Below are positions 1-64,000 of a stretch of DNA of 64,000 nt, one piece after another. The translations under genes were made by a program, and so were the position numbers. Under the pieces are notes generated by a model, which was given only the letters and a program-made list of their open reading frames with translations, did not search any database and had not been told where the DNA came from. The DNA lies in assembly GCF_014466985.1 (NCBI RefSeq), contig NZ_AP022826.1:1860001-1924000 (forward strand), given 5' to 3'. Position 1 is the stretch's first letter. Each line of letters opens with the position of its first letter. The stretch comes from Nitrosophilus labii (GTDB lineage: Bacteria > Campylobacterota > Campylobacteria > Campylobacterales > Nitratiruptoraceae).

Positions 1-323
1 TTGTTTCTACCGTTGTTATTCTCCTCAGCAGCAGAAATAAAGATATATTTTCCAAGTTCGAGCTCATTTGCAAGCCTGGCAAAACCATCTTCGTTTACCA
101 AAGAAGCTCTCATCTTAGAAAGTTCTCCCTCATTTGCATTTGGAAATTTGAAAAAGAGATACTCGCCTATTACAAGGTCTAGTACTGCATCACCTAAAAA
201 CTCCAGCCTTTCATTGTTATACGGTTTTTTGTAGCTTTTATGCGTTAAAGCCTCTATCAATAGGTTTCTATTTTTAAAGGTGTAACCAAGCCTCTCTTCA
301 AATTTTCTCAAACTCTGTTGCAT
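1..323 (-). CDS. rnc: Ribonuclease III, N-terminal part (runs off window)
   Basis: The minus strand reads from an ATG at 321-323 without a stop to base 1, giving 107 residues of RNase III, the endonuclease that cleaves double-stranded RNA in rRNA and mRNA processing. The family signature is clear: [14 protein letters not shown] (roughly residues 40-53) holds the catalytic acidic residues of the nuclease domain, followed by [13 protein letters not shown]. The C-terminal half of the nuclease domain and the dsRNA-binding domain lie outside the window. It lies directly downstream of rnhA on the same strand, an arrangement I recall from Campylobacter. The AGGAGG run just upstream (rc of 326-333) is a good ribosome-binding site and supports this start. 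Confidence 0.95.
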
Positions 324-345
324 AACTCCTCCTCACGAAAAGCAA

Positions 346-411
346 GAAAGAGAGAGTTAGAGAGTGAGAAAGAGTTTCTCAACTTTCTGACTTTCTAACT
401 TTCTCCGCTTC
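346..411. repeat. Inverted pair of degenerate 8-base repeats between rnhA and rnc
   Basis: Bases 351-378 carry AGAGAGTT/AGAGAGTG/AGAAAGAG-like units. Bases 381-404 carry AACTTTCT, GACTTTCT, AACTTTCT. The two halves are imperfect reverse complements and could fold as a hairpin. The right half encodes the last residues of RnhA and its TGA stop (379-381). It may act as a terminator or RNA processing site, or belong to the tandem-array family seen elsewhere in the window. Confidence 0.7.
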
Positions 412-810
412 ACTCTTCGCTATTTTATCACATAATTCATTCTCTTTGTGTCCGCTGTGTCCCCTTATCCAAACAGCCTCTATCTTATGAGGTTCGCTAA
501 CTTTTATATACTCTTTCCACAAATCTATATTTTTTACATTTTTAAAATCTTTTTTTATCCAGCCCTCAAGCCATTCATTTATAGCTTTTACAACATAATT
601 AGAATCACTATATATTACCACTTCACAAGGCTCTTTAAGTCTCTTTAGTCCCTCGATAACGGCTTTTAGCTCCATTCTGTTATTAGTTGTTTGAGGTTCT
701 GAACCTTTTATGATTTTTTCGCTGCTTTTATATCTAAGAATAGCGCAGTACCCTCCGGGACCCGGATTTCCCAACGAGGAGCCGTCACTGAAAAGATATA
801 CTTTCTTCAT
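379..810 (-). CDS. rnhA: Ribonuclease HI
   Basis: 143-residue RNase HI, which degrades the RNA strand of RNA:DNA hybrids. The catalytic carboxylates are visible as D9 (FSDGS), E47 (RMELKA), D69 (YSDSN) and D128 (ELCDKIA), with the assisting H118 in RGHSGHKEN. Length is normal for the single-domain bacterial enzyme. Its start overlaps the end of the upstream TPR gene by 26 bases, so the two are translationally linked, and rnc follows. The last residues (KVRKSES) are encoded by an 8-base repeat array and look like a late addition to the domain. Confidence 0.96.
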   Translation of the reverse strand: MKKVYLFSDGSSLGNPGPGGYCAILRYKSSEKIIKGSEPQTTNNRMELKAVIEGLKRLKEPCEVVIYSDSNYVVKAINEWLEGWIKKDFKNVKNIDLWKEYIKVSEPHKIEAVWIRGHSGHKENELCDKIAKSEAEKVRKSES

Positions 811-1804
811 TATTTCCTCTCTTTTTTGTCAACATCAACTCTACCTTGGGACTTCTAGCTATCAAACAGCTAGGGCATCTGCTAAAAGAAAAAGGGAAAA
901 CCTGTTTGCACTCTTCGCATATATACTCAAAATCCAAATCGGCAATATCTTTATTTAGATTTAAAAGAACATCAAACTCAAACACCTCACTCTCATTTTT
1001 AAGTCTAGCATACCCTTTTGCACTGTAAAGCTGAGACAAAAAGTCACTCTTTTTTACAACATTCATATCCACATTTTCTTTTGGAAGGTTCCAAAAAAGA
1101 TCACTAAGTTTCTTATAATCTTTACTCTTTAATTTCTCCCAAGCTTTTTTAGGATCTTTTTTGAAAAGATATTCAAATATCAATCTAACGTGCAAAGAGG
1201 AGTTTTTATAAATTTCAAGAAGCGTCTTGTCATCATTTTTCATATTTTTCACAATATCTAGAGCTTTAAAATAATTTTTTTCCTCTTTACCTTCTCCCAG
1301 TTCTTCTAGTGACTCTAAAACTTCTTTCGCTTTATCATATTGTTGAAGTCTTTCATAAATGACCATCAAAAACCTCAACGCCTCTTTATCCCTTGGATAA
1401 AACTTCAAGGACTCCAAAAAAATCTCTCTTGATTTTTCCAAAAAACCTGCTTTAAAGTAGATAAAACCCAGTTTTTTTAAAAGTTCTTGCCTCTCTTTTG
1501 GTTTTTCCTCACTTTTGGAAAGGTTGACATATATCGCTATAGCCTTTTCAAAATCTCCACTTCTCTCAAATGCAGAAGCCAAAAGCAAAAATGCTTTTTT
1601 GGTATCTTTTTCTTTTTCTATATTTAAGATCTCTTCATCCGCACTCTCTTCAAATTTTGCAAAAAATCTGGCTATTTCGTCATCTTGCTCTTTTCTTTTG
1701 TACCAGGCCCACCAGTAGCTGAAAAAAGATACTATAAAAACGAGAATTAAAAAAACCAATATGCCAAAAAGTGGATCTCTGTACTCAAGTAAGAAGTTTT
1801 CCAA
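785..1804 (-). CDS. Membrane-anchored TPR protein with C-terminal zinc ribbon, LapB/YciM-like
   Basis: 339 residues with one N-terminal membrane segment (about residues 11-34, ending in a Trp/Tyr-rich stretch), then tetratricopeptide-type helical repeats, for example around GDFEKAIAIYVNLSKSEE and GFLEKSREIFLESLKFYP. A C-terminal rubredoxin-like zinc knuckle has the pattern CEEC...CPSC (about 294-314). This order, TM-TPR-zinc ribbon, is that of LapB/YciM, the inner-membrane adaptor that controls LPS synthesis with FtsH, but sequence similarity cannot be judged by eye. It is first in an operon with rnhA and rnc. I recall a TPR gene at the same place beside dnaG in Campylobacter. Confidence 0.75.
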   Translation of the reverse strand: MENFLLEYRDPLFGILVFLILVFIVSFFSYWWAWYKRKEQDDEIARFFAKFEESADEEILNIEKEKDTKKAFLLLASAFERSGDFEKAIAIYVNLSKSEEKPKERQELLKKLGFIYFKAGFLEKSREIFLESLKFYPRDKEALRFLMVIYERLQQYDKAKEVLESLEELGEGKEEKNYFKALDIVKNMKNDDKTLLEIYKNSSLHVRLIFEYLFKKDPKKAWEKLKSKDYKKLSDLFWNLPKENVDMNVVKKSDFLSQLYSAKGYARLKNESEVFEFDVLLNLNKDIADLDFEYICEECKQVFPFSFSRCPSCLIARSPKVELMLTKKRGNNEESISFQ

Positions 1805-1839
1805 AACCTTCCCTGCTTTTTTTGGTTTTATTATACTAT

Positions 1840-2016
1840 AAACCCGGATTTTACAATAGACTTTATCACATTAGTACTATTCATTAAGTTTATAGGCAAT
1901 CAAAAATTTTTTTGACTTATCACCTTGTAGATAAGCCTTCAAAATTTTTAAAAAACCTCTAAATCTCAAGCAAAAGCACTACTGAAACAAATTCTATTGC
2001 AAAATCCGGGTTAAAA
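1840..2016. repeat. Intergenic element with about 20-bp inverted ends (MITE-like)
   Basis: The gap between the TPR gene and dnaG is bounded by AACCCGGATTTTACAATAGA (1841-1860) and its near reverse complement TCTATTGCAAAATCCGGGTT (1993-2012), about 130 bases apart. Inside is a smaller stem, GACTTATC/GATAAG with loop, near 1913-1936. A related end (TTGCAAAATCTGGATTAAAA) recurs at 60982-61001 in another intergenic gap. It could be a small non-autonomous element or a structured RNA. No coding potential is seen. Confidence 0.5.
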
Positions 2017-2036
2017 CAATATGCTATAATGGAGAT

Positions 2037-3674
2037 ATGATAGATAAAACGTCCATAGAACAGCTAAAAAGTAGAATTGACATAGTAGATGTTGTAGGAA
2101 ACTACCTCGAACTTAAAAAAAGCGGAGCAAATTTTAAAGCACTCTGCCCTTTTCACAACGAAGATACGCCTAGTTTCGTTGTTAGCCCCGCAAAACAGAT
2201 ATTTCACTGTTTCGGGTGTGGTGTGGGAGGAGATGCTATAAAATTTGTAATGGAGTATGAAAAACTCTCCTATCCCGAAGCCGTTGAAAAACTGGCTTCT
2301 ATGTTCAATATAGATCTAAAATATTCTGGCGATAAAGATAAAGGACAAGATCTTTTTAAAGTTTTAAACGAGATAAACAGATTTTACAAAAAAACGATTG
2401 ATCAAAATGAAAAAGCTAAGCAATATCTAAAAAAAAGAGGAGTTTTTGAATCTAGCATAGAAAAGTTTGAAATAGGTTTTGCTCCTTCATCAAACGAAAC
2501 GCTTCAATATTTAAAGTCTAAATTTATCCCATTTCAAGAAGCAGTTGAAGCAGGTATTTTAGCTGTTGAAAACAGCAAAGTATATGCAAGATTGATAGAG
2601 AGAATAACATTTCCTATCTACTCTCCAAACGGCAGGCTTGTAGGTTTTGGAGGCAGAACAATAACAAATCATCCAGCAAAATATATAAATTCCCCTCAAA
2701 CAAAACTCTTTAACAAATCAAAACTCCTATACGGATATCATCTTGCAAAGAATAAAATCTTCAAAACCAAAAAGATGATCGTAACAGAAGGATATCTAGA
2801 TGTAGTTATGCTTCATCAAGCAGGATTTACAAATGCAGTGGCAACTCTTGGAACTGCCCTTACAAAAGATCATTTACCTCTTTTAAGGAGAGGTGAACCA
2901 AAAGTAGTCTTGGCTTATGACGGAGACCAAGCCGGAGTAGCAGCAGCCTTAAAAGCAGCTAAAATGCTTAGTGCTTCCGATATGGAAGGAGGAGTGGTTT
3001 TGTTTGAAGGCGACAAAGATCCTGCCGATATGGTAAAAGAGGGAAAAGTAGAGGAACTTGAAAATATATTTAGACACCCAAAACCATTTATTGAGTTTGT
3101 TTTAGAAAAGACGGTACAAAAATACGACATAAACTCTCCAATAGAAAAAGAGAAAGCTTTAAACGAATCGATCGAGTTTTTAAAAACACTCTCTTCCTTG
3201 CTTCAAGAGGAGTATAAACATTTTGTTGCAGCTTTATTAAACATTACCCCCGGGAAGATAAAACTATCAAAAAGCTTTAAAAATTATGAAAACAAACTTT
3301 CACAAAATAAAGATACCAAAGAGCTTACCATCATAAAAACACTTCTTGCTGAACCAAATCTCATAAATACCGTCTTAGACTATATCGATGAAAGACACTT
3401 TAACTATCACAAAGAGGAGTTTAAACTTTTGCTTGAGCAAAAAAGCGATCATCCAAAACTGATATCTATACTTTTGGATGATGATATAAAAACATACAAA
3501 GAGGATGAACTAAAAAAGGAATTATTAATTTTTTTGATAAAATACTACGAACAAAAACTTAAGACTCTTGTTAAAGCAAAAGATATATCTTTTGAAGAAA
3601 AAAGCTTTAAAATAAGAAAATATAAAGATCTTATAACAAAACTAAAAAGAGGAGAATTGGCCATCTATGACTGA
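2037..3674 (+). CDS. dnaG: DNA primase DnaG
   Basis: 545-residue primase that makes RNA primers for replication. The N-terminal zinc-binding domain has C37, H40, C58 and C61 (CPFH...HCFGC). The catalytic core has the TOPRIM motifs VTEGYLDVV and AYDGDQAG (about 250-305). The C-terminal part should bind DnaB but is too divergent to label by eye. GGAG sits 3 bases before the ATG. A TATAAT at 2025-2030 is very close to the start, so if it is the promoter the mRNA would be nearly leaderless. The 3' end overlaps the next gene by 8 bases. Confidence 0.96.
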   Translation: MIDKTSIEQLKSRIDIVDVVGNYLELKKSGANFKALCPFHNEDTPSFVVSPAKQIFHCFGCGVGGDAIKFVMEYEKLSYPEAVEKLASMFNIDLKYSGDKDKGQDLFKVLNEINRFYKKTIDQNEKAKQYLKKRGVFESSIEKFEIGFAPSSNETLQYLKSKFIPFQEAVEAGILAVENSKVYARLIERITFPIYSPNGRLVGFGGRTITNHPAKYINSPQTKLFNKSKLLYGYHLAKNKIFKTKKMIVTEGYLDVVMLHQAGFTNAVATLGTALTKDHLPLLRRGEPKVVLAYDGDQAGVAAALKAAKMLSASDMEGGVVLFEGDKDPADMVKEGKVEELENIFRHPKPFIEFVLEKTVQKYDINSPIEKEKALNESIEFLKTLSSLLQEEYKHFVAALLNITPGKIKLSKSFKNYENKLSQNKDTKELTIIKTLLAEPNLINTVLDYIDERHFNYHKEEFKLLLEQKSDHPKLISILLDDDIKTYKEDELKKELLIFLIKYYEQKLKTLVKAKDISFEEKSFKIRKYKDLITKLKRGELAIYD

Positions 3675-4701
3675 GATAAAAGAAATTCAAAAAAGCGATG
3701 AACAAAAAGAGCAAAAAATAAGAGCCTTGGCTCTCTTTAGTGGAGGGCTAGATAGTCTTTTGGCTATGAAGCTGATTATAGAGCAAGGAATAGAGGTAAT
3801 AGGTCTCTATTTCGAAACCGGCTTTGGAGGTGCGAAAGATGCCCACGAAAAGCAAGAAAAGCTTAGAAAACTCACCGATAAAATAGGAGCAAAACTACAG
3901 ATTGTAGATGTTAGAGAGGAGTATATACAAAAAGTGCTTTTCGATCCTAAATATGGCTATGGCAAAAACTTCAACCCCTGCATTGACTGTCACGCACACA
4001 TGGTGAGAGTAGCAAAGGCTTTGCTCAAAAAACTGGACGCTAAATTTATAATAAGCGGCGAAGTTTTAGGGCAAAGACCGATGAGCCAAAGAATGGACGC
4101 ACTAAAAATCGTCAGCGAATTCAGCAATGCGGAGGGACTAATACTAAGGCCTCTTAGTGCAAAACTTCTTCCTCCTACAATACCTGAAAAAGAGGGATGG
4201 GTAAACAGAGAAAAACTGCTCGACATCAGTGGAAGAAGCAGAGAAAGACAGATGGAACTAGCAAAAAAATGGGGTATAGAGGACTATCCTTCTCCATCAG
4301 GAGGCTGTCTGCTCACTGATGAATACTTTAGCGAAAAGATCAGAGATTTTATAAAATATGACAAATTCGAGGTAGAGGATATACCGGTTTTGAAAGTTGG
4401 AAGACACTTTAGGCTGCCTGAAGGTGCCAAACTGGTAGTCAGCAGAAACAAAGATGAAAATGAAAAGCTCAAAGCGATAGATTCGCATAAATATATCAAA
4501 TTTACCCTTCCTCTGCCAGGACCTATTTCACTTATATCCAAAAACGCAACTAATAACGACAAAGAACTTGCGGCAAAAATAGCTCTAACCTACTCAAAGG
4601 CCAAACCAGAAGAGCTTTACGAAGTTAAGATAGGGGAGGATAGCTTCAAAGTCTCTCCGTATGAGAGCAAAGATAAAGTAAAAGGGTTTTTCGTAAAATG
4701 A
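3667..4701 (+). CDS. PP-loop ATP pyrophosphatase, tRNA thiolation-type, with C-terminal NFACT-R-like domain
   Basis: 344 residues. The PP-loop SGGLDS (25-30) binds ATP and activates a substrate by adenylation, as in MnmA, ThiI and TtcA. A CIDC pair (about 106-109) and a later Cys in SGGCLLTD could carry sulfur. The C-terminal stretch (about 235-340, with DIPVLKVGRHFRLPEGAKLVV) resembles the NFACT-R/DUF814 domain. Together these fit a tRNA sulfur-transfer enzyme, but the exact nucleotide modified cannot be told from sequence. The gene overlaps both dnaG and dgkA and is probably co-transcribed with them. Confidence 0.75.
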   Translation: MTEIKEIQKSDEQKEQKIRALALFSGGLDSLLAMKLIIEQGIEVIGLYFETGFGGAKDAHEKQEKLRKLTDKIGAKLQIVDVREEYIQKVLFDPKYGYGKNFNPCIDCHAHMVRVAKALLKKLDAKFIISGEVLGQRPMSQRMDALKIVSEFSNAEGLILRPLSAKLLPPTIPEKEGWVNREKLLDISGRSRERQMELAKKWGIEDYPSPSGGCLLTDEYFSEKIRDFIKYDKFEVEDIPVLKVGRHFRLPEGAKLVVSRNKDENEKLKAIDSHKYIKFTLPLPGPISLISKNATNNDKELAAKIALTYSKAKPEELYEVKIGEDSFKVSPYESKDKVKGFFVK

Positions 4702-5063
4702 GAAACCAACCCAAATACTCGCTTTTTAAAAATGCGAAATACGCTATAGATGGTTTAATCGAGGCTTTTCAAACGGAAACTTCGTTTAAGATAGAGGTTT
4801 ACGCTTTTTTTATATTTACTATCGTTATATGGCTTTTGCCTATAACGATATTGTCTAAAATCGTTATGCAGACAGCCATGTTAATACCTTTAATAACTGA
4901 ACTTTTAAACAGTGCCGTAGAGAGAGTTGTTGACCTTGTAACAAAAGAAATACACCCTTTAGCAAAACATGCAAAAGATGCTGGGGCCGCCGCGGTTTTA
5001 CTCTCTTTATTTATGACTTTGGGTATCTGGTGTGCGGTTTTGGTGTATGAATTTGGAAATTAG
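4698..5063 (+). CDS. dgkA: Diacylglycerol kinase
   Basis: 121-residue integral membrane kinase that recycles diacylglycerol to phosphatidic acid. The family signature is clear: NAKYAIDGLIEAFQTETSFKIE at the N terminus, then ELLNSAVERVVDLV, with the active-site Glu and Asn, and KHAKDAGAAAVLLS. Three hydrophobic segments follow the usual DgkA layout. The ATG overlaps the stop of the PP-loop gene (ATGA), which places it third in the dnaG operon. Confidence 0.95.
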   Translation: MRNQPKYSLFKNAKYAIDGLIEAFQTETSFKIEVYAFFIFTIVIWLLPITILSKIVMQTAMLIPLITELLNSAVERVVDLVTKEIHPLAKHAKDAGAAAVLLSLFMTLGIWCAVLVYEFGN

Positions 5064-5081
5064 AAAAAAGTTTGATATAAT
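5053..5081 (+). promoter_or_regulatory. Sigma70-type promoter of tRNA-Ala
   Basis: TTGGAA (5053-5058), a 17-base spacer and TATAAT (5076-5081) lie just ahead of the tRNA, placing the start site a few bases before 5094. The -35 overlaps the end of dgkA. Confidence 0.6.
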
Positions 5082-5093
5082 TTCACTGCTTCC

Positions 5094-5169
5094 GGGGCGT
5101 TAGCTCAGCTGGGAGAGCGCCACGCTGGCAGCGTGGAGGTCACCGGTTCGAGCCCGGTACGCTCCACCA
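5094..5169 (+). tRNA. tRNA-Ala (anticodon GGC)
   Basis: A 76-nt cloverleaf including an encoded CCA end. The acceptor stem GGGGCGT pairs with ACGCTCC with one G-T pair. The D-arm is GCTCAGCTGGGAGAGC. The anticodon stem CCACG/CGTGG has loop CTGGCAG, giving anticodon GGC. The T-arm is CACCGGTTCGAGCCCGGT (loop TTCGAGC). Confidence 0.96.
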
Positions 5170-5174
5170 TATGG

Positions 5175-5206
5175 AATTTTTTCGACAACTGCTTGACGAA
5201 AAAATT
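5175..5206 (+). terminator. Hairpin downstream of tRNA-Ala
   Basis: AATTTTTTCG (5175-5184) and CGAAAAAATT (5197-5206) form a perfect 10-bp stem around a 12-base loop directly after the tRNA. It is a likely transcription end or processing hairpin, but it lacks a strong T run after the stem. Confidence 0.5.
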
Positions 5207-5463
5207 ACTAACACACTTTAGGGCTTCGAGCATATATGCAGTGCATTGTAATTGCATAGGGAGAAGCGGTAAGTTATTTTGTTAATTTTCAAACCTACTC
5301 AAAACTTCTCAAAAAAGAGTTTAGCGCTTTGTAAAAAATTGTAGTAAACCTTTCTAAAAAAGTGGTTTTTAACATTTTTGTAACCATACTTGCCTCCTTT
5401 TTTTTTAATTTTAAAATTTTTTGAAAAATTTTCTTCAAAAATCAACAAATCGTTAAAGGATAA
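5207..5463. other. Gene-free gap between tRNA-Ala and the first IS copy
   Basis: About 260 bases of AT-rich sequence with no credible ORF and no recognised RNA. It ends where the decayed IS256-type copy begins. Confidence 0.5.
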
Positions 5464-6320
5464 TGTCAAGAAAAAATCGCAATTTTCCTTCCCAGCAAGT
5501 TATATTTCATTGCATATCAAGCAACTTTAAGCTGCGCCTCATAGATTTTCATAACCTCATGAAGCTTGTCTGGTTTGATATAGCTTCTTTCAATTTTCCA
5601 ATCTTTAGTATATTCCATATTATCGATTTGTGGGAAGTGATAAAATTGCAGTAAATCCTCTAATCCATTTTGTAAAACTTCAATTGCTTCAGGGAATTTT
5701 TTGCTAAATTCTTCAATAATAGCTTCAGCCATAAGACAAGCTTCCTTTTTGTTATTTTGCAGCCAGAACCGTTTTAGTTTTGCTGCAAAGGATTCTTTTG
5801 CTCTATGAGGTATATGGCCAATATATTACGCATAAAGCATACTTTGCACCGTTGTTGCCGCGATGCATAGACGAAACTTGCTTTAAAAGCTTTTTGAATC
5901 CCTTGATGTACATCACTGATTAAAAGAGCAATCTTTTGCACTCCTCTTTGTTTGAGTTTATCGAAAAAGCTCTTCCATACCTAACCTTGTATCGAACCTT
6001 CTTGGACGATAGCCGCTAAAATAGCTTTTTCTCTCGCAACTGTGCTCTCCTTTTTTAGCTCCAACTTTTATCTCAGACTCTATCCTCATCAATTGCTCCG
6101 TCATCCATTTCATCATTGATAAAAGTGGAACCTCCTCTCCCACAAGCTGCATCATTATCTCTTTAAATATTTTTGTCTCATCTATTTTTTTGCTATTATT
6201 TCTTTTAGATTGGTTTCCTCATACTTGCTTTATTCCTTACTGGAAAGTCCATCCAACTCTTTTGAAGATTTCAAAATCTCAAAAAGAGTCTTCAAGTAAA
6301 ATTGCGAACTTTAGTGTACA
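5464..6320 (-). mobile_element. Decayed IS256-family copy (copy 1, inverted relative to copy 2)
   Basis: Both ends match the intact copy at 10214-11598 in reverse orientation. The inner end GTGTACA...GCGAA at 6303-6320 corresponds to TGTACACTAAAGTTCGCAATTT of copy 2. The outer end TGTCAAG...CGCAATTTTCC starts at 5464. Two large internal deletions reduce about 1385 bp to about 860 bp. No target duplication is visible, as expected for an old or rearranged copy. Confidence 0.85.
5517..6155 (-). pseudogene. IS256-family transposase remnant
   Basis: Three pieces align with the 388-residue transposase of copy 2: the N terminus through RPRRFDTRLG (rc of about 5980-6155), a middle piece from the SFFDKLKQRG region onward with frameshifts (about 5740-5975), and the C terminus (5517-5732). 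Residues about 59-198, with the first catalytic Asp, and about 315-357, with the catalytic Glu, are missing, so it cannot be active. Divergence in the remaining parts shows this is an older copy and not a recent duplicate. Confidence 0.85.
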
Positions 6321-7252
6321 CTGTCAGCTATACAATTTTGCATATAAAGTAGCAAAAAGCAAAATTGATCTAAAAGAGGTGCTTATTAAGTCTACACTAA
6401 AACTCACAAGAGATTTTATCGATTATATTTTGGATAAAAAGACAGATTATGACGCTATTAAAAGCCTTATATCTTTAATAGATATTTATTTAGTACAAGT
6501 TGATAGAGCATATTCAAAATATTATCAAGAAATAGAAGATGAACTTAACAAAATGGAGAGCGAGAAAAGTAAAAAAGATGAGGAGATAATAATCGCTCTT
6601 TTTCAAAATAGTATAAACAGTAACAACAAAGTAGATATTATCGATTTTTATAAAGATGTCCTTGTAGTATGTAAATCTTTTTTAAAAAGAGTAGAAGATA
6701 AAGAAGTAGTTTTAGATATTCAAAAGTGTAATTACAACACATTTAAAGAAGAATAAAAAATTTTATACTTGAAAATACCTTCTTCCCAAAACCTATAAAA
6801 GCAAAAATAGTGCTTTATAAAAAGTTTGATTATATTATAATTTCTGATTTTGAGTTTACGAAACTTCCTAAAAAAAAAGACGTTTTGTTAAAGTACAACC
6901 AAAAGAGCCTATACTTGTATAAATTGAGAAAAATAGAGAGAAAATCCATGATATTATCAATGATATTTCAATAGGAGGTATAGGAATATATACAGACTTT
7001 ATAGAGAATTTGCAAAAAGATGATGAAGCTTTTGTTAAATTTGAGCTGAATGAAAAACTTATCAAAGCAAAAGGGATTATAATATATACTATAGAAAATG
7101 TTTAAAAAACCGATATTGAGTTTAAATTAAATAATGAAGTTGAGAGTGAGTTGGCTGAATATGTTCTTGAGAAACAATTTGAGATTATAAAAGAACTAAG
7201 GAATTGGTTTGAGTTTTTTAAAACCTGTAGTAATATTTTTTGGAAAGCTTAG
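6321..7252 (+). pseudogene. PilZ-domain protein, truncated and frameshifted
   Basis: Downstream of IS copy 1 the plus strand encodes a helical segment (6327-6756), then in another frame LENTFFPKPIKAKIVLY (about 6758 on), then a third stretch with NDISIGGIGIYTDF (about 6955-7000). The last stretch runs on to KQFEIIKELRNWFEFF after an in-frame TAA at 7103-7105. D-x-S-x-G-G-I-G-I is the PilZ signature that binds c-di-GMP. At least two frameshifts (near 6750 and 6945) and one stop break the gene, and the 5' end was replaced by the IS. Its 3' end overlaps the GGDEF/EAL gene, so the two may once have been a c-di-GMP operon. Confidence 0.75.
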
Positions 7253-10046
7253 TTTTAAAAAGAAGATCGCTGTAATAATAATTTCTCTTATTATTCCTTT
7301 TATAGTTCCCTCCTATTTTACTTACAAATCTTTTTATGAAGAGTTAAATACTATAGAAAAAGAACAAATGGCCATTAAATTTATCTATCCTTTAAAAGAG
7401 CTTATAGAGCTTGTTCAACAGCATAGAGGAATGATGCAGGGATATTTGATAGGAGAAAAAACTTTTAAAAAAAGTATAGAAGAAAATGAAAAAAAGGTGG
7501 AAGCATTTTTTTTACGTCTGAAAAATATTGACAAAAATTTTGGAACTTATGTAACTAACAGTAAAAAAATCAAAAATATCAAAGAGATATGGTCAAAATT
7601 AAAACTTGAAAATATTAGGGATAAAGAGCAAAGCTTTAAACTTCATACTAAATTGGTAAGTAATTTGATTGACTTACAAAAAGAGATTGCCAATTTATAT
7701 GGGATTAATCAAGATAAAAATATTAATAACCACTATTTGATAGTATCTTTGTTTGATACACTACCAAATATACAAGAGTATGCAGGAAAGATAAGAGGTT
7801 ATATAGCCGGAATTTTGATAAAAGAGAAGATTAAAAATAGCGAAATAGAAAATATACAAAATCTTATAACAATTCTTTTTTCTGAAGTAAATACTTTAGC
7901 CAATGCTATAATTCATTATATACAAAACAATAGTGATATTCAAGAACTTGAAAAAGAATTTGGACTTATGAAAAAAAGCGTTGAACACTATATATTTACC
8001 ATTAAAGATTTAATTTATCAAAGAGAGCGGATGGCTCCAAAGAAATTTTTTAGTTACGCTACAAATGTTATAGAGAATATTGATAGTTTCTATACTCTTT
8101 TGCTTCAAAGATTTGAAACAGATCTTCAAAAAAGAAAAATCGAGATATTTAGAAATATTTTTTTACTATCCTTGGGACTTTTACTGATGATTTTAATGGT
8201 GAGTTACCTTTTTTTAGGTTTTTTCTTTTCTATAGACAGACCTCTAGATGAGTTTAAAAAAGCTATTAGGAATTTTTCGATGGGAAATTATTTAACATCT
8301 TTGAATATTAAAACAGATGATGAAATGAGAGAAATTTCGGAAGCTTTTAATACTATGGCGGTTCAGATAAATAGGCACATTAACTATCTTAAATGGTATC
8401 AGATTGCACTTGATAGCGCAACTCTTGTGACCAAAAGTAACAAATATGGTGAGATTACTTATGCAAATGAATCTTTTTTAAATAAAATGGGATATAAGAT
8501 AGAAGAAATATTGGGTAAAAATGATGATCTATTTTATGATATTGAAATATCCGGGAAAATATTAGAGGATATACGGAAAACTACTTTAGCTAGGAAGATT
8601 TGGAAGGATATTTTGAATGTTAAAACAAAATATGAAAAAGATTTGATGATGAAAACCTCCGTAGTTCCTATTCTTGACGAGAAAGGAGAGATAGAAGAGT
8701 TTGTTGCAGTTAGAGTTGACATAACAGAACTTATAAGAGCTCAAGAGCATATAAAGCGTATGCTCTATTATGACACTTTGACCTCTTTGCCAAATAGAAC
8801 CAAGCTGATTGAAGATATAAAAAACAAAAAAGCATATAGCATAATAATTATTAATATAGATGATTTTAGACAACTAAATGATATTTATGGATATGAAGCT
8901 GGTAACATTGTTTTAAAAGAGATTGCAAAAGTATTGAAGAAATTTGAACAAAATGGCTGGAGAGCTTATCGTCTTCCTTCTGATGAATTTGCTTTTATAT
9001 CTTTTATAAAAAGAAAAAAGGATGAGGTATTTAAGTTTACACAAATCATAATACAAACGCTTGAAGATATTGTATTTTTCTATAAAGAGCATGAGATAAA
9101 AATTCTTTTAAAAGCTGGAATAGCGCTTATTAAAAATGATAGTAAAGATGCTGAAAAGATTCTTTTAGATGCAGATACTTCTATAAAAAAGATAAAAAGA
9201 TATAGTGAGAAAATTGTTTATTATGATGAATCTAAAAGTGCTAAATCTGAATATAAACAAACTTTAGATTGGGTAACAAAAATTAAAAAGGCTATAGAAG
9301 AAGATAGAATCATTCCATATTTTCAGCCGATTTACAACAATAAAACTAAAAAAATAGAAAAATATGAAGCATTGGTTAGACTTATAGATGAAGATGGTAC
9401 TATAGTGTCTCCGTTTTTCTTTTTGGATATTGCTAAAAAAGCAAAACTTTATACAAAAGTCACAAAAATAATGATTAAGAAATCTTTTAAAGCTTTTGAA
9501 AACAGATGTGAAGAGCTATCTTTAAATATCTCTACTCAAGATTTGGTAAATCCTGATATCATTAAATTTATTGAGAATAAGCTTGAAGAGTACAATATGA
9601 AAAAAAGAGCAATATTTGGGGGAAGTGATCAAAGAGGTTTTGTAAATTGTAGGGGAGTGGTTATTGAGATTACAGAGACAGAAGAAGTAGAAAATTATGA
9701 TTTAGTAGCTCAATTTACTAAAAGAATAAAAAACTTAGAAGGTAAATCTGCCATAGATGATTTTGGTAGCGGATATTCTAATTTTGTATATATTTTAAAT
9801 ATGGGAATAGATTATTTAAAGATAGATAGTTCTCTTATAAAAAATATATTAAAAGATGAAAAATCAGAAGCACTTGTTAAGGCAATTGTTCATTTTACAA
9901 AAGATTTGGGTATTAAAACAATAGCGGAATTTGTAAGCGAAAAAGATATCCAGCAAAAAGTTGAAGATATAGGAGTAGACTACTCCCAAGGATACTATAT
10001 AGGAAAACCTTTACCTATAGAGAAATTACCTCCCGTTGAAAAATAA
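7209..10046 (+). CDS. Sensory GGDEF/EAL protein with degenerate GGDEF (probable c-di-GMP phosphodiesterase)
   Basis: 945 residues from a TTG start. Order: membrane segment (about 16-38), a long helical periplasmic domain resembling NIT-type sensors (QHRGMMQGYLIG near 78), a second membrane segment (about 315-340), HAMP, PAS (about 395-510), GGDEF-like (about 520-670) and EAL (about 690-940). The GGDEF motif reads LPSDEF, so cyclase activity is unlikely. The EAL domain keeps EALVRL, EITETE, IDDFGSGYSNF and KIDSSLI, expected for c-di-GMP hydrolysis. An extra 15-18 residues (AIFGGSDQRGFVNCRG, about 798-813) are inserted just before the EITETE strand, which is unusual. It lies between two inverted IS copies. 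Confidence 0.85.
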   Translation: MSFLKPVVIFFGKLSFKKKIAVIIISLIIPFIVPSYFTYKSFYEELNTIEKEQMAIKFIYPLKELIELVQQHRGMMQGYLIGEKTFKKSIEENEKKVEAFFLRLKNIDKNFGTYVTNSKKIKNIKEIWSKLKLENIRDKEQSFKLHTKLVSNLIDLQKEIANLYGINQDKNINNHYLIVSLFDTLPNIQEYAGKIRGYIAGILIKEKIKNSEIENIQNLITILFSEVNTLANAIIHYIQNNSDIQELEKEFGLMKKSVEHYIFTIKDLIYQRERMAPKKFFSYATNVIENIDSFYTLLLQRFETDLQKRKIEIFRNIFLLSLGLLLMILMVSYLFLGFFFSIDRPLDEFKKAIRNFSMGNYLTSLNIKTDDEMREISEAFNTMAVQINRHINYLKWYQIALDSATLVTKSNKYGEITYANESFLNKMGYKIEEILGKNDDLFYDIEISGKILEDIRKTTLARKIWKDILNVKTKYEKDLMMKTSVVPILDEKGEIEEFVAVRVDITELIRAQEHIKRMLYYDTLTSLPNRTKLIEDIKNKKAYSIIIINIDDFRQLNDIYGYEAGNIVLKEIAKVLKKFEQNGWRAYRLPSDEFAFISFIKRKKDEVFKFTQIIIQTLEDIVFFYKEHEIKILLKAGIALIKNDSKDAEKILLDADTSIKKIKRYSEKIVYYDESKSAKSEYKQTLDWVTKIKKAIEEDRIIPYFQPIYNNKTKKIEKYEALVRLIDEDGTIVSPFFFLDIAKKAKLYTKVTKIMIKKSFKAFENRCEELSLNISTQDLVNPDIIKFIENKLEEYNMKKRAIFGGSDQRGFVNCRGVVIEITETEEVENYDLVAQFTKRIKNLEGKSAIDDFGSGYSNFVYILNMGIDYLKIDSSLIKNILKDEKSEALVKAIVHFTKDLGIKTIAEFVSEKDIQQKVEDIGVDYSQGYYIGKPLPIEKLPPVEK

Positions 10047-10213
10047 TCAGATAGAATACTACCTTTTTAGCGCCTTTTGTTTTTAGAGCAATGTCAATAA
10101 TTTTATCTGCTTTCTCTTTAAAGTCTGTTTTGCCGTATAGCTCAACAGTGCCACCGTTAGATTTTACTAAAATATCTCCTATAGAGAGCTCTTTTTCAAG
10201 ACCTATTTGACAG
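10015..10213 (-). pseudogene. BON-domain protein remnant cut by IS copy 2
   Basis: The minus strand after the IS end encodes KSNGGTVELYGKTDFKEKAD and IIDIALKTKGAKKVVFYLII, the pattern of a BON domain (NG-x-V-x-L-x-G, then G-x-x-x-V), found in periplasmic osmotic-shock and channel proteins. The 5' part, with any signal peptide, is lost: reading upstream enters IS sequence directly. Its end overlaps the 3' end of the GGDEF/EAL gene by about 32 bases. Confidence 0.65.
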
Positions 10214-11598
10214 TGTACACTAAAGTTCGCAATTTCACTTGAAGACTCTTTTTTAGATTTTGAAATCTTCAAAAGAGTTGGATAGACTTCCCAGTGAGGA
10301 ATAAAGCAAGTAGGAGGAAACCAATCTAAAAGAAATAATAGCAAAAAAATAGATGAAACAAAAATATTCAAAGAGATAATGACACAGTTTGTAGTTGATG
10401 AAGATCCACTTTTATCAATAATGAAATGGATGATGGAACAGTTGATGAAGATTGAGTCCGAGATGAAAGTTGGAGCTAAAAAAGGTGAGCATAATAGTGA
10501 GAGAAAAAGCTATTTCAGTGGTTATAGACCAAGAAGGTTCGATACGAGACTAGGGACAGTTTATCTTATGATTCCAAAGATAAGAAAAGGTGGCTACATT
10601 CCCTTTTTCATCACCGAAAAGAGAAGAAGTGAACAGGCTCTGATTTCGATGGTGAAAGAGGCATACGTCAATGGAATATCAACAAGAAAGATAGAACGTT
10701 TGGCAAAAGAGCTTGGAATCGAGAATATCAGTGCATCACAGGTATCACAAATCAACAAAGGGCTAGATGAACAAGTAGAAGAGTTTCGAAACAGACCACT
10801 GCAAAAAGAGTATCCCAACGCAAGGGTTGACGCTTTGTATGAGAAAGTGAGAGACTATGAAGGAAGAGTGGTATCTACCGCTATTATGATAGCCTATGGT
10901 GTGACATTGGAAGGAAAAAGAGAAGTATTGGCGATCGAGCCTTTTGTCAATGAAAGCGTAGAGAGCTGGAAGAGTTTTTTTGATAAACTCAAACAAAGAG
11001 GCATAGAAAAGATTGCCCTTCTTGTCAGTGATGCACATTTAGGGATTCAAAAGGCTTTCAAAGAGAGTTTTATTGGCGCATCATGGCAACGGTGTAAAGT
11101 CCATTTTATGCGTAATATCCTGGCTCATGTTCCACCTAAAGCAAAAGAGAAATTTGCAGCCAAACTTAAAACTATTTGGCTACAAGAGAGCAAAAAAGAT
11201 GCATTCATGATAGCACAGATGATTATAGAGGAGTTTCGCAAAAAATTCCCTGAAGCAATTGAAGTGCTTCAAGAAGGACTAGAAGATTCACTGCAGTTTT
11301 ATCACTTCCCGCAAATTGATAAAAGGAGGATAAGTTCTACCAATATACTTGAGAGAATAAACAAAGAGATCAGAAGAAGATCAAAAGTTGTCTCAATATT
11401 TCCATCAAGAGAGTCTTATCTCAGGCTCATTGCTACATACTTGATGGAGTACACTGAAGACTGGGAGATTGAGAGAAGTTATATTCATCCACAAAAGCTT
11501 CAAGAGGTGATGGAAATCTATGAAGCGCAGCTTAAAGCTGCTTGATATGCAATGAAATATAACTTGCTGGGAAGGAAAATTGCGAACAAAACTTGACA
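10214..11598 (+). mobile_element. Intact IS256-family element (copy 2)
   Basis: About 1385 bp. The left end is TGTACACTAAAGTTCGCAATTT (10214-10235) and the right end, read inward, is TGTCAAGTTTTGTTCGCAATTT (rc of 11577-11598), an imperfect inverted repeat identical in its inner 11 bases. One full transposase gene lies inside. Left flank (10205-10213) and right flank (11599-11607) show no 8-9 bp duplication. Both IS copies are preceded by TGACAG at the left end, so the true border may be a few bases further out. Confidence 0.85.
10379..11545 (+). CDS. IS256-family (mutator-type) transposase
   Basis: 388 residues, full length for the family. The DDE triad is visible as D151 (RVDALYEKV), D218 (LLVSDAHLG) and E325 (TNILERINKEIRRR), with the usual CKVHFMRN segment between the second Asp and the Glu. 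It is uninterrupted, so this copy could still be active and could act on the ends of copy 1. The C terminus reads almost to the right inverted repeat. Confidence 0.93.
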   Translation: MTQFVVDEDPLLSIMKWMMEQLMKIESEMKVGAKKGEHNSERKSYFSGYRPRRFDTRLGTVYLMIPKIRKGGYIPFFITEKRRSEQALISMVKEAYVNGISTRKIERLAKELGIENISASQVSQINKGLDEQVEEFRNRPLQKEYPNARVDALYEKVRDYEGRVVSTAIMIAYGVTLEGKREVLAIEPFVNESVESWKSFFDKLKQRGIEKIALLVSDAHLGIQKAFKESFIGASWQRCKVHFMRNILAHVPPKAKEKFAAKLKTIWLQESKKDAFMIAQMIIEEFRKKFPEAIEVLQEGLEDSLQFYHFPQIDKRRISSTNILERINKEIRRRSKVVSIFPSRESYLRLIATYLMEYTEDWEIERSYIHPQKLQEVMEIYEAQLKAA

Positions 11599-11828
11599 GT
11601 ATCTATAAAAATTGGACAAAATGTAAAAAAAATTAGAAAAGAAAAAGGTTTCTCTCAGCTATCATTGGCTTTGGCAATAGCTCATAAAGCAGTGGGACTA
11701 TTTCTATGGCAGAAATTTATCTAAACAAAAAACACTTCAACATCGCCCATTTAGCCAAGATTGCAAAAGTTTTGGATGTTAGTATTTGTGAATTTTTTAA
11801 AGGAGTGGATGAGATTATAAAAAATTAG
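11599..11828 (+). pseudogene. XRE-type HTH regulator remnant, 5'-truncated by IS copy 2 and frameshifted
   Basis: Starting right at the IS border, the plus strand encodes IKIGQNVKKIRKEKGFSQ and LSLALAIAHKAVG, a Cro/CI-type helix-turn-helix. After a one-base shift near 11700 it continues as TISMAEIYLNKKHFNIAHL, AKIAKVLDVSICEFF, then a stop at 11826-11828. The pieces together are a normal HTH_3 domain. A second, shorter relative of its C terminus lies at 13720-13792. Confidence 0.75.
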
Positions 11829-11837
11829 ATTTCAAGA

Positions 11838-13173
11838 GGGACTGTAAAATAAACTGTGTAAACCACCTAAAGTCCTTAAAACCTTAGCGTGTATATTTTT
11901 GCATAATTTCACTGAAAAATATACAAAGCTGAGGATAGATTTCACTCCAGCTTCTGATTTTTGTATTACTCCATTTGTGCTGTACCTCCTGTGTGGCAAG
12001 ATAAAGAAGCTTAAAAGCTGAATCGATGGTTGGAAAAGAACCCACAGACTTTGTTCTTTTTTTAATATTTGAATTTATCGATTCTATGGGATTTGTCGTA
12101 TAAATCAGTTTTCTTATAGCTTGGGGATATTTAAAAAATGTAGATAGCTCATTCCAGTTAGATTGCCAAGACTGGGTAATATGGGGATATTTTTGACCCC
12201 ATTTGTCATTAAAATTTGTAAGAGCAAGCTCTGCTTCTTCTTCGGTTGATGAAGTGTAGATACTCTTTAAATCTTTAGCTACCTCTTTTCTATCTTTCCA
12301 AGATACAAATTTTAGGCTATTTCTGATCTGGTGTACAATACATCTTTGAATTTCTGCCTTTGGATAAACTGCCTCTATAGCCTCTTTAAATCCATTTAGT
12401 CCGTCTATTGCAAATATCAATACATCTTCAACACCTCTGTTTTTTATCTCATTTAAAAGTGTTAACCACTGTTTAGAACTTTCATTTTCACCTATCCATA
12501 TACCAAGAATATCTTTTTTCCCTTCAAGAGTTATGCCTAGCATTATATATGCAGCAATATTTTTAACTACTCTATCCACTCTTATTTTTAAAACTGTAGC
12601 ATCCATAAATATTATCGGATATATTGCCTCTAGCGGACGACTATGCCACTCTTTTGCCTTATCTATTATTGCTTCTGTTATATTGGAAATTGTCTGAATA
12701 GAAAGTTCATACCCATATAAATCATCAAGATGGTGTTGAAATCTGTTCACTCATCCCTTTTGCATATAAAGACAAAATTAAATCTTCTGTCCCCTTTATG
12801 AGAGTCTGTCGTTTCTTGATAAGCTTTGGTTCGAAGGTAGCGTTTCTGTCTCTTGGTATCTTAACCTCTATATCCCCATATTTGGACTTTAAAGTTTTTT
12901 CACTGTACCCATTACGATAATTTGGATTATCTGAAACTTGATGCTTCTCATATCCTAAATGCTCAGTTAACTCTACTTCTGTAGCAGTCTGATAAACCTC
13001 TTTTAAAAGACCTTTGAATTCTTCCAAGATCTCATCAATATCTATCCCCTTTCCCTCTTTGATAGCTTTTTTTACCTCTTCTGTATTGATATACCTCATT
13101 GTGTAAATCCTTTTTATTCTTTAATTTTATCTAATCTTTTTATAAGGATTTACACAGTTATTTTTACACTCCC
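11838..13173 (-). mobile_element. Second type of IS256-family element, frameshifted
   Basis: Bounded by GGGACTGTAAAATAAACTGTGTAAA (from 11838) and, in reverse, GGGAGTGTAAAAATAACTGTGTAAA (ending at 13173), about 28-bp inverted repeats with few mismatches. Length is about 1336 bp. The transposase differs from that of the other two copies. It sits immediately after the XRE remnant stop and truncates the HEPN gene. The flanks show no matching target duplication, so the insertion site has been rearranged. Confidence 0.88.
11884..13099 (-). pseudogene. IS256-family transposase with single-base frameshift
   Basis: The N-terminal part (12725-13099) ends ILSLYAKGMSEQ then shifts frame, and the C-terminal part (11884-12750) continues FQHHLDDLYGYELS. 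The joined chain of about 400 residues has the family layout: a first Asp in IIFMDATVLKIRV, a second in IFAIDGLNGFKEA, CIVHQIRNS, and the Glu in TNPIESINSNIKKRTK. One extra base at about 12737-12745 explains the break. Programmed frameshifting is not usual for this family, so an inactivating mutation is more likely. Confidence 0.85.
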
Positions 13174-13386
13174 TTTTAATAACTCGTTATTTGTTATTTT
13201 ATCAATATTTTTTAAACTCTCGCCAATAGCTATAAGCTTAATACATATACTATCAAGTTTTTCTTGACCCTCTTCAGTATCTATAAAGTCGTCTTCACAT
13301 TTTGCAAAACCACATTTTCTCTCTACCCAATATATAGCGGTTAAAATCTGTTCAATGATTTCTAAAACTAAACCATTTTTAGACAA
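13150..13386 (-). pseudogene. HepT-like HEPN toxin, 3'-truncated by an IS
   Basis: About 71 native residues (EIIEQILTAIYWVERKC, DDFIDTEEGQEKLDSICIKL, IAIGESLKNIDK) match the N-terminal half of HepT/DUF86 HEPN proteins. The gene then reads into the inverted repeat of the IS256-type element, which adds VKITV and a stop. The catalytic R-x(4-6)-H motif in the C-terminal half is lost, so RNase activity is not expected. It overlaps mntA by 8 bases, the usual HEPN/MNT arrangement, although here the antitoxin gene comes first. Confidence 0.8.
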
Positions 13387-13669
13387 TTATACCCTCTTTT
13401 TGAATACGATTTTTTAAATATCTGTTCATCTTCTCTCTTAACCTAACAATATCTACTTTTCTTTTAAATTTTTTTTCCAACTCCTCTTTTATCTCAAATA
13501 ATAACAAAAAACTTGGATTTTCTATCTCAACTGCTATATCAATATCACTTTTCTCATTTTGAGTATCTTTAGCAAATGAGCCAAAAAGAATTATTCTTTT
13601 GATATTATACTTTTTTAATAGCTGTTTTTTATAACTTTTTAAATAATCTAAAATATCCTTTTTTTGCAT
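13379..13669 (-). CDS. mntA: MNT-type nucleotidyltransferase antitoxin
   Basis: 96 residues from ATG 13667-13669, with GGGAT upstream; a longer start at 13714 is possible but less likely. The minimal nucleotidyltransferase motif GSFAKDTQNEKSDIDIAVE has the G-S plus D-x-D metal-binding pattern. Antitoxins of this family AMPylate the partner HEPN toxin. Since the partner is truncated, this may be an orphan survivor. Confidence 0.85.
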   Translation of the reverse strand: MQKKDILDYLKSYKKQLLKKYNIKRIILFGSFAKDTQNEKSDIDIAVEIENPSFLLLFEIKEELEKKFKRKVDIVRLREKMNRYLKNRIQKEGIIV

Positions 13670-13719
13670 TTTTAATCCCAAATTACAAATATGTTTTATT
13701 ATATCATAAATCATTTTTT

Positions 13720-13792
13720 AAACTATCGAAAGTTTTGGATATAAGCATTTGTGATTTTTTTCGAAATAGCAGATAAAATTATTATAAGTTAG
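13720..13792 (+). pseudogene. C-terminal scrap of a second XRE-type regulator
   Basis: The plus strand encodes KLSKVLDISICDFF and, after a one-base shift in a run of seven T, EIADKIIIS then TAG. This closely parallels KIAKVLDVSICEFF...DEIIKN at the end of the XRE remnant at 11599-11828. Two related regulator remnants therefore flank the IS and the MNT/HEPN pair. Confidence 0.55.
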
Positions 13793-13866
13793 ATGTTAAA
13801 TCTCTTTTAATCTGTTCTAATTTTCAAACAATTATGCCTTCTTTAATACAACTTTTTAAAAATTGA

Positions 13867-13872
13867 TATAAT
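13867..13872 (+). promoter_or_regulatory. -10 box of pyk
   Basis: TATAAT in the context TTGATATAATG, 58 bases before the pyk ATG. No clear -35, as is common in Campylobacterota. It overlaps the first codon of the longer possible pyk ORF, which argues for the downstream start. Confidence 0.5.
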
Positions 13873-13930
13873 GTCTTTATACATGAGTTTCAAAAAAGAA
13901 AATCCCTATCGATTATTAGAAGGAGAAGAG

Positions 13931-15313
13931 ATGAAAAAAGTAAAAATAGTAGCTACACTTGGACCAAATACATCTGATAAAATTGAAAATATGATAAAAA
14001 CAGGGGTAGATGTTTTTAGGCTAAATTTCTCCCACGCCGATCATAAAACCCATAAAAACTCTATCAAAAATATTAGAGAAATCTCAAAAAAACTACATAA
14101 AAAAACGGCTATATTGCAAGATATCAGCGGTCCTAAAATAAGGATAGGAGAAGTTGACGGGATTTTAGAATTAAAAAGAGGTGACAAGATAAAACTAGTC
14201 AAAAAAGACCCAAAATCAAAATATGAACTAAGTATAAGTTATCCTGAAATTATAGATTATGTAAAAAAAGATGAGTTTGTATTTTTCGCTGATGGCAGCA
14301 TTAGAACCAAAGTAATAGAAAAAGAAAGTGAGTATCTCTTACTAGAAGTTAAAAATAGTGGCATACTCTCTAGTAGAAAAGGTGTCAACTTTCCTCAATC
14401 CAATCTTAAAATATCGGCTATTACACCAAAAGATGAACTAGACCTTGCTTTTGGAGCTAAAAACGGTGTAGATATTGTGGCCATATCTTTTGTCAACGCT
14501 AAAAATGATATCTTAAAAGCAAAAAAGATTTTAAATAAAAACGGTGCAAATCCTTGGGTAATAGCAAAGATAGAGACAAAAAAAGCCGTAGAGAACTTAG
14601 AAGAGATTTTGGAAGTTAGTGACGGAGTTATGGTGGCTAGAGGCGATCTTGGTATAGAAGTAGGTATCGAAAAGGTTCCGGTTATTCAAAAAAGAATCAT
14701 TAAAGAAGCTAACAGACTTAAAAAGCCAGTCATAACAGCAACTCAGATGCTACTGTCGATGGTTAACTCTCCCTATCCAACTAGAGCCGAGGTAAGTGAT
14801 GTTGCAAACGCAGTAATGGATGGAAGTGATGCCGTAATGCTAAGTGATGAGACAACTGTTGGTAAGTATCCACTAAAAGCGATTGAGACATTAAAAAATG
14901 TGATAATAGAAACTCAGAATATATATCCATACTATAAAAAGTATGAGATTAAAGATAGCGATGCGATCGCTGCAAGTGTGGCAGATCTTTGTAAAGGGCT
15001 GGAGCCAAAAGCGATAGTTTCATTTACTAGTAGCGGTACAACAGTAAAAAGTATATCCAAATATAGACCAAAAGCGCCTATTATAGCCCTCACTCATTCT
15101 CGAGAAACATCAAGAAAACTAAAACTTGTCTGGGGAGTGGAAGAGATTTTCGAAATCCCTAAAATAAAAAATCCGGAAAAATTGATAGAAAAATTTAAAG
15201 AGATAGCATTAAGAGAAAAGATATTAAAAGAGGGGGATAAAGTTATTATAACTATGGGAAGTATTGTTGGAAAAGAGGGAACTACAAATATGATAAGAAT
15301 CGTTGAAATCTAG
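13931..15313 (+). CDS. pyk: Pyruvate kinase
   Basis: 460 residues of pyruvate kinase, which makes pyruvate and ATP from phosphoenolpyruvate and ADP. Family motifs: KIVATLGPNT at the N terminus, FRLNFSHA, ILQDISGPKIRIGEV, the active-site segment VMVARGDLGIEVG, PVITATQMLLSM, and the C-terminal domain from IAASVADLC on. I chose the ATG at 13931 because AGGAGAAGAG precedes it directly and the protein then begins as in the family. The upstream in-frame ATG at 13883 would overlap the leader. It is convergent with the polyferredoxin gene, 7 bases apart. Confidence 0.95.
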   Translation: MKKVKIVATLGPNTSDKIENMIKTGVDVFRLNFSHADHKTHKNSIKNIREISKKLHKKTAILQDISGPKIRIGEVDGILELKRGDKIKLVKKDPKSKYELSISYPEIIDYVKKDEFVFFADGSIRTKVIEKESEYLLLEVKNSGILSSRKGVNFPQSNLKISAITPKDELDLAFGAKNGVDIVAISFVNAKNDILKAKKILNKNGANPWVIAKIETKKAVENLEEILEVSDGVMVARGDLGIEVGIEKVPVIQKRIIKEANRLKKPVITATQMLLSMVNSPYPTRAEVSDVANAVMDGSDAVMLSDETTVGKYPLKAIETLKNVIIETQNIYPYYKKYEIKDSDAIAASVADLCKGLEPKAIVSFTSSGTTVKSISKYRPKAPIIALTHSRETSRKLKLVWGVEEIFEIPKIKNPEKLIEKFKEIALREKILKEGDKVIITMGSIVGKEGTTNMIRIVEI

Positions 15314-15320
15314 CCGAAGA

Positions 15321-16376
15321 TCACTCAAGATCTGCGGCTATTTTGAAAATATCACCAAAATCGTTTACAAAGCTTTTACATCTTTCACAAATCAACTCTC
15401 CCCCTTTATAAGGAAAAGGAGTTTTGCATTCATTGCAAATCTCCAAAGTGTGCGAAACAAGCTCTTTTCCTCTATCAAATGCAAATTCAATCAAGTCTAA
15501 ATCATCCTTGTTTGTTATCGCTTTTGGCTCGCAAATATCGTTGCATATTCCACAAGCTATACACTTTCCGCTTTGAAACCAAATGGATGTCGAATCTTGT
15601 GAATAAAAAAGAGCATCTGTTGGACAAAATTTTACACAATCACCGCAATTATTACATAAGTCATAACTAATCTCTTTATTTGACAAAAATGAATAATGTG
15701 TTGAAATTTGTGTATTTTTAAAATTTTGAATCTCTTTTTTGATAGAGTTTTTTAATATTATATTTTTGATTGGGATTCTATTTCTTACATTTGCAAGCTC
15801 TTTTACATCGATACCTTCACCAGCCAACTCTTTTGCAGAGTTAAAAAGTTTTTTAAACAGAGCTCTTCTTTCACTCTTTATCTCTTCAGCTTCTACTTTT
15901 ATCTCTTTTAAAGTGCCAATATCAGCTAAAAATCTGTTTGCTTCTTCAATTCTCTGGGCAATTGATTCAAAAGTTTTATTATCTTTGTTTAATTCACACC
16001 CTTCACAATGAAATAGATTACAGCTAACCATATCTTTTCTTAAAGCTAAAGAGATAAAGTTTTGGGAGCTGAATACGCTAAGACATGGAGTATCTTTTTT
16101 ACATGAAAGTGTTACTTTTTCTTCTTTCAAAGAGAGAATAAATCCATTTGGATTAAAAAAGTTTACACTTAGAGCCTCACTTGGACAAACGCCTACACAG
16201 ACAGCACAGTTTTTGCATTTACTTTCATCAAGCCTTAGCTTTCCTCTATCAAAAATAAACGCGTTTTCCGGACAGATATCTATACATTGACTACATTTAT
16301 TATGATAATAGTCTGTTCTTAGGCATTTAAGTAAATCAAACTCAAAAAGTTCTGTATTTTGTTTATATAAGCTCAT
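15321..16376 (-). CDS. Polyferredoxin with four [4Fe-4S] motifs and a zinc knuckle
   Basis: 351 residues without signal peptide or membrane segment, so cytoplasmic. Four ferredoxin motifs are visible: CSQCIDICPENAF, CKNCAVCVGVCP, CNNCGDCVKFCP and CIACGICNDICEP. A C-terminal CNEC...CERC pair probably binds zinc. A further Cys cluster lies in the middle (SCKKDTPC...CNLFHCEGC). The protein is the last gene on the strand of the Mo-enzyme operon, after the TorD-like chaperone. Polyferredoxins next to TorD genes are common in respiratory Mo operons and may help electron supply or cluster assembly; the exact role is inferred. Confidence 0.82.
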   Translation of the reverse strand: MSLYKQNTELFEFDLLKCLRTDYYHNKCSQCIDICPENAFIFDRGKLRLDESKCKNCAVCVGVCPSEALSVNFFNPNGFILSLKEEKVTLSCKKDTPCLSVFSSQNFISLALRKDMVSCNLFHCEGCELNKDNKTFESIAQRIEEANRFLADIGTLKEIKVEAEEIKSERRALFKKLFNSAKELAGEGIDVKELANVRNRIPIKNIILKNSIKKEIQNFKNTQISTHYSFLSNKEISYDLCNNCGDCVKFCPTDALFYSQDSTSIWFQSGKCIACGICNDICEPKAITNKDDLDLIEFAFDRGKELVSHTLEICNECKTPFPYKGGELICERCKSFVNDFGDIFKIAADLE

Positions 16377-16396
16377 TATTGCTCCATAGCTTGATA

Positions 16397-16552
16397 TTAG
16401 ACATTAGACATTAGTCATTGGACATTGGAAATTAGTGACGAGTAATCAGTAACGAGTAATAAGAAAAGTTTTTCCTTCACACCTTCACCCCTTACCTCCT
16501 TACAACCTAACACACTTCATACTCCATACTACGCACTCCACACTTACTCACC
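16397..16552. repeat. Mosaic of degenerate 7- and 8-base tandem arrays
   Basis: Four arrays stand in series: TTAGACA/TTAGTCA/TTGGACA (16397-16431, unit 7), AGTGACG/AGTAATC/AGTAACG/AGTAATA (16434-16461, unit 7), CCTTCACA/CCTTCACC/CCTTACCT/CCTTACAA (16474-16505, unit 8) and CACACTT/CATACTC/CATACTA/CGCACTC/CACACTT (16511-16545, unit 7). The last array contains the stop codon of the torD-like gene (16544-16546). Different unit sequences but a shared period and position between genes suggest one generating mechanism. Confidence 0.85.
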
Positions 16553-17113
16553 TACTAACTTATCCTTTAATTCTTCATAATCGCTAAGTAAAAACTCTAT
16601 CGTTAAATCAGCCAAATCTTTGTAAAATGGGGCTTCAACTAAAGATTTGATACCTATTAGATAAGGTGGAACCCATTTTAGCATGTGCTCTTTCAAAAAC
16701 TCAAATGCTGCCTTTTCCTCATTTCTATATATTAAATTTTGCATAAAACTAAGTTCAATTGAAAGATGATCGGGCGCTAAAATATCAGTTTGATTCATAT
16801 TTATCTCATATCCATGATTAAAATAAAACTGCATAACCGGATTTTGAAGACCGACTAAAATTTCGCCTTTACTATCTTCCACAAGAGTCTCAACAGGCTG
16901 AGAATTAATCAAAAAAGCCGAATTGAAATCTACATTTAGCTCTTCTTCGATTTTTTCTATATCGTTAGATAAAAACCATTTTTTAGTATCTGGTCCAATC
17001 AAATCTAAAAGTTCTTCGTTTGACTTAAGATCTTCTATGGCTTTTTTATCTAACTCTTTCTGATAACATCTTGACAAAAAAGCATACACAAAAGCTTTTG
17101 TTTTATTATCCAA
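16544..17113 (-). CDS. TorD/DmsD-family molybdoenzyme chaperone
   Basis: 189 residues, all-helical. The start KTKAFVYAFLSRCYQKELD and the segment LAPDHLSIELSFMQNLIYRNEEKAAFEFLKEHMLKWVPPYL match the TorD/NarJ family, including the P-D-H-[LI] and H-x-x-x-W-x-P signatures. These cytoplasmic proteins bind the Tat signal of the catalytic subunit and hold it until the molybdenum cofactor is inserted. Its place in the operon makes the 969-residue Tat protein the obvious client. It is separated from the upstream gene by an inverted repeat array and from the downstream gene by a repeat mosaic. Confidence 0.9.
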   Translation of the reverse strand: MDNKTKAFVYAFLSRCYQKELDKKAIEDLKSNEELLDLIGPDTKKWFLSNDIEKIEEELNVDFNSAFLINSQPVETLVEDSKGEILVGLQNPVMQFYFNHGYEINMNQTDILAPDHLSIELSFMQNLIYRNEEKAAFEFLKEHMLKWVPPYLIGIKSLVEAPFYKDLADLTIEFLLSDYEELKDKLVGE

Positions 17114-17127
17114 AATTTATCCTTATT

Positions 17128-17223
17128 ATTAGTATATTAGTGTATTAGTATATTTGATAAAACTAATTATTGTTGAAATTATATAATACATAGATAACTA
17201 ATATACTAATACACTAATATATA
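17128..17223. repeat. Inverted pair of 8-base arrays (TTAGTATA units)
   Basis: ATATTAGTGTATTAGTATAT (17134-17153) and ATATACTAATACACTAATAT (17201-17220) are perfect 20-bp inverted repeats, each made of 8-base units (TTAGTATA, TTAGTGTA). The 47 bases between them are AT-rich and empty. They lie inside the Mo operon between the small periplasmic gene and torD. Confidence 0.85.
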
Positions 17224-17224
17224 A

Positions 17225-17253
17225 ATCTAAAACCGCTTACTGCGGTTTTAGAT
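17225..17253 (-). terminator. Hairpin at the end of the small periplasmic gene
   Basis: ATCTAAAACCGC (17225-17236), loop TTACT and GCGGTTTTAGAT (17242-17253) form a perfect 12-bp stem that overlaps the stop codon of the 140-residue gene. It probably ends or attenuates the structural part of the operon, so that torD and the polyferredoxin gene would be read at a lower level or from another promoter. Confidence 0.7.
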
Positions 17254-17675
17254 TATAAACATCCCTTGAAGAAAGATTTTTTTGGAGGTGGAGGAGCTTT
17301 GAAATCGTGAGCTTTTATAGTTTTTCCGTCACTTGCAAGCTCACCTATAATAGTTACCTCGTTTCTGTTGGCAGCTTTTTCCAAAAGTTCGCTTACATGA
17401 ACACCTTCAGGATCGATATAGTATATCTTACCCTCATCATGAACAAAAAGAACCATTTCTGTTTTAGTAGGTTCACCAGGTACCCACTCTTTAAAGCAAC
17501 CCTCTTCGCCGCAATGATAAGTTTCTAATCTACAATCTGCAAATAGATCGTTTTGGGCACACCATTTTGTTGTCAAAAAACCTTTTTTCTCAAACTCTCC
17601 TTTACCTCCACCGCTAGCAATGGCACCTGCAGCTAAAGAGAGTCCAAGCAAGGTAGTGATAACTAATCTTTTCAT
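17253..17675 (-). CDS. Small periplasmic Cys-containing protein of the Mo-enzyme operon
   Basis: 140 residues with a clear signal peptide (hydrophobic core about 4-17, cleavage after AIA). The mature part has five Cys (KWCAQ, ADCRL, YHCGEEGCFKEW and the C-terminal KGCL), no CxxCH, and a segment NEVTIIGELASDGKTIKAHDF that resembles an OB-like strand pattern. The end, PPPPKK then FFKGCL, is distinctive. It overlaps the cytochrome subunit gene by 4 bases, so it is made together with the enzyme. I do not recognise a family. A metal-binding, redox or assembly role is possible. Confidence 0.7.
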   Translation of the reverse strand: MKRLVITTLLGLSLAAGAIASGGGKGEFEKKGFLTTKWCAQNDLFADCRLETYHCGEEGCFKEWVPGEPTKTEMVLFVHDEGKIYYIDPEGVHVSELLEKAANRNEVTIIGELASDGKTIKAHDFKAPPPPKKSFFKGCL

Positions 17676-18889
17676 TTTTCTACCTCCGCTTTTAATGTCT
17701 GCATATAAGCTACTAAATCGTTAAGCGACTTCTTATCCATCCAATCAAATGGAGGCATTGTAGAAGTTCTATTGCCTTTATCATCAACCATATACCAAGC
17801 AAAATTTGGATGAGCGTTTCTATTATATCCAGGTACCACTACAGCATTTGGATCAACAATTGACTCTCTTATATATCCTGCAGTAGCTTGTCCACCAATA
17901 TTGCTCAAATCCGGTGCCATATACATAGTAGCTGACTCAGCACCTTTCCATCTGTGACAGCTTGCACAGTTTGTCATGGCAAGCTCTTTACCGTTCTTGA
18001 TATCACCTTTAACTTTCTCATTTACAGCAGCTATTAGATCTTTACCGCCGCTTTGATCTGGTAGTTTTACAGCTATCCATCCTGATAGATGTTTTAATCC
18101 ATCTCTGTTTAGTTTCTCACCATCCCAAACTGCTATTGCGACAGGAAAAGCACCTGTTTTTAAGTTTAAATACTCATCTTTTAATGGTCTTACAACTATT
18201 CCACCCCATACTTTTCTCCCATCAACATAATGCATATCTGCGTTATAAGAGGCAGAATTATCTTTTATCTCTGTCATAGTTCTGAAGCCTTCGCTAATAA
18301 AAGCTTTTTGATAATCTTTAATTGCTAGCTGCTCTACTCTTTTTTCAAACTTTTCAAGTTCTTTTCCAAATCTATTAGTATTATGTGGATTTACTTGATA
18401 ACCAACTATTCCATCACCGTTTGGTTCATAAACTTTTGCAACAGCTTTTTGCAAATAGATAACTACCGGTCTGTTTTTACTACCCATTCCTATATATGGA
18501 AGTTTGTTTATATCTTTTGGTTTTCGGGCAAACTGTACCGCAAATCCGTCAGCGTAAACATCACTCTTATATCCAGACTGAATATTTTTAGTCGGATCAA
18601 CCCATTTAACAATTATTGCTACATTTTTACCGTCATAAAGCGCGGCTACTTTTACTTTTTTTGCTTTATTCTCAGCATTAAGCTCGTTAGCTTTTTTATC
18701 ATTTAACTTAACTGTTGTTTGAGGATAAACAACAACCTCACTAAACTTTGCATACTCTCTTATGAGTTTATCCCCGCACTTTAATTTACTTAAATCACCT
18801 TTAACTTTAACTGCCACAACTGTGTTATTTGCCAATGCCGCCGTTGCAGCCATACTTAAGGCTGCTATAAATCCTACTACTCTTTTCAT
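17672..18889 (-). CDS. Heme b (gamma) subunit fused to a C-terminal cytochrome c domain
   Basis: 405 residues with a signal peptide (cleavage near ALA-NN, 20). Residues about 25-285 follow the ethylbenzene-dehydrogenase-type heme b fold of the SerC/DdhC/ClrC/EbdC subunits: YADGFAVQF, PYIGMGS with a candidate axial Met at 135, and a candidate Lys at 266 in KHLSGWIAVKL. Residues about 298-405 are a class I cytochrome c with CASCH (308-312), APDLSNIGG and TMPPFDWM, the latter supplying the Met ligand. The fusion would pass electrons between the Fe-S subunit and the periplasmic c-type pool in one chain. The gene overlaps its neighbours on both sides by 4 bases. Confidence 0.88.
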   Translation of the reverse strand: MKRVVGFIAALSMAATAALANNTVVAVKVKGDLSKLKCGDKLIREYAKFSEVVVYPQTTVKLNDKKANELNAENKAKKVKVAALYDGKNVAIIVKWVDPTKNIQSGYKSDVYADGFAVQFARKPKDINKLPYIGMGSKNRPVVIYLQKAVAKVYEPNGDGIVGYQVNPHNTNRFGKELEKFEKRVEQLAIKDYQKAFISEGFRTMTEIKDNSASYNADMHYVDGRKVWGGIVVRPLKDEYLNLKTGAFPVAIAVWDGEKLNRDGLKHLSGWIAVKLPDQSGGKDLIAAVNEKVKGDIKNGKELAMTNCASCHRWKGAESATMYMAPDLSNIGGQATAGYIRESIVDPNAVVVPGYNRNAHPNFAWYMVDDKGNRTSTMPPFDWMDKKSLNDLVAYMQTLKAEVEK

Positions 18890-20004
18890 GCGTGCACCTT
18901 AAAATGAGATATTTTTGTATATTTACCTGCAACATATCTCTCATCAACTGGAGCAAGTGGTTTCATACCCTTCTCTTTTGCTACTTGTTGATAATAGTTA
19001 TTATCGAGTCTAAACATATCTTTATGTTGATAGGCTATAAGTATATCCATCAATTCAGACTTACCGGTCTCTTTTCTTTTTTTCATTTCAGCTTTTAGAG
19101 TCTTAATTGCATCATGAACAGCCGGTCCAAAAAGTTTCTCAAGCTCTTCTATCGGAATCCTGTTGCTTCCCTCAATAATTTTGCCATTCTCATCAAATTT
19201 AGGCGGTGCCTCTGTTGGAGGAACATAATATACATTTGGTTGTGTACCGTAATCTGGTCTAAGTGGAAGTGCTACTTTATATTTGTGTACAAGTTTATAT
19301 ACTTGGCTCTCTTCATCATCCAAGAAACCTACAAACCTGATCCTACCAACGCAAGATTGTGCACAAGCTGGTGGTAGCCCTTGTTCAACTCTTGGGAAAC
19401 ACAAAATACACTTTTCACTTTTACTAATTTTAGGGTTAAAATATATCTTTTTATAAGGACAACCGGCTATACAGTATCTATAACCTTGACATCTGTCTAA
19501 ATCGACTAAAACAACACCATCCTCTTCTCTTTTAAATATGGCGTCCCTTGGACATGCACTTAAACATCCAGGATTTGAACAGTGGTTACAAATCCTAGGC
19601 AAATAGAAGAAATAGTTGTCCATTGGAAAACTACCTGCACCTTGATCCTCATCCCAGTTAGGTCCCCATGTTGGAGATATATCCGGTTTAAAACCAGGTT
19701 CAGGAGAGTCGCTAATCATATTTTGTTCTGCCAATGACTCATAATTATAATCCCAAGGCACCCCATAATCGGCTTCAATATTTGGGATAATTCCAGGCTG
19801 AAGATCACCGGCAGCGTCAAAACCGCCGCCAAGCTCCATCCATTTTTTAGGATAACCATCTCCAGGATATGTCTCCACGTTGTTCCAATACATATATTCG
19901 CGACCATTTCTGTTTGTCCATTGTGTTTTACAAGCTACTGTACAAGTTTGACAACCTATACATTTATTAAGGTCCATTACCATTGCTAATTGTCTTTTAG
20001 ACAT
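18886..20004 (-). CDS. Iron-sulfur (beta) subunit of type II DMSO-reductase-family enzyme
   Basis: 372 residues without a signal peptide, as expected for a subunit exported by riding with the Tat-targeted alpha subunit. Four cluster motifs are visible: CIGCQTCTVACK (15-26), CNHCSNPGCLSACP, CQGYRYCIAGCPYKK and CILCFPRVEQGLPPACAQSC. In the third motif the second Cys of the usual set is replaced by an aromatic residue (C-x-G-Y-R-x-C), the hallmark of the [3Fe-4S] cluster in NarH, SerB and DdhB. Length is close to SerB/DdhB and shorter than NarH. It transfers electrons between the Mo site and the heme b subunit. Confidence 0.92.
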   Translation of the reverse strand: MSKRQLAMVMDLNKCIGCQTCTVACKTQWTNRNGREYMYWNNVETYPGDGYPKKWMELGGGFDAAGDLQPGIIPNIEADYGVPWDYNYESLAEQNMISDSPEPGFKPDISPTWGPNWDEDQGAGSFPMDNYFFYLPRICNHCSNPGCLSACPRDAIFKREEDGVVLVDLDRCQGYRYCIAGCPYKKIYFNPKISKSEKCILCFPRVEQGLPPACAQSCVGRIRFVGFLDDEESQVYKLVHKYKVALPLRPDYGTQPNVYYVPPTEAPPKFDENGKIIEGSNRIPIEELEKLFGPAVHDAIKTLKAEMKKRKETGKSELMDILIAYQHKDMFRLDNNYYQQVAKEKGMKPLAPVDERYVAGKYTKISHFKVHA

Positions 20005-20016
20005 GCCAAACTCCTA

Positions 20017-22926
20017 TTAATACTTAAACTTAGTAGATTTTTCTATATTTACAGCGCCATCATACGCATACTGGTTACCATCCCAAAGTCCACCAAATTT
20101 TAGATGTCCCCAACCATCGGCAAGTTCAAGTAGATTCAAGCCTGTTGGAACAACTTCATTGTGTCCTTTATTAAATAGATACTGGTAAGGCTCCCATCCG
20201 TGCTCCATAACTAGAGCATCAGGTGGACAAGATGAGCTTACTTTAGCCATTGCGTAAAATTCTCCAAGCTCATTGAAAATTCTGATGGTATCTCCATCTT
20301 TGATACCTTTCATTTCAGCAATCTTTCTGTTAACTTGAACATAAGGAACACCTCTTTGCAGTCTTTGCAATGTTCTACTGTTTTTCCAGTTAGAGTGAAT
20401 CGACCATCTAGCATGCGGTGTCATCAGCATAAACGGATGTTTATTGTTTTGAGGTGCTATAGGTTTTATCGCATAATTTGTTCCGTTAACAATTTTTAGG
20501 TATGTTGGATGATCAACATAGAATGTTTGTCGGCCAGTCAATGTTTCAAACGGCTCCATCTTAAACAAAATATATTCACCTGAATTATACGGTCTATCTG
20601 CATAAAGAGGAGACATTTTTGCCGCCTTTTCATTTAACTGTAAAAATCCACCGGCTTTATACATCTTTTCCATCGTCCAAGGCTGATACTGATCGCATTT
20701 TTCAAGCGCAGCTTCGACTGCCAATTTATCTGTTCCAAGGTACGGTTCCATAGCCGCTTCTGACTCTTCATCTTTATTGGTGTACTCTTTATAGAAGTTT
20801 GCAAGATCGCGATATCCAGTTTGTGCATATTTTTTGCTGTCCGGAACTTTTGCTTTTGACTTGTTTTCCGGTCTATTTGCTATCTCTTCAAGCTTTTTAG
20901 CAAGTAGCGCAAACATACTCCACTCATCCATAGCTTCACCTACAGGTTTCATATTGGCTATAGGTTGCGCTAAGTTGGTAAATCTGTGATAACCAGGGCT
21001 TGTTCTGATATCATAAACCTCATAGTGCGATTTTGCAGGCAATAGTACATCAGCAAATACAGCCGCTTCACTCATCTTATAATCAACGCAAACATAGAAT
21101 TTTGTCTTTTGAAGGAATGCTTTTCTGTAATCACTACCTTTATTTCTTCTAAATTTTGAGTCAGCAACAATCAGGGCAATTTCAGGTGTCCACCAAGGTT
21201 TATAATATGGATCTTTTTCCTCATGATCTTTTCCATCTTTACCACCTTTAAGTGCTTCTTCGATGATTTTCATATACTCTTTTTTACTTAATTTACCATC
21301 ATGAGCTCTCTTAACATCTTCATCCGTAAAATATTCATCAAACGTTTTTAGTCCATCACCAAAAACAAACTCTCCCACAAATCCAGAACCAAATCTTGGT
21401 TTATATTTTGTTCCAAATCCACTAAGTGTTCCAAGTCCACTTAAACTAAACTCATTTTCCGTATTTAATCCGCCGTACGGCCCCAATCTTCCGGTTAATC
21501 CGCAAATAGAGGCGATATTCCAAATATTTAAAATACCGTTAAAATATTTGTTTAAACTAAATCCCGTCGTAATCTCCACAACCTTTGGAAGAGCAATCTC
21601 TTTTGCTAAGATTTTTACGGTATCGGGATGTACGCCGGTTATATCTTTTGTCGCTTCTGGACTAAACTTTTCAACATTTTCCTTTAATAACTCAAATACA
21701 GTAGTAACTTTTACCTTTTTGCCATCTTTGAGAGTTACTTCCCATTCACCTTCAAGTATAGGATCTATACCAAGCTCATCTATCTTTAAAGTTTTGTGTT
21801 CGCTTCCATGACTACCTGGCATTAAAGCAATTTTGCCAGTTTTTTTGTTCATTGTATAAAACTGTGCTTCATAATGCTCATGTTCTTCCTCATTGTGAGG
21901 ATCTTCTAAATCAATTCTTCTTAGAAGCTTTTTATTATCAAGTCTTACTAAGAAAGGAAGATCAGTATAGATCTTCATAAAACCGGGTTTATACAATCTA
22001 TTTTTAATGATTTCATACATTACACTCATTGCTAAGAACTGGTCGGTCCCCGGTTTAATAGGAATCCATAGATCCGCACTCTTAGCACTTGCATTGAACT
22101 CTGGAGTTATTACTATTATCTTTGCGCCGTTATATTTTCCTTCCCAAACAAAGTGTGCATCAGGGATTCTTGAAACAGAAGGATTTCCTCCCCAAAATAT
22201 TGCTGTATCAACTTGATACATAAAATCGTACGTACAGCCAACGTTTCCTTCACCATAGGCAATCGCGGCACCACTGAACATATCTCCTAAGTATGAAGCA
22301 GGATAGATTCTATATGCACCTAGTTGCGTACAAAATCTTAGAGGAGCACCACGTCTACCTTCTGTAAGTAAACCCGTTCCTGCATGAACCATAATTCTTC
22401 CAGGACCTTTTTTAGGGTCTGTCATAACATCGAAAATCTTTTGAGCCACAAGTTCTGCTGCCTCATCCCAGCTTACTCTCTTCCACTTTCCTTCACCTCT
22501 TTTTCCAACTCTTACCATAGGATAGAGGATTCTATCTTTTTCATACATTACTTGAGAGTGTTGAATACCTTTGTTACATCCTCTAGGGTTGAAATCGGGA
22601 ATTTTTGGATTGATTTTTGGGTATCTTGCACTTTGGTTCTCTCTTGTTACAACACCGTTATTTGACCAAATCTCCCAAGCACAGTTACCTTGACAGTTTA
22701 CGCAGTGATACGCAAACCCGTGCTCCTCTTTTTTACCATACGTAAATCCAAACTCATTTCTATACATCTGTTCAGTATAAGTTGTATTTGGATAGTTATT
22801 TTTGCCATTTTCTACACTAATAATATCTGTTTTTGCAAAAAGGCTGCCTTGACTTGCAACCAAAGCTGCAGTTGCACTTGATACTTTTAAAAAGTCTCTT
22901 CTTTTTTTGTTTACCATAGTACTCAT
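20017..22926 (-). CDS. Tat-exported molybdopterin catalytic subunit, type II DMSO reductase family
   Basis: 969 residues. A twin-arginine signal NKKRRDFLKV (6-15) is followed by a hydrophobic stretch, so the enzyme is periplasmic. The FS0 cluster motif is H74-x3-C78-x3-C82 with C117 (NPRGCNKG). A His in first place is typical of the type II branch (NarG, SerA, ClrA, PcrA, DdhA, EbdA). D215 in ASYLGDMFSGA is the expected Asp ligand to Mo. IFWGGNPSVSRIPDAH and VITPEFNASAKSADLWIPIKPGTD are cofactor-binding segments of the superfamily. Substrates in this branch include nitrate, selenate, chlorate, dimethyl sulfide and hydrocarbons, and the sequence alone does not decide. The rhodanese neighbour points toward S or Se chemistry. 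Confidence 0.92.
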   Translation of the reverse strand: MSTMVNKKRRDFLKVSSATAALVASQGSLFAKTDIISVENGKNNYPNTTYTEQMYRNEFGFTYGKKEEHGFAYHCVNCQGNCAWEIWSNNGVVTRENQSARYPKINPKIPDFNPRGCNKGIQHSQVMYEKDRILYPMVRVGKRGEGKWKRVSWDEAAELVAQKIFDVMTDPKKGPGRIMVHAGTGLLTEGRRGAPLRFCTQLGAYRIYPASYLGDMFSGAAIAYGEGNVGCTYDFMYQVDTAIFWGGNPSVSRIPDAHFVWEGKYNGAKIIVITPEFNASAKSADLWIPIKPGTDQFLAMSVMYEIIKNRLYKPGFMKIYTDLPFLVRLDNKKLLRRIDLEDPHNEEEHEHYEAQFYTMNKKTGKIALMPGSHGSEHKTLKIDELGIDPILEGEWEVTLKDGKKVKVTTVFELLKENVEKFSPEATKDITGVHPDTVKILAKEIALPKVVEITTGFSLNKYFNGILNIWNIASICGLTGRLGPYGGLNTENEFSLSGLGTLSGFGTKYKPRFGSGFVGEFVFGDGLKTFDEYFTDEDVKRAHDGKLSKKEYMKIIEEALKGGKDGKDHEEKDPYYKPWWTPEIALIVADSKFRRNKGSDYRKAFLQKTKFYVCVDYKMSEAAVFADVLLPAKSHYEVYDIRTSPGYHRFTNLAQPIANMKPVGEAMDEWSMFALLAKKLEEIANRPENKSKAKVPDSKKYAQTGYRDLANFYKEYTNKDEESEAAMEPYLGTDKLAVEAALEKCDQYQPWTMEKMYKAGGFLQLNEKAAKMSPLYADRPYNSGEYILFKMEPFETLTGRQTFYVDHPTYLKIVNGTNYAIKPIAPQNNKHPFMLMTPHARWSIHSNWKNSRTLQRLQRGVPYVQVNRKIAEMKGIKDGDTIRIFNELGEFYAMAKVSSSCPPDALVMEHGWEPYQYLFNKGHNEVVPTGLNLLELADGWGHLKFGGLWDGNQYAYDGAVNIEKSTKFKY

Positions 22927-22938
22927 TACGCCAACTCC

Positions 22939-24069
22939 TTATCTTCTTATAGGTAGATTCATATCATTGCCCCACTCATCCCAACTACCGGTATATACTT
23001 TAACATTCTCATATCCAAGTAGTTTAAGAGCCGTGATTATTTCAGTGCTTCTTCCAGCTCCGACATGACAGTATGCATATATGGTTTTATCTTTTGTAAC
23101 TCCATATTTATCAAACACCTCTTGCATCTCTTTTAAGCTTCTAAAACTCTTTTTATTTTTAAAATCCGTAAAATTTTTCCATTCAATAAATTTTGATGTC
23201 GGAATATGGCCTCCTCTTGCAACATTATCCATCTTTCTCTCACCAATAATCTCAATCATACCTCTCGTATCGATAATTACATATTTGCTTTTATCACCAT
23301 TTTTAAGTCTATCTTGAACCGCTTTATAAACTTCCTCTTTACCTGCGATAAGATCGTATCTTATTTTCTTTTCATCTATATGATAATGTTTCTCTTCAAT
23401 TTTGGCTTCGCTTTCAGGCGGTAAAACTGCATGAAGATGATGTCCTAAATCTACGATTTTTTTACCTCTTTGTATCAAGAGCTTAGGTTCGAGTTTTTTC
23501 ATCTCTTTTTTAAGTTCAGCATACTTGACTTTTAGTTTTTTGTACTCCTCTTTATTGCCGGCTTTTTTAGCCTTTTTGTAAGCTTTTTTAACTTTTCTAG
23601 CCTCTTTTTTTAGCTTATTGTACTCTTGCTGATTCGGATCAATTTTTTTGATAGCTTCCACTCCACCGTTTAAAATCAAGACCTTATCATGTCCAAAACT
23701 TTTAAAATACATATAAACACCGGTTGCATTTGGACCTCTAAAATTATCATATGCAATAACCAATGTATCATTATCTATTCCATGAGCCCCTATATAGTGC
23801 TCTGCGGTTTTTGGACACATAAAAAGAGGCTCGCACTCTAACCTTCCCATAATATCAGCATGATGTAAATGGTGAGCATACATCGATACTGAACCCCTAA
23901 TATGACCATTTTCAAAAGCAGTCTCGTCATCACCGCTAACAAAAATAACTCCCGGCTTACCTATCAGCTTTACAGCCTCTTCCGCTTCAATCAAGATTCT
24001 CTCGTCTTTAGCAGACAAGATGCCTATCAAACAAGCTACTATAAGCAGCGCTTGTAACAACCTCTTCAT
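22939..24069 (-). CDS. Periplasmic tandem rhodanese, first gene of the Mo-enzyme operon
   Basis: 376 residues with a Sec signal peptide (cleavage near LSA-KD, about 20). Domain 1 (about 25-145) has the rhodanese fold pattern (FENGHIRGSVSMY, then YDNFRG at the active-site loop) but no Cys there. Residues about 150-205 are a Lys/Glu-rich coiled coil. Domain 2 (about 240-376) is complete: VIIDTRGMIE, GGHIPTSKFIEW and the active-site loop CHVGAGRS with the catalytic Cys. Rhodaneses carry persulfide or selenide on that Cys. Twelve bases separate it from the alpha subunit gene, so it is part of the operon. AAGGAG precedes the ATG. Confidence 0.88.
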   Translation of the reverse strand: MKRLLQALLIVACLIGILSAKDERILIEAEEAVKLIGKPGVIFVSGDDETAFENGHIRGSVSMYAHHLHHADIMGRLECEPLFMCPKTAEHYIGAHGIDNDTLVIAYDNFRGPNATGVYMYFKSFGHDKVLILNGGVEAIKKIDPNQQEYNKLKKEARKVKKAYKKAKKAGNKEEYKKLKVKYAELKKEMKKLEPKLLIQRGKKIVDLGHHLHAVLPPESEAKIEEKHYHIDEKKIRYDLIAGKEEVYKAVQDRLKNGDKSKYVIIDTRGMIEIIGERKMDNVARGGHIPTSKFIEWKNFTDFKNKKSFRSLKEMQEVFDKYGVTKDKTIYAYCHVGAGRSTEIITALKLLGYENVKVYTGSWDEWGNDMNLPIRR

Positions 24070-24375
24070 TACTTCTCCTTATGAATAAAATCATACGCAC
24101 TTATACCCGTATTTACGGGCTTTCCGTGCACTCACTTCATTATAAATATTGATATCTTAAACAGAGTTTAAATATATTCATTTCTAGTCTATTTAGCAAC
24201 CATTGTAAATTTTTATTAGCTTTTTTTTATTTTTATTCAAAAATACTTATAAAATGTCGAAATAAAATTGATAATTGACTTTTGTCTCTTTTTTGATAAT
24301 ATTTACATAGACGGTAATTCAGTATAAAAATCTATAAAAATTTTAACATGATAACATTTTAATAAAAGGAATAGA
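24070..24375. promoter_or_regulatory. Divergent intergenic region with CCCGTA-TT-TACGGG palindrome
   Basis: The 306 bases between the Mo operon and the LRV gene contain no ORF. CCCGTATTTACGGG at 24106-24119, 37 bases upstream of the rhodanese ATG, is a 6-bp-arm palindrome and the only GC-rich element here. It is placed as an operator or 5'-UTR hairpin for the Mo operon would be. AAAGGAAT at 24366-24373 is the ribosome-binding site of the rightward gene. No match to the ModE-like palindrome at 38194 is seen. Confidence 0.4.
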
Positions 24376-24951
24376 ATGGATAGAGAAAAAGCTTTGGAAC
24401 TTTTAGATGATAAAACATTACCTTTAGAAAAGGTAAAAGAGATTTTTTACACTTTTAAATCCGATATGGAAGTAGTTGGAATGGTAGCTATGAATCTTAG
24501 CCTTAGAACAAGCGTTTACGATAGAGAAAAAGAAAAAAGTCCCGTAATGACTGGACTTTTAATTGAACTCTCAAATGTTGAAGATATGGGCTCAAGATGG
24601 GCGGTTGCAAAAAATCCTCACACACCTGCAGAAGTTTTAGAAAAACTAAGTCGTGATGAGATAAACTTGGTTAGAGCACTAGTAGCAACCAATCCAAATA
24701 CTCCGATAAATGTTTTACAAAATCTTTTTAGCGATGAAAAAATAGTTAGAGACGGATTATCCGGTAATCCATCTACACCTGTAAAACTTTTAAATATCTT
24801 AGCCGACGATAAAGATAAGATGGTAAGACTCAGAGTGGCTGAGAATCCTTCTACTACGGAAGAGATCTTAAAAAAGCTATCCAACGATCCAGATCAAGAC
24901 GTATCTAAAGCTGCACAAATCAGATTGGAGAAGAAAAATGAAAAGAGATAA
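24376..24951 (+). CDS. LRV/HEAT-like repeat protein
   Basis: 191 residues. From about residue 75 on, four 23-25-residue repeats share the pattern (A)xNPxTPxxxLxxLxxD (VAKNPHTPAEVLEKLSRDE, TNPNTPINVLQNLFSDE, GNPSTPVKLLNILADDK, ENPSTTEEILKKLSNDP). This is the leucine-rich-variant type of alpha solenoid, a protein-binding scaffold. No catalytic motif. It overlaps the next gene by 14 bases and lies in front of the Mrp ATPase, which suggests a link with Fe-S or Mo enzyme assembly, but that is inference from position only. Confidence 0.7.
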   Translation: MDREKALELLDDKTLPLEKVKEIFYTFKSDMEVVGMVAMNLSLRTSVYDREKEKSPVMTGLLIELSNVEDMGSRWAVAKNPHTPAEVLEKLSRDEINLVRALVATNPNTPINVLQNLFSDEKIVRDGLSGNPSTPVKLLNILADDKDKMVRLRVAENPSTTEEILKKLSNDPDQDVSKAAQIRLEKKNEKR

Positions 24952-25306
24952 TCAAAACCTAGATAAATACAGTATGCTTACAAAACAGATACTTGCGCTT
25001 TATTTTAGCGGATGTTACATTACAAATAAGGAATTTCAGCAAATTGGAAAAAATATTGGAATCGAAGTAGATCTTTCAGATAGAGAGACAGTGTTTAAAA
25101 AAATATTGAGTTTAGCCGTAAAAAATGAAAAAGAGGTAGAGTTTTTTAATGAGATCTTAAAACTTTTAAAAAAAAGATTTAATGAATATTCAAATTTGGC
25201 CCAAGATTTCCCAAATTCAAGCGATGTGATAAAAGAATGGATGCAAAAACTTAGAAGTATAGACCTGCTTATAAAACAGAAAATCAGAATGAATCCTTAT
25301 GAGTAG
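24938..25306 (+). CDS. Small conserved helical protein between LRV protein and Mrp
   Basis: 122 residues, predicted mostly helical, soluble, with no signal peptide. Features: YSMLTKQILALYFSGCYITNKEF near the N terminus and a basic segment LKLLKKRFNEYSNL in the middle. I do not recognise the family. Overlap with the gene before and a 14-base gap to mrp indicate one transcript. The pattern resembles a small cofactor or assembly partner, which is unproven. Confidence 0.65.
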   Translation: MKRDNQNLDKYSMLTKQILALYFSGCYITNKEFQQIGKNIGIEVDLSDRETVFKKILSLAVKNEKEVEFFNEILKLLKKRFNEYSNLAQDFPNSSDVIKEWMQKLRSIDLLIKQKIRMNPYE

Positions 25307-25320
25307 GGATAGGAGCAAGG

Positions 25321-26352
25321 ATGAATAAAGAGATACTAAAAAAATTAAAATCCATAAAATATCCGGGTCTTGATAAAAATATAGTGGAACTAAAAACAGT
25401 AGATAACATTCAAAAAAAAGGCAACAATCTTGAAATTATCCTTAATATGGCAAACCAAGAAGCTTTCCCAGCTATAGAAGGAGCCATAAAAGATCTATTA
25501 AAAGAGTATAATGTTGAAGTAAAACTAAAATCAAAACCGAAAAAATCGATCCATTACGGCTCAACTATCAAACCCAATAACAGAGCCCCGTATGCAAAAA
25601 ATATCATAGCTGTAACCAGCGGTAAAGGTGGTGTTGGAAAGAGCACGGTAAGTGTAAATCTATCCGTGGCTTTGGCTCAAAAAGGCTATAAAGTTGGGCT
25701 GTTGGATGCTGATGTTTACGGACCGGATATCCCAAGAATGACAAAGACAGACCATGAAAGACTCAGATGGGGAGACAATAACAAAATTATCCCAAGCGAA
25801 AATTTTGGCATAAAAATCATGAGCGTAGGACTCACCACACCAACTCCTGATACTCCACTAGTTTGGAGAAGTTCTGTAGCAGTAAGCGCACTTATCCAGT
25901 TTTTGGAAGATGTGGATTGGGGAGAACTCGATTTTTTAGTAATAGATATGCCACCAGGAACAGGTGATATCCAGCTCACTATGGCGCAAGAGCTACCTAT
26001 AACTGCCGGCGTTTTGGTAACAACCCCCCAAATGGTAGCATCAGACGATGTGAGCAGAGCCATAATGATGTTTAAAGAAATAGGAACAAAAATAGGTGGA
26101 CTGATTGAGAATATGAGCTACTTTATAGCGCCCGATACCGGTAAAAGATATGATATATTTGGTAAAGGAGGAGGAGAGACTCTAGCAAAAAGATACCAGA
26201 TCCCGTTTTTAGGCAAAATTCCTCTTGATATGCAAATAAGAGAGTTTAGTGATTCTGGAACTCCTCCGGTAGCTTTGGGAGATAAAAGACAAAAAGGGTA
26301 TTATAAAAATATCGTAGAAAATCTTTTCAAAGAGGTCGATTTTAATAAATAG
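25321..26352 (+). CDS. mrp: Mrp/ApbC-family P-loop ATPase (Fe-S cluster carrier)
   Basis: 343 residues. The N-terminal DUF59/MIP18-like domain (about 1-75) is followed by the deviant Walker A SGKGGVGKSTVS, the switch LLDADVYGPDIPRM, VIDMPPGTGDIQLT and ENMSYF. These are the signatures of Mrp/NBP35 ATPases that carry and transfer [4Fe-4S] clusters. The usual C-terminal CxxC of the family is not visible (the region reads ENMSYFIAPDTGKRYDIFGKGGG), so cluster binding may differ, as in other members that lack it. GGAGCAAGG precedes the ATG. Confidence 0.92.
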   Translation: MNKEILKKLKSIKYPGLDKNIVELKTVDNIQKKGNNLEIILNMANQEAFPAIEGAIKDLLKEYNVEVKLKSKPKKSIHYGSTIKPNNRAPYAKNIIAVTSGKGGVGKSTVSVNLSVALAQKGYKVGLLDADVYGPDIPRMTKTDHERLRWGDNNKIIPSENFGIKIMSVGLTTPTPDTPLVWRSSVAVSALIQFLEDVDWGELDFLVIDMPPGTGDIQLTMAQELPITAGVLVTTPQMVASDDVSRAIMMFKEIGTKIGGLIENMSYFIAPDTGKRYDIFGKGGGETLAKRYQIPFLGKIPLDMQIREFSDSGTPPVALGDKRQKGYYKNIVENLFKEVDFNK

Positions 26353-26360
26353 TTTAAATC

Positions 26361-26391
26361 TTAATATCGAAGGTTCTTTCTTCGATATTAA
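26361..26391. terminator. Bidirectional hairpin between mrp and porin gene
   Basis: TTAATATCGAAG (26361-26372) and CTTCGATATTAA (26380-26391) form a perfect 12-bp stem with a 7-base loop between convergent genes. It overlaps the porin stop codon. Confidence 0.75.
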
Positions 26392-27878
26392 AAAAGATAG
26401 TTTACTTCAAATCTATATTCGTTATAAGAAGGACCTTTTTTTAGATCTCCGTTAATATCTCTTATATTATCATCTCCATTAACAAATCCCAGTCTAACTT
26501 TTGCATAGAGTCCAGGTATCGAAGCAAATTTTTCAACTAAATCTATATGGATAACATTGCTATCCGCTTGAACTCCCGGTTTTCTGTCATCAAAGTCTTG
26601 AACAACGTATCTTACAAGCCCTTTTAAACCAGGTATCAATTTGGCTTTATCGAAGTCATAGTCGGCTCTGATCATCCAACTTTTTGTATTTGCTTGCCAG
26701 TTATATTGACCCATCGCTCTTGTAAAACCGCCCGTTGGGAAACCTCTCCAAGGAGCTACAATATCACCCTTGTCCGCTATTTTAGAGTATCCTAGTCTAA
26801 ATGCCCAAACTTTTGATTTTAAATCGACTCTTGCCGCAAAAAGATTACTATCTAAACTGTTTGGATTATCGTAACCTGCTGTTTTTTCTTTTAGGTTGGC
26901 TCCGCCAACCTCTCCTGCACCATCATCAAACTGTTTCATATATCTAACGCCAGGAATAAGTTTATACTCACCTAGTTTAACAGTATAGTGAACCTCTCCC
27001 GTTACATAGTGCAATAGTTCAGGAACCGCCGTATAATTTACCATTAGTTTTACTTTGTCTATAGTTCTGTTTATAACTTCAAAAATAACCAAACTATTAT
27101 CAATATCTTTTCCAGCAGCTTTTAGATTAATCTCGTTTAAGCCTTTATGAGAGGCCGAATCGTCGTTATTTGCCCATGTTTCACCAGGATCGTCAATATC
27201 TCCGTCGCTGTTTAAATCTTTAGCGTAGGTTATAACATCGTGAAATTTCGTATGGTCTCTAAGTTTTTGTTTTGTAAAATATGCCACTTTTATAGTTGTC
27301 TTTGGAAAATATTTGCTAACTAGACTATAGCCTTCAAAAGTATTTGGGATCATTTTTGTATCATTAGACTTTGTTAGAAAACTCTCAAATATCTGTCTGC
27401 CAGCTTTAAAATTGGTTTTATTTCTTTTATACTCTATAAAAGCTTCAGCCGGAACAGTCATACCAAATCCGTCTCCGGTAACTACACTATATCTACTAAA
27501 AGTATCTTTCCCAGCTTTTACAAAACCAACATCTTCAGCGTCCATATGCCATGGGTTTTGAGTTGTATATAGCCCCAGTGCTGCTCCAAAACCATTATAG
27601 TATGCACTCTTAAAGATTAGGCTTCCACCTATACCCATAGCCCAATTGTCTTTAGTCTTTCCTGGATACTCAGTATCCCAATCCCACTTAAAAGTATTAA
27701 GTCTTAATCTTGAGTAAAACTCTCCCTTTATAAACATCTCTTGTAAAGATTGCACTTCCTTTGGCACAAGGTTATATTTTAGCGTCATATTGGGATTGAG
27801 TATTCTTTTTTCTTCTGCTAAAAGAGAGAAATGAAATAGGATTAGATATACAAGAAGAAAATTTATAGCTTTTTTCAT
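26388..27878 (-). CDS. OprD-type outer membrane porin
   Basis: 496 residues with a signal peptide (hydrophobic 5-20, cleavage after LLA). The mature part is rich in alternating beta-strand patterns such as FIKGEFYSRLRLNTFKW, SLIFKSAYYNGFGAALGLYT and AFIEYKRNKTNFKAGRQIF, and ends YRFEVNYLF, with the C-terminal aromatic residue used by the BAM machinery. This layout matches Campylobacterota OprD-family porins, which move small anions, peptides or other solutes across the outer membrane. It may admit the substrate of the nearby Mo enzyme, a suggestion from position only. Monocistronic, with a hairpin at its end. Confidence 0.8.
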   Translation of the reverse strand: MKKAINFLLVYLILFHFSLLAEEKRILNPNMTLKYNLVPKEVQSLQEMFIKGEFYSRLRLNTFKWDWDTEYPGKTKDNWAMGIGGSLIFKSAYYNGFGAALGLYTTQNPWHMDAEDVGFVKAGKDTFSRYSVVTGDGFGMTVPAEAFIEYKRNKTNFKAGRQIFESFLTKSNDTKMIPNTFEGYSLVSKYFPKTTIKVAYFTKQKLRDHTKFHDVITYAKDLNSDGDIDDPGETWANNDDSASHKGLNEINLKAAGKDIDNSLVIFEVINRTIDKVKLMVNYTAVPELLHYVTGEVHYTVKLGEYKLIPGVRYMKQFDDGAGEVGGANLKEKTAGYDNPNSLDSNLFAARVDLKSKVWAFRLGYSKIADKGDIVAPWRGFPTGGFTRAMGQYNWQANTKSWMIRADYDFDKAKLIPGLKGLVRYVVQDFDDRKPGVQADSNVIHIDLVEKFASIPGLYAKVRLGFVNGDDNIRDINGDLKKGPSYNEYRFEVNYLF

Positions 27879-27968
27879 AACTTTTCCTAACGATGTTTTA
27901 GAGGGATTTATTATATAGAGATCTATTTGAAAAATAAATTATATATAGTTAATTGAAAGAAAATGAGA

Positions 27969-27991
27969 ACGGATCGCTTTTTGCGATCCGT
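27969..27991 (-). terminator. Hairpin after the DUF3373-type gene
   Basis: ACGGATCGC (27969-27977), loop TTTTT and GCGATCCGT (27983-27991): a perfect 9-bp GC-rich stem 5 bases after the stop of the minus-strand gene, followed on that strand by a T-rich run. Confidence 0.8.
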
Positions 27992-27996
27992 ATATC

Positions 27997-29511
27997 TTAA
28001 TATCTGTAGCGGATGTAAAATCTTATGTCTTGGGCTTTGTCAAGTGCGTCAAAATATCTTCCCGCCGCAGAATCAACTTCTATTGGAGTACCTGCTTCTC
28101 CAAAAAATGCTTGACTTCCTGTATATTTATAGTCTATATACGTATATCTTATCTGTGCAGTTAAAGTCTTTCCTATAAGCTCCTTTGTAAGCCATACTTC
28201 GTAAGCATCACCTCTAGTTGCAAGTTTACTTCCCGCAAGCGTATCTTCAGCATATGTAAAGCTTCTCCAATATTTTGTTCCGTGATTATACTCAACACCA
28301 AGTCTTGCATCGCTTATAAGTATACAAGGCCAATTGGCACCCAAATAAATAGAAGTACCTGTTTCACTATCGGTGCTACCTAGTGCCGCATTATCAACGT
28401 TCATTGTAACTCCGTTATATGGACCGCCTAAAAAAGTAGCCGAATGGCTTCCATATGGCTGCGTTTTACTCCAAGCGAAACTTATAAATGCGTTAGTATC
28501 ATCAAGAGTATCGTTTATACCGTCGCCTATCCCTTGAGCAAGTAAACTTATCGCCGCACCGACATAATCAGCTCCTTGTTCAAGTCTCATACTGGTAGGA
28601 TTTGGTAAGTAAGTATTTAGCGTAGTGTCAAATCCATATTGAGTAGCATAATAGCCAGGTAAATTCCAAGCCTTAAAGGCAGTAGTATGTATAGAGTATT
28701 GTCCGTCATCATACGGAACAAATATAAAACCAAAAAGATCGGTATTTTGCCAGTTATTAATTTTCGTATAATTTATAGCAGGATCACTACTATATCTTGT
28801 CGTTGCATTAGTCATACCTCTACCCATACAAAGTTTCAAATACATACCGGAAATATCTGTAACATTTTCTAGATTAAACTTGAAACTTGCTCCGTCAAAC
28901 TCTGTATTTATGATATGTCCAAGAGGAGATTTAGGGTTTTGATCTTCTCTATAACTTACAAGTAGTCCGTCTGTTGCCGGTCTTCTACCAAAACTTGCAG
29001 TCCAAGGTATGTCCGCTCCTAAGAAACTATCCCCAAAATAGAGCCAATAAGCCTCTTTTACTCTAAGTTCACCTGAAATATTTGGTGTTTCATTTACAAT
29101 CCAATCAAAATAATTAAAATTCATAGTAGTATCAACACTCTGCCCATAAACTTTATAATAACTTAGTAATCCCTTGAATACTACATTGTCTTTTGGAGCA
29201 TATGCCATCCCTAGCCACAATCTATTTGTTAATATCTGATTCCAACTAGAGTTACCATTTATAGTTTCATAACCAATAGCATCATAAGCAGTTCTAAAAT
29301 CAACACTCCATTTTAAGTTATCACCACCTGTCTTTGCTTTTATCTCACTAATTTGTCTTTTAAGTGATTTTACATTGATTTTAGCTTGAGCCTCTTTTAA
29401 AGCTTGTATCTCTTTTTTTAAAGCCTCGAGTTCCGCCTTTATATCAGCATCGCTAGCAAAACCCGCCGACACCATAGCAGCTACTGCAGAGATTGCAATA
29501 AACTTTTTCAT
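27997..29511 (-). CDS. DUF3373-type outer membrane beta-barrel protein
   Basis: 504 residues. Signal peptide with cleavage near GFA-SD (about 20), then a short coiled coil (about 22-60: IKAELEALKKEIQALKEAQ) like the periplasmic stem of trimeric porins. A beta-barrel follows, beginning LKWSVDFRTAYDAIGYE and ending FYIRYRY. This plan matches the DUF3373 porin-like family common in sulfur- and hydrogen-oxidising Campylobacterota. Transported solute unknown. AAGGAG precedes the ATG. It is transcribed alone, toward the OprD-type gene. Confidence 0.75.
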   Translation of the reverse strand: MKKFIAISAVAAMVSAGFASDADIKAELEALKKEIQALKEAQAKINVKSLKRQISEIKAKTGGDNLKWSVDFRTAYDAIGYETINGNSSWNQILTNRLWLGMAYAPKDNVVFKGLLSYYKVYGQSVDTTMNFNYFDWIVNETPNISGELRVKEAYWLYFGDSFLGADIPWTASFGRRPATDGLLVSYREDQNPKSPLGHIINTEFDGASFKFNLENVTDISGMYLKLCMGRGMTNATTRYSSDPAINYTKINNWQNTDLFGFIFVPYDDGQYSIHTTAFKAWNLPGYYATQYGFDTTLNTYLPNPTSMRLEQGADYVGAAISLLAQGIGDGINDTLDDTNAFISFAWSKTQPYGSHSATFLGGPYNGVTMNVDNAALGSTDSETGTSIYLGANWPCILISDARLGVEYNHGTKYWRSFTYAEDTLAGSKLATRGDAYEVWLTKELIGKTLTAQIRYTYIDYKYTGSQAFFGEAGTPIEVDSAAGRYFDALDKAQDIRFYIRYRY

Positions 29512-29633
29512 TCTTTCTCCTTTATATTATAGTTTAAATTATTCTATTACTTTTCCATTATAAAAGAAAAGATTTTAAATATAACTTAATTTTATAGTTC
29601 GAGGATTTATGAAGATTATAAGAAGTTATAATA

Positions 29634-29656
29634 CTTCCCGGCAAATAACCGGAAAG
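29634..29656 (-). terminator. Weak hairpin after the cytochrome-c-like gene
   Basis: CTTCCCGG and CCGGAAAG around a 7-base loop (29634-29656) lie 18 bases after the stop of the minus-strand gene. The stem has one mismatch. Confidence 0.45.
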
Positions 29657-29673
29657 TAGTCTATTTTGTATTA

Positions 29674-29997
29674 TTAACAACTTGGTACGTTACCACTGTC
29701 ACTAGCATATTCATAAGCAAAATCATACAGATGCTTAACCCATTTATCTTTTATAGATTCAGGCTTAACCTTAGGACATATTTTATGAATTTCTTCTTTA
29801 AATTTACCCTCTTCATAAATCTCTTCCCACTCGTCTTGAGTATGCTTAGCAGCGAACTTTGCACCTGTCATACCACAAGGTTTTTTTAGCTTTTTTTGGA
29901 AAAGCTTTTGACCTTTAGTAACGTCCGCAAAAGAAGTAGTACTTACAAAACTAAGTCCTAGCATTGCACTTAAAACTAATGTCGCAAATTTTTTCAT
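29674..29997 (-). CDS. Small periplasmic cytochrome-c-like protein lacking a CxxCH motif
   Basis: 107 residues with a signal peptide (cleavage after SFA, about 24). The mature part has the helical pattern of small cytochromes c (VTKGQKLFQKKLKKPCGMTG, AKFAAKHTQDEWEEIY) but only isolated Cys (KPCG, KICP, PSC) and no CxxCH. It therefore probably does not bind heme c, or is a degenerate relative. I recall similar sequences labelled cytochrome c in this phylum. Single gene with its own ribosome-binding site (AAGGAG). Confidence 0.65.
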   Translation of the reverse strand: MKKFATLVLSAMLGLSFVSTTSFADVTKGQKLFQKKLKKPCGMTGAKFAAKHTQDEWEEIYEEGKFKEEIHKICPKVKPESIKDKWVKHLYDFAYEYASDSGNVPSC

Positions 29998-30772
29998 CTT
30001 AACTCCTTAAAAATGATTTCGTTTAATTCTATCAGAATCAAAATAAAGCAAACATAAAAAAAATTTATTTTAATAAAATTATAGATGTATAAAAAAAGAT
30101 TTTACGTTTCTAAAATAATTATAACAAATATTGAACAGTTCATTCAGTTTTATATAAGTTTTTGATTAAATATTTTTATAATTATAATAATTTATACTTA
30201 TAACTATATTAAGCTATAAATTTTATATATAATTTTGTTATATTATTAGTAATGACATAAATATGTCTCAAACATTCACATAAAAATAACTAGATACAGT
30301 AAAACCACGGTACTCAAATTTAAAAAATTAATAAGCCTATGAACAAATACTAATTATAGAACAAATGTAATAAAAAAAATTGTCTTTTAAAAAGTGAAAG
30401 AGAAAATGATTGAAAAATTTTTATCTTCAATGAATAACTTTAGTAGATACAACTTTTATAAAAATGAGAAAAAGATGTATTTAAACATAGTGCTATATAG
30501 CAAAAAGCATATAAAGAGAGTTAAGAGATAAAAAGATATTGTATGGCATATAGAAAGGCATGAAGCCAAAAAAATTAAGAATCAAACAATCAAAACTAAT
30601 CAAGATTTGCAAAATTATAGCTTTAGTGAACTACCTTTTGCATTTAACAAAAATCTCTATTAAACCCAAATTTTTCATTAGATAATGATAAAATATTAAA
30701 CCTACCATACAAGCGGAAAAACTAAAGGGAAGAGGGACTAACCAAATGGGTGAATTGAAGATTGGGTATATA
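29998..30772. other. Gene-poor AT-rich stretch before the IS21-family element
   Basis: 775 bases, very AT-rich. The longest plausible small frame is a 41-codon ORF at 30407-30532 (MIEKFLSSMNNFSRYN...) with no recognised family. Bases 30690-30772 read ...GRGTNQMGELKIGYI in one frame, which might be part of the transposase whose C terminus lies beyond the IS at 32838. No RNA gene or repeat is recognised. Confidence 0.5.
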
Positions 30773-30850
30773 GTGTCAAGTGCAACCTAAAAATGTACCA
30801 GAGGTGCAAAGTAAAAATGTACCACTTAGTAACAGAAAAATTGTTGTGTT

Positions 30851-31639
30851 TTAAGAGATAGATTCAAGTCCTAAAAGGACACCAGCTTTTCTTTTTTGCT
30901 TGAGTCTGTAACTTTCACTTTGGATATTGAGTATATGGCTATGGTGAACTAGCCTATCAAGTATTGCTGTAGTTAACGCTTCATCATTGTTGAGTACCTC
31001 CTTGAATTTTGTAAAAGATAGATTGCTTGTAATGATAATTGATCCTATCTCATACCGTTTGTTGATAACCTGGAAAAAAAGATTGGCCTGATTTTCATTG
31101 AGCTTGATATAGCCAAACTCATCTATGATTAAAAGTTTTGTTGGATTGATAACCTTTTTGAAATAGTGCTGCAATCTATTTGTCTGCTGTGCAATTTCAA
31201 GCTGTAGCAATAGAACAGCTGCAGTGATGAATTTTGTTTTTATTCTTGCCTGGGTAGCTAAATATCCCAAAGCTATGGCAAGATGAGTTTTTCCTACACC
31301 ACTTGGACCTATAAGCAGGATATTTTGGGCATTTTCAATAAATCTTAAAGTTGAGAGTTCATTGATAAGATTTCTATCTACACTTGAAGCTTTAAAATCA
31401 AACATTTCCAGAGTCTTTACTTTTGGAAAGCCTGCCATCTTCAATGTCGTTTCTCTTGAGCGCTCTATCTTCTTTTGATATTCATACTCAAACAACTTTA
31501 ATAAAAATTGAGAGTATGAAAGATTGTTATGAACCGTCTCTTGTGCTATGGATGCAAAGCTCTCTTTGATGGCCGGTAGTTTAAAAATCGTTGCATACTC
31601 TTGAATCTGTTCGTTTATGCTTTTATCAGTTTGTGGCAT
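30851..31639 (-). CDS. istB: IS21-family helper ATPase IstB
   Basis: 262 residues from ATG 31637-31639, which has GCAGGAG at proper spacing; an upstream in-frame ATG at 31690 would overlap istA more. DnaA/DnaC-type AAA+ ATPase: Walker A LLIGPSGVGKTHLA, Walker B KLLIIDEFGYI, sensor IITSNLSF. It assists the IstA transposase in target selection and strand transfer. It overlaps the end of istA by 14 bases. Intact. Confidence 0.93.
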   Translation of the reverse strand: MPQTDKSINEQIQEYATIFKLPAIKESFASIAQETVHNNLSYSQFLLKLFEYEYQKKIERSRETTLKMAGFPKVKTLEMFDFKASSVDRNLINELSTLRFIENAQNILLIGPSGVGKTHLAIALGYLATQARIKTKFITAAVLLLQLEIAQQTNRLQHYFKKVINPTKLLIIDEFGYIKLNENQANLFFQVINKRYEIGSIIITSNLSFTKFKEVLNNDEALTTAILDRLVHHSHILNIQSESYRLKQKRKAGVLLGLESIS

Positions 31640-32717
31640 AGACATCTCCTGCAATGGAATTAAGACTATCTTGGTATAACAAAGCATCATACTCTTTCAA
31701 TGTGCTTTTTGATTCTTGGTTGAAAGCAATAATGGAATTTTTTGGTATATAATTTGTATCTGTTTTATATCTGTTTTTAGTTTTTTTGTTTGAAGGCTCT
31801 ACTGTTTGAACAAGTGGCAGTAGAGCCTTCTGTTCTAACAGAAAAAGTTTTATCGGTTTCTCTTTTGTTGTTGCGTGAATTCTTTCATTGGTTACTGCAA
31901 GCCACCTAAATATTTGGCTATTTAAAGAAGCGCAATCTATTTGTAAAGGTGAGTTTTTCAGTTTAGCTTTTAATGGAATATAGAAGTTTCTTTTTACATA
32001 TCCGATAAACCGCTCAACTTTTCCTTTAGTTTGTGCTCTATATGGTTTACATAGTATTGGAGTAAAGCCATACTCTTTTGAAAAATACAAAAACTTCTAA
32101 TTAAATTTATGCTTTGTAGCTCCATAAGCATTTCTTTGAATTACAACACTTTTTAGATTATCATACAGTATGCTTTTTGGAACCCCTTCAAAGAAATCGA
32201 AAGCTTTTTTATGGCACTCTTGAAATGTCTCTTGTCTCATATTGTCTGTAAAATAGACATATGCGTATCTGCTGTATCCTAAAATCATCACAAATGCATA
32301 TATCGGATTTTTGCCTCCTTTTATTACGCTCCAGTCCACTTGGGCTTGAACTCCTGGAGCAGTCTCAAATCTAATGACTTTTTCCTCTTTTAAAGGCAGG
32401 AACTCTTTATATAAACTGCTCATATAGCTTTGCAGTATCCTTATCTTTCCTTCATACCCTTTATCTACTATTTCACGGTATATTACACTGGAAGGAATTT
32501 TATTGGGCAAAGCATCAGCAATTCTTTGTCTGATATAGTTTTTAAATGGATCCAGCTTAGATTTATATTCAACTTTTTTTCTTGGTTTTAGCCCTTTTTC
32601 TTTGAGTCTTTTAGATATAGTTCTTCTATCAAGCCCTGTCATTCTTGCAATTGCTCTTATGCTGTAGCCTTGTTTATAGAGTGTATGGATCATAATAAAC
32701 TCCTCATATGTAATCAT
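31626..32717 (-). pseudogene. istA: IS21-family transposase IstA with in-frame amber stop
   Basis: A single frame from ATG 32715-32717 (after GGGGG) to 31626 encodes HTH segments (QGYSIRAIARMTGLDRRTIS) and a retroviral-type integrase core with Asp in VQAQVDWSVI, Asp in SILYDNLKSVV and Glu in KGKVERFIGYVKR. A TAG at 32097-32099 interrupts it after KHKFN, between the second Asp and the Glu, with perfect frame continuity (KFLYFSKEYG) after it. Without readthrough the protein lacks its catalytic Glu, so the element is probably immobile on its own. Confidence 0.88.
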
Positions 32718-32837
32718 TACGCCCCCAAGTAAAAAAATCACTGGAAGCAATTTATCATATTCTCTTATTTTTGAACACTCTTTAGTGGTACATTTTCATA
32801 TTGCGTATCTGGTACATTTTAGCATTGCAGGTGACAC

Positions 32838-33075
32838 TAAAATGAATGCCCATAATGAACGATTTAATATAACTATTCAAGAAGAGTTTGTTGATTACTA
32901 TGAAGACCTTCTCTTTACAACAGATTTGGAGGAATTTAATAAACATCTTGCTAATTGGCTCATCGATTACAATACCAAAATACCACACTATTCACTTAAT
33001 TTTAAATCTCCGGTAAAATACCTTCTTGAAAATCATAATGAATGCCATATGTATTGGTCTTATACAATTTATTGA
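32838..33075 (+). pseudogene. C-terminal fragment of another DDE transposase (IS481/IS3-like)
   Basis: Immediately after the IS21 end the plus strand encodes KMNAHNERFNITIQEEF, LEEFNKHLANWLIDYNT and PHYSLNFKSPVKYLL, the last part of an integrase-core transposase in which the Glu of NERFN completes the DDE triad. The upstream part is missing or replaced by IS21. A faint candidate for an earlier piece lies left of the IS21 at 30690-30772. The reading frame seen upstream of 32838 is IS21 sequence. Confidence 0.75.
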
Positions 33076-33127
33076 TAAATATCTATATTTATGCTACTAT
33101 ATATGTACATATTTAAAAAGGATACTT

Positions 33128-33373
33128 ATGATTGAACTTGGTATTTCACAAGCACAATCGCAATTTACAAAAATTTTGAATAAAAAAGTTGTGATTGTAG
33201 ATAAAAAAACACATAAGAAGAAAGCTGTTTTAATTCCTTATGAAGAGTATGAAAAACTATTAAAAAGTTCATTAAAAAAGGAGTCTCAAAAAGGCTCATT
33301 TGATAAATTTGTCGGTATTTTAGACAAAGATTTTGAAACTGATGATTTAAGGTATAAAGAGATTGTTAAATGA
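33128..33373 (+). CDS. Phd/YefM-like antitoxin
   Basis: 81 residues from ATG 33128 (AAAAAGGA upstream). The N-terminal ISQAQSQFTKILNKKVVIVD and KKKAVLIPYEEYEKLL match the DNA-binding/repressor half of Phd/YefM antitoxins (the A-V-L-[IV]-x-x-x-[ED]-[YF] signature). The C-terminal acidic half (FDKFVGILDKDFETDDLRYKE) would wrap the toxin. It overlaps the PIN gene by 4 bases (ATGA), as is usual for toxin-antitoxin pairs. Confidence 0.85.
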   Translation: MIELGISQAQSQFTKILNKKVVIVDKKTHKKKAVLIPYEEYEKLLKSSLKKESQKGSFDKFVGILDKDFETDDLRYKEIVK

Positions 33374-33774
33374 AACTATTTTTGGATACAAATATCTTTT
33401 TGGATCTATTATTTAAAAGAGAATTTTATAATGAGGCTTTGGAAATTTTAAATACAGTTGAAAAAGGTGAATTTAGCGGATATATCTTAGATATAACTAT
33501 TTTAAATATAGATTATGTTGCTAAAAAGCAGTTGAAAAATATAAAAGAGTTTATAAAACTTTTAAGTGATACTTTTGAAATAGTTGGTGCAGACAATGAA
33601 ATAATACAAAAAGCATTATCGTTGGAAAATGAGGATTTTGAAGATAGTGTTCAATATATTGTTGCTAAAAATTTAAACTGTGATGTTATCATAACAAATG
33701 ACAAAGGTTTTATAAAAAGTGGCAATATAGAAATTTTAAGTAGTAAACAATTTTTTGAAAAATATATTTATTAA
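33370..33774 (+). CDS. PIN-domain toxin (VapC-like)
   Basis: 134 residues. PIN RNase fold: D6 in FLDTNIFLDLL, central acidic residues in NEDFEDSVQYIVAK and the late Asp in VIITNDKGF. These residues bind the metal ions that cut RNA (often tRNA). Paired with the overlapping antitoxin gene. The pair lies at the edge of the IS-rich stretch, consistent with an acquired module. Ends shortly before a weak hairpin. Confidence 0.88.
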   Translation: MKLFLDTNIFLDLLFKREFYNEALEILNTVEKGEFSGYILDITILNIDYVAKKQLKNIKEFIKLLSDTFEIVGADNEIIQKALSLENEDFEDSVQYIVAKNLNCDVIITNDKGFIKSGNIEILSSKQFFEKYIY

Positions 33775-33839
33775 ACTTAGTCTTTCAATAGAGTTTTGCA
33801 TTAATACTTACATTTTATTTAAAGCATTTGATTTTAGAG

Positions 33840-33878
33840 CCCAGCATTACTGCAACAAGTTTTATTGAAAAAGCTGGG
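33840..33878. repeat. Short inverted repeat in the gap before the hydantoinase gene
   Basis: GCCCAGC (33839-33845) and GCTGGGT (33873-33879) are separated by 27 bases. The right arm followed by TAAAAA resembles the right end of the 1840-2016 element (GGGTTAAAA). It may be a terminator of the PIN gene or a fragment of the same repeat family. Confidence 0.35.
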
Positions 33879-33937
33879 TTAAAAAATAATAGCGACTTTA
33901 CTGTTTAAAACTGTCTCGATGTATACCTATCTTCAGT

Positions 33938-33943
33938 TATAAT
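33938..33943 (+). promoter_or_regulatory. -10 box of the hydantoinase gene
   Basis: TATAAT 35 bases before the ATG at 33979, with ACGGAG as ribosome-binding site at 33968-33973. No good -35. Confidence 0.45.
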
Positions 33944-33978
33944 ATCATCAAGAACATTTTCTTGCCAACGGAGATAAA

Positions 33979-36900
33979 ATGCTTAAAATTGCTATAGATA
34001 GAGGCGGAACTTTTACAGATGTTTACGCGATATACAAAGACAGAGTTTATGTAAAAAAAGTTTTAAGTGAGAGTGATGCCTATGATGATGCAAATAGTGA
34101 AGGTGTAAGAGCGATTTTAGAAGAGATTTTTGGAAAAAAACCAGATTTAATAGATTTAAAAGATTTTGAGTGGATTAGGCTTGGAACTACTGTTGCTACA
34201 AATGCTTTGTTAGAAAGAAAAGGGGAAAAAACTGCTCTTTTGATAACAAAAGGTTTTAAAGATTTACTCGATATCGGGTATCAAAACAGACCGGATATTT
34301 TTGCACTAAACATCAATAAAACAAAACCTTTGTATGATGAGGTTGTAGAGATTGATGAGAGGGTTTATCCCAAAGGGGATAACTTTTTGATATTAAAAGA
34401 GTTGGACGAAAAAGAGATAAGAGAGAAACTAAAAAAGATAAAATCAAAATCTTTAGCAGTAGTACTGCTTCACTCTTACGGATTTAACGCTCATGAAAAA
34501 AAGATTTTAGAGATTGCAAAAAATCTTGGGTTTACAAATATCTCAATATCCTCAGAAATTTCTCCTACAATTAAAGCTGTAGATAGGGGTGATACAACAG
34601 TAGTCGATGCATATTTGACTCCGGTTTTGAAAAAATATATCCAAAACATTTTGAAAAATTTTAAAGGAGATAGAGAGAAACTCTTTTTTATGAAGTCTGA
34701 TGGAGGATTGTGTAAGGCAGAAGATTTCAAAGGAAGTGTTGCACTTTTAAGCGGTCCTGCCGGTGGAGTTGTTGCACTAAAATCTATCTATAACAAAACT
34801 CCTCTAATCGGTTTTGATATGGGTGGGACAAGCACAGATGTTAGCAGATATGATGGGAAAATAGAGTTAAAGTATAAAGATGAGGTCTCTGGAGTTAGAG
34901 TTGCAACTCCAAGTGTAGATATATATACAGTTGCAGCTGGCGGCGGAAGCAGACTTTTTTATAAAAACAAAATGTTTTTAGTGGGACCCGAAAGTAGCGG
35001 AAGCAATCCTGGTCCTGTTTGTTATGGAAAAGATGGATACTTGAGTATAACCGATGCAAATTTGGTTACAAAAAGATTAGATCCAGAGTTTTTCCCAAAA
35101 ATCTTTGGAAAAAACCAAGATGAGCCTTTAAATGAAGAAGCAGCTTATAAAGAGTTTGAGAAAATTGCAATAAAGGTTAAAAAAAGTGTTGAAGAGGTAG
35201 CCGAAGGTTTTTTGGATGTAGCAAATGAAAATATGGCAAATGCTATAAAAGAGATAACTGTTAAAAAAGGGATAGATGTAAAAAATCACATACTTTGTAG
35301 TTTTGGAGGGGCTGGCGGTCAGCATGCCGTAGCTGTTGCAAGAAAACTTGGAATAAGAAAGATTTTTATACATAAAAATGCTGGAATTTTATCTGCTGTT
35401 GGAATAGCAAATGCGGATATTGTGAAAAGTTATCAAAAGAGTGTAGATAAAAGGCTCAAAGAAGTAAATATAGAAAAGATTTTTAGTAAATTTAAAAATG
35501 AGGATTTTGATGAGGTAGAAAAATATCTATTATTGAAGTATGAAGGAACAGATACACCTTTAGAGATCAAATGTAGCAAAAGCTTAATAGATGAGTTTGA
35601 AAATGCTCATAAAAGACTTTTTGGGTTTATTTTAGATAAAGAGATAGTAGTTGATTCAGTAAAAATCTCATTTATTAAAAAAAGTAGAGCTTTTAAAAGG
35701 CAGAAGTTAGAAAAAAGAGATGTTAAACCTGTTAAAAAAAGAAGAATCTATTTAAATGGAAGGTGGCAGGATGCTGATGTTTATGTGGATATTTCGCCAG
35801 GGCTGGTGATTAAAGGTCCGGCTCTTGTGATTCAAGACACCTCTACAATTGTACTTGATGAGGCAAGTAAGACGATAGTTAACGAGTATGGAGATTTAGA
35901 GACTTTTTTAGAAGAACTAAAAAATAAAAAGAGCTTTAAAGAGGTTGAGATATCACTTTTGTCTAATAGATTTGGATTTATAGCAACAAAAATGGGAGAT
36001 ATTTTAAAGAAGACTGCAGTTTCAACCAATATAAAAGAGAGAGAAGATTTTTCATGCGCTATTTTTGACAAAGATGGAAATCTTATCTCAAATGCGCCTC
36101 ACATACCGGTACATCTTGGCTCAATGAGCAGTGTTGTAAAATCTATAATCAAAAAATTTAAACAAAGATTACTAAAGACTCACTCTGCACTTCCTACTTT
36201 TATCACTAATGTTCCATATGAAGGTGGCTCACACCTTCCAGACATAACAGTAGTTACTCCATATTTTGAAAATGGCAAAATTCTGTTTTGGGTTGCAAGC
36301 AGAGGTCACCATGCAGATATAGGAGGGATAGTTCCGGGCAGTATGCCTCCATTTTCAAAGAGTTTGGATGAGGAAGGAACAAAACTTGAGGCCTTTGAGA
36401 TAGTTGAAAATGGTAAATTTAAAGAAAATATATTAAGAGCACTCTTAGAGAGTGCTGGAGCAAGAAGGATTGAAGATAATATAAGTGATATAAAAGCTCA
36501 GGTTAGTGCAAACATGGAAGGAGTAGAGGGGATAAAAGAGCTTTTAAGAGAGGATAGAAAAAAAGTTTTATGGTTTATGGAGGAGATTCAAAATATAAGT
36601 GAAAACAAAATTAGGGAGTTTTTTAAAAAATTGGAGAAAAAGAAGTTTTTGGCAGAAGACTTTTTGGATAATGGAGCAAAAATAGCTTTAAAAGTAGATA
36701 TTAATAAAGAGGGCAGTGCTGTTTTTGATTTTAGAGGCTCTTCTTATGAGCTTTTTTCAAATCAAAATACTCCTTTATCAGTTTTAAAGTCTGCTGTGAT
36801 TTATAGTTTAAGAGTTATGTTAAATGAGGATATTCCTTTAAATGAGGGGTTGATAAAGCCGGTGAAAATTTTGACCGATGTTAACTCTTTGTTAAATCCT

Positions 36901-37476
36901 TCACATAAGGCTGCAGTTGTTGGTGGAAATATTACTACATCACAAAGAATTGTAGATGTGATATTTAAAGCTTTTGAAGCTGCAGCCGCCTCCCAAGGAT
37001 GTATGAACAACCTTATTTTTGGCGATGATAGTTTCGGTTACTACGAAACTATAGCGGGAGGTGCAGGCGCTACTTGTCATGGTGATGGAGCTAGCGGTGT
37101 GCATACACATATGACAAATACCAAAATAACCGACGTAGAGATAATCGAAAGAAGATATCCAGTAAAGATTCGCAGATTTAGTCTAAGAGAAAATAGCGGC
37201 GGATGTGGAGAGTTTAAAGGAGGAGAGGGAGTAATAAGAGAGATAGAGTTTTTAAAGTCTTTGGATGTTGCAATTTTGAGTGAGAGAAGAGTATTTTCCC
37301 CTTATGGATTAAAAGGCGGATCAAATGGTAAAAGGGGAGAAAATATATTGATAAGAGAGGATAAAAGATACAACTTAACATCAAGAGCCGCTTTTAAAGC
37401 AAAAGTTGGGGATATACTACTTATCAAGACTCCAGGCGGTGGAGGTTTCGGTAAATCTAAAAAAATCAAAAGATAG
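33979..37476 (+). CDS. Fused hydantoinase A/B (5-oxoprolinase-type)
   Basis: 1165 residues. The HyuA half (about 1-640) starts IAIDRGGTFTDVYA, the phosphate-binding loop of the ATP-grasping actin-like fold, and has GLGTTVATNALLERKG-like RLGTTVATNAL and FDMGGTSTDVSRY. The HyuB half (about 655-1160) contains REDFSCAIFDKDGNLISNAPHIPVHLGSM-type sequence, ASRGHHADIGG and GGCGEFKGGEG. The enzyme opens cyclic amides such as 5-oxoproline or hydantoin using ATP. The fused form matches eukaryote-like 5-oxoprolinases and some bacterial ones, while others are split in two genes. Exact substrate not decided. Confidence 0.88.
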   Translation: MLKIAIDRGGTFTDVYAIYKDRVYVKKVLSESDAYDDANSEGVRAILEEIFGKKPDLIDLKDFEWIRLGTTVATNALLERKGEKTALLITKGFKDLLDIGYQNRPDIFALNINKTKPLYDEVVEIDERVYPKGDNFLILKELDEKEIREKLKKIKSKSLAVVLLHSYGFNAHEKKILEIAKNLGFTNISISSEISPTIKAVDRGDTTVVDAYLTPVLKKYIQNILKNFKGDREKLFFMKSDGGLCKAEDFKGSVALLSGPAGGVVALKSIYNKTPLIGFDMGGTSTDVSRYDGKIELKYKDEVSGVRVATPSVDIYTVAAGGGSRLFYKNKMFLVGPESSGSNPGPVCYGKDGYLSITDANLVTKRLDPEFFPKIFGKNQDEPLNEEAAYKEFEKIAIKVKKSVEEVAEGFLDVANENMANAIKEITVKKGIDVKNHILCSFGGAGGQHAVAVARKLGIRKIFIHKNAGILSAVGIANADIVKSYQKSVDKRLKEVNIEKIFSKFKNEDFDEVEKYLLLKYEGTDTPLEIKCSKSLIDEFENAHKRLFGFILDKEIVVDSVKISFIKKSRAFKRQKLEKRDVKPVKKRRIYLNGRWQDADVYVDISPGLVIKGPALVIQDTSTIVLDEASKTIVNEYGDLETFLEELKNKKSFKEVEISLLSNRFGFIATKMGDILKKTAVSTNIKEREDFSCAIFDKDGNLISNAPHIPVHLGSMSSVVKSIIKKFKQRLLKTHSALPTFITNVPYEGGSHLPDITVVTPYFENGKILFWVASRGHHADIGGIVPGSMPPFSKSLDEEGTKLEAFEIVENGKFKENILRALLESAGARRIEDNISDIKAQVSANMEGVEGIKELLREDRKKVLWFMEEIQNISENKIREFFKKLEKKKFLAEDFLDNGAKIALKVDINKEGSAVFDFRGSSYELFSNQNTPLSVLKSAVIYSLRVMLNEDIPLNEGLIKPVKILTDVNSLLNPSHKAAVVGGNITTSQRIVDVIFKAFEAAAASQGCMNNLIFGDDSFGYYETIAGGAGATCHGDGASGVHTHMTNTKITDVEIIERRYPVKIRRFSLRENSGGCGEFKGGEGVIREIEFLKSLDVAILSERRVFSPYGLKGGSNGKRGENILIREDKRYNLTSRAAFKAKVGDILLIKTPGGGGFGKSKKIKR

Positions 37477-37489
37477 ACAAGGAGCCAAA

Positions 37490-38176
37490 ATGAAAATATT
37501 TATCACAGGTATCGGAAGTGGACTTGGAGAAGCTTTGGCTAAAGAATATCTAGAAGCGGGCGAAGAGGTATATGCGATAAGCAAAAACTGTCCAAAATCT
37601 TTGCAAAACTTCGACAATCTACACTTTAAAGCGCTCAATCTTTTCGCCACTGAAGAGATAAAAACCGCTTTGGAGATTTTACTAAAAGATGTAGAACTGG
37701 ATATCGCTATTTTAAACGCCGGAATTTTAGGTGAGTTAAAAGATATGAGTGAAACAAGCCTATATGAGATAGAGAGTGTTATGAGTTTAAACGTATGGGC
37801 AAACAAAGTTATTTTGGATTTTCTAAAAGGTAAAACGGTAAAACAGATAGTCGCGATTAGCAGCGGAGCTAGCGTTAGCGGAAGCCGAGGATGGAACGCT
37901 TACGCTCTGAGCAAATCAGCTTTAAATATGCTTATAAAACTCTATTCAAACGAGATGCCAAACTCTCATCTTATATCTTTAGCTCCTGGACTTATAATGA
38001 CTCCTATGATGGAGTATATTATTAATAATGGTGATGAAGAGAAATTTCCAACCGTCAAAAGATTAAAAGAGTCTTCCAAGATGGAGCCGGTTGATGCGGC
38101 AAGACTTCTTATAGATGGTTTTTCAAAACTTTTAGAGTTTCCAAGCGGGACTTATGTGGACATAAGAAAGATTTAA
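37490..38176 (+). CDS. Short-chain dehydrogenase/reductase
   Basis: 228 residues from ATG 37490 (AAGGAG at 37478-37483); an upstream in-frame start at 37406 would run into the hydantoinase gene. Rossmann-fold SDR: TGIGSGLGEAL is the NAD(P)-binding glycine motif, AILNAGI the NAG signature, SGASVSGSRGWNAYALSKSAL the S-Y-K catalytic set. Substrate unknown. It follows the hydantoinase gene with 13 bases between, so they may be co-transcribed. Confidence 0.9.
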   Translation: MKIFITGIGSGLGEALAKEYLEAGEEVYAISKNCPKSLQNFDNLHFKALNLFATEEIKTALEILLKDVELDIAILNAGILGELKDMSETSLYEIESVMSLNVWANKVILDFLKGKTVKQIVAISSGASVSGSRGWNAYALSKSALNMLIKLYSNEMPNSHLISLAPGLIMTPMMEYIINNGDEEKFPTVKRLKESSKMEPVDAARLLIDGFSKLLEFPSGTYVDIRKI

Positions 38177-38193
38177 ACTTCTATTCAGCGCTT

Positions 38194-38223
38194 TTTCGTT
38201 ATATTTTAAAAAATATAACGAAA
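38194..38223 (+). promoter_or_regulatory. ModE-like operator palindrome upstream of modA
   Basis: TTTCGTTATATTTT (38194-38207) and AAAATATAACGAAA (38210-38223) are perfect 14-bp arms with a 2-base centre. The core CGTTATAT-N8-ATATAACG matches the ModE box as I know it from Enterobacteria. It ends 8 bases before the modA ATG, so molybdate-bound repressor would block transcription or translation start. It may also serve as a terminator for the SDR gene. No modE with an HTH is in the window. Confidence 0.7.
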
Positions 38224-38231
38224 GAGTGATT

Positions 38232-38966
38232 ATGTTTAAAATAGCGCTGCTTCTATTTTTAGGTATTTACGCCAACGCCGCTATAACGATTGCGGCATCG
38301 GCTAACGTTCAATACGCCCTTAATGACATCATAAAAGAGTTTGAAAACTTCTATAACATAAAGGCGAAACAAGTAATCTCATCTAGCGGAAAACTCTCCT
38401 TGCAGATAACCAAAGGTGCGCCATACGATATCTTTTTATCGGCGGATATGAAATATCCACTCTTTTTGTATAAAAAAGGGTATGCGGCTACAAAGCCCAA
38501 AGTATACGCTAAAGGATCTTTGGTTTTATGGACTATGAAGGGAGTGGATTTAAAAGATTGGGAAAATAGTTTAATAAAAGAGGCAAAAAAGATAGCTGTC
38601 GCCAATCCTAAAAATGCCCCCTACGGGAAAGCTGCTATGGAAGTTTTAAAAAGAAAAGGAGTTTTTGACAAAGTCAAAAAAAAGTTGATTTTCGGTGATA
38701 GCGTATCACAGACAAACCAGTATATAGCCTCGAAAATTGCCGATGCCGGTTTTAGCGCAAAAGCCGTAGTTTTAAGTCCTAAGATGAGAGGAAAAGGAGA
38801 GTGGATCGAGATGGATAAAACTCTTTACGAACCTATAAAACAGGGCGTAATAGTAACAAAACAAGGATATAAAAAGCATAAAAACGAAGTTTTGAAATTT
38901 TACCGCTTTCTTTTTAGCGAAAAAGCAAAAAACATCTTAAAAAGATACGGGTATGAAGTGGATTGA
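38232..38966 (+). CDS. modA: Molybdate-binding protein of ABC transporter
   Basis: 244 residues with a signal peptide (cleavage after ANA, about 15). ModA signatures: ITIAASANVQYALNDIIKEFE, KQVISSSGKLSLQI (first oxyanion-binding serines), GAPYDIFLSADMKYP, AVANPKNAPYGKAAMEVL and VSQTNQYIASKIADAGF. It captures molybdate or tungstate in the periplasm and hands it to ModB. I chose ATG 38232 over a GTG two codons earlier because GAAAGAG is better spaced and the signal is clean. First gene of the mod operon. Confidence 0.93.
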   Translation: MFKIALLLFLGIYANAAITIAASANVQYALNDIIKEFENFYNIKAKQVISSSGKLSLQITKGAPYDIFLSADMKYPLFLYKKGYAATKPKVYAKGSLVLWTMKGVDLKDWENSLIKEAKKIAVANPKNAPYGKAAMEVLKRKGVFDKVKKKLIFGDSVSQTNQYIASKIADAGFSAKAVVLSPKMRGKGEWIEMDKTLYEPIKQGVIVTKQGYKKHKNEVLKFYRFLFSEKAKNILKRYGYEVD

Positions 38967-38982
38967 AAGTTGAGGCTAAAAG

Positions 38983-39381
38983 ATGAACAAAATCGCCGCA
39001 GTTATAGAAGAGATAAAAAGCAAAGGGGAATTTACCATCGTAAAGCTCAAAAGATTTGAAGATAGTTTTACCTCCTTAATCCTACAAAACGGCTATTTGC
39101 TCCCCTTTTTAAAAAAAGATAATAGGGTATGGATGGTATTTAAAGAGAGCGAAGTGAGTATTGCAAAAGGAGAGTGCAAAATCAGCTTGCAAAACAGATT
39201 TTTTTGCAAAATAACACATATCGAATATGACGATATTTTAGCTATGATAACTCTTGACTATAAAAAGGAAAGAGTAAGATCCTTAATTACTTATAACGCC
39301 TTAAGAGAATTGGATCTTAAAGTGGGCGATGAGGTTTTCGCTTTTGTGAAATCTAACGAACTAGCGATTATGGAGCTGTAA
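38983..39381 (+). CDS. TOBE-domain molybdate-binding protein of the mod operon
   Basis: 132 residues without signal peptide. The C-terminal half (about 70-132: RFFCKITHIEYDDILAMITLDY ... LDLKVGDEVFAFVKSNELAIMEL) is a TOBE/molbindin-type fold. The N-terminal half is unusual and lacks an HTH, so it is not a classical ModE. In Campylobacterota such a gene is often found between modA and modB. It could store molybdate or sense it. Ends with ATG of modB overlapping by one base. Confidence 0.75.
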   Translation: MNKIAAVIEEIKSKGEFTIVKLKRFEDSFTSLILQNGYLLPFLKKDNRVWMVFKESEVSIAKGECKISLQNRFFCKITHIEYDDILAMITLDYKKERVRSLITYNALRELDLKVGDEVFAFVKSNELAIMEL

Positions 39382-40049
39382 TGGAGAACGACTTTTTAGA
39401 GACTCTGCTTTTGACCTTTAAACTAGCTTTCGTTACCACTTCTATTTTGTTGGTTATAGGCGTACCTATAGCTTACTTTCTGGCCTATACCAAATCTAAA
39501 CTAAAACCTATATTTGAAACAGTTGTCAGTATGCCGCTGGTTTTACCTCCTACCGTTTTGGGGTTTTATCTGCTGCTTTTTTTTAGTCCGGAGAGTATTT
39601 TAGGGAGATTTTTAGAAGATAGTGTCGGTTTTAAAGCGGTTTTTACCTTTGAAGGATTGGTATTGGGTTCGATCATATTTTCGCTTCCTTTTTTGGTTCA
39701 ACCAATCCAGTCCGGTTTTGAGACTATTCCAAAATCTTTGATAGAGGCCTCTTATACATTAGGAAAAGGGGAGTTAGAGACCTTTTTTAAAGTTTTACTT
39801 CCCAATATAAAACCCTCTTTAATAACGGGAGTAGTACTCTCTTTTGCTCATACGATAGGAGAGTTTGGAGTAGTTTTGATGATTGGAGGCAATATCCCGG
39901 GAGAAACAAAGGTAGCCTCCATAGCTATTTATGATGAAGTAGAAGCGCTTAACTACGATATAGCCAACAGATATGCGCTTGTTTTATTGTCGGTATCTTT
40001 TTTAATTTTATTGATTGTCTATACTCTCAATAAAAAAGTACGCGTATGA
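39381..40049 (+). CDS. modB: Molybdate ABC transporter permease
   Basis: 222 residues, five to six membrane segments. The EAA loop (EASYTLGKGELETFFKVLLPNIKPSL) contacts ModC; motif PLVLPPTVLGFYLL and FAHTIGEFGVVLMIGGNIPG are ModB signatures. The gene overlaps its neighbours by 1 and 4 bases. Confidence 0.95.
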   Translation: MENDFLETLLLTFKLAFVTTSILLVIGVPIAYFLAYTKSKLKPIFETVVSMPLVLPPTVLGFYLLLFFSPESILGRFLEDSVGFKAVFTFEGLVLGSIIFSLPFLVQPIQSGFETIPKSLIEASYTLGKGELETFFKVLLPNIKPSLITGVVLSFAHTIGEFGVVLMIGGNIPGETKVASIAIYDEVEALNYDIANRYALVLLSVSFLILLIVYTLNKKVRV

Positions 40050-40906
40050 TCAAGATAGATATAAAGAAAAGATTGACTAAAGATCTTTTGCTTAAAATAA
40101 ATAGAGTTATTCAAAAAGGAGACTTTTTAGCCCTTTTTGGCGAGTCTGGGGCCGGAAAAACCACGCTACTTAGGATACTTAGCGGACTTGAGAGGCCTGA
40201 TGAAGGAAAAATAGTAGTAGAAGGGGAGGTGTGGTTTGATAGCCAAACCGGTTTTAATATGCCGGTTCAGAAAAGAAGAATAGGTTTTGTGTTTCAAGAC
40301 TATACGCTTTTTCCCAATATGAGCGTATATAAGAATCTTCTTTTTGCTAAAAATGATAGACAAAAGGCAGATTTTTTACTAAAACTTATAGAACTTGATA
40401 GATTAAAAGATAGATATCCACATCAACTCTCGGGAGGACAAAAGCAAAGAGTGGCTTTGATCAGGGCTTTGATGCGAGAACCTAAAATACTGCTTTTGGA
40501 CGAGCCTTTATCTGCTCTAGATGTAAAAATGAGATCTAAATTGCAAGAGGAATTGGCTCAGATACACAAAAGACTCGGAGTAACTACTATTTTAGTTTCG
40601 CACGAAATTTCAGAGATTTTTAAACTCTGCAACAAAGTTTTCGTACTAGAAAAAGGAGAAATCAAAAAAGAGGCTTCGCCCTTTGAGATATTTGTAGAGG
40701 CAAAAGTGGCTTCATCTTTTAAGTTTGATGCGACTATACTTGATATTAAAGAGGAGGATTTTCTTTGCGTTTTAACGTTGAGTTTTGGCTCAAATATAAT
40801 AAAAAGCGTAGTATCGAAAGAGGAGGGGAGAGAGTTTAAAATAGGGGATAAAGTGCTGGTAAGCTCAAAAGCTTTCAACCCTATAATCCAAAAGATAGAA
40901 ATCTAA
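40046..40906 (+). CDS. modC: Molybdate ABC transporter ATPase
   Basis: 286 residues. Walker A FGESGAGKTTLLR, Q-loop FVFQDYTLFPNM, signature LSGGQKQRVAL, Walker B ILLLDEPLSALD and H-loop ILVSHEISEI. The C-terminal part (about 225-286) is a short TOBE-like domain. It powers molybdate import and overlaps modB by 4 bases. End is convergent with a minus-strand gene two bases later. Confidence 0.95.
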   Translation: MIKIDIKKRLTKDLLLKINRVIQKGDFLALFGESGAGKTTLLRILSGLERPDEGKIVVEGEVWFDSQTGFNMPVQKRRIGFVFQDYTLFPNMSVYKNLLFAKNDRQKADFLLKLIELDRLKDRYPHQLSGGQKQRVALIRALMREPKILLLDEPLSALDVKMRSKLQEELAQIHKRLGVTTILVSHEISEIFKLCNKVFVLEKGEIKKEASPFEIFVEAKVASSFKFDATILDIKEEDFLCVLTLSFGSNIIKSVVSKEEGREFKIGDKVLVSSKAFNPIIQKIEI

Positions 40907-40908
40907 AA

Positions 40909-41253
40909 TCAAGGGAGTATAACTTCATAATTTTTAGAGTATCCGTGAACGATATCGTAAGCTCTGATATATACCTTACTTATGTTTGGCAACTCTATAC
41001 CGTAAAGGGCTCTAGTAAAAGGCTGTTCGTTTATATGGGGATGGTATAATATCCTTATAGCTAAAATATCTCCTTTTTCGCTCAATACTTCCCACCTTGT
41101 TACGTAATGCTCGCTAGAAGTGTCGTTATGTTTTACCGTAACAAAAAAGGAGTAGCTGTTATCTACCGCTCTTTTACAATCAACCTTTAAAATTTTTGGC
41201 TCGTTTGCATACATTACGAAAAGAAAAGATAAAAATAGCGAAAGTTTCTTCAT
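40909..41253 (-). CDS. Periplasmic protein of unknown function
   Basis: 114 residues with a signal peptide (cleavage after MYA, about 16). The mature part is an all-beta pattern (YSFFVTVKHNDTSSEHYVTRWEV, then ILAIRILYHPHINEQPFTRALYGIEL). H-N-D and H-P-H-x-x-E groups are possible metal ligands. I do not recognise the family with certainty. It resembles small conserved periplasmic beta-sandwich proteins. Single gene, with AAGGG upstream. Confidence 0.65.
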   Translation of the reverse strand: MKKLSLFLSFLFVMYANEPKILKVDCKRAVDNSYSFFVTVKHNDTSSEHYVTRWEVLSEKGDILAIRILYHPHINEQPFTRALYGIELPNISKVYIRAYDIVHGYSKNYEVILP

Positions 41254-41339
41254 AAAAAACCCTTTTTTGTTTTATAATACCATATCGTTTAGGCTATTTA
41301 AACACTTTTCGCTAGTCGCGGTAGTAAGAAGGAGGGTTT

Positions 41340-41795
41340 ATGAAAGGGTTCTATCTATATCTAGGAGTATTGGCGGCGGTATTTTTAATATTTCAGTTTA
41401 TTCCCTCTTATAAAAAAGTTAATCCTCCCGTAGATAAAAGCAAAGAGATTAAAGTTCCGGCTAAAGTTATGGAGATCTTTAAAAGAAGCTGCTATGATTG
41501 CCATTCAAATGAGACGCACTGGCCTTGGTATGCAGATGTGGCGCCTATGAAATGGGTTGTTAGAAGAGATGTGGTTCAAGGAAGGAAAGCTTTGAATTTT
41601 AGCATTTGGCAAGATTATGACGAAGAAAAGAGAGAAAAACTCAAAAAATCTATCTATAGAAGTGTAAATTTAGCAATGCCTTTGCCTCAATATCTATGGC
41701 TTCATCCAGATGCGAAACTTTCACAAGAGGATAAAAAGATTGTAAGAGATTGGGCAAGTGATGGAAAGGGATATATAAAAATCGATATTAGATAA
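41340..41795 (+). CDS. Membrane-anchored heme-binding (Haem_bd-type) protein
   Basis: 151 residues. N-terminal membrane segment (about 4-20), then SCYDCHSNETHWPWYADVAPMKWVV with a CxxCH heme c site, and later LPQYLWLHPDAKLSQEDKKIVRDWA. The Y-D-C-H-S-N-E-T-x-W-P-W-Y pattern is the signature of the heme-binding domain family PF14376. It is probably an anchored periplasmic cytochrome with a redox or sensing role. GGAGGG upstream of the ATG. The stop overlaps the convergent gene by 8 bases. Confidence 0.85.
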   Translation: MKGFYLYLGVLAAVFLIFQFIPSYKKVNPPVDKSKEIKVPAKVMEIFKRSCYDCHSNETHWPWYADVAPMKWVVRRDVVQGRKALNFSIWQDYDEEKREKLKKSIYRSVNLAMPLPQYLWLHPDAKLSQEDKKIVRDWASDGKGYIKIDIR

Positions 41796-42324
41796 TCTTT
41801 TTTGAAAATCTAAGTAACATTATACCGTCAAAAAATATGTTAATACTAAGTATAATAGCTAATAACCATTTTGTTGTAAATTCCCAACCCAACAAAATTG
41901 AAAAAGCCATAAGAATTGAAAATAGACCGCTATAAGAAAGATATTTCCAACTAGATAGTGGTCTTAGAGCCATTGAAATAGCCGATTTGATAAATCCATC
42001 TAAAAAAAGATAAAAAAGAATTATTATAAGTATAAAGAGGTCGTTTTTTAGCGGCATAAATAAAAAAGCACTACCGGATATCAGTAAGATAAAAGGTTGT
42101 AAAATCGTTAATGTTATTTTTTTGAAAATAGCGTATGAAAAATATACAGAAACTAAACCGGCACTAAAGAGTAAAACTCCTCCAAAAAGTACTATAGGAA
42201 TTTTTGGTAATAAAATATTAACTATAATTCCCACTGCTCCAATAACAGCAAAAGATGTGCCTGTATAGTTGGTATATTTTTTTATATTTTCTATGTAACT
42301 CTCATCAAACATTCTAAACTTCAT
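41788..42324 (-). CDS. DUF308/HdeD-like membrane protein
   Basis: 178 residues from ATG 42322-42324, one base past the amrS stop (a longer frame from 42372 would overlap amrS). About six hydrophobic segments in pairs (SFAVIGAVGIIVNILL, IVLFGGVLLFSAGLVSVYF, ILLISGSAFLFMP, and so on), the layout of HdeD/DUF308 proteins. GGAAATAG upstream. Function unknown; in other bacteria members are linked to acid resistance. Confidence 0.7.
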   Translation of the reverse strand: MKFRMFDESYIENIKKYTNYTGTSFAVIGAVGIIVNILLPKIPIVLFGGVLLFSAGLVSVYFSYAIFKKITLTILQPFILLISGSAFLFMPLKNDLFILIIILFYLFLDGFIKSAISMALRPLSSWKYLSYSGLFSILMAFSILLGWEFTTKWLLAIILSINIFFDGIMLLRFSKKII

Positions 42325-42325
42325 A

Positions 42326-43351
42326 CTATTTCCATATTCCAGGTATATGTGTTCCACATTTTGGACAGTCACCTTTTTCGTTTAGATTATTTTTGACTAT
42401 TTCTCCTATGTAGCCAAATCTATCTATAACCTTAAATCCGCAGCTTGGACAGTATGTGGACTCTAAGTCCGTATCGGGATAGTTGCCTATATAGATAAAG
42501 TTTAGTCCCTCTTCTTTCCCTATCTGATAAGCTCTTTTTAGAGTCTCTATAGGCGTTGCTGGACGATCGAGCATTTTGAAGTCCGGATGGAATCTTGAGA
42601 TATGCCAAGGTATGTTTGGATCGATATCGGCTATAAATTTCGTAATATCTCTAAGTTCTTCGTCGCTATCGTTGATACCGGGTATGATAAGAGTGGTGGT
42701 CTCTATCCATATCCCTTTTGAGTGTGCGTACTTTACGGTCTCAAGAACCGGTTTGAGTCTCGCACCGCTTATTTTTCGATAACTTTCATCTTTGAAAAAC
42801 TTAATATCTATATTCATTGCATCAAGAAATGGACAAAGTTCATCAATCGCTTTTCTTGTTTCAAAACCGCTCGTTACATATACGTTTTTTAATCCTTTTT
42901 CATGAGCTAGTTTTGCCGTATCGTAAGTATATTCGAAAAAAACCACCGGCTCGTTGTACGTATAAGCTATAGATTTACATTTCGCTTCTAATGCTAAAGA
43001 GACTATTTTTTTAGGCGGCATATCGTATCCAAAAACTTCGTAATTATGGGTTTGTGGATGTTGACTAATCTCCCAGTTTTGACAAAATTGACAACTAAAA
43101 TTACACCCTACCGTACCTATAGACATTACCTTGCTATTAGGCAAAAAATGAAAAAGGGGCTTTTTCTCTATAGGATCTATATTGGCCGCTGCGGCAAGAG
43201 CGTATACGGTAAGTTTTAATTTGCCATCTTCGTTAACCCTAACTCCGCACTTTCCAAACTCGTTAGGCGCAAGCTTACAAGCGTGCGCACAGGCAAGGCA
43301 CAATACTCTTTTATCTTCTAACTCTTTTGATAGCCATGCATCCGTAACCAT
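42326..43351 (-). CDS. amrS: AmmeMemoRadiSam-system radical SAM enzyme
   Basis: 341 residues. The radical SAM motif CNFSCQFCQNWEISQ is a C-x3-C-x2-C that holds the [4Fe-4S] cluster. An N-terminal CLACAHACKLAPNEFGKCGVR may bind another metal, and the C-terminal CPSC...CPKC pairs are zinc-ribbon like. VTSGFETRKAIDE and DAMNIDIKFFKDESYRK are typical of AmrS. The system usually has AmrA and AmrB (MEMO) partners, which are not next to it here. AGGAGC ahead of the ATG. Confidence 0.9.
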   Translation of the reverse strand: MVTDAWLSKELEDKRVLCLACAHACKLAPNEFGKCGVRVNEDGKLKLTVYALAAAANIDPIEKKPLFHFLPNSKVMSIGTVGCNFSCQFCQNWEISQHPQTHNYEVFGYDMPPKKIVSLALEAKCKSIAYTYNEPVVFFEYTYDTAKLAHEKGLKNVYVTSGFETRKAIDELCPFLDAMNIDIKFFKDESYRKISGARLKPVLETVKYAHSKGIWIETTTLIIPGINDSDEELRDITKFIADIDPNIPWHISRFHPDFKMLDRPATPIETLKRAYQIGKEEGLNFIYIGNYPDTDLESTYCPSCGFKVIDRFGYIGEIVKNNLNEKGDCPKCGTHIPGIWK

Positions 43352-43552
43352 AGCCGCTCCTTTTTGATCATTATATCACAATAATTAAAATTTAATATTC
43401 TGACTAAAATGCAAGTGTAAATAGATATGTGATACTTATCGAGTAGTTGGTTATCGGACATAAAGCTATTAGAGACGATAAACGAATGTATAATAACTTT
43501 ATTATTTACCCTCCTATACTAATGCTAATATACTAATTTGTCAATGCCAAAT

Positions 43553-44146
43553 TTAAGGGATAACGGGTGGTGTTATCTTATTTTCACAAATTGAGTACTC
43601 TTTGCCTACTCTAGCGATCAAATCTAACTCTATATGAAGTTTTTCTTTGTCCGTTACGAATTTATCATCCACAAAATATTTTTCTACCTCTAAAATCAAA
43701 GGAACTGTTTTACTCCCTTTTAGATCCACTACTTGGTTTAGGGTACAGAAAAAGGCGCTAGGAGAATTTTTTATCATAGGTGGAAACTCTTCAAAAACTC
43801 TTTTTGTATCTATATTAAAATATTCGGCTTCGCTAGTATCGTGAGGCAGATCCTTTGAGGTGTAATGCATATCTTTTAGCAGTTCTTGGGAAACAAAACA
43901 TATAGTACATTTTTTTGTTTTTAAAATGTTTTTAAGCGTATCTTTGGGTTCGCCGTTTTTTTTATGTCCTATAGAGACTATTAGAGCCGGTGGTTCTGAT
44001 GATAGAGGAATAAAGTAGCTAAAGGGTGCAATGTTTATTATATCTTCATGTTCCGTAACTATCCATGCTATGGGTCTAGGTACTACGGTATGGCTCATTA
44101 TCTTATATCTTTGCAAAGGATTAAGATGTTTGAAATCTAGTCTCAA
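43553..44146 (-). CDS. Flavin reductase-family protein (FMN-binding split barrel)
   Basis: 197 residues from a TTG start (44144-44146) with AAGGAG six bases before it. Flavin-binding pattern: YKIMSHTVVPRPIAWIVTE, INIAPFSYFIPLSSEPPALIVSI, KDTLKNI and FPPMIKNSPSAFF. Family members bind FMN and reduce it or use it as cofactor. The actual partner is unknown. The gap of 200 bases upstream (43352-43552) carries no feature except a short TACTAAT-rich stretch near 43520. Confidence 0.85.
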   Translation of the reverse strand: MRLDFKHLNPLQRYKIMSHTVVPRPIAWIVTEHEDIINIAPFSYFIPLSSEPPALIVSIGHKKNGEPKDTLKNILKTKKCTICFVSQELLKDMHYTSKDLPHDTSEAEYFNIDTKRVFEEFPPMIKNSPSAFFCTLNQVVDLKGSKTVPLILEVEKYFVDDKFVTDKEKLHIELDLIARVGKEYSICENKITPPVIP

Positions 44147-44155
44147 TGTAACTCC

Positions 44156-44473
44156 TTATAGAAAATTTTCCATATTATCTTTTATATCTTCTACAACCAA
44201 AGACATCTCTAAAAATATAGAGTAGTATCTACTTTTTGGCGTCAGATATTTTTTCGATTCTTCATATTTATTCCATAAAAGTTCTAATTTATCAAAATCT
44301 TCTTTCTTAAAAGCCTCAAGAGTTTTTGCGGCATCTATGAATCCTTGTAGTATAAGGGATGTATTTTCGTCACACCTTTTTATGTGCTCTTGCAAAATTT
44401 CTGCTGCCTCTTTAAAGCTTTGTTCTACCAAAGCATCTATATATCTAAACATATCTCTTTCTATGCTCCCCAT
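44156..44473 (-). CDS. Small helical protein, function unknown
   Basis: 105 residues, soluble, predicted all-helical (MFRYIDALVEQSFKEAAEIL, AKTLEAFKKEDFDKLELLW, YYSIFLEMSLVVEDIKDNM). AGGAG precedes the ATG. Lies 9 bases from the flavin reductase start and 17 from ppk2 on the same strand, so the three may form one transcript. No family recognised. It may be a regulator or partner of PPK2. Confidence 0.6.
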   Translation of the reverse strand: MGSIERDMFRYIDALVEQSFKEAAEILQEHIKRCDENTSLILQGFIDAAKTLEAFKKEDFDKLELLWNKYEESKKYLTPKSRYYSIFLEMSLVVEDIKDNMENFL

Positions 44474-44490
44474 TTTTTACTCCTTTTTTA

Positions 44491-45249
44491 TTAAGGTGCG
44501 ATCAATCCCTTTTCGTAGCAGCTTGTATCAAATTCGAAAACTATTTTGGGGTCATAAATCAAAAGCTCTTTATTTTTTCCCGGATATTCGCGTTTATTAA
44601 GAAAATGTTTTATAGTGTTTATTCTAGCCTCTTTTTTATCGTCTGCCCTAACAACGTACCAAGGAGCATATGCAAAATGGGTTTTTGCGAACATTTCGTC
44701 TCTAGCTATAGAGTACTCTTTCCATAGTTTTTGAGCTTTTTCGTCTATAGGACTTATTTTCCACTGTTTTAAAGGATCTTTTTTTCTCTCTTCAAGTCTT
44801 TTTTTCTGCTCCTCTTTAGAAATATCTAAATAATATTTTGTTAAAAACATTCCTTCATGAACTAGAAGATATTCAAAATTAGGAACTTGTTCCATAAATT
44901 TTTCATACTGGTCTTCTGTACAAAAGCCCATAACTATTTCCACTCCTGCTCTATTGTACCAACTTCTGTTGAAAAAGACCATCTCTCCTCCTCTTGGGAG
45001 GTAGTGAATATATCTTTGAAAATACCAAAATTTTTTGTCAAGTTCGGTTGGTTTGCTAAGAGCCACTACTCTTGTATCCCTTGGACTTAAATATTCTGTA
45101 AATCTTTTTATCGTTCCATCTTTTCCAGCTGCATCTCTTCCTTCAAAAATAGTACAGACTTTTAAATCGTTTTCTATAACATGCCTTTGAAACTTAACTA
45201 GCTCAACTTGAAGATAATAAAGAATTTTTTTATACTCTTTTTTGTCCAT
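44491..45249 (-). CDS. ppk2: Polyphosphate kinase 2
   Basis: 252 residues from ATG 45247-45249 (GGGAG upstream); the frame stays open up to 45345 but the family starts here. Walker A FEGRDAAGKDGTIK, then VVALSKPTELDKKFWYFQRYI, FFNRSWYNRAGVE (Walker B-like) and KYYLDISKEEQKKRL as lid. Single-domain class I PPK2, which transfers phosphate between polyP and nucleotides. End: FEFDTSCYEKGL. Confidence 0.93.
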   Translation of the reverse strand: MDKKEYKKILYYLQVELVKFQRHVIENDLKVCTIFEGRDAAGKDGTIKRFTEYLSPRDTRVVALSKPTELDKKFWYFQRYIHYLPRGGEMVFFNRSWYNRAGVEIVMGFCTEDQYEKFMEQVPNFEYLLVHEGMFLTKYYLDISKEEQKKRLEERKKDPLKQWKISPIDEKAQKLWKEYSIARDEMFAKTHFAYAPWYVVRADDKKEARINTIKHFLNKREYPGKNKELLIYDPKIVFEFDTSCYEKGLIAP

Positions 45250-45367
45250 AGTGGCTCCCGAAGTATAGCTTTTACTATTTATTATAGTATCTAATATTTG
45301 ATTTAAAGCTTTAAAAGAGTTAGTATTACTATCGGTTATACACAAATTTTTATTTTAGAGGTACCTT

Positions 45368-46531
45368 TTAGTTTCTAAAGTATTTATAAATTATCTTCGA
45401 TAAAAAAATGAATGTTGTAATAGATGTTCCTATCAATGCAAAATTGAGAGCGAAACTTTTACCATAATATTCCCACAAATAACCGATGGCGTAAGCCCCT
45501 AGAGAGCCAAACAGTGCTATTGCGGCATAAAAAATACCGTAAACGCTTGCTTTGTTGTCACAAAAAGAGGCTATATATGCTCTGTTGGCATTTAGTGAAA
45601 ATACGGTAAAAAGTCCTAAAAAGCCAAAAGCCATCCATATAAATATATCTTGGTTTAGATTTAAAAGAAGTAATGAGAGTATGCCAAATAGATATGAGAT
45701 AATTAATGCTGTATAGTGCCCTGTTTTATCTATTATGATACCAGATATATAGCTTGTTAAAGTTTGAGTTAGAGTAGATACGATGAAAAGAAGAGGTATA
45801 AATACGGTATCTATACCGACATCTTTTGCTTGCATAGTGAAAAAAGCCTCATTGAAGAAGAAAAAGATAAATATAAAGTAAAAAAACAGATTACCCACAA
45901 CTACTTTATCTTGGTCTGTAAGTTTAAACTCTTTTTTCACCTTTTTTTTAGGAGCATCTTTTACAAAAAATATAACAATAAAGAGGGCGATAGCTCCGGG
46001 AATTATAGTAGCATAAAATATGTTTCTGATTATCTCTTCACTTTTTCCTAAAAAATATAGAAGCAAAAATAGCAAAACCGTCCCCAAGAGTTCACCGGCT
46101 ATATCTAAAGTTTTGTGAAAACCAAAAGTTTTTCCCATCTGACTTTTTTTACCATAATTAGCAATCAGCGCGTCTTTTGGAGCCGAACGTAAAGCTTTTC
46201 CTACTCTCTCAAACGCTTTTAGAACAGCAACGCTTTTATAAGAGGTTGCAAATCCCATCAATGGTTTGCTAAGAGCAGACAGAGCATAACCGGCTACTAC
46301 TAAAGGTTTAACTATGCCGTATCTATCAGAGATGTATCCACTTACGAGCCTTAAGGCGTATGAAACCAAAGTAGCAATAGCGACAATGATGCCAAGTTTG
46401 TCCACTCCTTCGTTTAGATAAACCACGATAAATATAGGAAGAATCGGATTTATCATTGCACTGGCAAAATCAGTGAAGAAACTTACGAGTCCAAGGTAGA
46501 TTATATTTTTGTTTATCAATATTTTCTCCAA
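45368..46531 (-). CDS. MFS transporter
   Basis: 387 residues, about 12 membrane segments. GYISDRYGIVKPLVVAGY after TM2 is the MFS loop motif, and RVGKALRSAPKDALIANY resembles the R-x-x-x-x-x-R-x-x-x-D segment of MFS proteins with similarity to nucleoside or drug exporters. Substrate not told by sequence. Its start overlaps trkH by 16 bases, so it is third after trkA and trkH. Confidence 0.85.
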   Translation of the reverse strand: MEKILINKNIIYLGLVSFFTDFASAMINPILPIFIVVYLNEGVDKLGIIVAIATLVSYALRLVSGYISDRYGIVKPLVVAGYALSALSKPLMGFATSYKSVAVLKAFERVGKALRSAPKDALIANYGKKSQMGKTFGFHKTLDIAGELLGTVLLFLLLYFLGKSEEIIRNIFYATIIPGAIALFIVIFFVKDAPKKKVKKEFKLTDQDKVVVGNLFFYFIFIFFFFNEAFFTMQAKDVGIDTVFIPLLFIVSTLTQTLTSYISGIIIDKTGHYTALIISYLFGILSLLLLNLNQDIFIWMAFGFLGLFTVFSLNANRAYIASFCDNKASVYGIFYAAIALFGSLGAYAIGYLWEYYGKSFALNFALIGTSITTFIFLSKIIYKYFRN

Positions 46532-47970
46532 AAGTCTTTTGTTAATAAGATGATAAAAGTGTAAAACTCCAATCTTCCGATTATCATAAAGATAGCCAAG
46601 AGCACTTTATCAAAAGATGAAAAAAAACTAAAATTTTGCGTAGGACCCACATCCGCAAAACCAGGACCAATGTTACCTATACAAGCGATAGAAGCACTAA
46701 AAGATGTCATAAAAGTATAACCTTTTGCGTACAAGTATAGAGTTAAAGCGGTGTTTGTAAGGGCAAAAAGAAAGAAAAAAGCGGTTACGCTGCCTAAAAT
46801 ATGGCTTGATACTTTGTTGTTATCTACAAATATTCCTATGACTGCATTTGGATGAAGTATCTTTTTTATTTGAACAAAAAGATTTTTAAACAATACCACA
46901 TATCTTATCACTTTCACTCCTCCAGCCGTAGAGCCTGCATTACCTCCTATAAGCATCGCTACAAAGATAGTAGCCGTTGCAGCATATCCCCATTTTTCAT
47001 AATCCAGTGAGGCAAAGCCGGTTGTGGTCAAAATGGATGATATCGTAAAAAAGGAGTGGGTGAGTGAGTAAAAAAGAGAATCGTTGCTTTGTATTAGATG
47101 TAGCAGTGTTAGGGTAAAAGATAGGGAAAAGAAAACTATGAGATACCACTTAACCTCTTCACTTCTATATCCGCTAGTATCTTTTTTTAAAAATTTAAGA
47201 TGAGCGATGAAGTTGATACCGGATAAAAGCATAAAAACGGTTGTTGTCCATAAAATTAATGGATTATCTTTCCAAAATCCCAAGGATTCATTTTTTGTTG
47301 AAAATCCTCCAGTTGAAATAGTAGAAAAAGCATGATTTACTGCGTCAAAGAGGCTCATACCTTCAGCCCACAACAGAATAGCATCTATAACCGTTAAAAA
47401 AATATATATTCTCCAAAGTCTTATTGCGGTATCTTTTATTTTAGGTGTAAGTTTTTCCATTTTTATACCGGTAGATTCGGCTTTGAAAAGCGTCATAGAA
47501 CCGGTTGGGTTTATCAAAGTCAAAAGTCCTACACCTAAAACTATAATACCCATACCTCCAAGCCAATGCATAAGGCTTCTTAGCATCAAAGTTGTATGTG
47601 ACAAAGATTCTATATCTGTAAATATTGTGGCACCAGTAGTGGTAAAACCGCTAATAGCTTCGAAAAAAGCATCGGCAAGTTTTATATCGGTAGTTAGATA
47701 TAAAGCTCCTCCACCGGCAATTCCAAGTAAAATCCATATAAGATTTACGGCCAAAATAGACTCTTTTATCCCCATTTTAAAAGGATGGTTTGATAAAAGA
47801 GAAAATATTGAAAAATTGATACCTAAAAAAATTAGATTGGATATTAAAATGGTTTTTACCTCTTCATGATAAATGAAAGCACAGATTATAGGTATAAAAA
47901 AAAAGAGTGAAAGCCCAATGCCGATAGCGCTTATAAATTTAGTTAAGCTTTTTATAGATTGTAGATCCAA
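46516..47970 (-). CDS. trkH: Trk-type potassium uptake membrane subunit
   Basis: 484 residues. Four pore loops with T-G-x-T/S-G-type filters: ISGFTTTGATIF, FSTISTGGFSTKNE, SSILTTTGFASLDYE and ACIGNIGPGFADVGP. KVKR-like basic ends and G-G-N-A-G-S-T-A-G-G-V-K-V mark TrkH. It forms the K+ pore regulated by TrkA, with which it overlaps by 19 bases. Confidence 0.95.
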   Translation of the reverse strand: MDLQSIKSLTKFISAIGIGLSLFFFIPIICAFIYHEEVKTILISNLIFLGINFSIFSLLSNHPFKMGIKESILAVNLIWILLGIAGGGALYLTTDIKLADAFFEAISGFTTTGATIFTDIESLSHTTLMLRSLMHWLGGMGIIVLGVGLLTLINPTGSMTLFKAESTGIKMEKLTPKIKDTAIRLWRIYIFLTVIDAILLWAEGMSLFDAVNHAFSTISTGGFSTKNESLGFWKDNPLILWTTTVFMLLSGINFIAHLKFLKKDTSGYRSEEVKWYLIVFFSLSFTLTLLHLIQSNDSLFYSLTHSFFTISSILTTTGFASLDYEKWGYAATATIFVAMLIGGNAGSTAGGVKVIRYVVLFKNLFVQIKKILHPNAVIGIFVDNNKVSSHILGSVTAFFFLFALTNTALTLYLYAKGYTFMTSFSASIACIGNIGPGFADVGPTQNFSFFSSFDKVLLAIFMIIGRLEFYTFIILLTKDFWRKY

Positions 47971-49277
47971 TCTTTTATCTTCTCCTCTAAATAAGACTTT
48001 AAGAAAATCACTATCAAATCTCCCTCTTTAAGAGTTATTTTATCGGAAAAATCAAAGATTACCCCGTCTCTTACATAAAAAGAGAGCAAATCTTCAAGCT
48101 TTAAAGGTTTTATGGTTTTACCGATAAGTGTTGAATTTGGAAATATTTTTCTCATAAAAATAGTTCCTCTTCCGCCGCAATAGTGCTTTTCGGTAATAAT
48201 AGAACTTGAGCCTATTTTTTCCAGTATAGAGTAATAAGCGTTTGATTTTGGACCTCTTACGGCTACGATACCTAGTTTGTGCATTAGATAGTATAGTTCC
48301 ATATTGTTGTTTATGGCAACTGTTTTTTTTACTCCATACTCTTTCGCTTCTAGGCATTTGATAATATTTTCTTCATCTTCATTGCTAGTAGCTATTATCA
48401 TATCGGCGTTTTTTATATTTTCCTCTTCATATAGTGAATGCTCAATATATTTACTATTTATAACCATCACTCTATTTTGTAAAGCTTCAGAAGCTCTTTT
48501 ACAAAGAAATGGATCTTTTTCTATTACTTTGATCTCTACTCTCTTTTCTAAAAGGGCTTTTGCTATTTCAACTCCTAAAATATCTGCACCAAATATAGCT
48601 ACTTTATTCAACTCTTTGGGAGTTTCGGTATCAAGTATTGAGCATAGTTGTTTTATGGTACTTGTTTCCCCGAAAAGATAGATAAGATCATTTTGTTTTA
48701 TACGATCGTTTTTTTTAGGTATAAAAAACTTTTTTTCTCTCTCAAAGCCTACTACAACCAACTTTTCATTGTTTAAAAGGTGTAGATAATCGATACTAAG
48801 TTCACTATTTTGTACTTGCACAGATACAAGTTTATAGTCTGTAAATATAAAATCTTTTACGTTGTTGGCTTTTGAAAAATCCAAAAGAGACTTTATTGAA
48901 AGTGCCGTGGAAACAAAAGGAAATACCGCATCGTCAATTCTAAGTTTTTGGGCAATTGAGCTTTTTGCAAAATATCTGTTTCTAAGTCTGATGATTTTTC
49001 TTTTTACGTCTATTATATCGTCTGCTATCAATGTTGAGAGTATATTGGCTTCGTCGCTGTCTGTTACGGCTATAAATATATCGAAACTCTTTTCTATTAA
49101 GATTTTATAAGTATCGGGGTCTTCTATATCTCCTGAAATTGGCATTATATCTATAGCCTCTTGAAGTCTTCCCAGTGCATTCGCATTTCTATCTATAACG
49201 GTAACATTATGTTTCAAAGAGAGAGTCTTTGCAAGTCTGTAACCTACTCTTCCGGCACCTGCAATTATAATATCCAT
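47952..49277 (-). CDS. trkA: Trk potassium uptake regulator
   Basis: 441 residues with two RCK modules: DIIIAGAGRVGYRLAKTL is the first nucleotide-binding loop, VAIFGADILGVEIAKALLEKRVE the second, each followed by a TrkA_C-type domain (the last ends GRGTIFMRKIFPNSTLIGKTI). Binds NAD(H)/ATP and gates TrkH. First gene of the trkA-trkH-MFS operon; GGAT-like but weak ribosome-binding site upstream. Confidence 0.95.
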   Translation of the reverse strand: MDIIIAGAGRVGYRLAKTLSLKHNVTVIDRNANALGRLQEAIDIMPISGDIEDPDTYKILIEKSFDIFIAVTDSDEANILSTLIADDIIDVKRKIIRLRNRYFAKSSIAQKLRIDDAVFPFVSTALSIKSLLDFSKANNVKDFIFTDYKLVSVQVQNSELSIDYLHLLNNEKLVVVGFEREKKFFIPKKNDRIKQNDLIYLFGETSTIKQLCSILDTETPKELNKVAIFGADILGVEIAKALLEKRVEIKVIEKDPFLCKRASEALQNRVMVINSKYIEHSLYEEENIKNADMIIATSNEDEENIIKCLEAKEYGVKKTVAINNNMELYYLMHKLGIVAVRGPKSNAYYSILEKIGSSSIITEKHYCGGRGTIFMRKIFPNSTLIGKTIKPLKLEDLLSFYVRDGVIFDFSDKITLKEGDLIVIFLKSYLEEKIKDWIYNL

Positions 49278-49303
49278 ACTTTTGTCTTATTTTTAAGATT
49301 TTG

Positions 49304-49879
49304 TTATTTTACAATACCTTTTATAAAAAAGTCACAGGCCTCTTGCGCAAACTTGTCTAGATGTTGATCGTAATTAAGCCAATATTCGATATATCCGAAG
49401 GTGAAAGAGTGAAACAGACAGGCTAGTTTTATGTAATCGTCGGTTTTTAGATTTTCCATCTTTTCAAACTCTTTTGCCAAAATCTCATATATCTTTAAAG
49501 CCGGGTTACCCTTGTTTGCATTAAGTTTTGCGAAAAATAGAGGATCACCGGCAACTGTATCTTTTAAAAGGTTCACTTTTGACTTGAATGTTTCAAATTT
49601 TAGTTTAACGAAAAACTCTAATCTTTCCCTAGGTGACTCTATTCTCTCAAAACCTTTTTTAAGATTTTTAACGAACGTATCTATTTGGTATTTAACATAT
49701 TCATAAAAAAGTTCGTCTTTTGAAGAAAAAAAGTTATATAAAGCACCTACGGATATACCGCAATGTGCCGCAATATCAGCCATTTTCGATTTTTCGAAAC
49801 CGTTTTTTTCTAAAAATTCTCCAGCTTTTTTTAAAATCAACTCTTTTTTATATTCTCTTATCTTATCTTTTAAATTCAT
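49304..49879 (-). CDS. TetR-family repressor
   Basis: 191 residues. The N-terminal HTH is clear: EKNGFEKSKMADIAAHCGISVGALYNFFSSKDELFYEYVK. The C-terminal ligand domain is generic. It lies 9 bases after the RND gene on the same strand and ends the efflux operon (TolC, MFP, RND, TetR). It is most likely an autoregulating control of the pump. Confidence 0.9.
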   Translation of the reverse strand: MNLKDKIREYKKELILKKAGEFLEKNGFEKSKMADIAAHCGISVGALYNFFSSKDELFYEYVKYQIDTFVKNLKKGFERIESPRERLEFFVKLKFETFKSKVNLLKDTVAGDPLFFAKLNANKGNPALKIYEILAKEFEKMENLKTDDYIKLACLFHSFTFGYIEYWLNYDQHLDKFAQEACDFFIKGIVK

Positions 49880-49888
49880 TCTATACCT

Positions 49889-52800
49889 TTAAAATTCTGT
49901 TACTTTTTTCCCTCTGTATATCCAAACGAAAATGATAGGAATGAAAACCAACGTCAAAAAGGTTCCAACCATCAACCCGCCTATCGCAACCGCTCCCAAA
50001 GGGGCAAGTCTCTCTAGTCCGATTGCCCATCCAAGAGCGACAGGTAACATCCCGGCTGTCGTAGCAAAAGCGGTCATCAACACGGGTCTAGTTCTGATCT
50101 TAATACTCTCGACCATTGCATCCATTGCGTCTAATCCTTTTTTCATCCCTAAAAGAGCGAATTCTATCAAAAGAATCGCATTGTTTACAATAATACCGCT
50201 TAAAAGTATAAAACCCATCATAGCAGGCATTGAAGTATGATAATCCATCAAAAGCAAAATCCAGCTAGCGCCTATTAAGGTTAAAGGGATGGAAAAAATG
50301 ATCAAAAGCGGGGCTCTAAAAGAGTTGAACATAGGTACTAACGTTAAAAATATAAGCCCTATCCCGAAAGCTACCGCTTTAACCATCCTTTTGGCGGAAT
50401 CTTCAAACTGCGCAATATCTCCCGTGTGAGTCATCTCTACATTTTGTGGCAGTTTTACATCTTTAAAGGCTTTATCGAAATTTTGCATAATATGAGAAAT
50501 AGCAGCTTTTTCTCTAAAGCCGTAAACATCAACTGTATATTTAAGACCTTCTCTGGTTATAAGACTCGGTTCTATCAGCTTTTCTATTTTTGCAAATGCA
50601 AAAAGCGGTACTTTTCCTTTTGGTGTATCTATAAGTATAGTTTTGATTAGTTTTAGAGCCTGTTTTTGTTCCTCACCTCTTACTCTTATCAAGATATCGT
50701 TGGAGTTATCAACAGGCTTGAAAGCTGCAGGAGTTCCTTTTAGATAGAGACCTATCTGCTTGGCAATCATATCTGAGGTAAGATTGTAAGTTAGAGCTTT
50801 TTGCTCGTCAATAATGAGTTTATATACGGTTTTATCAAGATCCCAAGTTTTGGCTACGTTAACAAGTCCTTGAGTATTTTGCAAAACTTTTAAAAGTTTC
50901 TCTGAAGAAGTTTGCAGAGATTTTATATCCTCTGAACTTAGCATTACGTCAACATTTCCTCTTATGCTGGAAAGTGCGGTAGCACCGTAATCGAAAACTG
51001 TGAAATATTTGATATTTGGTATTTTTTGTAGTTTTTCTCTTATTTTTCTTTCTATATCCCAGATACTCTCTTCTCTTTCAAATCTGTTTACGTAAGCGGC
51101 GGTTATTGCGATTTGATCTATACCGCTACCGCTACCGATACTCAAAACACCCGGTTCGCTTCCTATGCTTGCGGATACTCTAAGTACTTTGCCGCTTTCA
51201 TATACAGCTTGATTTATCTTTTTAAGAGTCTCTTCGCTTTTTTGGATTGGCAAATTTGGGTCCATAGTAACGTTTATTTTTACTATACCCGTATCCATAG
51301 GCGGCATCAGCTCTTGGCCTACAAGCGGCATTACAACTCTAGCGCTTATAATAAAAAGCAAAAGCAGTGTTACGAAATATAAAAATGCTATAGGTCTGCT
51401 TTGCATAGCTGTCTTTGCGAGAGTTATGAAGAAATTTCTTGCTGCATTATTAAAACTGTTTGTTATTTTTGCAAAAAGATCTTCAGCTTTTAATATCAAA
51501 GGAGATTTTATTGCCAAAAATTTCAAACTTAAAAGAGGAACCGTAGTTATTGATATAACATATGAGGCCGCCAAAGCTATCAGTAGTGTTGAAACTAGGG
51601 GTCTAAAAATTGTTTGTGGATAGTCTCCTACAAACATTATAGGAAAAAGTGCCGCCATTGTTGTTATAGTGCCGCTTAAATCGGCAAACATTATCTCTTT
51701 AGTGCCTTCAATCACCGCTTTTTGGATAGGTTTTTTGAGTTCTTTGTAGTGCCGCTCAATATTTTCCATCACTACAACCGCATCATCTAGCAATAGTCCT
51801 AAAGCAAGTATTATGGCTGTTAAGGTTACGACGCTAAACTCTATCTCAAATAGATACATCATAGATACAGTTGCGGCGTAAACCAAAGGGATGGTAAAGA
51901 GTACCACTAAAACCTGTCTAAATGAAGCGAGAAAAAAGAAGGCCACTATGGTGGACATTATGATGGCGTCTCTTAAGGATTCGAACATATTTGTAATGCT
52001 CTGTTCAATCGTATCTTTTTGAGTATCGGTTATTTCAAACTCAAGTTCCGGATAGGCTGCTTTTATAACTTTAAGTTTTTCTTCTACGCTGTTTATCGTT
52101 TTTATAACATCGGCATCTATGGATCTCTGTATCGATAGTGCGATTGCGGGTTTGCCATTGCCGTAATATAGTGCACTATTGTCATAATGTCCATAATATA
52201 CTTTTGCCACATCTTCTAAAAGAAGATTATCAGTTATGTGGATTTTTTTTATCTCTTCAAGATTTTCTCTTTTCCCTTTTGATTTAAGCAAGAATCTACC
52301 TCTAGGGATATCTAAAAAACCTATCGCGTAGTCTTTGTCGTTTTTTGAGAGTACGCCTAAAATACCGTCGAAGTTTAAAGAGTATCTATCAAGAAGATTT
52401 TTGTCGACTTCGATGAGAATCTCTTTTTCAAAACCTCCAAAAATCTCAACGTTTGAAACGCCTTTAGTTTTTAAAAGCTCGTTTTTTATCCGATTTTCGC
52501 AAATCTCTCGTACTTCTACCAAAGAACCTTTTTTAGAAGAGACACCGATAGTGATTACTGGAGGCGTTGCCGCTGTGATTTTGTGAATTTGGGGCTCTTT
52601 GATATCCGTAGGGAGAGAAGATCTGATTTTGGAAATTGCGTTTGCAACATCACTAGCTGCGCTCTCTATATCTTTTTCATACTCAAACTCCGCTCTTATA
52701 ACACTTACTTCGTCTATGGTTGTAGAGTAAACTCTTCTTATTTTATCCAGAGTATAGAGCTCTTTTTCAACCGGAACTGCCACATTGGAAGCCAAATCTT

Positions 52801-52975
52801 TTGCGCTTGCGCCCGGCCAAATGATAACAGTAGCTATTTCGGGTCTATTTGAATCGGGAAAAAGTTTTCTATCTATGGAGTTGTAACCGTATATGCCCAA
52901 AAAGAGAAAAAGACCCAGTAATGAGATAATAAAATAGGGTCTTTTTAATACTTTTTCGATCCAATTGCTATTCAT
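49889..52975 (-). CDS. RND-family efflux permease (HAE-type)
   Basis: 1028 residues, full RND length. TM1 near 14-30, large periplasmic loop, VKRP-like TM blocks with GLLLDDAVVVMENIERHY (TM4 acidic pair of the proton relay) and a second GIIVNNAILLIEFA in TM10. Export substrate unknown; the sequence EFEYEKDIESAASDVANAISKIR and PQIHKI are seen in HAE pumps. It overlaps the MFP gene by 8 bases. Confidence 0.95.
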   Translation of the reverse strand: MNSNWIEKVLKRPYFIISLLGLFLFLGIYGYNSIDRKLFPDSNRPEIATVIIWPGASAKDLASNVAVPVEKELYTLDKIRRVYSTTIDEVSVIRAEFEYEKDIESAASDVANAISKIRSSLPTDIKEPQIHKITAATPPVITIGVSSKKGSLVEVREICENRIKNELLKTKGVSNVEIFGGFEKEILIEVDKNLLDRYSLNFDGILGVLSKNDKDYAIGFLDIPRGRFLLKSKGKRENLEEIKKIHITDNLLLEDVAKVYYGHYDNSALYYGNGKPAIALSIQRSIDADVIKTINSVEEKLKVIKAAYPELEFEITDTQKDTIEQSITNMFESLRDAIIMSTIVAFFFLASFRQVLVVLFTIPLVYAATVSMMYLFEIEFSVVTLTAIILALGLLLDDAVVVMENIERHYKELKKPIQKAVIEGTKEIMFADLSGTITTMAALFPIMFVGDYPQTIFRPLVSTLLIALAASYVISITTVPLLSLKFLAIKSPLILKAEDLFAKITNSFNNAARNFFITLAKTAMQSRPIAFLYFVTLLLLFIISARVVMPLVGQELMPPMDTGIVKINVTMDPNLPIQKSEETLKKINQAVYESGKVLRVSASIGSEPGVLSIGSGSGIDQIAITAAYVNRFEREESIWDIERKIREKLQKIPNIKYFTVFDYGATALSSIRGNVDVMLSSEDIKSLQTSSEKLLKVLQNTQGLVNVAKTWDLDKTVYKLIIDEQKALTYNLTSDMIAKQIGLYLKGTPAAFKPVDNSNDILIRVRGEEQKQALKLIKTILIDTPKGKVPLFAFAKIEKLIEPSLITREGLKYTVDVYGFREKAAISHIMQNFDKAFKDVKLPQNVEMTHTGDIAQFEDSAKRMVKAVAFGIGLIFLTLVPMFNSFRAPLLIIFSIPLTLIGASWILLLMDYHTSMPAMMGFILLSGIIVNNAILLIEFALLGMKKGLDAMDAMVESIKIRTRPVLMTAFATTAGMLPVALGWAIGLERLAPLGAVAIGGLMVGTFLTLVFIPIIFVWIYRGKKVTEF

Positions 52976-54110
52976 AACTTATAGCCTTTACCTGTTTTAG
53001 AAAAAATAGTCTAGAGAGCTTGTCATTGCTTCCTATAGCGATCGGTTCTTTAATATCAGGAGATATAACCGCGTAACTTTCGTTTTTGGCCAATATTTTT
53101 ATCTTTTTTGGATGAAAACGACCATTTTTATATACAAAAACATAGTTTTCATCATCTTTTTCTAATATAGCCTTAACGGGGATTGCAGTCCCTTTTGCGC
53201 TTTTTTGGACAACTTCTACTTTTATATCGATGTTTTCGGGTAGATTTAAAGAGTTGCTCTCTATTCTGGCTACGGCTAAAGCTTTTTGTGAATTTGGAAG
53301 AATTTTTGAAATTTTTGCTCTTTTATTTTGGATATATACACTCATCCCCTCTTTTATATTGTTACTCATAGAGAGGGGGAATTCAAACTCGACTCTCTTT
53401 TTTTCTCCAAGTAACTGGAGTATAGGTTTGCCCGGCATAGCTAAGTCCCCATCTTTTAGGTATATTTTTCCTACGGTTGCGTTTAGGGGAGATTTTATGG
53501 ATGTATAGCGAAGTTGTGTTATTTTAGATTTAAGCCCCGCTTTTAAAGCTTTTAATTCTTCCTCTTTTGCTTTTAAACTCTTTTTTGTAGATTCTAGTTT
53601 GGACTCTTTTAGATCCATCATAACTTTGGAAAGGTCTAGTTTCTCTTTTGGCAAAGCTTCCGCTTCATAAAGTGCTTTGTTTCTTTCATATACCTCTTTT
53701 GCGTATAGATAATCGTTTTTTAAAGCAAAAAGTGTACTTTTTATGGAATCGATAGAGAATTTTAAAGCGTTTATGGAGGCTTGTTGTGCTTTTATGGACT
53801 CTTTTAGCTCTTTATCGTCGATTTGTATTAAAATATCGCCTCTTTTTACCTTATCGCCTTCCGATACGTACACTTTTTTTATAAAACCACTAAGTTTGGA
53901 AGAGATTTGCGGATGCAGCGCGGAGTAGTATCTACCAATAAATACTCTTTTTTGCTCAACTTCCATATTTTTGGGTTTTGCTATCTCAACAGTAACCAGT
54001 TTGGCTTTAGGGGTTGGAAGTGAGTTTAGTTCCTCTTTTTTCTTTTTAATGACTACCAAACCTGCACCTACTAAAAGGATTATTGTTATTAGTATTAATA
54101 TCTTTTTCAT
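52968..54110 (-). CDS. RND membrane fusion protein
   Basis: 380 residues. N-terminal membrane anchor (about 4-20), lipoyl half QISSKLSGFIKKVYVSEGDKVKRGDILIQID, long hairpin coiled coil (about 105-195), second lipoyl half YTSIKSPLNATVGKIYLKDGDLAMPGKP, barrel and membrane-proximal domains. It joins the RND pump to TolC. Overlaps both neighbouring genes (8 and 4 bases). Confidence 0.94.
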   Translation of the reverse strand: MKKILILITIILLVGAGLVVIKKKKEELNSLPTPKAKLVTVEIAKPKNMEVEQKRVFIGRYYSALHPQISSKLSGFIKKVYVSEGDKVKRGDILIQIDDKELKESIKAQQASINALKFSIDSIKSTLFALKNDYLYAKEVYERNKALYEAEALPKEKLDLSKVMMDLKESKLESTKKSLKAKEEELKALKAGLKSKITQLRYTSIKSPLNATVGKIYLKDGDLAMPGKPILQLLGEKKRVEFEFPLSMSNNIKEGMSVYIQNKRAKISKILPNSQKALAVARIESNSLNLPENIDIKVEVVQKSAKGTAIPVKAILEKDDENYVFVYKNGRFHPKKIKILAKNESYAVISPDIKEPIAIGSNDKLSRLFFLKQVKAISYE

Positions 54111-55345
54111 TTTTCACCTGCCGTTATGTAATTGAGATATGCTTTTTGAATACTTAGATCATATATAGCCTCATACAGATCGCTTTTTGCTTTTTCATAT
54201 TTTGCTATTGCGTATAGTAGGTCGTACATATCGGATGCCCCTTTTTCGTATTTAAGTTTTTCAGTCTCTTTTATCTTTTTAAGAAGTGAAAGCTGCTTTT
54301 TTGTAGAAACTATCTTGGCTTTTGCGATTGCAATACGGTTTTTTGCCTCTTCGATATCGCTTTTTAGTTTTAGTTCCGTATCTTTTAGTTTAAGTTTTGA
54401 AATCAAATAAGAGATTTTCGCTTTTTGATGTTCTGCTTTTTTATATCCGAAATCAAAAATATTCCAGTTTAAGTTTACTCCACCTTGCCAGAGCTCTTCT
54501 TCGACCCCTTTTGCCATATTTTTACCATAGTATAGATTTAGAGAAATTTTTGGGAAGTAAAGAGATGATGCTTTTTTAATGGCTTTTTTGGCCTTTTTGC
54601 TCTCAAGAAACGATTTTTTATAAACATAGGTTTGTTTAGTGTCGTTAATATTTAAAGATACTGCTTCTTCCGCGGGCTTTAGCTCATCTATGCTATCTAC
54701 GCCCATAAGATAGGCAAGTTTAGATTTTAGGATTTGGATATTTTTTTCAAGATTTGTTATACTGTAGATAACGTTTTGCATATCCGAAGAGACTTTTAAA
54801 AGATCGATTTTTGCTTTTTTGCCGAGTTTTATACCTGTTTTTGTATCTTGATAGAGTTTTTCAAGTGCTTTTTTATAGCTTAAAGAACTCTCTTTTTGAT
54901 TTTTCAAAGATAGGATTTTATAGTAGAGTGATTTGATGTTGTAGATAAGTTGCTCTTTTGTCAGTTTTAAGTCTATTTTTGAAACGTGTCTGTTTATATC
55001 GGCGATTTTAACCGAACTTAAATCCGCAAAACCGTTAAATAGCATAACTTCATAGATAGTTCCCATACTTGTTATATCTTTGCTTGAAATAATATCTGCA
55101 GTTATCGGAGGTACTATTGGGGCTAGTGTCCTTGGAATGTTATATTGCGTATAGCTTCCTACAAGAGTAATTTTCCCGAAATTTTTCGATTTTTTTGAAA
55201 GTTTGTCTTCCTCGGCTTCCAAAATTTTCTCTTTTTGGATCTGGTATAGAGGGCTTTTTTTCAACGCCGTATCTATTGCCTCTTCCAAGGTAAGAGCATA
55301 TATATGATTTATTAGCAAAAAGGGGAGTAGCAAAAGTTTTCGCAT
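54107..55345 (-). CDS. TolC-family outer membrane efflux protein (RND operon)
   Basis: 412 residues from ATG 55343-55345, since a signal peptide starts there (LLLLPFLLINHIYA, cleavage about 18); the frame stays open to 55396. Duplicated TolC-type helical repeats: EAIDTALKKSPLYQIQKEK, LSYKKALEKLYQDTKTGI and the second set with AKIVSTKKQLSLLKKIKETEKLKYEKG. First gene of the RND efflux operon. Confidence 0.9.
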   Translation of the reverse strand: MRKLLLLPFLLINHIYALTLEEAIDTALKKSPLYQIQKEKILEAEEDKLSKKSKNFGKITLVGSYTQYNIPRTLAPIVPPITADIISSKDITSMGTIYEVMLFNGFADLSSVKIADINRHVSKIDLKLTKEQLIYNIKSLYYKILSLKNQKESSLSYKKALEKLYQDTKTGIKLGKKAKIDLLKVSSDMQNVIYSITNLEKNIQILKSKLAYLMGVDSIDELKPAEEAVSLNINDTKQTYVYKKSFLESKKAKKAIKKASSLYFPKISLNLYYGKNMAKGVEEELWQGGVNLNWNIFDFGYKKAEHQKAKISYLISKLKLKDTELKLKSDIEEAKNRIAIAKAKIVSTKKQLSLLKKIKETEKLKYEKGASDMYDLLYAIAKYEKAKSDLYEAIYDLSIQKAYLNYITAGEK

Positions 55346-55450
55346 GGATTTACCTATTTTGGATTTTTTATCATTATGCCCTATATAATAAAACAATATT
55401 CCTTAAATAAGAATAAGCTAATAAAAAAATGAATATAATTCATTAATTAG

Positions 55451-55540
55451 GTGTGAGTGTAAGTGTGAGTGTGGGTAATAAAGAATACACTAATTCCTAA
55501 TTCCCAATTCCTAATGTCCAATGTCCAATGTCTAATGTCC
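55451..55540. repeat. Tandem arrays with 6- and 7-base units upstream of emrA
   Basis: GTGTGA, GTGTAA, GTGTGA, GTGTGG (55451-55474) are followed by seven 7-base units CTAATTC, CTAATTC, CCAATTC, CTAATGT, CCAATGT, CCAATGT, CTAATGT (55490-55538). The region is the divergent gap between two efflux operons, so the arrays occupy the promoter space of both. The unit CTAATTC/CCAATTC is shared with the repeats around the S23-type gene 1.2 kb downstream. Confidence 0.85.
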
Positions 55541-55556
55541 AAAAAAAAGGAATACT

Positions 55557-56672
55557 ATGAAAAAAATCGGTTCAATTTTACTGATAATGTTGATTTTAAT
55601 ATTTAGCTATATAGCTTATGACTATATAAGTTATAGAACTAAAAATGCGGTAAGTGATGCTGCGTTTATTAAAACGGATACACTTTTGACTCTCTCTTTC
55701 AAAGTTGACGGTAAAGTAGTAAAAATGTTAAAAAAAGAAGGTGATAGCGTGAAAAAGGGAGAACTTTTAGCTCTTATAGACGACAAAGATTATAAAGTCG
55801 CTTTAGAGAGAGTAAAAAAAGAGATTGACTCTTTAGTTAAAAAAGAGGAGGTTCTAAGCTTAAAAAGAGAGAGAATTAAAAATGAACTAGATATCAACGA
55901 GGGACTAGCAAAAGATAAAATAGAGTACCTAAAGTCTAAGATAGAAGCTTTTAAGCTAAAAATCTCAGCAGATACTCAAAATCTTAAAAAACTTCAAAAA
56001 GATGAAAAGAGATATAAAAAACTTCTTCATGAAAAACTAATATCAAGAAACGATTATGAAAAAGTAAAGACTAAACTAGATTCACTAAAAGATCTAATAG
56101 CGGCACAAAACAAAGAGATAGGTTCTTTGTACGTGGAACTTGAAAGTGCCAAAAAAGGAGTCCAGCTCAGTACAGTAAAAAAGAGAGTTTTATCTGAGCT
56201 AGATAAAGAGATAATATCTTTGAAAAATAAAATAGAAGCTCTTAAAAAAAGAGCGGAAGAGCTCAAAAACAAAATTTTTTATTGTAAGCTTTATGCACCT
56301 ACGGATGCAATAGTTGCAAAAAAGTTTATAAACAAATCTTATGTCATAAAAAGAGGCTATCCGGTTTATTCTATAGTTAATCCTAAAGATTTGCATGTTG
56401 AGGTATTGCTTAGCGAAAAGAAATTAAAAGGGGTAAAAGAGGGTAATAGTGTTAAAATCAAAGTTGATGCATATCCAAACAAAGAGTTTAAAGGAGTAGT
56501 TCAAAAAATTCTCCCAGCTTCTGCTGCCACCTTCAGCCTAGTCCCAAGAGATATAGCTAGCGGTGAATTTACAAAACTGGATCAAAGATTTACCATTCGT
56601 ATAAAAATTCTAAATCCTACTGAAGATTTAAGAGTGGGGATGGGAGCTACTGTCGCTATACAAAGGAACTAG
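55557..56672 (+). CDS. EmrA/HlyD-type membrane fusion protein
   Basis: 371 residues. Membrane anchor (about 7-25), lipoyl half TDTLLTLSFKVDGKVVKMLKKEGDSVKKGELLALID, long coiled coil with many K/E heptads (about 80-230), then CKLYAPTDAIVAKKFINKSYVIKRG and a barrel ending RVGMGATVAIQRN. Periplasmic adaptor of an MFS pump. Its stop TAG (56670-56672) sits at the edge of the repeat that begins the S23-type unit. EmrB follows after that unit, so the original operon was emrA-emrB-tolC. Confidence 0.9.
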   Translation: MKKIGSILLIMLILIFSYIAYDYISYRTKNAVSDAAFIKTDTLLTLSFKVDGKVVKMLKKEGDSVKKGELLALIDDKDYKVALERVKKEIDSLVKKEEVLSLKRERIKNELDINEGLAKDKIEYLKSKIEAFKLKISADTQNLKKLQKDEKRYKKLLHEKLISRNDYEKVKTKLDSLKDLIAAQNKEIGSLYVELESAKKGVQLSTVKKRVLSELDKEIISLKNKIEALKKRAEELKNKIFYCKLYAPTDAIVAKKFINKSYVIKRGYPVYSIVNPKDLHVEVLLSEKKLKGVKEGNSVKIKVDAYPNKEFKGVVQKILPASAATFSLVPRDIASGEFTKLDQRFTIRIKILNPTEDLRVGMGATVAIQRN

Positions 56673-57092
56673 GAAATTGGAATTAGGAATTGGAGGAAAT
56701 AATGGTTGAGAAATTAGGACAATTAGAAATTTATAAAGATGCTATTAAATTATCAGATATTTCTTGGCAGATTTATCAAACTCTTCCGAAAGAGTTTAGA
56801 TTTAATATAGGTAAACAATTATTAAATTCAGCTGACTCGATTGGTGCCAATATTGCAGAGGGTTTCGGTAGATTTCATTTTAATGACAAGATTAAATTCT
56901 ATTATAATGCCAGAGGAAGCCTATTTGAAGTTAAACATTGGATATTTTTGTTACATAAAAGAGAGTTAATCGATATTTCAATAAAAAATGATATTTTAAA
57001 TTTATGTGAAAAATTGGGAAAACAGTTAAATAAATTTATTTTTAAAAGTAGGAAAAATAATGCCTAATTCCAAATTCCCAATTCCTAATTCC
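56672..57092 (+). mobile_element. Putative repeat-bounded S23 (four-helix-bundle) unit
   Basis: About 421 bp. Left: GGAAATT, GGAATTA, GGAATTG (56672-56692). Right: CCTAATT, CCAAATT, CCCAATT, CCTAATT, CC (57063-57092). The two arrays are inverted with respect to one another and enclose only the S23-type gene. The unit splits an emrA-emrB pair that normally is adjacent. Mobility is inferred; no transposase or target duplication is seen. Confidence 0.6.
56702..57067 (+). CDS. S23/IVS-type four-helix-bundle protein
   Basis: 121 residues from ATG 56702, with GGAGG six bases before it (itself part of the repeat). Family pattern: LEIYKDAIKLSDISWQIY, FRFNIGKQLLNSADSIGANIAEGFGR, FYYNARGSLFEVKHWIFLL. 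The S-I-G-A-N-I-A-E-G signature is that of the 23S rRNA intervening sequence protein family, which also occurs as free genes of unknown function and as Avd in retroelements. No rRNA or reverse transcriptase is nearby. It overlaps the emrB ATG by 8 bases, so it is read in the emr operon. Confidence 0.9.
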   Translation: MVEKLGQLEIYKDAIKLSDISWQIYQTLPKEFRFNIGKQLLNSADSIGANIAEGFGRFHFNDKIKFYYNARGSLFEVKHWIFLLHKRELIDISIKNDILNLCEKLGKQLNKFIFKSRKNNA

Positions 57093-58622
57093 GCTCAAAA
57101 GCCTTGGGAAATAACAACCAAAGAAAGGATAGTCTATACTATTATCGTTATGGTCGGTGCTTTTATGGCTATACTTGATACTACGGTAGTAGACGTTATA
57201 GTTCCAAAACTCACGGGCCCTCTTTCTACAGATATGTATGGAGTACAGTGGATCATAACTAGTTATATGGTAGCTGCAGCCGTCGGTCTTTTAATATGTG
57301 AATACCTTATAAAAAAGTTTGGTTCTAAAAAAGTTTATTTAGCCGGTGTTGCTATGTTTAGTATAGCCTCTATGTTTTGTGGGCTTTCAAATACCCTTGA
57401 GACTATAATCGTAGCAAGGGTAGTGCAAGGGGTTGGAGAAGCTCTTATCATGGTTACTAGTCATGTAATGATTTTTTCATATTTCCCCCCTAAGATGAAG
57501 GGACTGGCTATGGGGATATTTGCCTTGGGAGTAAGCTTCGCTCCTGCTCTTGGGCCAACCGTAGGGGGGTATCTTACAGAATATTACAACTGGAGAATGG
57601 TATTTTTCATAAATGTTCCCATAGGAGTTATTTTAGTGGTTGCGGGGTTAATCTATCTCCCAAAAGATAGGTTTTTTGAGAAGATGAGTTTTAATTTTAA
57701 AAGTTTTACTTTGTTATCTATAGCAACCGTCTCTCTTCTTATTATGCTAAGCCGAGGACAGCAGCTTGGTTGGTTTAGTTCTATAGAGATAGGGATTTTG
57801 CTCTATATCGCGATAGTAGGATATATTTTGTATATTTTAGCCGAGATGCATTCAAAGAAGAGTTTGATAGATTTTTCTCTGTTTAAAAATGCTGACTTTA
57901 CAAACGGCATTTTTATCTACTTTTTTATTCTAGGGTTTAGTATGTATCAATACTTTTACCTTTTGCCGGTATATTACGAACATATAAAGATGCTTCCTAC
58001 GCTAAATGCTGGAATAGCGATATTTGCTTTTGCACTTTTTATAGGTATTTTCTCTCCAATAGCAGGAATTATGAGTGACAAGATAGGGGCAAAAAAAACG
58101 GTGGCAATTGCTGCTGTTATTTATCTTTTTACTTCTTTTTTTCTGCTTCCAAATCTAAACTATTATACACCTATGACACAAGCCATTTTGCTAACCGTTC
58201 CTTTTGGAGTAGGTATGGGTATGTTTTTTGCACCTGTAACAGTCTTGATTTTGCAAAGTGCACCACATAACAAAAGTGAACTAGCAATTGTACTTATGGA
58301 CTATGTAAGATTTGTAGGCGGAAGTTTTGGAACTGCTCTTGCTACAAACAATATGGAGTATTTTAAATCTTTAAATTTTGACAGAATGGTCGAGATACAA
58401 AATATTGAATATATAAGACTCTTTCTAGATGAGGCTAAAGAGTTTTTAGGGGTTACGAAAGAGCTAATAGAAGAGGTTTTTAGAAACTACGAACTTTTTA
58501 TGAGTTACAACTATGGATTTTATAATACTTTCATGCATGCGGCATATTGGGGACTTCTTGGAAGTCTGTTTGTTTTGCTGCTTTTTTTCAAAAAAGATTT
58601 GAAAGTTAAAAAGGAAGAGTGA
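57060..58622 (+). CDS. EmrB-type MFS drug exporter (DHA2 family, 14 TM)
   Basis: 520 residues. MFS DHA2 signatures: FMAILDTTVVDVIVPKLTG, VQWIITSYMVAAAVGLLICEYL, RVVQGVGEALIMVTS and GPTVGGYLTEYYNWRMVFFINVPIG (motif C). Fourteen membrane segments. The first residues PNSKFPIPNSA come from the 7-base repeat that ends the S23-type unit, so the start codon and leader were supplied by that unit. A possible older start would be downstream. The 3' end overlaps the TolC gene (TGATG). Confidence 0.92.
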   Translation: MPNSKFPIPNSAQKPWEITTKERIVYTIIVMVGAFMAILDTTVVDVIVPKLTGPLSTDMYGVQWIITSYMVAAAVGLLICEYLIKKFGSKKVYLAGVAMFSIASMFCGLSNTLETIIVARVVQGVGEALIMVTSHVMIFSYFPPKMKGLAMGIFALGVSFAPALGPTVGGYLTEYYNWRMVFFINVPIGVILVVAGLIYLPKDRFFEKMSFNFKSFTLLSIATVSLLIMLSRGQQLGWFSSIEIGILLYIAIVGYILYILAEMHSKKSLIDFSLFKNADFTNGIFIYFFILGFSMYQYFYLLPVYYEHIKMLPTLNAGIAIFAFALFIGIFSPIAGIMSDKIGAKKTVAIAAVIYLFTSFFLLPNLNYYTPMTQAILLTVPFGVGMGMFFAPVTVLILQSAPHNKSELAIVLMDYVRFVGGSFGTALATNNMEYFKSLNFDRMVEIQNIEYIRLFLDEAKEFLGVTKELIEEVFRNYELFMSYNYGFYNTFMHAAYWGLLGSLFVLLLFFKKDLKVKKEE

Positions 58623-59908
58623 TGAAAAGATATATTTTTATACTATTGCCTCTTTTTTTGAGTGCTGATAGTTTTGAGGAGATATTGAATAAAATAGAAA
58701 ATAACTATCTTTTGAAATCCAAAAACTATGAAATAGAAGCAAAAAGAGAGATTTACGAGTCTCAAAAAGGAAAATATCTTCCTAAAGTAGATGCTTCTTT
58801 GAAAGCTCTTTATCTGCAAGAGGAACCAAAACTTTACGTGGATTTGAAAGTTCCGGGACTACCTGAATATTTTCAGGCAGCATCCATAAATCAATATATA
58901 GGTGAAATCTCTTTGACCTATCCGATCTTTACTGGTTTTGCCATTGAAAATGTAGTAGAGAAATCTAGACTTGATATGCAAAAAAGTGTACTTGAAAAAA
59001 ACGACCTAAAAAGAAATCTTTATATAAAAAGTGCCAAAATCTACAGTTTGATATACTCTTTGAACTATGCTATTAAGGCTACTAAAGAGGCTTTGAAAGC
59101 GATAGAGCTAGCTTATAAGAAGGCGAAAGGTTTTTATGAACAAGGTTTGATCCCTCCAAGCGAAATATACAACATAGAAGCAAAAAAGTATGAGATAGAG
59201 TCTATTTTGAGTGAGTATAGAAGTAAAAAAGAGTCGATGCTCTATATTCTTGGATATTTGACAAATGATAAGATAGAAGATGTGGAAGGATTGAGAGATA
59301 TTAAGTTGGATAGAGTAGCTATAAAAAAGGCGATAGAGTCTAGAGAAGATGTTTTGGCTATAAAAAAAGCTTTAATGACTGATGAAAAAGATATAGCTTT
59401 GGCTAAAAGCAATTTCTATCCTAAACTTTTTTTCAAAGGGGCTTTGAGAAAATATGGTAGTAACCTTGAGCTAAACGGAGACGGATATAAAAATGCAAAT
59501 GAGAGTTATGTAGCGTTTGAGATTTCTCAAAACATTTTCAACGGCCTTAGCGATAAAAAGTCTTTAGAGGCGGCAAAATATAAAAAGATGGCGAGAATAG
59601 CATATTTAAGAGACTACAAAAGTAAGATCGAAAGCTCTTTGAAAAGTGACTTTAAGGTTTTAGACTCTTTAAAAACTAATCTTATTTCAGCAAAAAAAAG
59701 AGTTAAAGCGGCAAAGAGTTATTATAAGTTGATAGAGGGACGATTTCAAAACCAACTATCCAGCGCGGATGAGCTTAGCAGAGCTATAGCGGACTTAGCA
59801 AAAGCTAAAGCGGAAGTAGCTAGGGTAAAGTCGGCAATCTTTAACCAAAAATGTAAAATTTTGCTTGAAGGTTCACTGGAAACTTTCAAAAAGAGTTTTG
59901 GCAAATGA
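58622..59908 (+). CDS. TolC-family outer membrane protein (Emr operon)
   Basis: 428 residues from ATG 58622-58624, within TGATG at the emrB stop. Signal peptide (LLPLFLSADS, cleavage about 16), then two TolC-like helical sets (NNYLLKSKNYEIEAKREIYESQ, ALKAIELAYKKAKGFYEQGLIPPSE, LEAAKYKKMARIAYLRDY, GRFQNQLSSADELSRAIADL). The P-P-S-E and S-A-D-E-L segments at helix ends are usual. It completes the EmrAB-TolC pump. ATGA overlap with the decayed pldA. Confidence 0.9.
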   Translation: MKRYIFILLPLFLSADSFEEILNKIENNYLLKSKNYEIEAKREIYESQKGKYLPKVDASLKALYLQEEPKLYVDLKVPGLPEYFQAASINQYIGEISLTYPIFTGFAIENVVEKSRLDMQKSVLEKNDLKRNLYIKSAKIYSLIYSLNYAIKATKEALKAIELAYKKAKGFYEQGLIPPSEIYNIEAKKYEIESILSEYRSKKESMLYILGYLTNDKIEDVEGLRDIKLDRVAIKKAIESREDVLAIKKALMTDEKDIALAKSNFYPKLFFKGALRKYGSNLELNGDGYKNANESYVAFEISQNIFNGLSDKKSLEAAKYKKMARIAYLRDYKSKIESSLKSDFKVLDSLKTNLISAKKRVKAAKSYYKLIEGRFQNQLSSADELSRAIADLAKAKAEVARVKSAIFNQKCKILLEGSLETFKKSFGK

Positions 59909-60970
59909 GTAAAAAACTTTTTTTACTTATTTTACCTTTTTTGCTGTTGGCATTTGATATATCTAAGATAAAAGATAGGCAAAAGTCGGCGATGAGGAAG
60001 CTTTAAGACTAATGGGATTATTTTACGAAGAGGGGATAAGTGTTGAAAAAAGTGTGCAAAAAGCAATCAATTTTTATAAAAAAGCTGCCCAAAAAGGAGA
60101 TTTAGAGGCAAAGATAAAACTAAAAATCTTACAAAAAGCTAAAAAAATTTCAAAAAAAGAGCTCAAAGCGAAAGAGATAGAGGATTTTCAAACTGTAGTA
60201 AACTCTTTGATCAATAGATATGATAAAAAGAAAAGAGCTGTTTTAAAAAGAAAGTTTTCTGATAAACTTGGATTGTATCCATATAAAGAGAACTATTTTT
60301 TACCTTTTGCCTATGATTTTGACGAAAAAAAAGAGATAGAAACCAAAAAGAGGCTAAATTTCAATTTAGTGTAATAAAACCTTTTTTTTATAATCTTTTA
60401 GGAGCAGATGAAATATACGCTTTTGGATATACTCAACAGTCAAACTGACAGATATACTCAAACTCTTCTCCTTTTAGAGAGACAAACTACGAATCTGAAA
60501 TTTTTGTGATGGTGCCTACGTTCTACTTAAAAGAGTTTCCTCTTATAGGGTATAAAATCATTTTAAATCACCAATCAAACGGACAGCCGGAATGCCCTTC
60601 AAGATCTTGGAACAGAATAATTCTAGAAGGAATTTTCGAATACAAAAACATAATACTCTCTTTACAAGGCTGGTATAGAATACCAGAGCCTAAAGAGAGT
60701 GACGATAATCCCGATATTCTCTCTTATCTGGGTTATGGGCAGTTTAGTTTAGGGATTCCTATAAAAAATCATTTTGTAAAGATAAAGCTTAGAAACAATC
60801 TTCGTTCTGATAACAATAGAGGTTCAGTTCAGATAGACTGGTCGTTTCCTTTCTTTTTGTTTAAAAAAACTTTTGGATATATTCAGTATTTTAACGGATA
60901 TGGAGAGAGTTTAATAGATTACAACAATAATGTGAACAAGGTTGGATTTGGAGTAATGTTTGCAAGGTGA
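59905..60970 (+). pseudogene. pldA: Outer membrane phospholipase A (OMPLA) with Sel1-like N terminus, decayed
   Basis: Pieces in three frames line up. A signal peptide MSKKLFLLILPFLLLAF (59905 on) is followed by a frameshift near 59990. EEALRLMGLFYEEGISVEKS and INFYKKAAQKGDLEAK form a Sel1-type repeat, with a second shift near 60360. FGYTQQSN then meets TGA (60446-60448) where Trp (TGG) is expected. SSPFRETNYESEIFVMVP follows, then LNHQSNGQPECPSRSWNR with the catalytic His-Ser pair, RGSVQIDWSFPFF and QYFNGYGESLIDYN. OMPLA hydrolyses phospholipids in the outer membrane. Two shifts and one nonsense codon make it inactive. Confidence 0.85.
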
Positions 60971-61025
60971 TATAAGTTGGATTTGCAAAATCTGGATTAA
61001 AATATTTTAACAGTTTCAAATGAGA

Positions 61026-62888
61026 TTATAATTTGCTAGGTTTTCCCAGATAAAACCCTTGAGCATAAGTAATTTCAAGATTTTCCAAGATTTTTAGAAT
61101 TTTCTCATTTTCTACAAACTCTGCTACTATATCAATATCTAAATCTTTTGCGAAAAGTGTAATCGATTTGACAATTGAATATGAGATTTTTGAATTTTCT
61201 ATCTCTTTTATTAAAGAACCATCGATTTTTAATATGTCTATAGGTAAAAATCTAAAAATTTCGAAGTTTGAATATCCACTTCCAAAATCATCAATAGCTA
61301 CTTTTACTCCATAGCTTTTAAGTTGCTCTAGTCTTTTTCCAAGCTCTTTTTGATTTGTTAAAGATTCATTTTCAAGAAGTTCAATAGTAAGATACTTAGA
61401 GAGTGCTAAGTTATTTTCAATCTCTTTTAAAATAATAGAAAAAACCATATTATCAGTAATATCGGAAAGATTTAGATTTACGCTGATATTCTTTTTAGTT
61501 TTTTCTATTTTTTCAAAAATGATATTTAAAACCTTTTTTGTTAAAGAGTTATAGATAGTTGTATACACAATTTTTTCTAAAAAGGCTCCAGGGTATATAA
61601 GATCGCTATTTTTGTCTAAAAGCCTAACTAAAGCTTCATATTTTACTATTTTGTTATTTTTTATATTGTAAATAGGTTGAAAATAGCAAACAACCCTATT
61701 TTCATCAATAGCTTCTTTGACAAAATATATATCTTTGTATGTTATTTCTATAAAATTTTCTTTTTTACTCCAAACTACTTTATTTCTTCCTCCTCTTTTT
61801 GCTTTATATAGCATTTCATCTGCTATTTTTATAGCTTCTTTAATGGTTTTAAACCTTTCGGGATGTAGTGTTATACCTATAGAAACGGTAATATTTATTT
61901 GATAATTTTCATATTCATAAGAAAAGTTTTCTATAGTTTTTCTTATTCTCTCTGCAACTTTTAAAATCTCTTTTTCATTTTCCGGTTTTTTTAAAAAAAC
62001 TAAAAACTCTTCTCCACCATATCTAACTATGATATCCTCTTCTCTTAAAATTGTTTTTAGAATATTTGCAAATTCTCTTAAAATAAAATCGCCCGCTTTA
62101 TGTCCGTAAGTATCGTTTATGTTTTTAAAATGATCAATATCTAACATTAAAATAGCATAATTATTTGGATTTATGTTTTCAAGAAAATTTCTTAAATAAA
62201 CTCTGTTATAAACTTGAGTTAAAGAGTCGGTTATGGCGTATTTTTTGGTTTTCAAATATAATATATACTGATATAGCAATATCAAAAAGAGTGCAAGAAA
62301 AGTTAAAAATATATAATTGAAAATAGATTTTACAGAGTTTAAAATTTGTGAGATCGTTGCTGGAAGTTCGCTAGTAAAATCTACTGCTATTACTCCTTCA
62401 ACTTTAGAGTCTATTATGATTGGTCTTAAATATGTTATATAGATAAATTCGGAGCTTTTGTGAATAATAACTTTATCTTTTGTAGTATAATACACCTCAT
62501 CCCAGCTTTTTTGATCCACGTCTAGTTTTTGATCAAATTCTCCTCTGTCTTCGTTACTGCCGTCAAGCAGATATCTATATCTGCCTTTTTTATCTCTGTA
62601 TAGAATATATACATAATTATGAGGAGAAGCGGCTGTTAATGAGAGTGAGTTTTGTAAATATTCTCTTAATTTTTCATCACTTTTTAGTTTTTCATATAAA
62701 TTGTTTTTAAAATACCCTTTAATAAACTTTTCTATATTTTTAGATACCTCTTTTACATGATGTACAAAAAGATCGTTTATACTTTTGCTAATCTGTTTTT
62801 CAATAGAATGGGTAGAAATAAATAGATAAGAGATTAAAATCAAAATAGTTAAAATAAGTATGCCTACAATTTTATTTATATGTTTCAA
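61026..62888 (-). CDS. Membrane GGDEF-EAL protein with periplasmic sensor
   Basis: 620 residues. TM1 about 8-27, periplasmic sensor domain of the dCache-like type (about 30-180, with YVYILYRDKKGRYRYLLDG), TM2 about 185-207, then GGDEF with intact YGGEEF and the metal site LMLDIDHFKNINDTYGHKAGD, so an active cyclase is likely. EAL domain: EALVRLL, NLNLSDI, ELLENES, IDDFGSGYSNFE, LKIDGSLIKEI and AQGFYLGKP, probably active as phosphodiesterase. The gene overlaps the YfiR-like gene by 4 bases. Confidence 0.92.
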   Translation of the reverse strand: MKHINKIVGILILTILILISYLFISTHSIEKQISKSINDLFVHHVKEVSKNIEKFIKGYFKNNLYEKLKSDEKLREYLQNSLSLTAASPHNYVYILYRDKKGRYRYLLDGSNEDRGEFDQKLDVDQKSWDEVYYTTKDKVIIHKSSEFIYITYLRPIIIDSKVEGVIAVDFTSELPATISQILNSVKSIFNYIFLTFLALFLILLYQYILYLKTKKYAITDSLTQVYNRVYLRNFLENINPNNYAILMLDIDHFKNINDTYGHKAGDFILREFANILKTILREEDIIVRYGGEEFLVFLKKPENEKEILKVAERIRKTIENFSYEYENYQINITVSIGITLHPERFKTIKEAIKIADEMLYKAKRGGRNKVVWSKKENFIEITYKDIYFVKEAIDENRVVCYFQPIYNIKNNKIVKYEALVRLLDKNSDLIYPGAFLEKIVYTTIYNSLTKKVLNIIFEKIEKTKKNISVNLNLSDITDNMVFSIILKEIENNLALSKYLTIELLENESLTNQKELGKRLEQLKSYGVKVAIDDFGSGYSNFEIFRFLPIDILKIDGSLIKEIENSKISYSIVKSITLFAKDLDIDIVAEFVENEKILKILENLEITYAQGFYLGKPSKL

Positions 62889-63316
62889 ACTCTATCCTCT
62901 ATATATTTCTCAAAATTTGAAGGAAGAGTTATATTGAATTTTTCTAGATTTTTTCTTAAAAATATTATATTTGGTCTTCCTTTTTGCCAAAAAAATCCTC
63001 CTATTACTCTGTCTTGATAATCTTTTAATAAAGTATATTTTCCTACAAAAATAATAGCTTTGTCTCTTTTTTCATCTTTTAAAGTTTTTGTGTTATAAAC
63101 AAAAAGAATATCAGCGTTTTTATAATTATTGGTTAGTTTTACTAAATTTATTTTACGAAAAAGCTTTTTTTTGTGATGATTATCCACCCATATTTTAATA
63201 ATCTTTTTTTGAGGGAATAGTGCTTTTAATATAGTGCTATATATCTCTTTTTCTATTTTGGTTACTGAAGCTATAAGGTTAATAACCAATACTAACAATA
63301 TAACAATTTTTTTCAA
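62885..63316 (-). CDS. YfiR-like small periplasmic protein
   Basis: 143 residues with a signal peptide (cleavage about 17). The pattern KNADILFVYNTKTL, DKAIIFVGKYTLL and GGFFWQKGRPNIIFLRKNLEKFNI resembles the YfiR/DUF4154 family, whose members bind the periplasmic part of diguanylate cyclases and repress them. It lies between a TonB receptor gene and the GGDEF-EAL gene with 4-base overlaps on both sides, so the trio is one operon and the protein is likely the sensor's partner. Confidence 0.7.
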   Translation of the reverse strand: MKKIVILLVLVINLIASVTKIEKEIYSTILKALFPQKKIIKIWVDNHHKKKLFRKINLVKLTNNYKNADILFVYNTKTLKDEKRDKAIIFVGKYTLLKDYQDRVIGGFFWQKGRPNIIFLRKNLEKFNITLPSNFEKYIEDRV

Positions 63317-64000
63317 AATAGGTACTCCAAATTGATTATAAATCTATGATCTGTTAGCGGATATGTGTTGTTAGTTTTTCTATATGCTTGTTCAAAACCA
63401 TTATTTAAAATATTTTCACCTCTTATACCTATGCTTAAATCTTTGCTGATATGATATTTAAGAGAAACGGTATAGTCAAGTGAGCTTTTGACATGCATTC
63501 CGTAATATTCGTAAGAGTTTTTGTATAAGAATTCGTTGTAGATGTCAAATTTGTTAAATTTATTAAATACTCTTAAATTTATATGTAAATTGGGAGAAAG
63601 ATTATCCTTAGAGTTTTCTCCTTTAGTAATATAAATAAGCAGTCTATCATTATCGTCTAAAAAATATTCATAATTTATTTCTATAAAATTGAACTTAACT
63701 TTATCATTTATATTGAAATAGCCGTAAAAAGGATCATAAAGAATTTTATCTTTTAAAACTCTGTTTCCTAATTTAACTCCAAGTTTGTATTTATTATCAT
63801 AATAATCGGCCCCAATAGTTGAAATTATAGCTTGTGGATATTTTAAATGCGGATTGGTTATTAAAGGGTAGTTTTCTTTAGAGTAAAAAGTATAAAATTG
63901 TGGTGGAGTATAAGTTTTTGTGAAAAAAGTTTTTAGTTTTAGTTTGCCTATCTCTTTTATAAAGCCTATTCGAGAAATAAGCTTGTTCTTTGAATCTACC
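63313..64000 (-). CDS. TonB-dependent receptor, C-terminal part (runs off window)
   Basis: The frame is open from base 64000 down to the stop at 63313, about 228 residues. Alternating beta strands and the motifs FFTKTYTPPQFYTFYSKEN, NPHLKYPQ and, near the end, ISKDLSIGIRGENILNNG and HRFIINLEYLF with a terminal Phe match the barrel of TonB-dependent receptors. The ligand is unknown. Coupling to YfiR-like and GGDEF-EAL proteins suggests a nutrient-sensing c-di-GMP circuit. Confidence 0.88.
   Translation of the reverse strand, partial: VDSKNKLISRIGFIKEIGKLKLKTFFTKTYTPPQFYTFYSKENYPLITNPHLKYPQAIISTIGADYYDNKYKLGVKLGNRVLKDKILYDPFYGYFNINDKVKFNFIEINYEYFLDDNDRLLIYITKGENSKDNLSPNLHINLRVFNKFNKFDIYNEFLYKNSYEYYGMHVKSSLDYTVSLKYHISKDLSIGIRGENILNNGFEQAYRKTNNTYPLTDHRFIINLEYLF

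Follow-up and report, generated by a model that had tools for sequence, protein, structure and literature searches.

A candidate mobile unit of inverted repeat arrays and an S23 gene at an emrA-emrB junction

In the genome studied here, a small gene of the S23 family lies between the efflux genes emrA and emrB and is framed by inverted arrays of seven-base repeats. Do the gene and its arrays form a mobile unit? Free S23 genes, which encode four-helix bundles, are common, and we know of no role for them. Dispersed heptamer repeats have been reported from one genome after another, and to our knowledge no mover has been given for them. The intervening sequences (IVSs) of 23S rRNA genes have come under suspicion of being mobile since 1993, with no mechanism known to us. 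If free S23 genes, heptamer repeats and rRNA IVSs belong to a single system, these three open questions merge and can be tested in culturable bacteria. The array-bounded S23 package, present at many unrelated loci in distant bacteria and cleanly missing in relatives, looks like a widespread, overlooked and very small mobile element.

Layout of the unit and its S23 protein

The window, meaning the whole stretch of DNA analysed, comprises 64,000 nucleotides (bases 1860001-1924000) of a 2.09-Mb genome (G000). The unit occupies 421 bp of its forward strand (56672..57092, +), with ends set by the arrays, and is not in 13 relatives. As the initial annotation had described, three heptads on the left face four on the right in mutually inverted orientation. 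The left terminal array consists of GGAATTN-type units (GGAAATT GGAATTA GGAATTG; 56672..56692, +) and the right one of CCTAATT-type units (CCTAATT CCAAATT CCCAATT CCTAATT CC; 57063..57092, +). The only gene between them, also as annotated, is an S23 / four-helix-bundle gene of 121 aa running from an ATG at 56702 to a TAA at 57067 (56702..57067, +; PF05635 4e-28, TIGR02436 1.5e-26, PDB 2gsc 5.9e-7). A TTG at 56690 is a possible alternative start, and the purine-rich GGAGG segment that borders the left array on its inner side (56692..56701, +) is likely its Shine-Dalgarno sequence.

The host genes are an emrA-type HlyD membrane-fusion gene on the left (55557..56672, +; PF13437 6.7e-17) and an emrB-type MFS efflux gene on the right (57060..58622, +; PF07690 2.5e-55). 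That emrA ends and emrB begins at the arrays was confirmed. The stop codon TAG of emrA (56670-56672) takes its G from the left array, whose first base it is, and the emrB ATG (57060) overlaps the 3' end and stop of S23 (ATGCCTAA). The right array encodes the N-terminus of EmrB (MPNSKFPIPNSA), which has no counterpart in most relatives; their EmrB matches mostly begin only at about residue 8-14. An Rfam search of the unit matched no known RNA family, and the complete unit, folded as RNA, was not significantly more stable than shuffles (z = -1.4).

We know of no nuclease or other catalytic motif in S23. The protein of the unit matches the S23 / 23S_rRNA_IVP family profile with 98.2 bits (curated cut-off 33.8) as well as the solved structures XCC0516 (2GSC) and 2RLD, and had no PADLOC match as a known defence protein. 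Its pI is 9.6; the median for S23 domains is 6.9, so the family is not generally basic. S23 is a homologue of Avd, a protein of diversity-generating retroelements (PMC10053308), and the Avd NCBIfam match of the window protein is weak (9e-4). In the S23 alignment five polar residues are nearly invariant (Q33, S40, N44, E47 and E70, numbered by the HMM-matched domain of the window protein), which is unusual for a purely structural helical bundle.

Occupation of the junction and flanks of other S23 genes

Were the unit mobile, empty sites should exist in relatives, and they do. Among readable emrA-emrB junctions, 13 genomes carry an S23 unit (G000, G002, G003, G017, G019, G021, G024, G026, G036, G060, G068, G069 and G176, the last four assigned to this junction by reading their flanks as emrA/emrB), one (G005) has a decayed S23 copy with arms, and 13 are empty (G001, G004, G006-G010, G012, G014-G016, G027 and G033). 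An S23 gene fixed at emr, or unrelated genes flanked at the same rate, had been named as evidence against mobility; S23 is not fixed there, and unrelated genes are flanked in this way far less often. The arms also differ by genome: ATTRGGA in the window, ATTRGAC in G019 and G021, ATTRGTC in G003, G017 and G024, ATTDGGC in G026 and an AAAATGG-like unit in G036.

A tree of 95 S23 domains places the emr proteins in two distant clades, with three label changes and support of 100/99 for the deep split; the second clade occupies the junction in family f16. Both clades have members at other loci (clade A L137, clade B L134), and the junction has therefore been occupied at least twice.

Inverted flanks are also common among S23 genes in general. 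We scored the best local alignment between ~130 bp upstream and the reverse complement of ~130 bp downstream (140 bp in sample D), with a threshold of at least 16. Sample A held 90 S23 genes from the own phylum and from genomes reached through arrays, and was thus partly chosen by arrays. Samples B (another 22 genes, from the own order) and C (24 genes, all within the phylum of a Planctomycetota genome) were selected independently of arrays, and sample D held 14 plasmid genes and one phage gene. The threshold was reached by 63/90, 20/22, 15/24 and 12/15 genes (110/151 in total), counting related genomes, as do the genome-level tests below, with p-values nominal throughout. The same score was reached by 7/169 control ORFs, taken from the loci of sample A only, by 2/238 random windows, and in separate sets for A-D by 1/91, 0/22, 0/24 and 0/33 random windows (0-1% of random windows overall). 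When left and right flanks were paired across different S23 copies, 8%, 8%, 0% and 8% reached it; left matches right within a copy and not between copies, so the arms are copy-specific. The expectation that S23 genes are flanked by inverted AATTCC heptads more often than other small genes thus stood for the inverted flanks (110/151 versus 7/169) but not for the repeat itself, which is usually particular to the copy.

The array units are mostly 7 bp, and some are 6 or 8 (GACCTG in L266, TAACCGAG in L142, GGCACGGA in L260). About a quarter of S23 genes have no detectable arms, and in L253, L277 and L216 the arms are direct. Most S23 units sit at junctions of protein genes. The Planctomycetota-centred sample includes two genomes with 25 and 21 weak S23 matches (G181 and G193); the loci inspected (L269 and L267) are without arms and perhaps represent a non-mobile branch. 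Phages yielded two weak partial matches, and the one inspected (L326) has no arms. A search for near relatives of the plasmid units in an empty state found just unit-bearing copies or partners too distant to compare. Two Planktothrix plasmids, 96.6% identical (L250 and L325), differ in the arm repeat number of the same S23 unit. On plasmids, S23 genes are often found within or next to defence operons (L250, L252, L317, L319, L322 and L323), with neighbours such as cas2/cas1, drmD/MmeI, hsdS/hsdR and helicase/methylase genes, or a position before cas1.

Some S23 units lie in rRNA genes. One genome (G055) has three equal-scoring S23 copies inside 23S rRNA genes, and the S23 unit of L129 lies within RF02541, the location that defines an IVS. 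Compared with a 23S gene of the same genus, the flanks of the rRNA unit are 99.3-99.8% identical, and the helix-45 hairpin GCTTGATTTATCAAGC is replaced by ACAGATT/ACAGAAT heptad arms that enclose S23; host helix sequence was replaced, not simply split. Since one S23 set with such arms sits in 23S rRNA, the classic IVS shares the architecture described here. The window unit has the inverted ends around an S23 ORF that are typical of an IVS, and emrA and emrB, with no Rfam match, where an IVS would have rRNA. Published IVSs replace small tetraloops, and their stems are RNase III substrates (PMC4990558). In Coxiella, tandem GACAGAT heptamers precede the S23 ORF in strain-variable copy number, and the protein is probably not made (PMC4990558). 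Among open-access papers, these Coxiella heptamers were the only case of S23 with flanking repeats that we found.

Dispersed arrays and short hairpins

We searched 85,000 genomes for the array pattern GGAATTNGGAATT-(348 to 378)-AATTCCNAATTCC. Thirty-four stretches match GGAATT...AATTCC with an S23-sized gap, and S23 fills the gap exactly in nine of them, in all spanning five or more phyla (the nine are from Clostridia, Rubritalea, Fimbriimonadaceae twice, Planctomycetota-type genomes three times, Bacteroidales and Neomarinimicrobiota). S23 was called from translations in these stretches and by PF05635 in their genomes. All 16 array-first genomes searched carry S23, with 2-11 genes each, compared with 11/61 genomes of the own phylum and 25/59 of the Planctomycetota-centred sample. 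Among 150 relatives, S23 occurs in 49 and ATTDGNN triplets in 27: 20 have both, seven only arrays, 29 only S23 and 94 neither (Fisher p = 1e-6, nominal). The seven array-bearing genomes that are S23-negative hold a few arrays. S23 is present in 12 of 13 genomes with at least ten array matches, and in the exception (G149) control matches are equally many. Within one genus, array matches number 78, 38 and 270 in S23-positive genomes versus 0 and 0 in S23-negative ones.

In the genome of the window the arrays are widely dispersed. When up to 3 mismatches are allowed, the AATTCCN triplet AATTCCNAATTCCNAATTCC matches 113/116 times per strand genome-wide, versus 5/16 for the reversed control. We surveyed hairpins in 490 kb (the window itself, 20 stretches selected for their arrays or S23 genes and another 8 small stretches), where 29 of 33 neighbouring array pairs face inward (GGAATT...AATTCC), one outward and three are direct (nominal p = 5e-14). 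The excess over the control and the inward orientation together argue against a chance recurrence. Gaps within pairs are 4-159 bp, apart from 367 bp in the emr unit, the only place in the 490 kb where AATTCC-type arrays enclose S23. The other five S23 genes of this genome have different arrays or weaker flank matches. The framing of the unit as repeat-bounded thus stands for emr, but the arrays belong to a genome-wide dispersed family that consists mostly of short, gene-less hairpins.

One of these hairpins was copied. The elements at 1064018 and 1094237 have the same 118-bp spacer (96-97% identity) in inverted orientation and between unrelated flanks, which marks a short element copied together with its spacer; the pair 1257397/1531968, in which the flanks are shared too, was left out. 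Both elements recur in G002 and are missing in G001, and G004 is without the one at 1064018; G003 carries other repeats at these two sites and a different hairpin at site 760089. At site 1127351 the AATTCC hairpin of G000 is replaced by a different one in G002 (left flank 96%), with none in G003 and G001. Four insertions, emr among them, begin inside the upstream stop codon (TA, then the first G of the element). No target-site duplication was visible at the sites compared, where flanks have diverged too far or repeats obscure the ends. As near-identical strains offered no insertion to compare, the rRNA case is the only one for which exact ends and target-site duplications are known.

Proposed mechanism, known systems and alternative explanations

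We consider the unit probably to be a mobile element with the arrays as its ends, as the initial annotation had suggested; empty and filled sites and the flank excess argue for this, and movement would account for both the sites and the copies. Points against it are the S23 genes with direct arms or none, the few arrays in S23-negative relatives, the lack of a known catalytic motif, the generally non-basic S23 domains, the probable non-expression of S23 in Coxiella and the unremarkable RNA fold. More specifically, the 421-bp unit is likely a mobile cassette that resembles an IVS and ends in inverted arrays of tandem repeats, accompanied by non-autonomous REPIN-like hairpins. The array hairpin, as DNA or RNA, may be what is recognised and copied, and S23, as an Avd relative, could bind it and bring it to new sites, with existing gene junctions or hairpin loops as preferred targets. 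Because no nuclease motif is known in S23 and a Y1 transposase is absent from the genome, cutting and copying would fall to host replication or repair enzymes or to a separate partner. Insertion at an operon junction would keep the upstream stop, S23 and the downstream start compatible. The short hairpins, as non-autonomous derivatives, would depend on S23 supplied in trans, in the way proposed for REPINs and RAYTs. Whether S23 itself is needed for spreading we put at slightly less than an even chance. More tentative is the broader idea of a minimal mobile element in which the gene of a lone non-enzymatic S23 carries self-matching terminal arrays of 6-8 bp units, renewed with each copy, and reaches operon junctions and rRNA helices by means of host replication or repair enzymes, S23 acting in trans on short hairpin derivatives; IVSs, free S23 genes and at least part of the heptamer repeats would then form one system.

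The closest likeness is to the 23S rRNA IVSs of Leptospira and Coxiella, which (PMC4990558, citing Ralph & McClelland 1993) carry S23 in an inverted-end stem, measure ~0.4 kb, are sporadic and replace a small hairpin. The units described here differ in lying mostly at protein-gene junctions, in their copy-specific inverted tandem arrays and in having S23-less derivatives across the genome. REPINs and RAYTs (PMC3116915) are likewise short inverted doublets dispersed between genes and tied to genomes with one gene family, a dispersal matched here by the 29/33 inward pairs; unlike them, the ends here are arrays of 6-8 bp units, and S23 is the associated gene and lies inside some elements. A RAYT-type Y1 transposase was rejected as mover (PF01797 is absent in G000). 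MITEs are similarly short and non-autonomous with terminal inverted repeats, but the elements described here have no parent transposase and no fixed end sequence. Although S23 is homologous to the four-helix-bundle protein Avd (PMC10053308), no partner reverse transcriptase lies beside the unit, its neighbours being emrA and emrB. The sole RVT_1 ORF of the genome, rejected as mover, lies elsewhere with no sign of a link: this only reverse-transcriptase-like ORF (L215:601-3107, 599 aa) follows one that resembles cas5 by eye. Intergenic 7-base arrays are also known as the GGGAATC heptamers of Xanthomonas, which include 70-75 convergent pairs, in Nostoc (both PMC4692102), as TAACTGA in Beggiatoaceae (PMC4679880) and as cyanobacterial STRRs. 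The available parts of PMC4692102 and PMC4679880 contain no link of the Xanthomonas, Nostoc or Beggiatoaceae heptamers to S23. Xanthomonas campestris, whose heptamers the former describes, is also the bacterium from which the structure of the S23 protein XCC0516 (2GSC) was solved. We found no joint report of S23 IVSs and dispersed heptamers among open-access papers; each was already known, and joining them appears new. There is a fair chance that an IVS-like element with REPIN-like derivatives deserves a class of its own.

The strongest rival, which we regard as unlikely, makes the hairpins an independent, older repeat family in which like arrays exchange what they enclose, by recombination or template switching, and S23 is carried passively, so that the arrays would be platforms and not ends. 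It would explain why the emr array type agrees with dispersed types of the same genome (ATTRGGA in G000, ATTGGTC in G024) and why sister genomes hold different hairpins at the same junction. Few genes other than S23 are enclosed, but GGAATT/AATTCC arrays do surround one further small conserved gene, of ~106 aa (MKSVREIFK...), in Flavobacterium (two genomes, L096:1355-1734 and L104:6510-6913). This reading fits poorly with S23 being by far the commonest enclosed gene, with several S23 arms of the own genome having relatives at just 0-6 places in the 490 kb, and with array-rich genomes being nearly all S23-positive. The data do not cleanly separate it from mobilisation by S23, and only the latter makes S23 causal.

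An improbable alternative is vertical descent from one ancient emr S23 insertion with many losses, the arms co-drifting by conversion between hairpin arms. The decayed copy in G005 would suit it, as would the grouping of eight emr S23 proteins in one clade with a single outside member, but the second, distant clade at the same junction in f16 and the positions of L137 and L134 at other loci do not. Less probable still is a regulatory role, in which array RNA hairpins are read by S23 or RNase III to control or process operon mRNA, selection keeping the arrays and moves being rare. Units do sit in operons, IVS stems are cut by RNase III (PMC4990558) and the S23 stop overlaps the next start, as 35/137 S23 genes overlap the downstream open frame; however, arm sequence varies even at one locus, many relatives have no unit, no fold was more stable than shuffles, and a regulatory role would not account for the dozens of sites with S23-less hairpins. 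Repeats are abundant enough in this genome to suggest that a small gene fell between them by chance, an idea whose probability we put close to nil given the controls, which refute it with an inverted-flank excess in four samples.

The window contains further repeats of related kinds. Upstream of emrA (55450-55542) lies a half-element of GTGAGTGT-type repeats followed by one-sided AATTCC and AATGTCC heptads that abut the emrA start, and similar composites occur in L051 and L056. A hairpin of inverted 8-mer arrays at 17127-17221 (TATTAGTA ... TACTAATA) is distinct from the AATTCC family. At 16396-16550 different short-unit arrays stand side by side (ATTAGAC, AGTAACG and CACACTC types); these elements seem to be nested, as do those in L046 at genome position 1377781.
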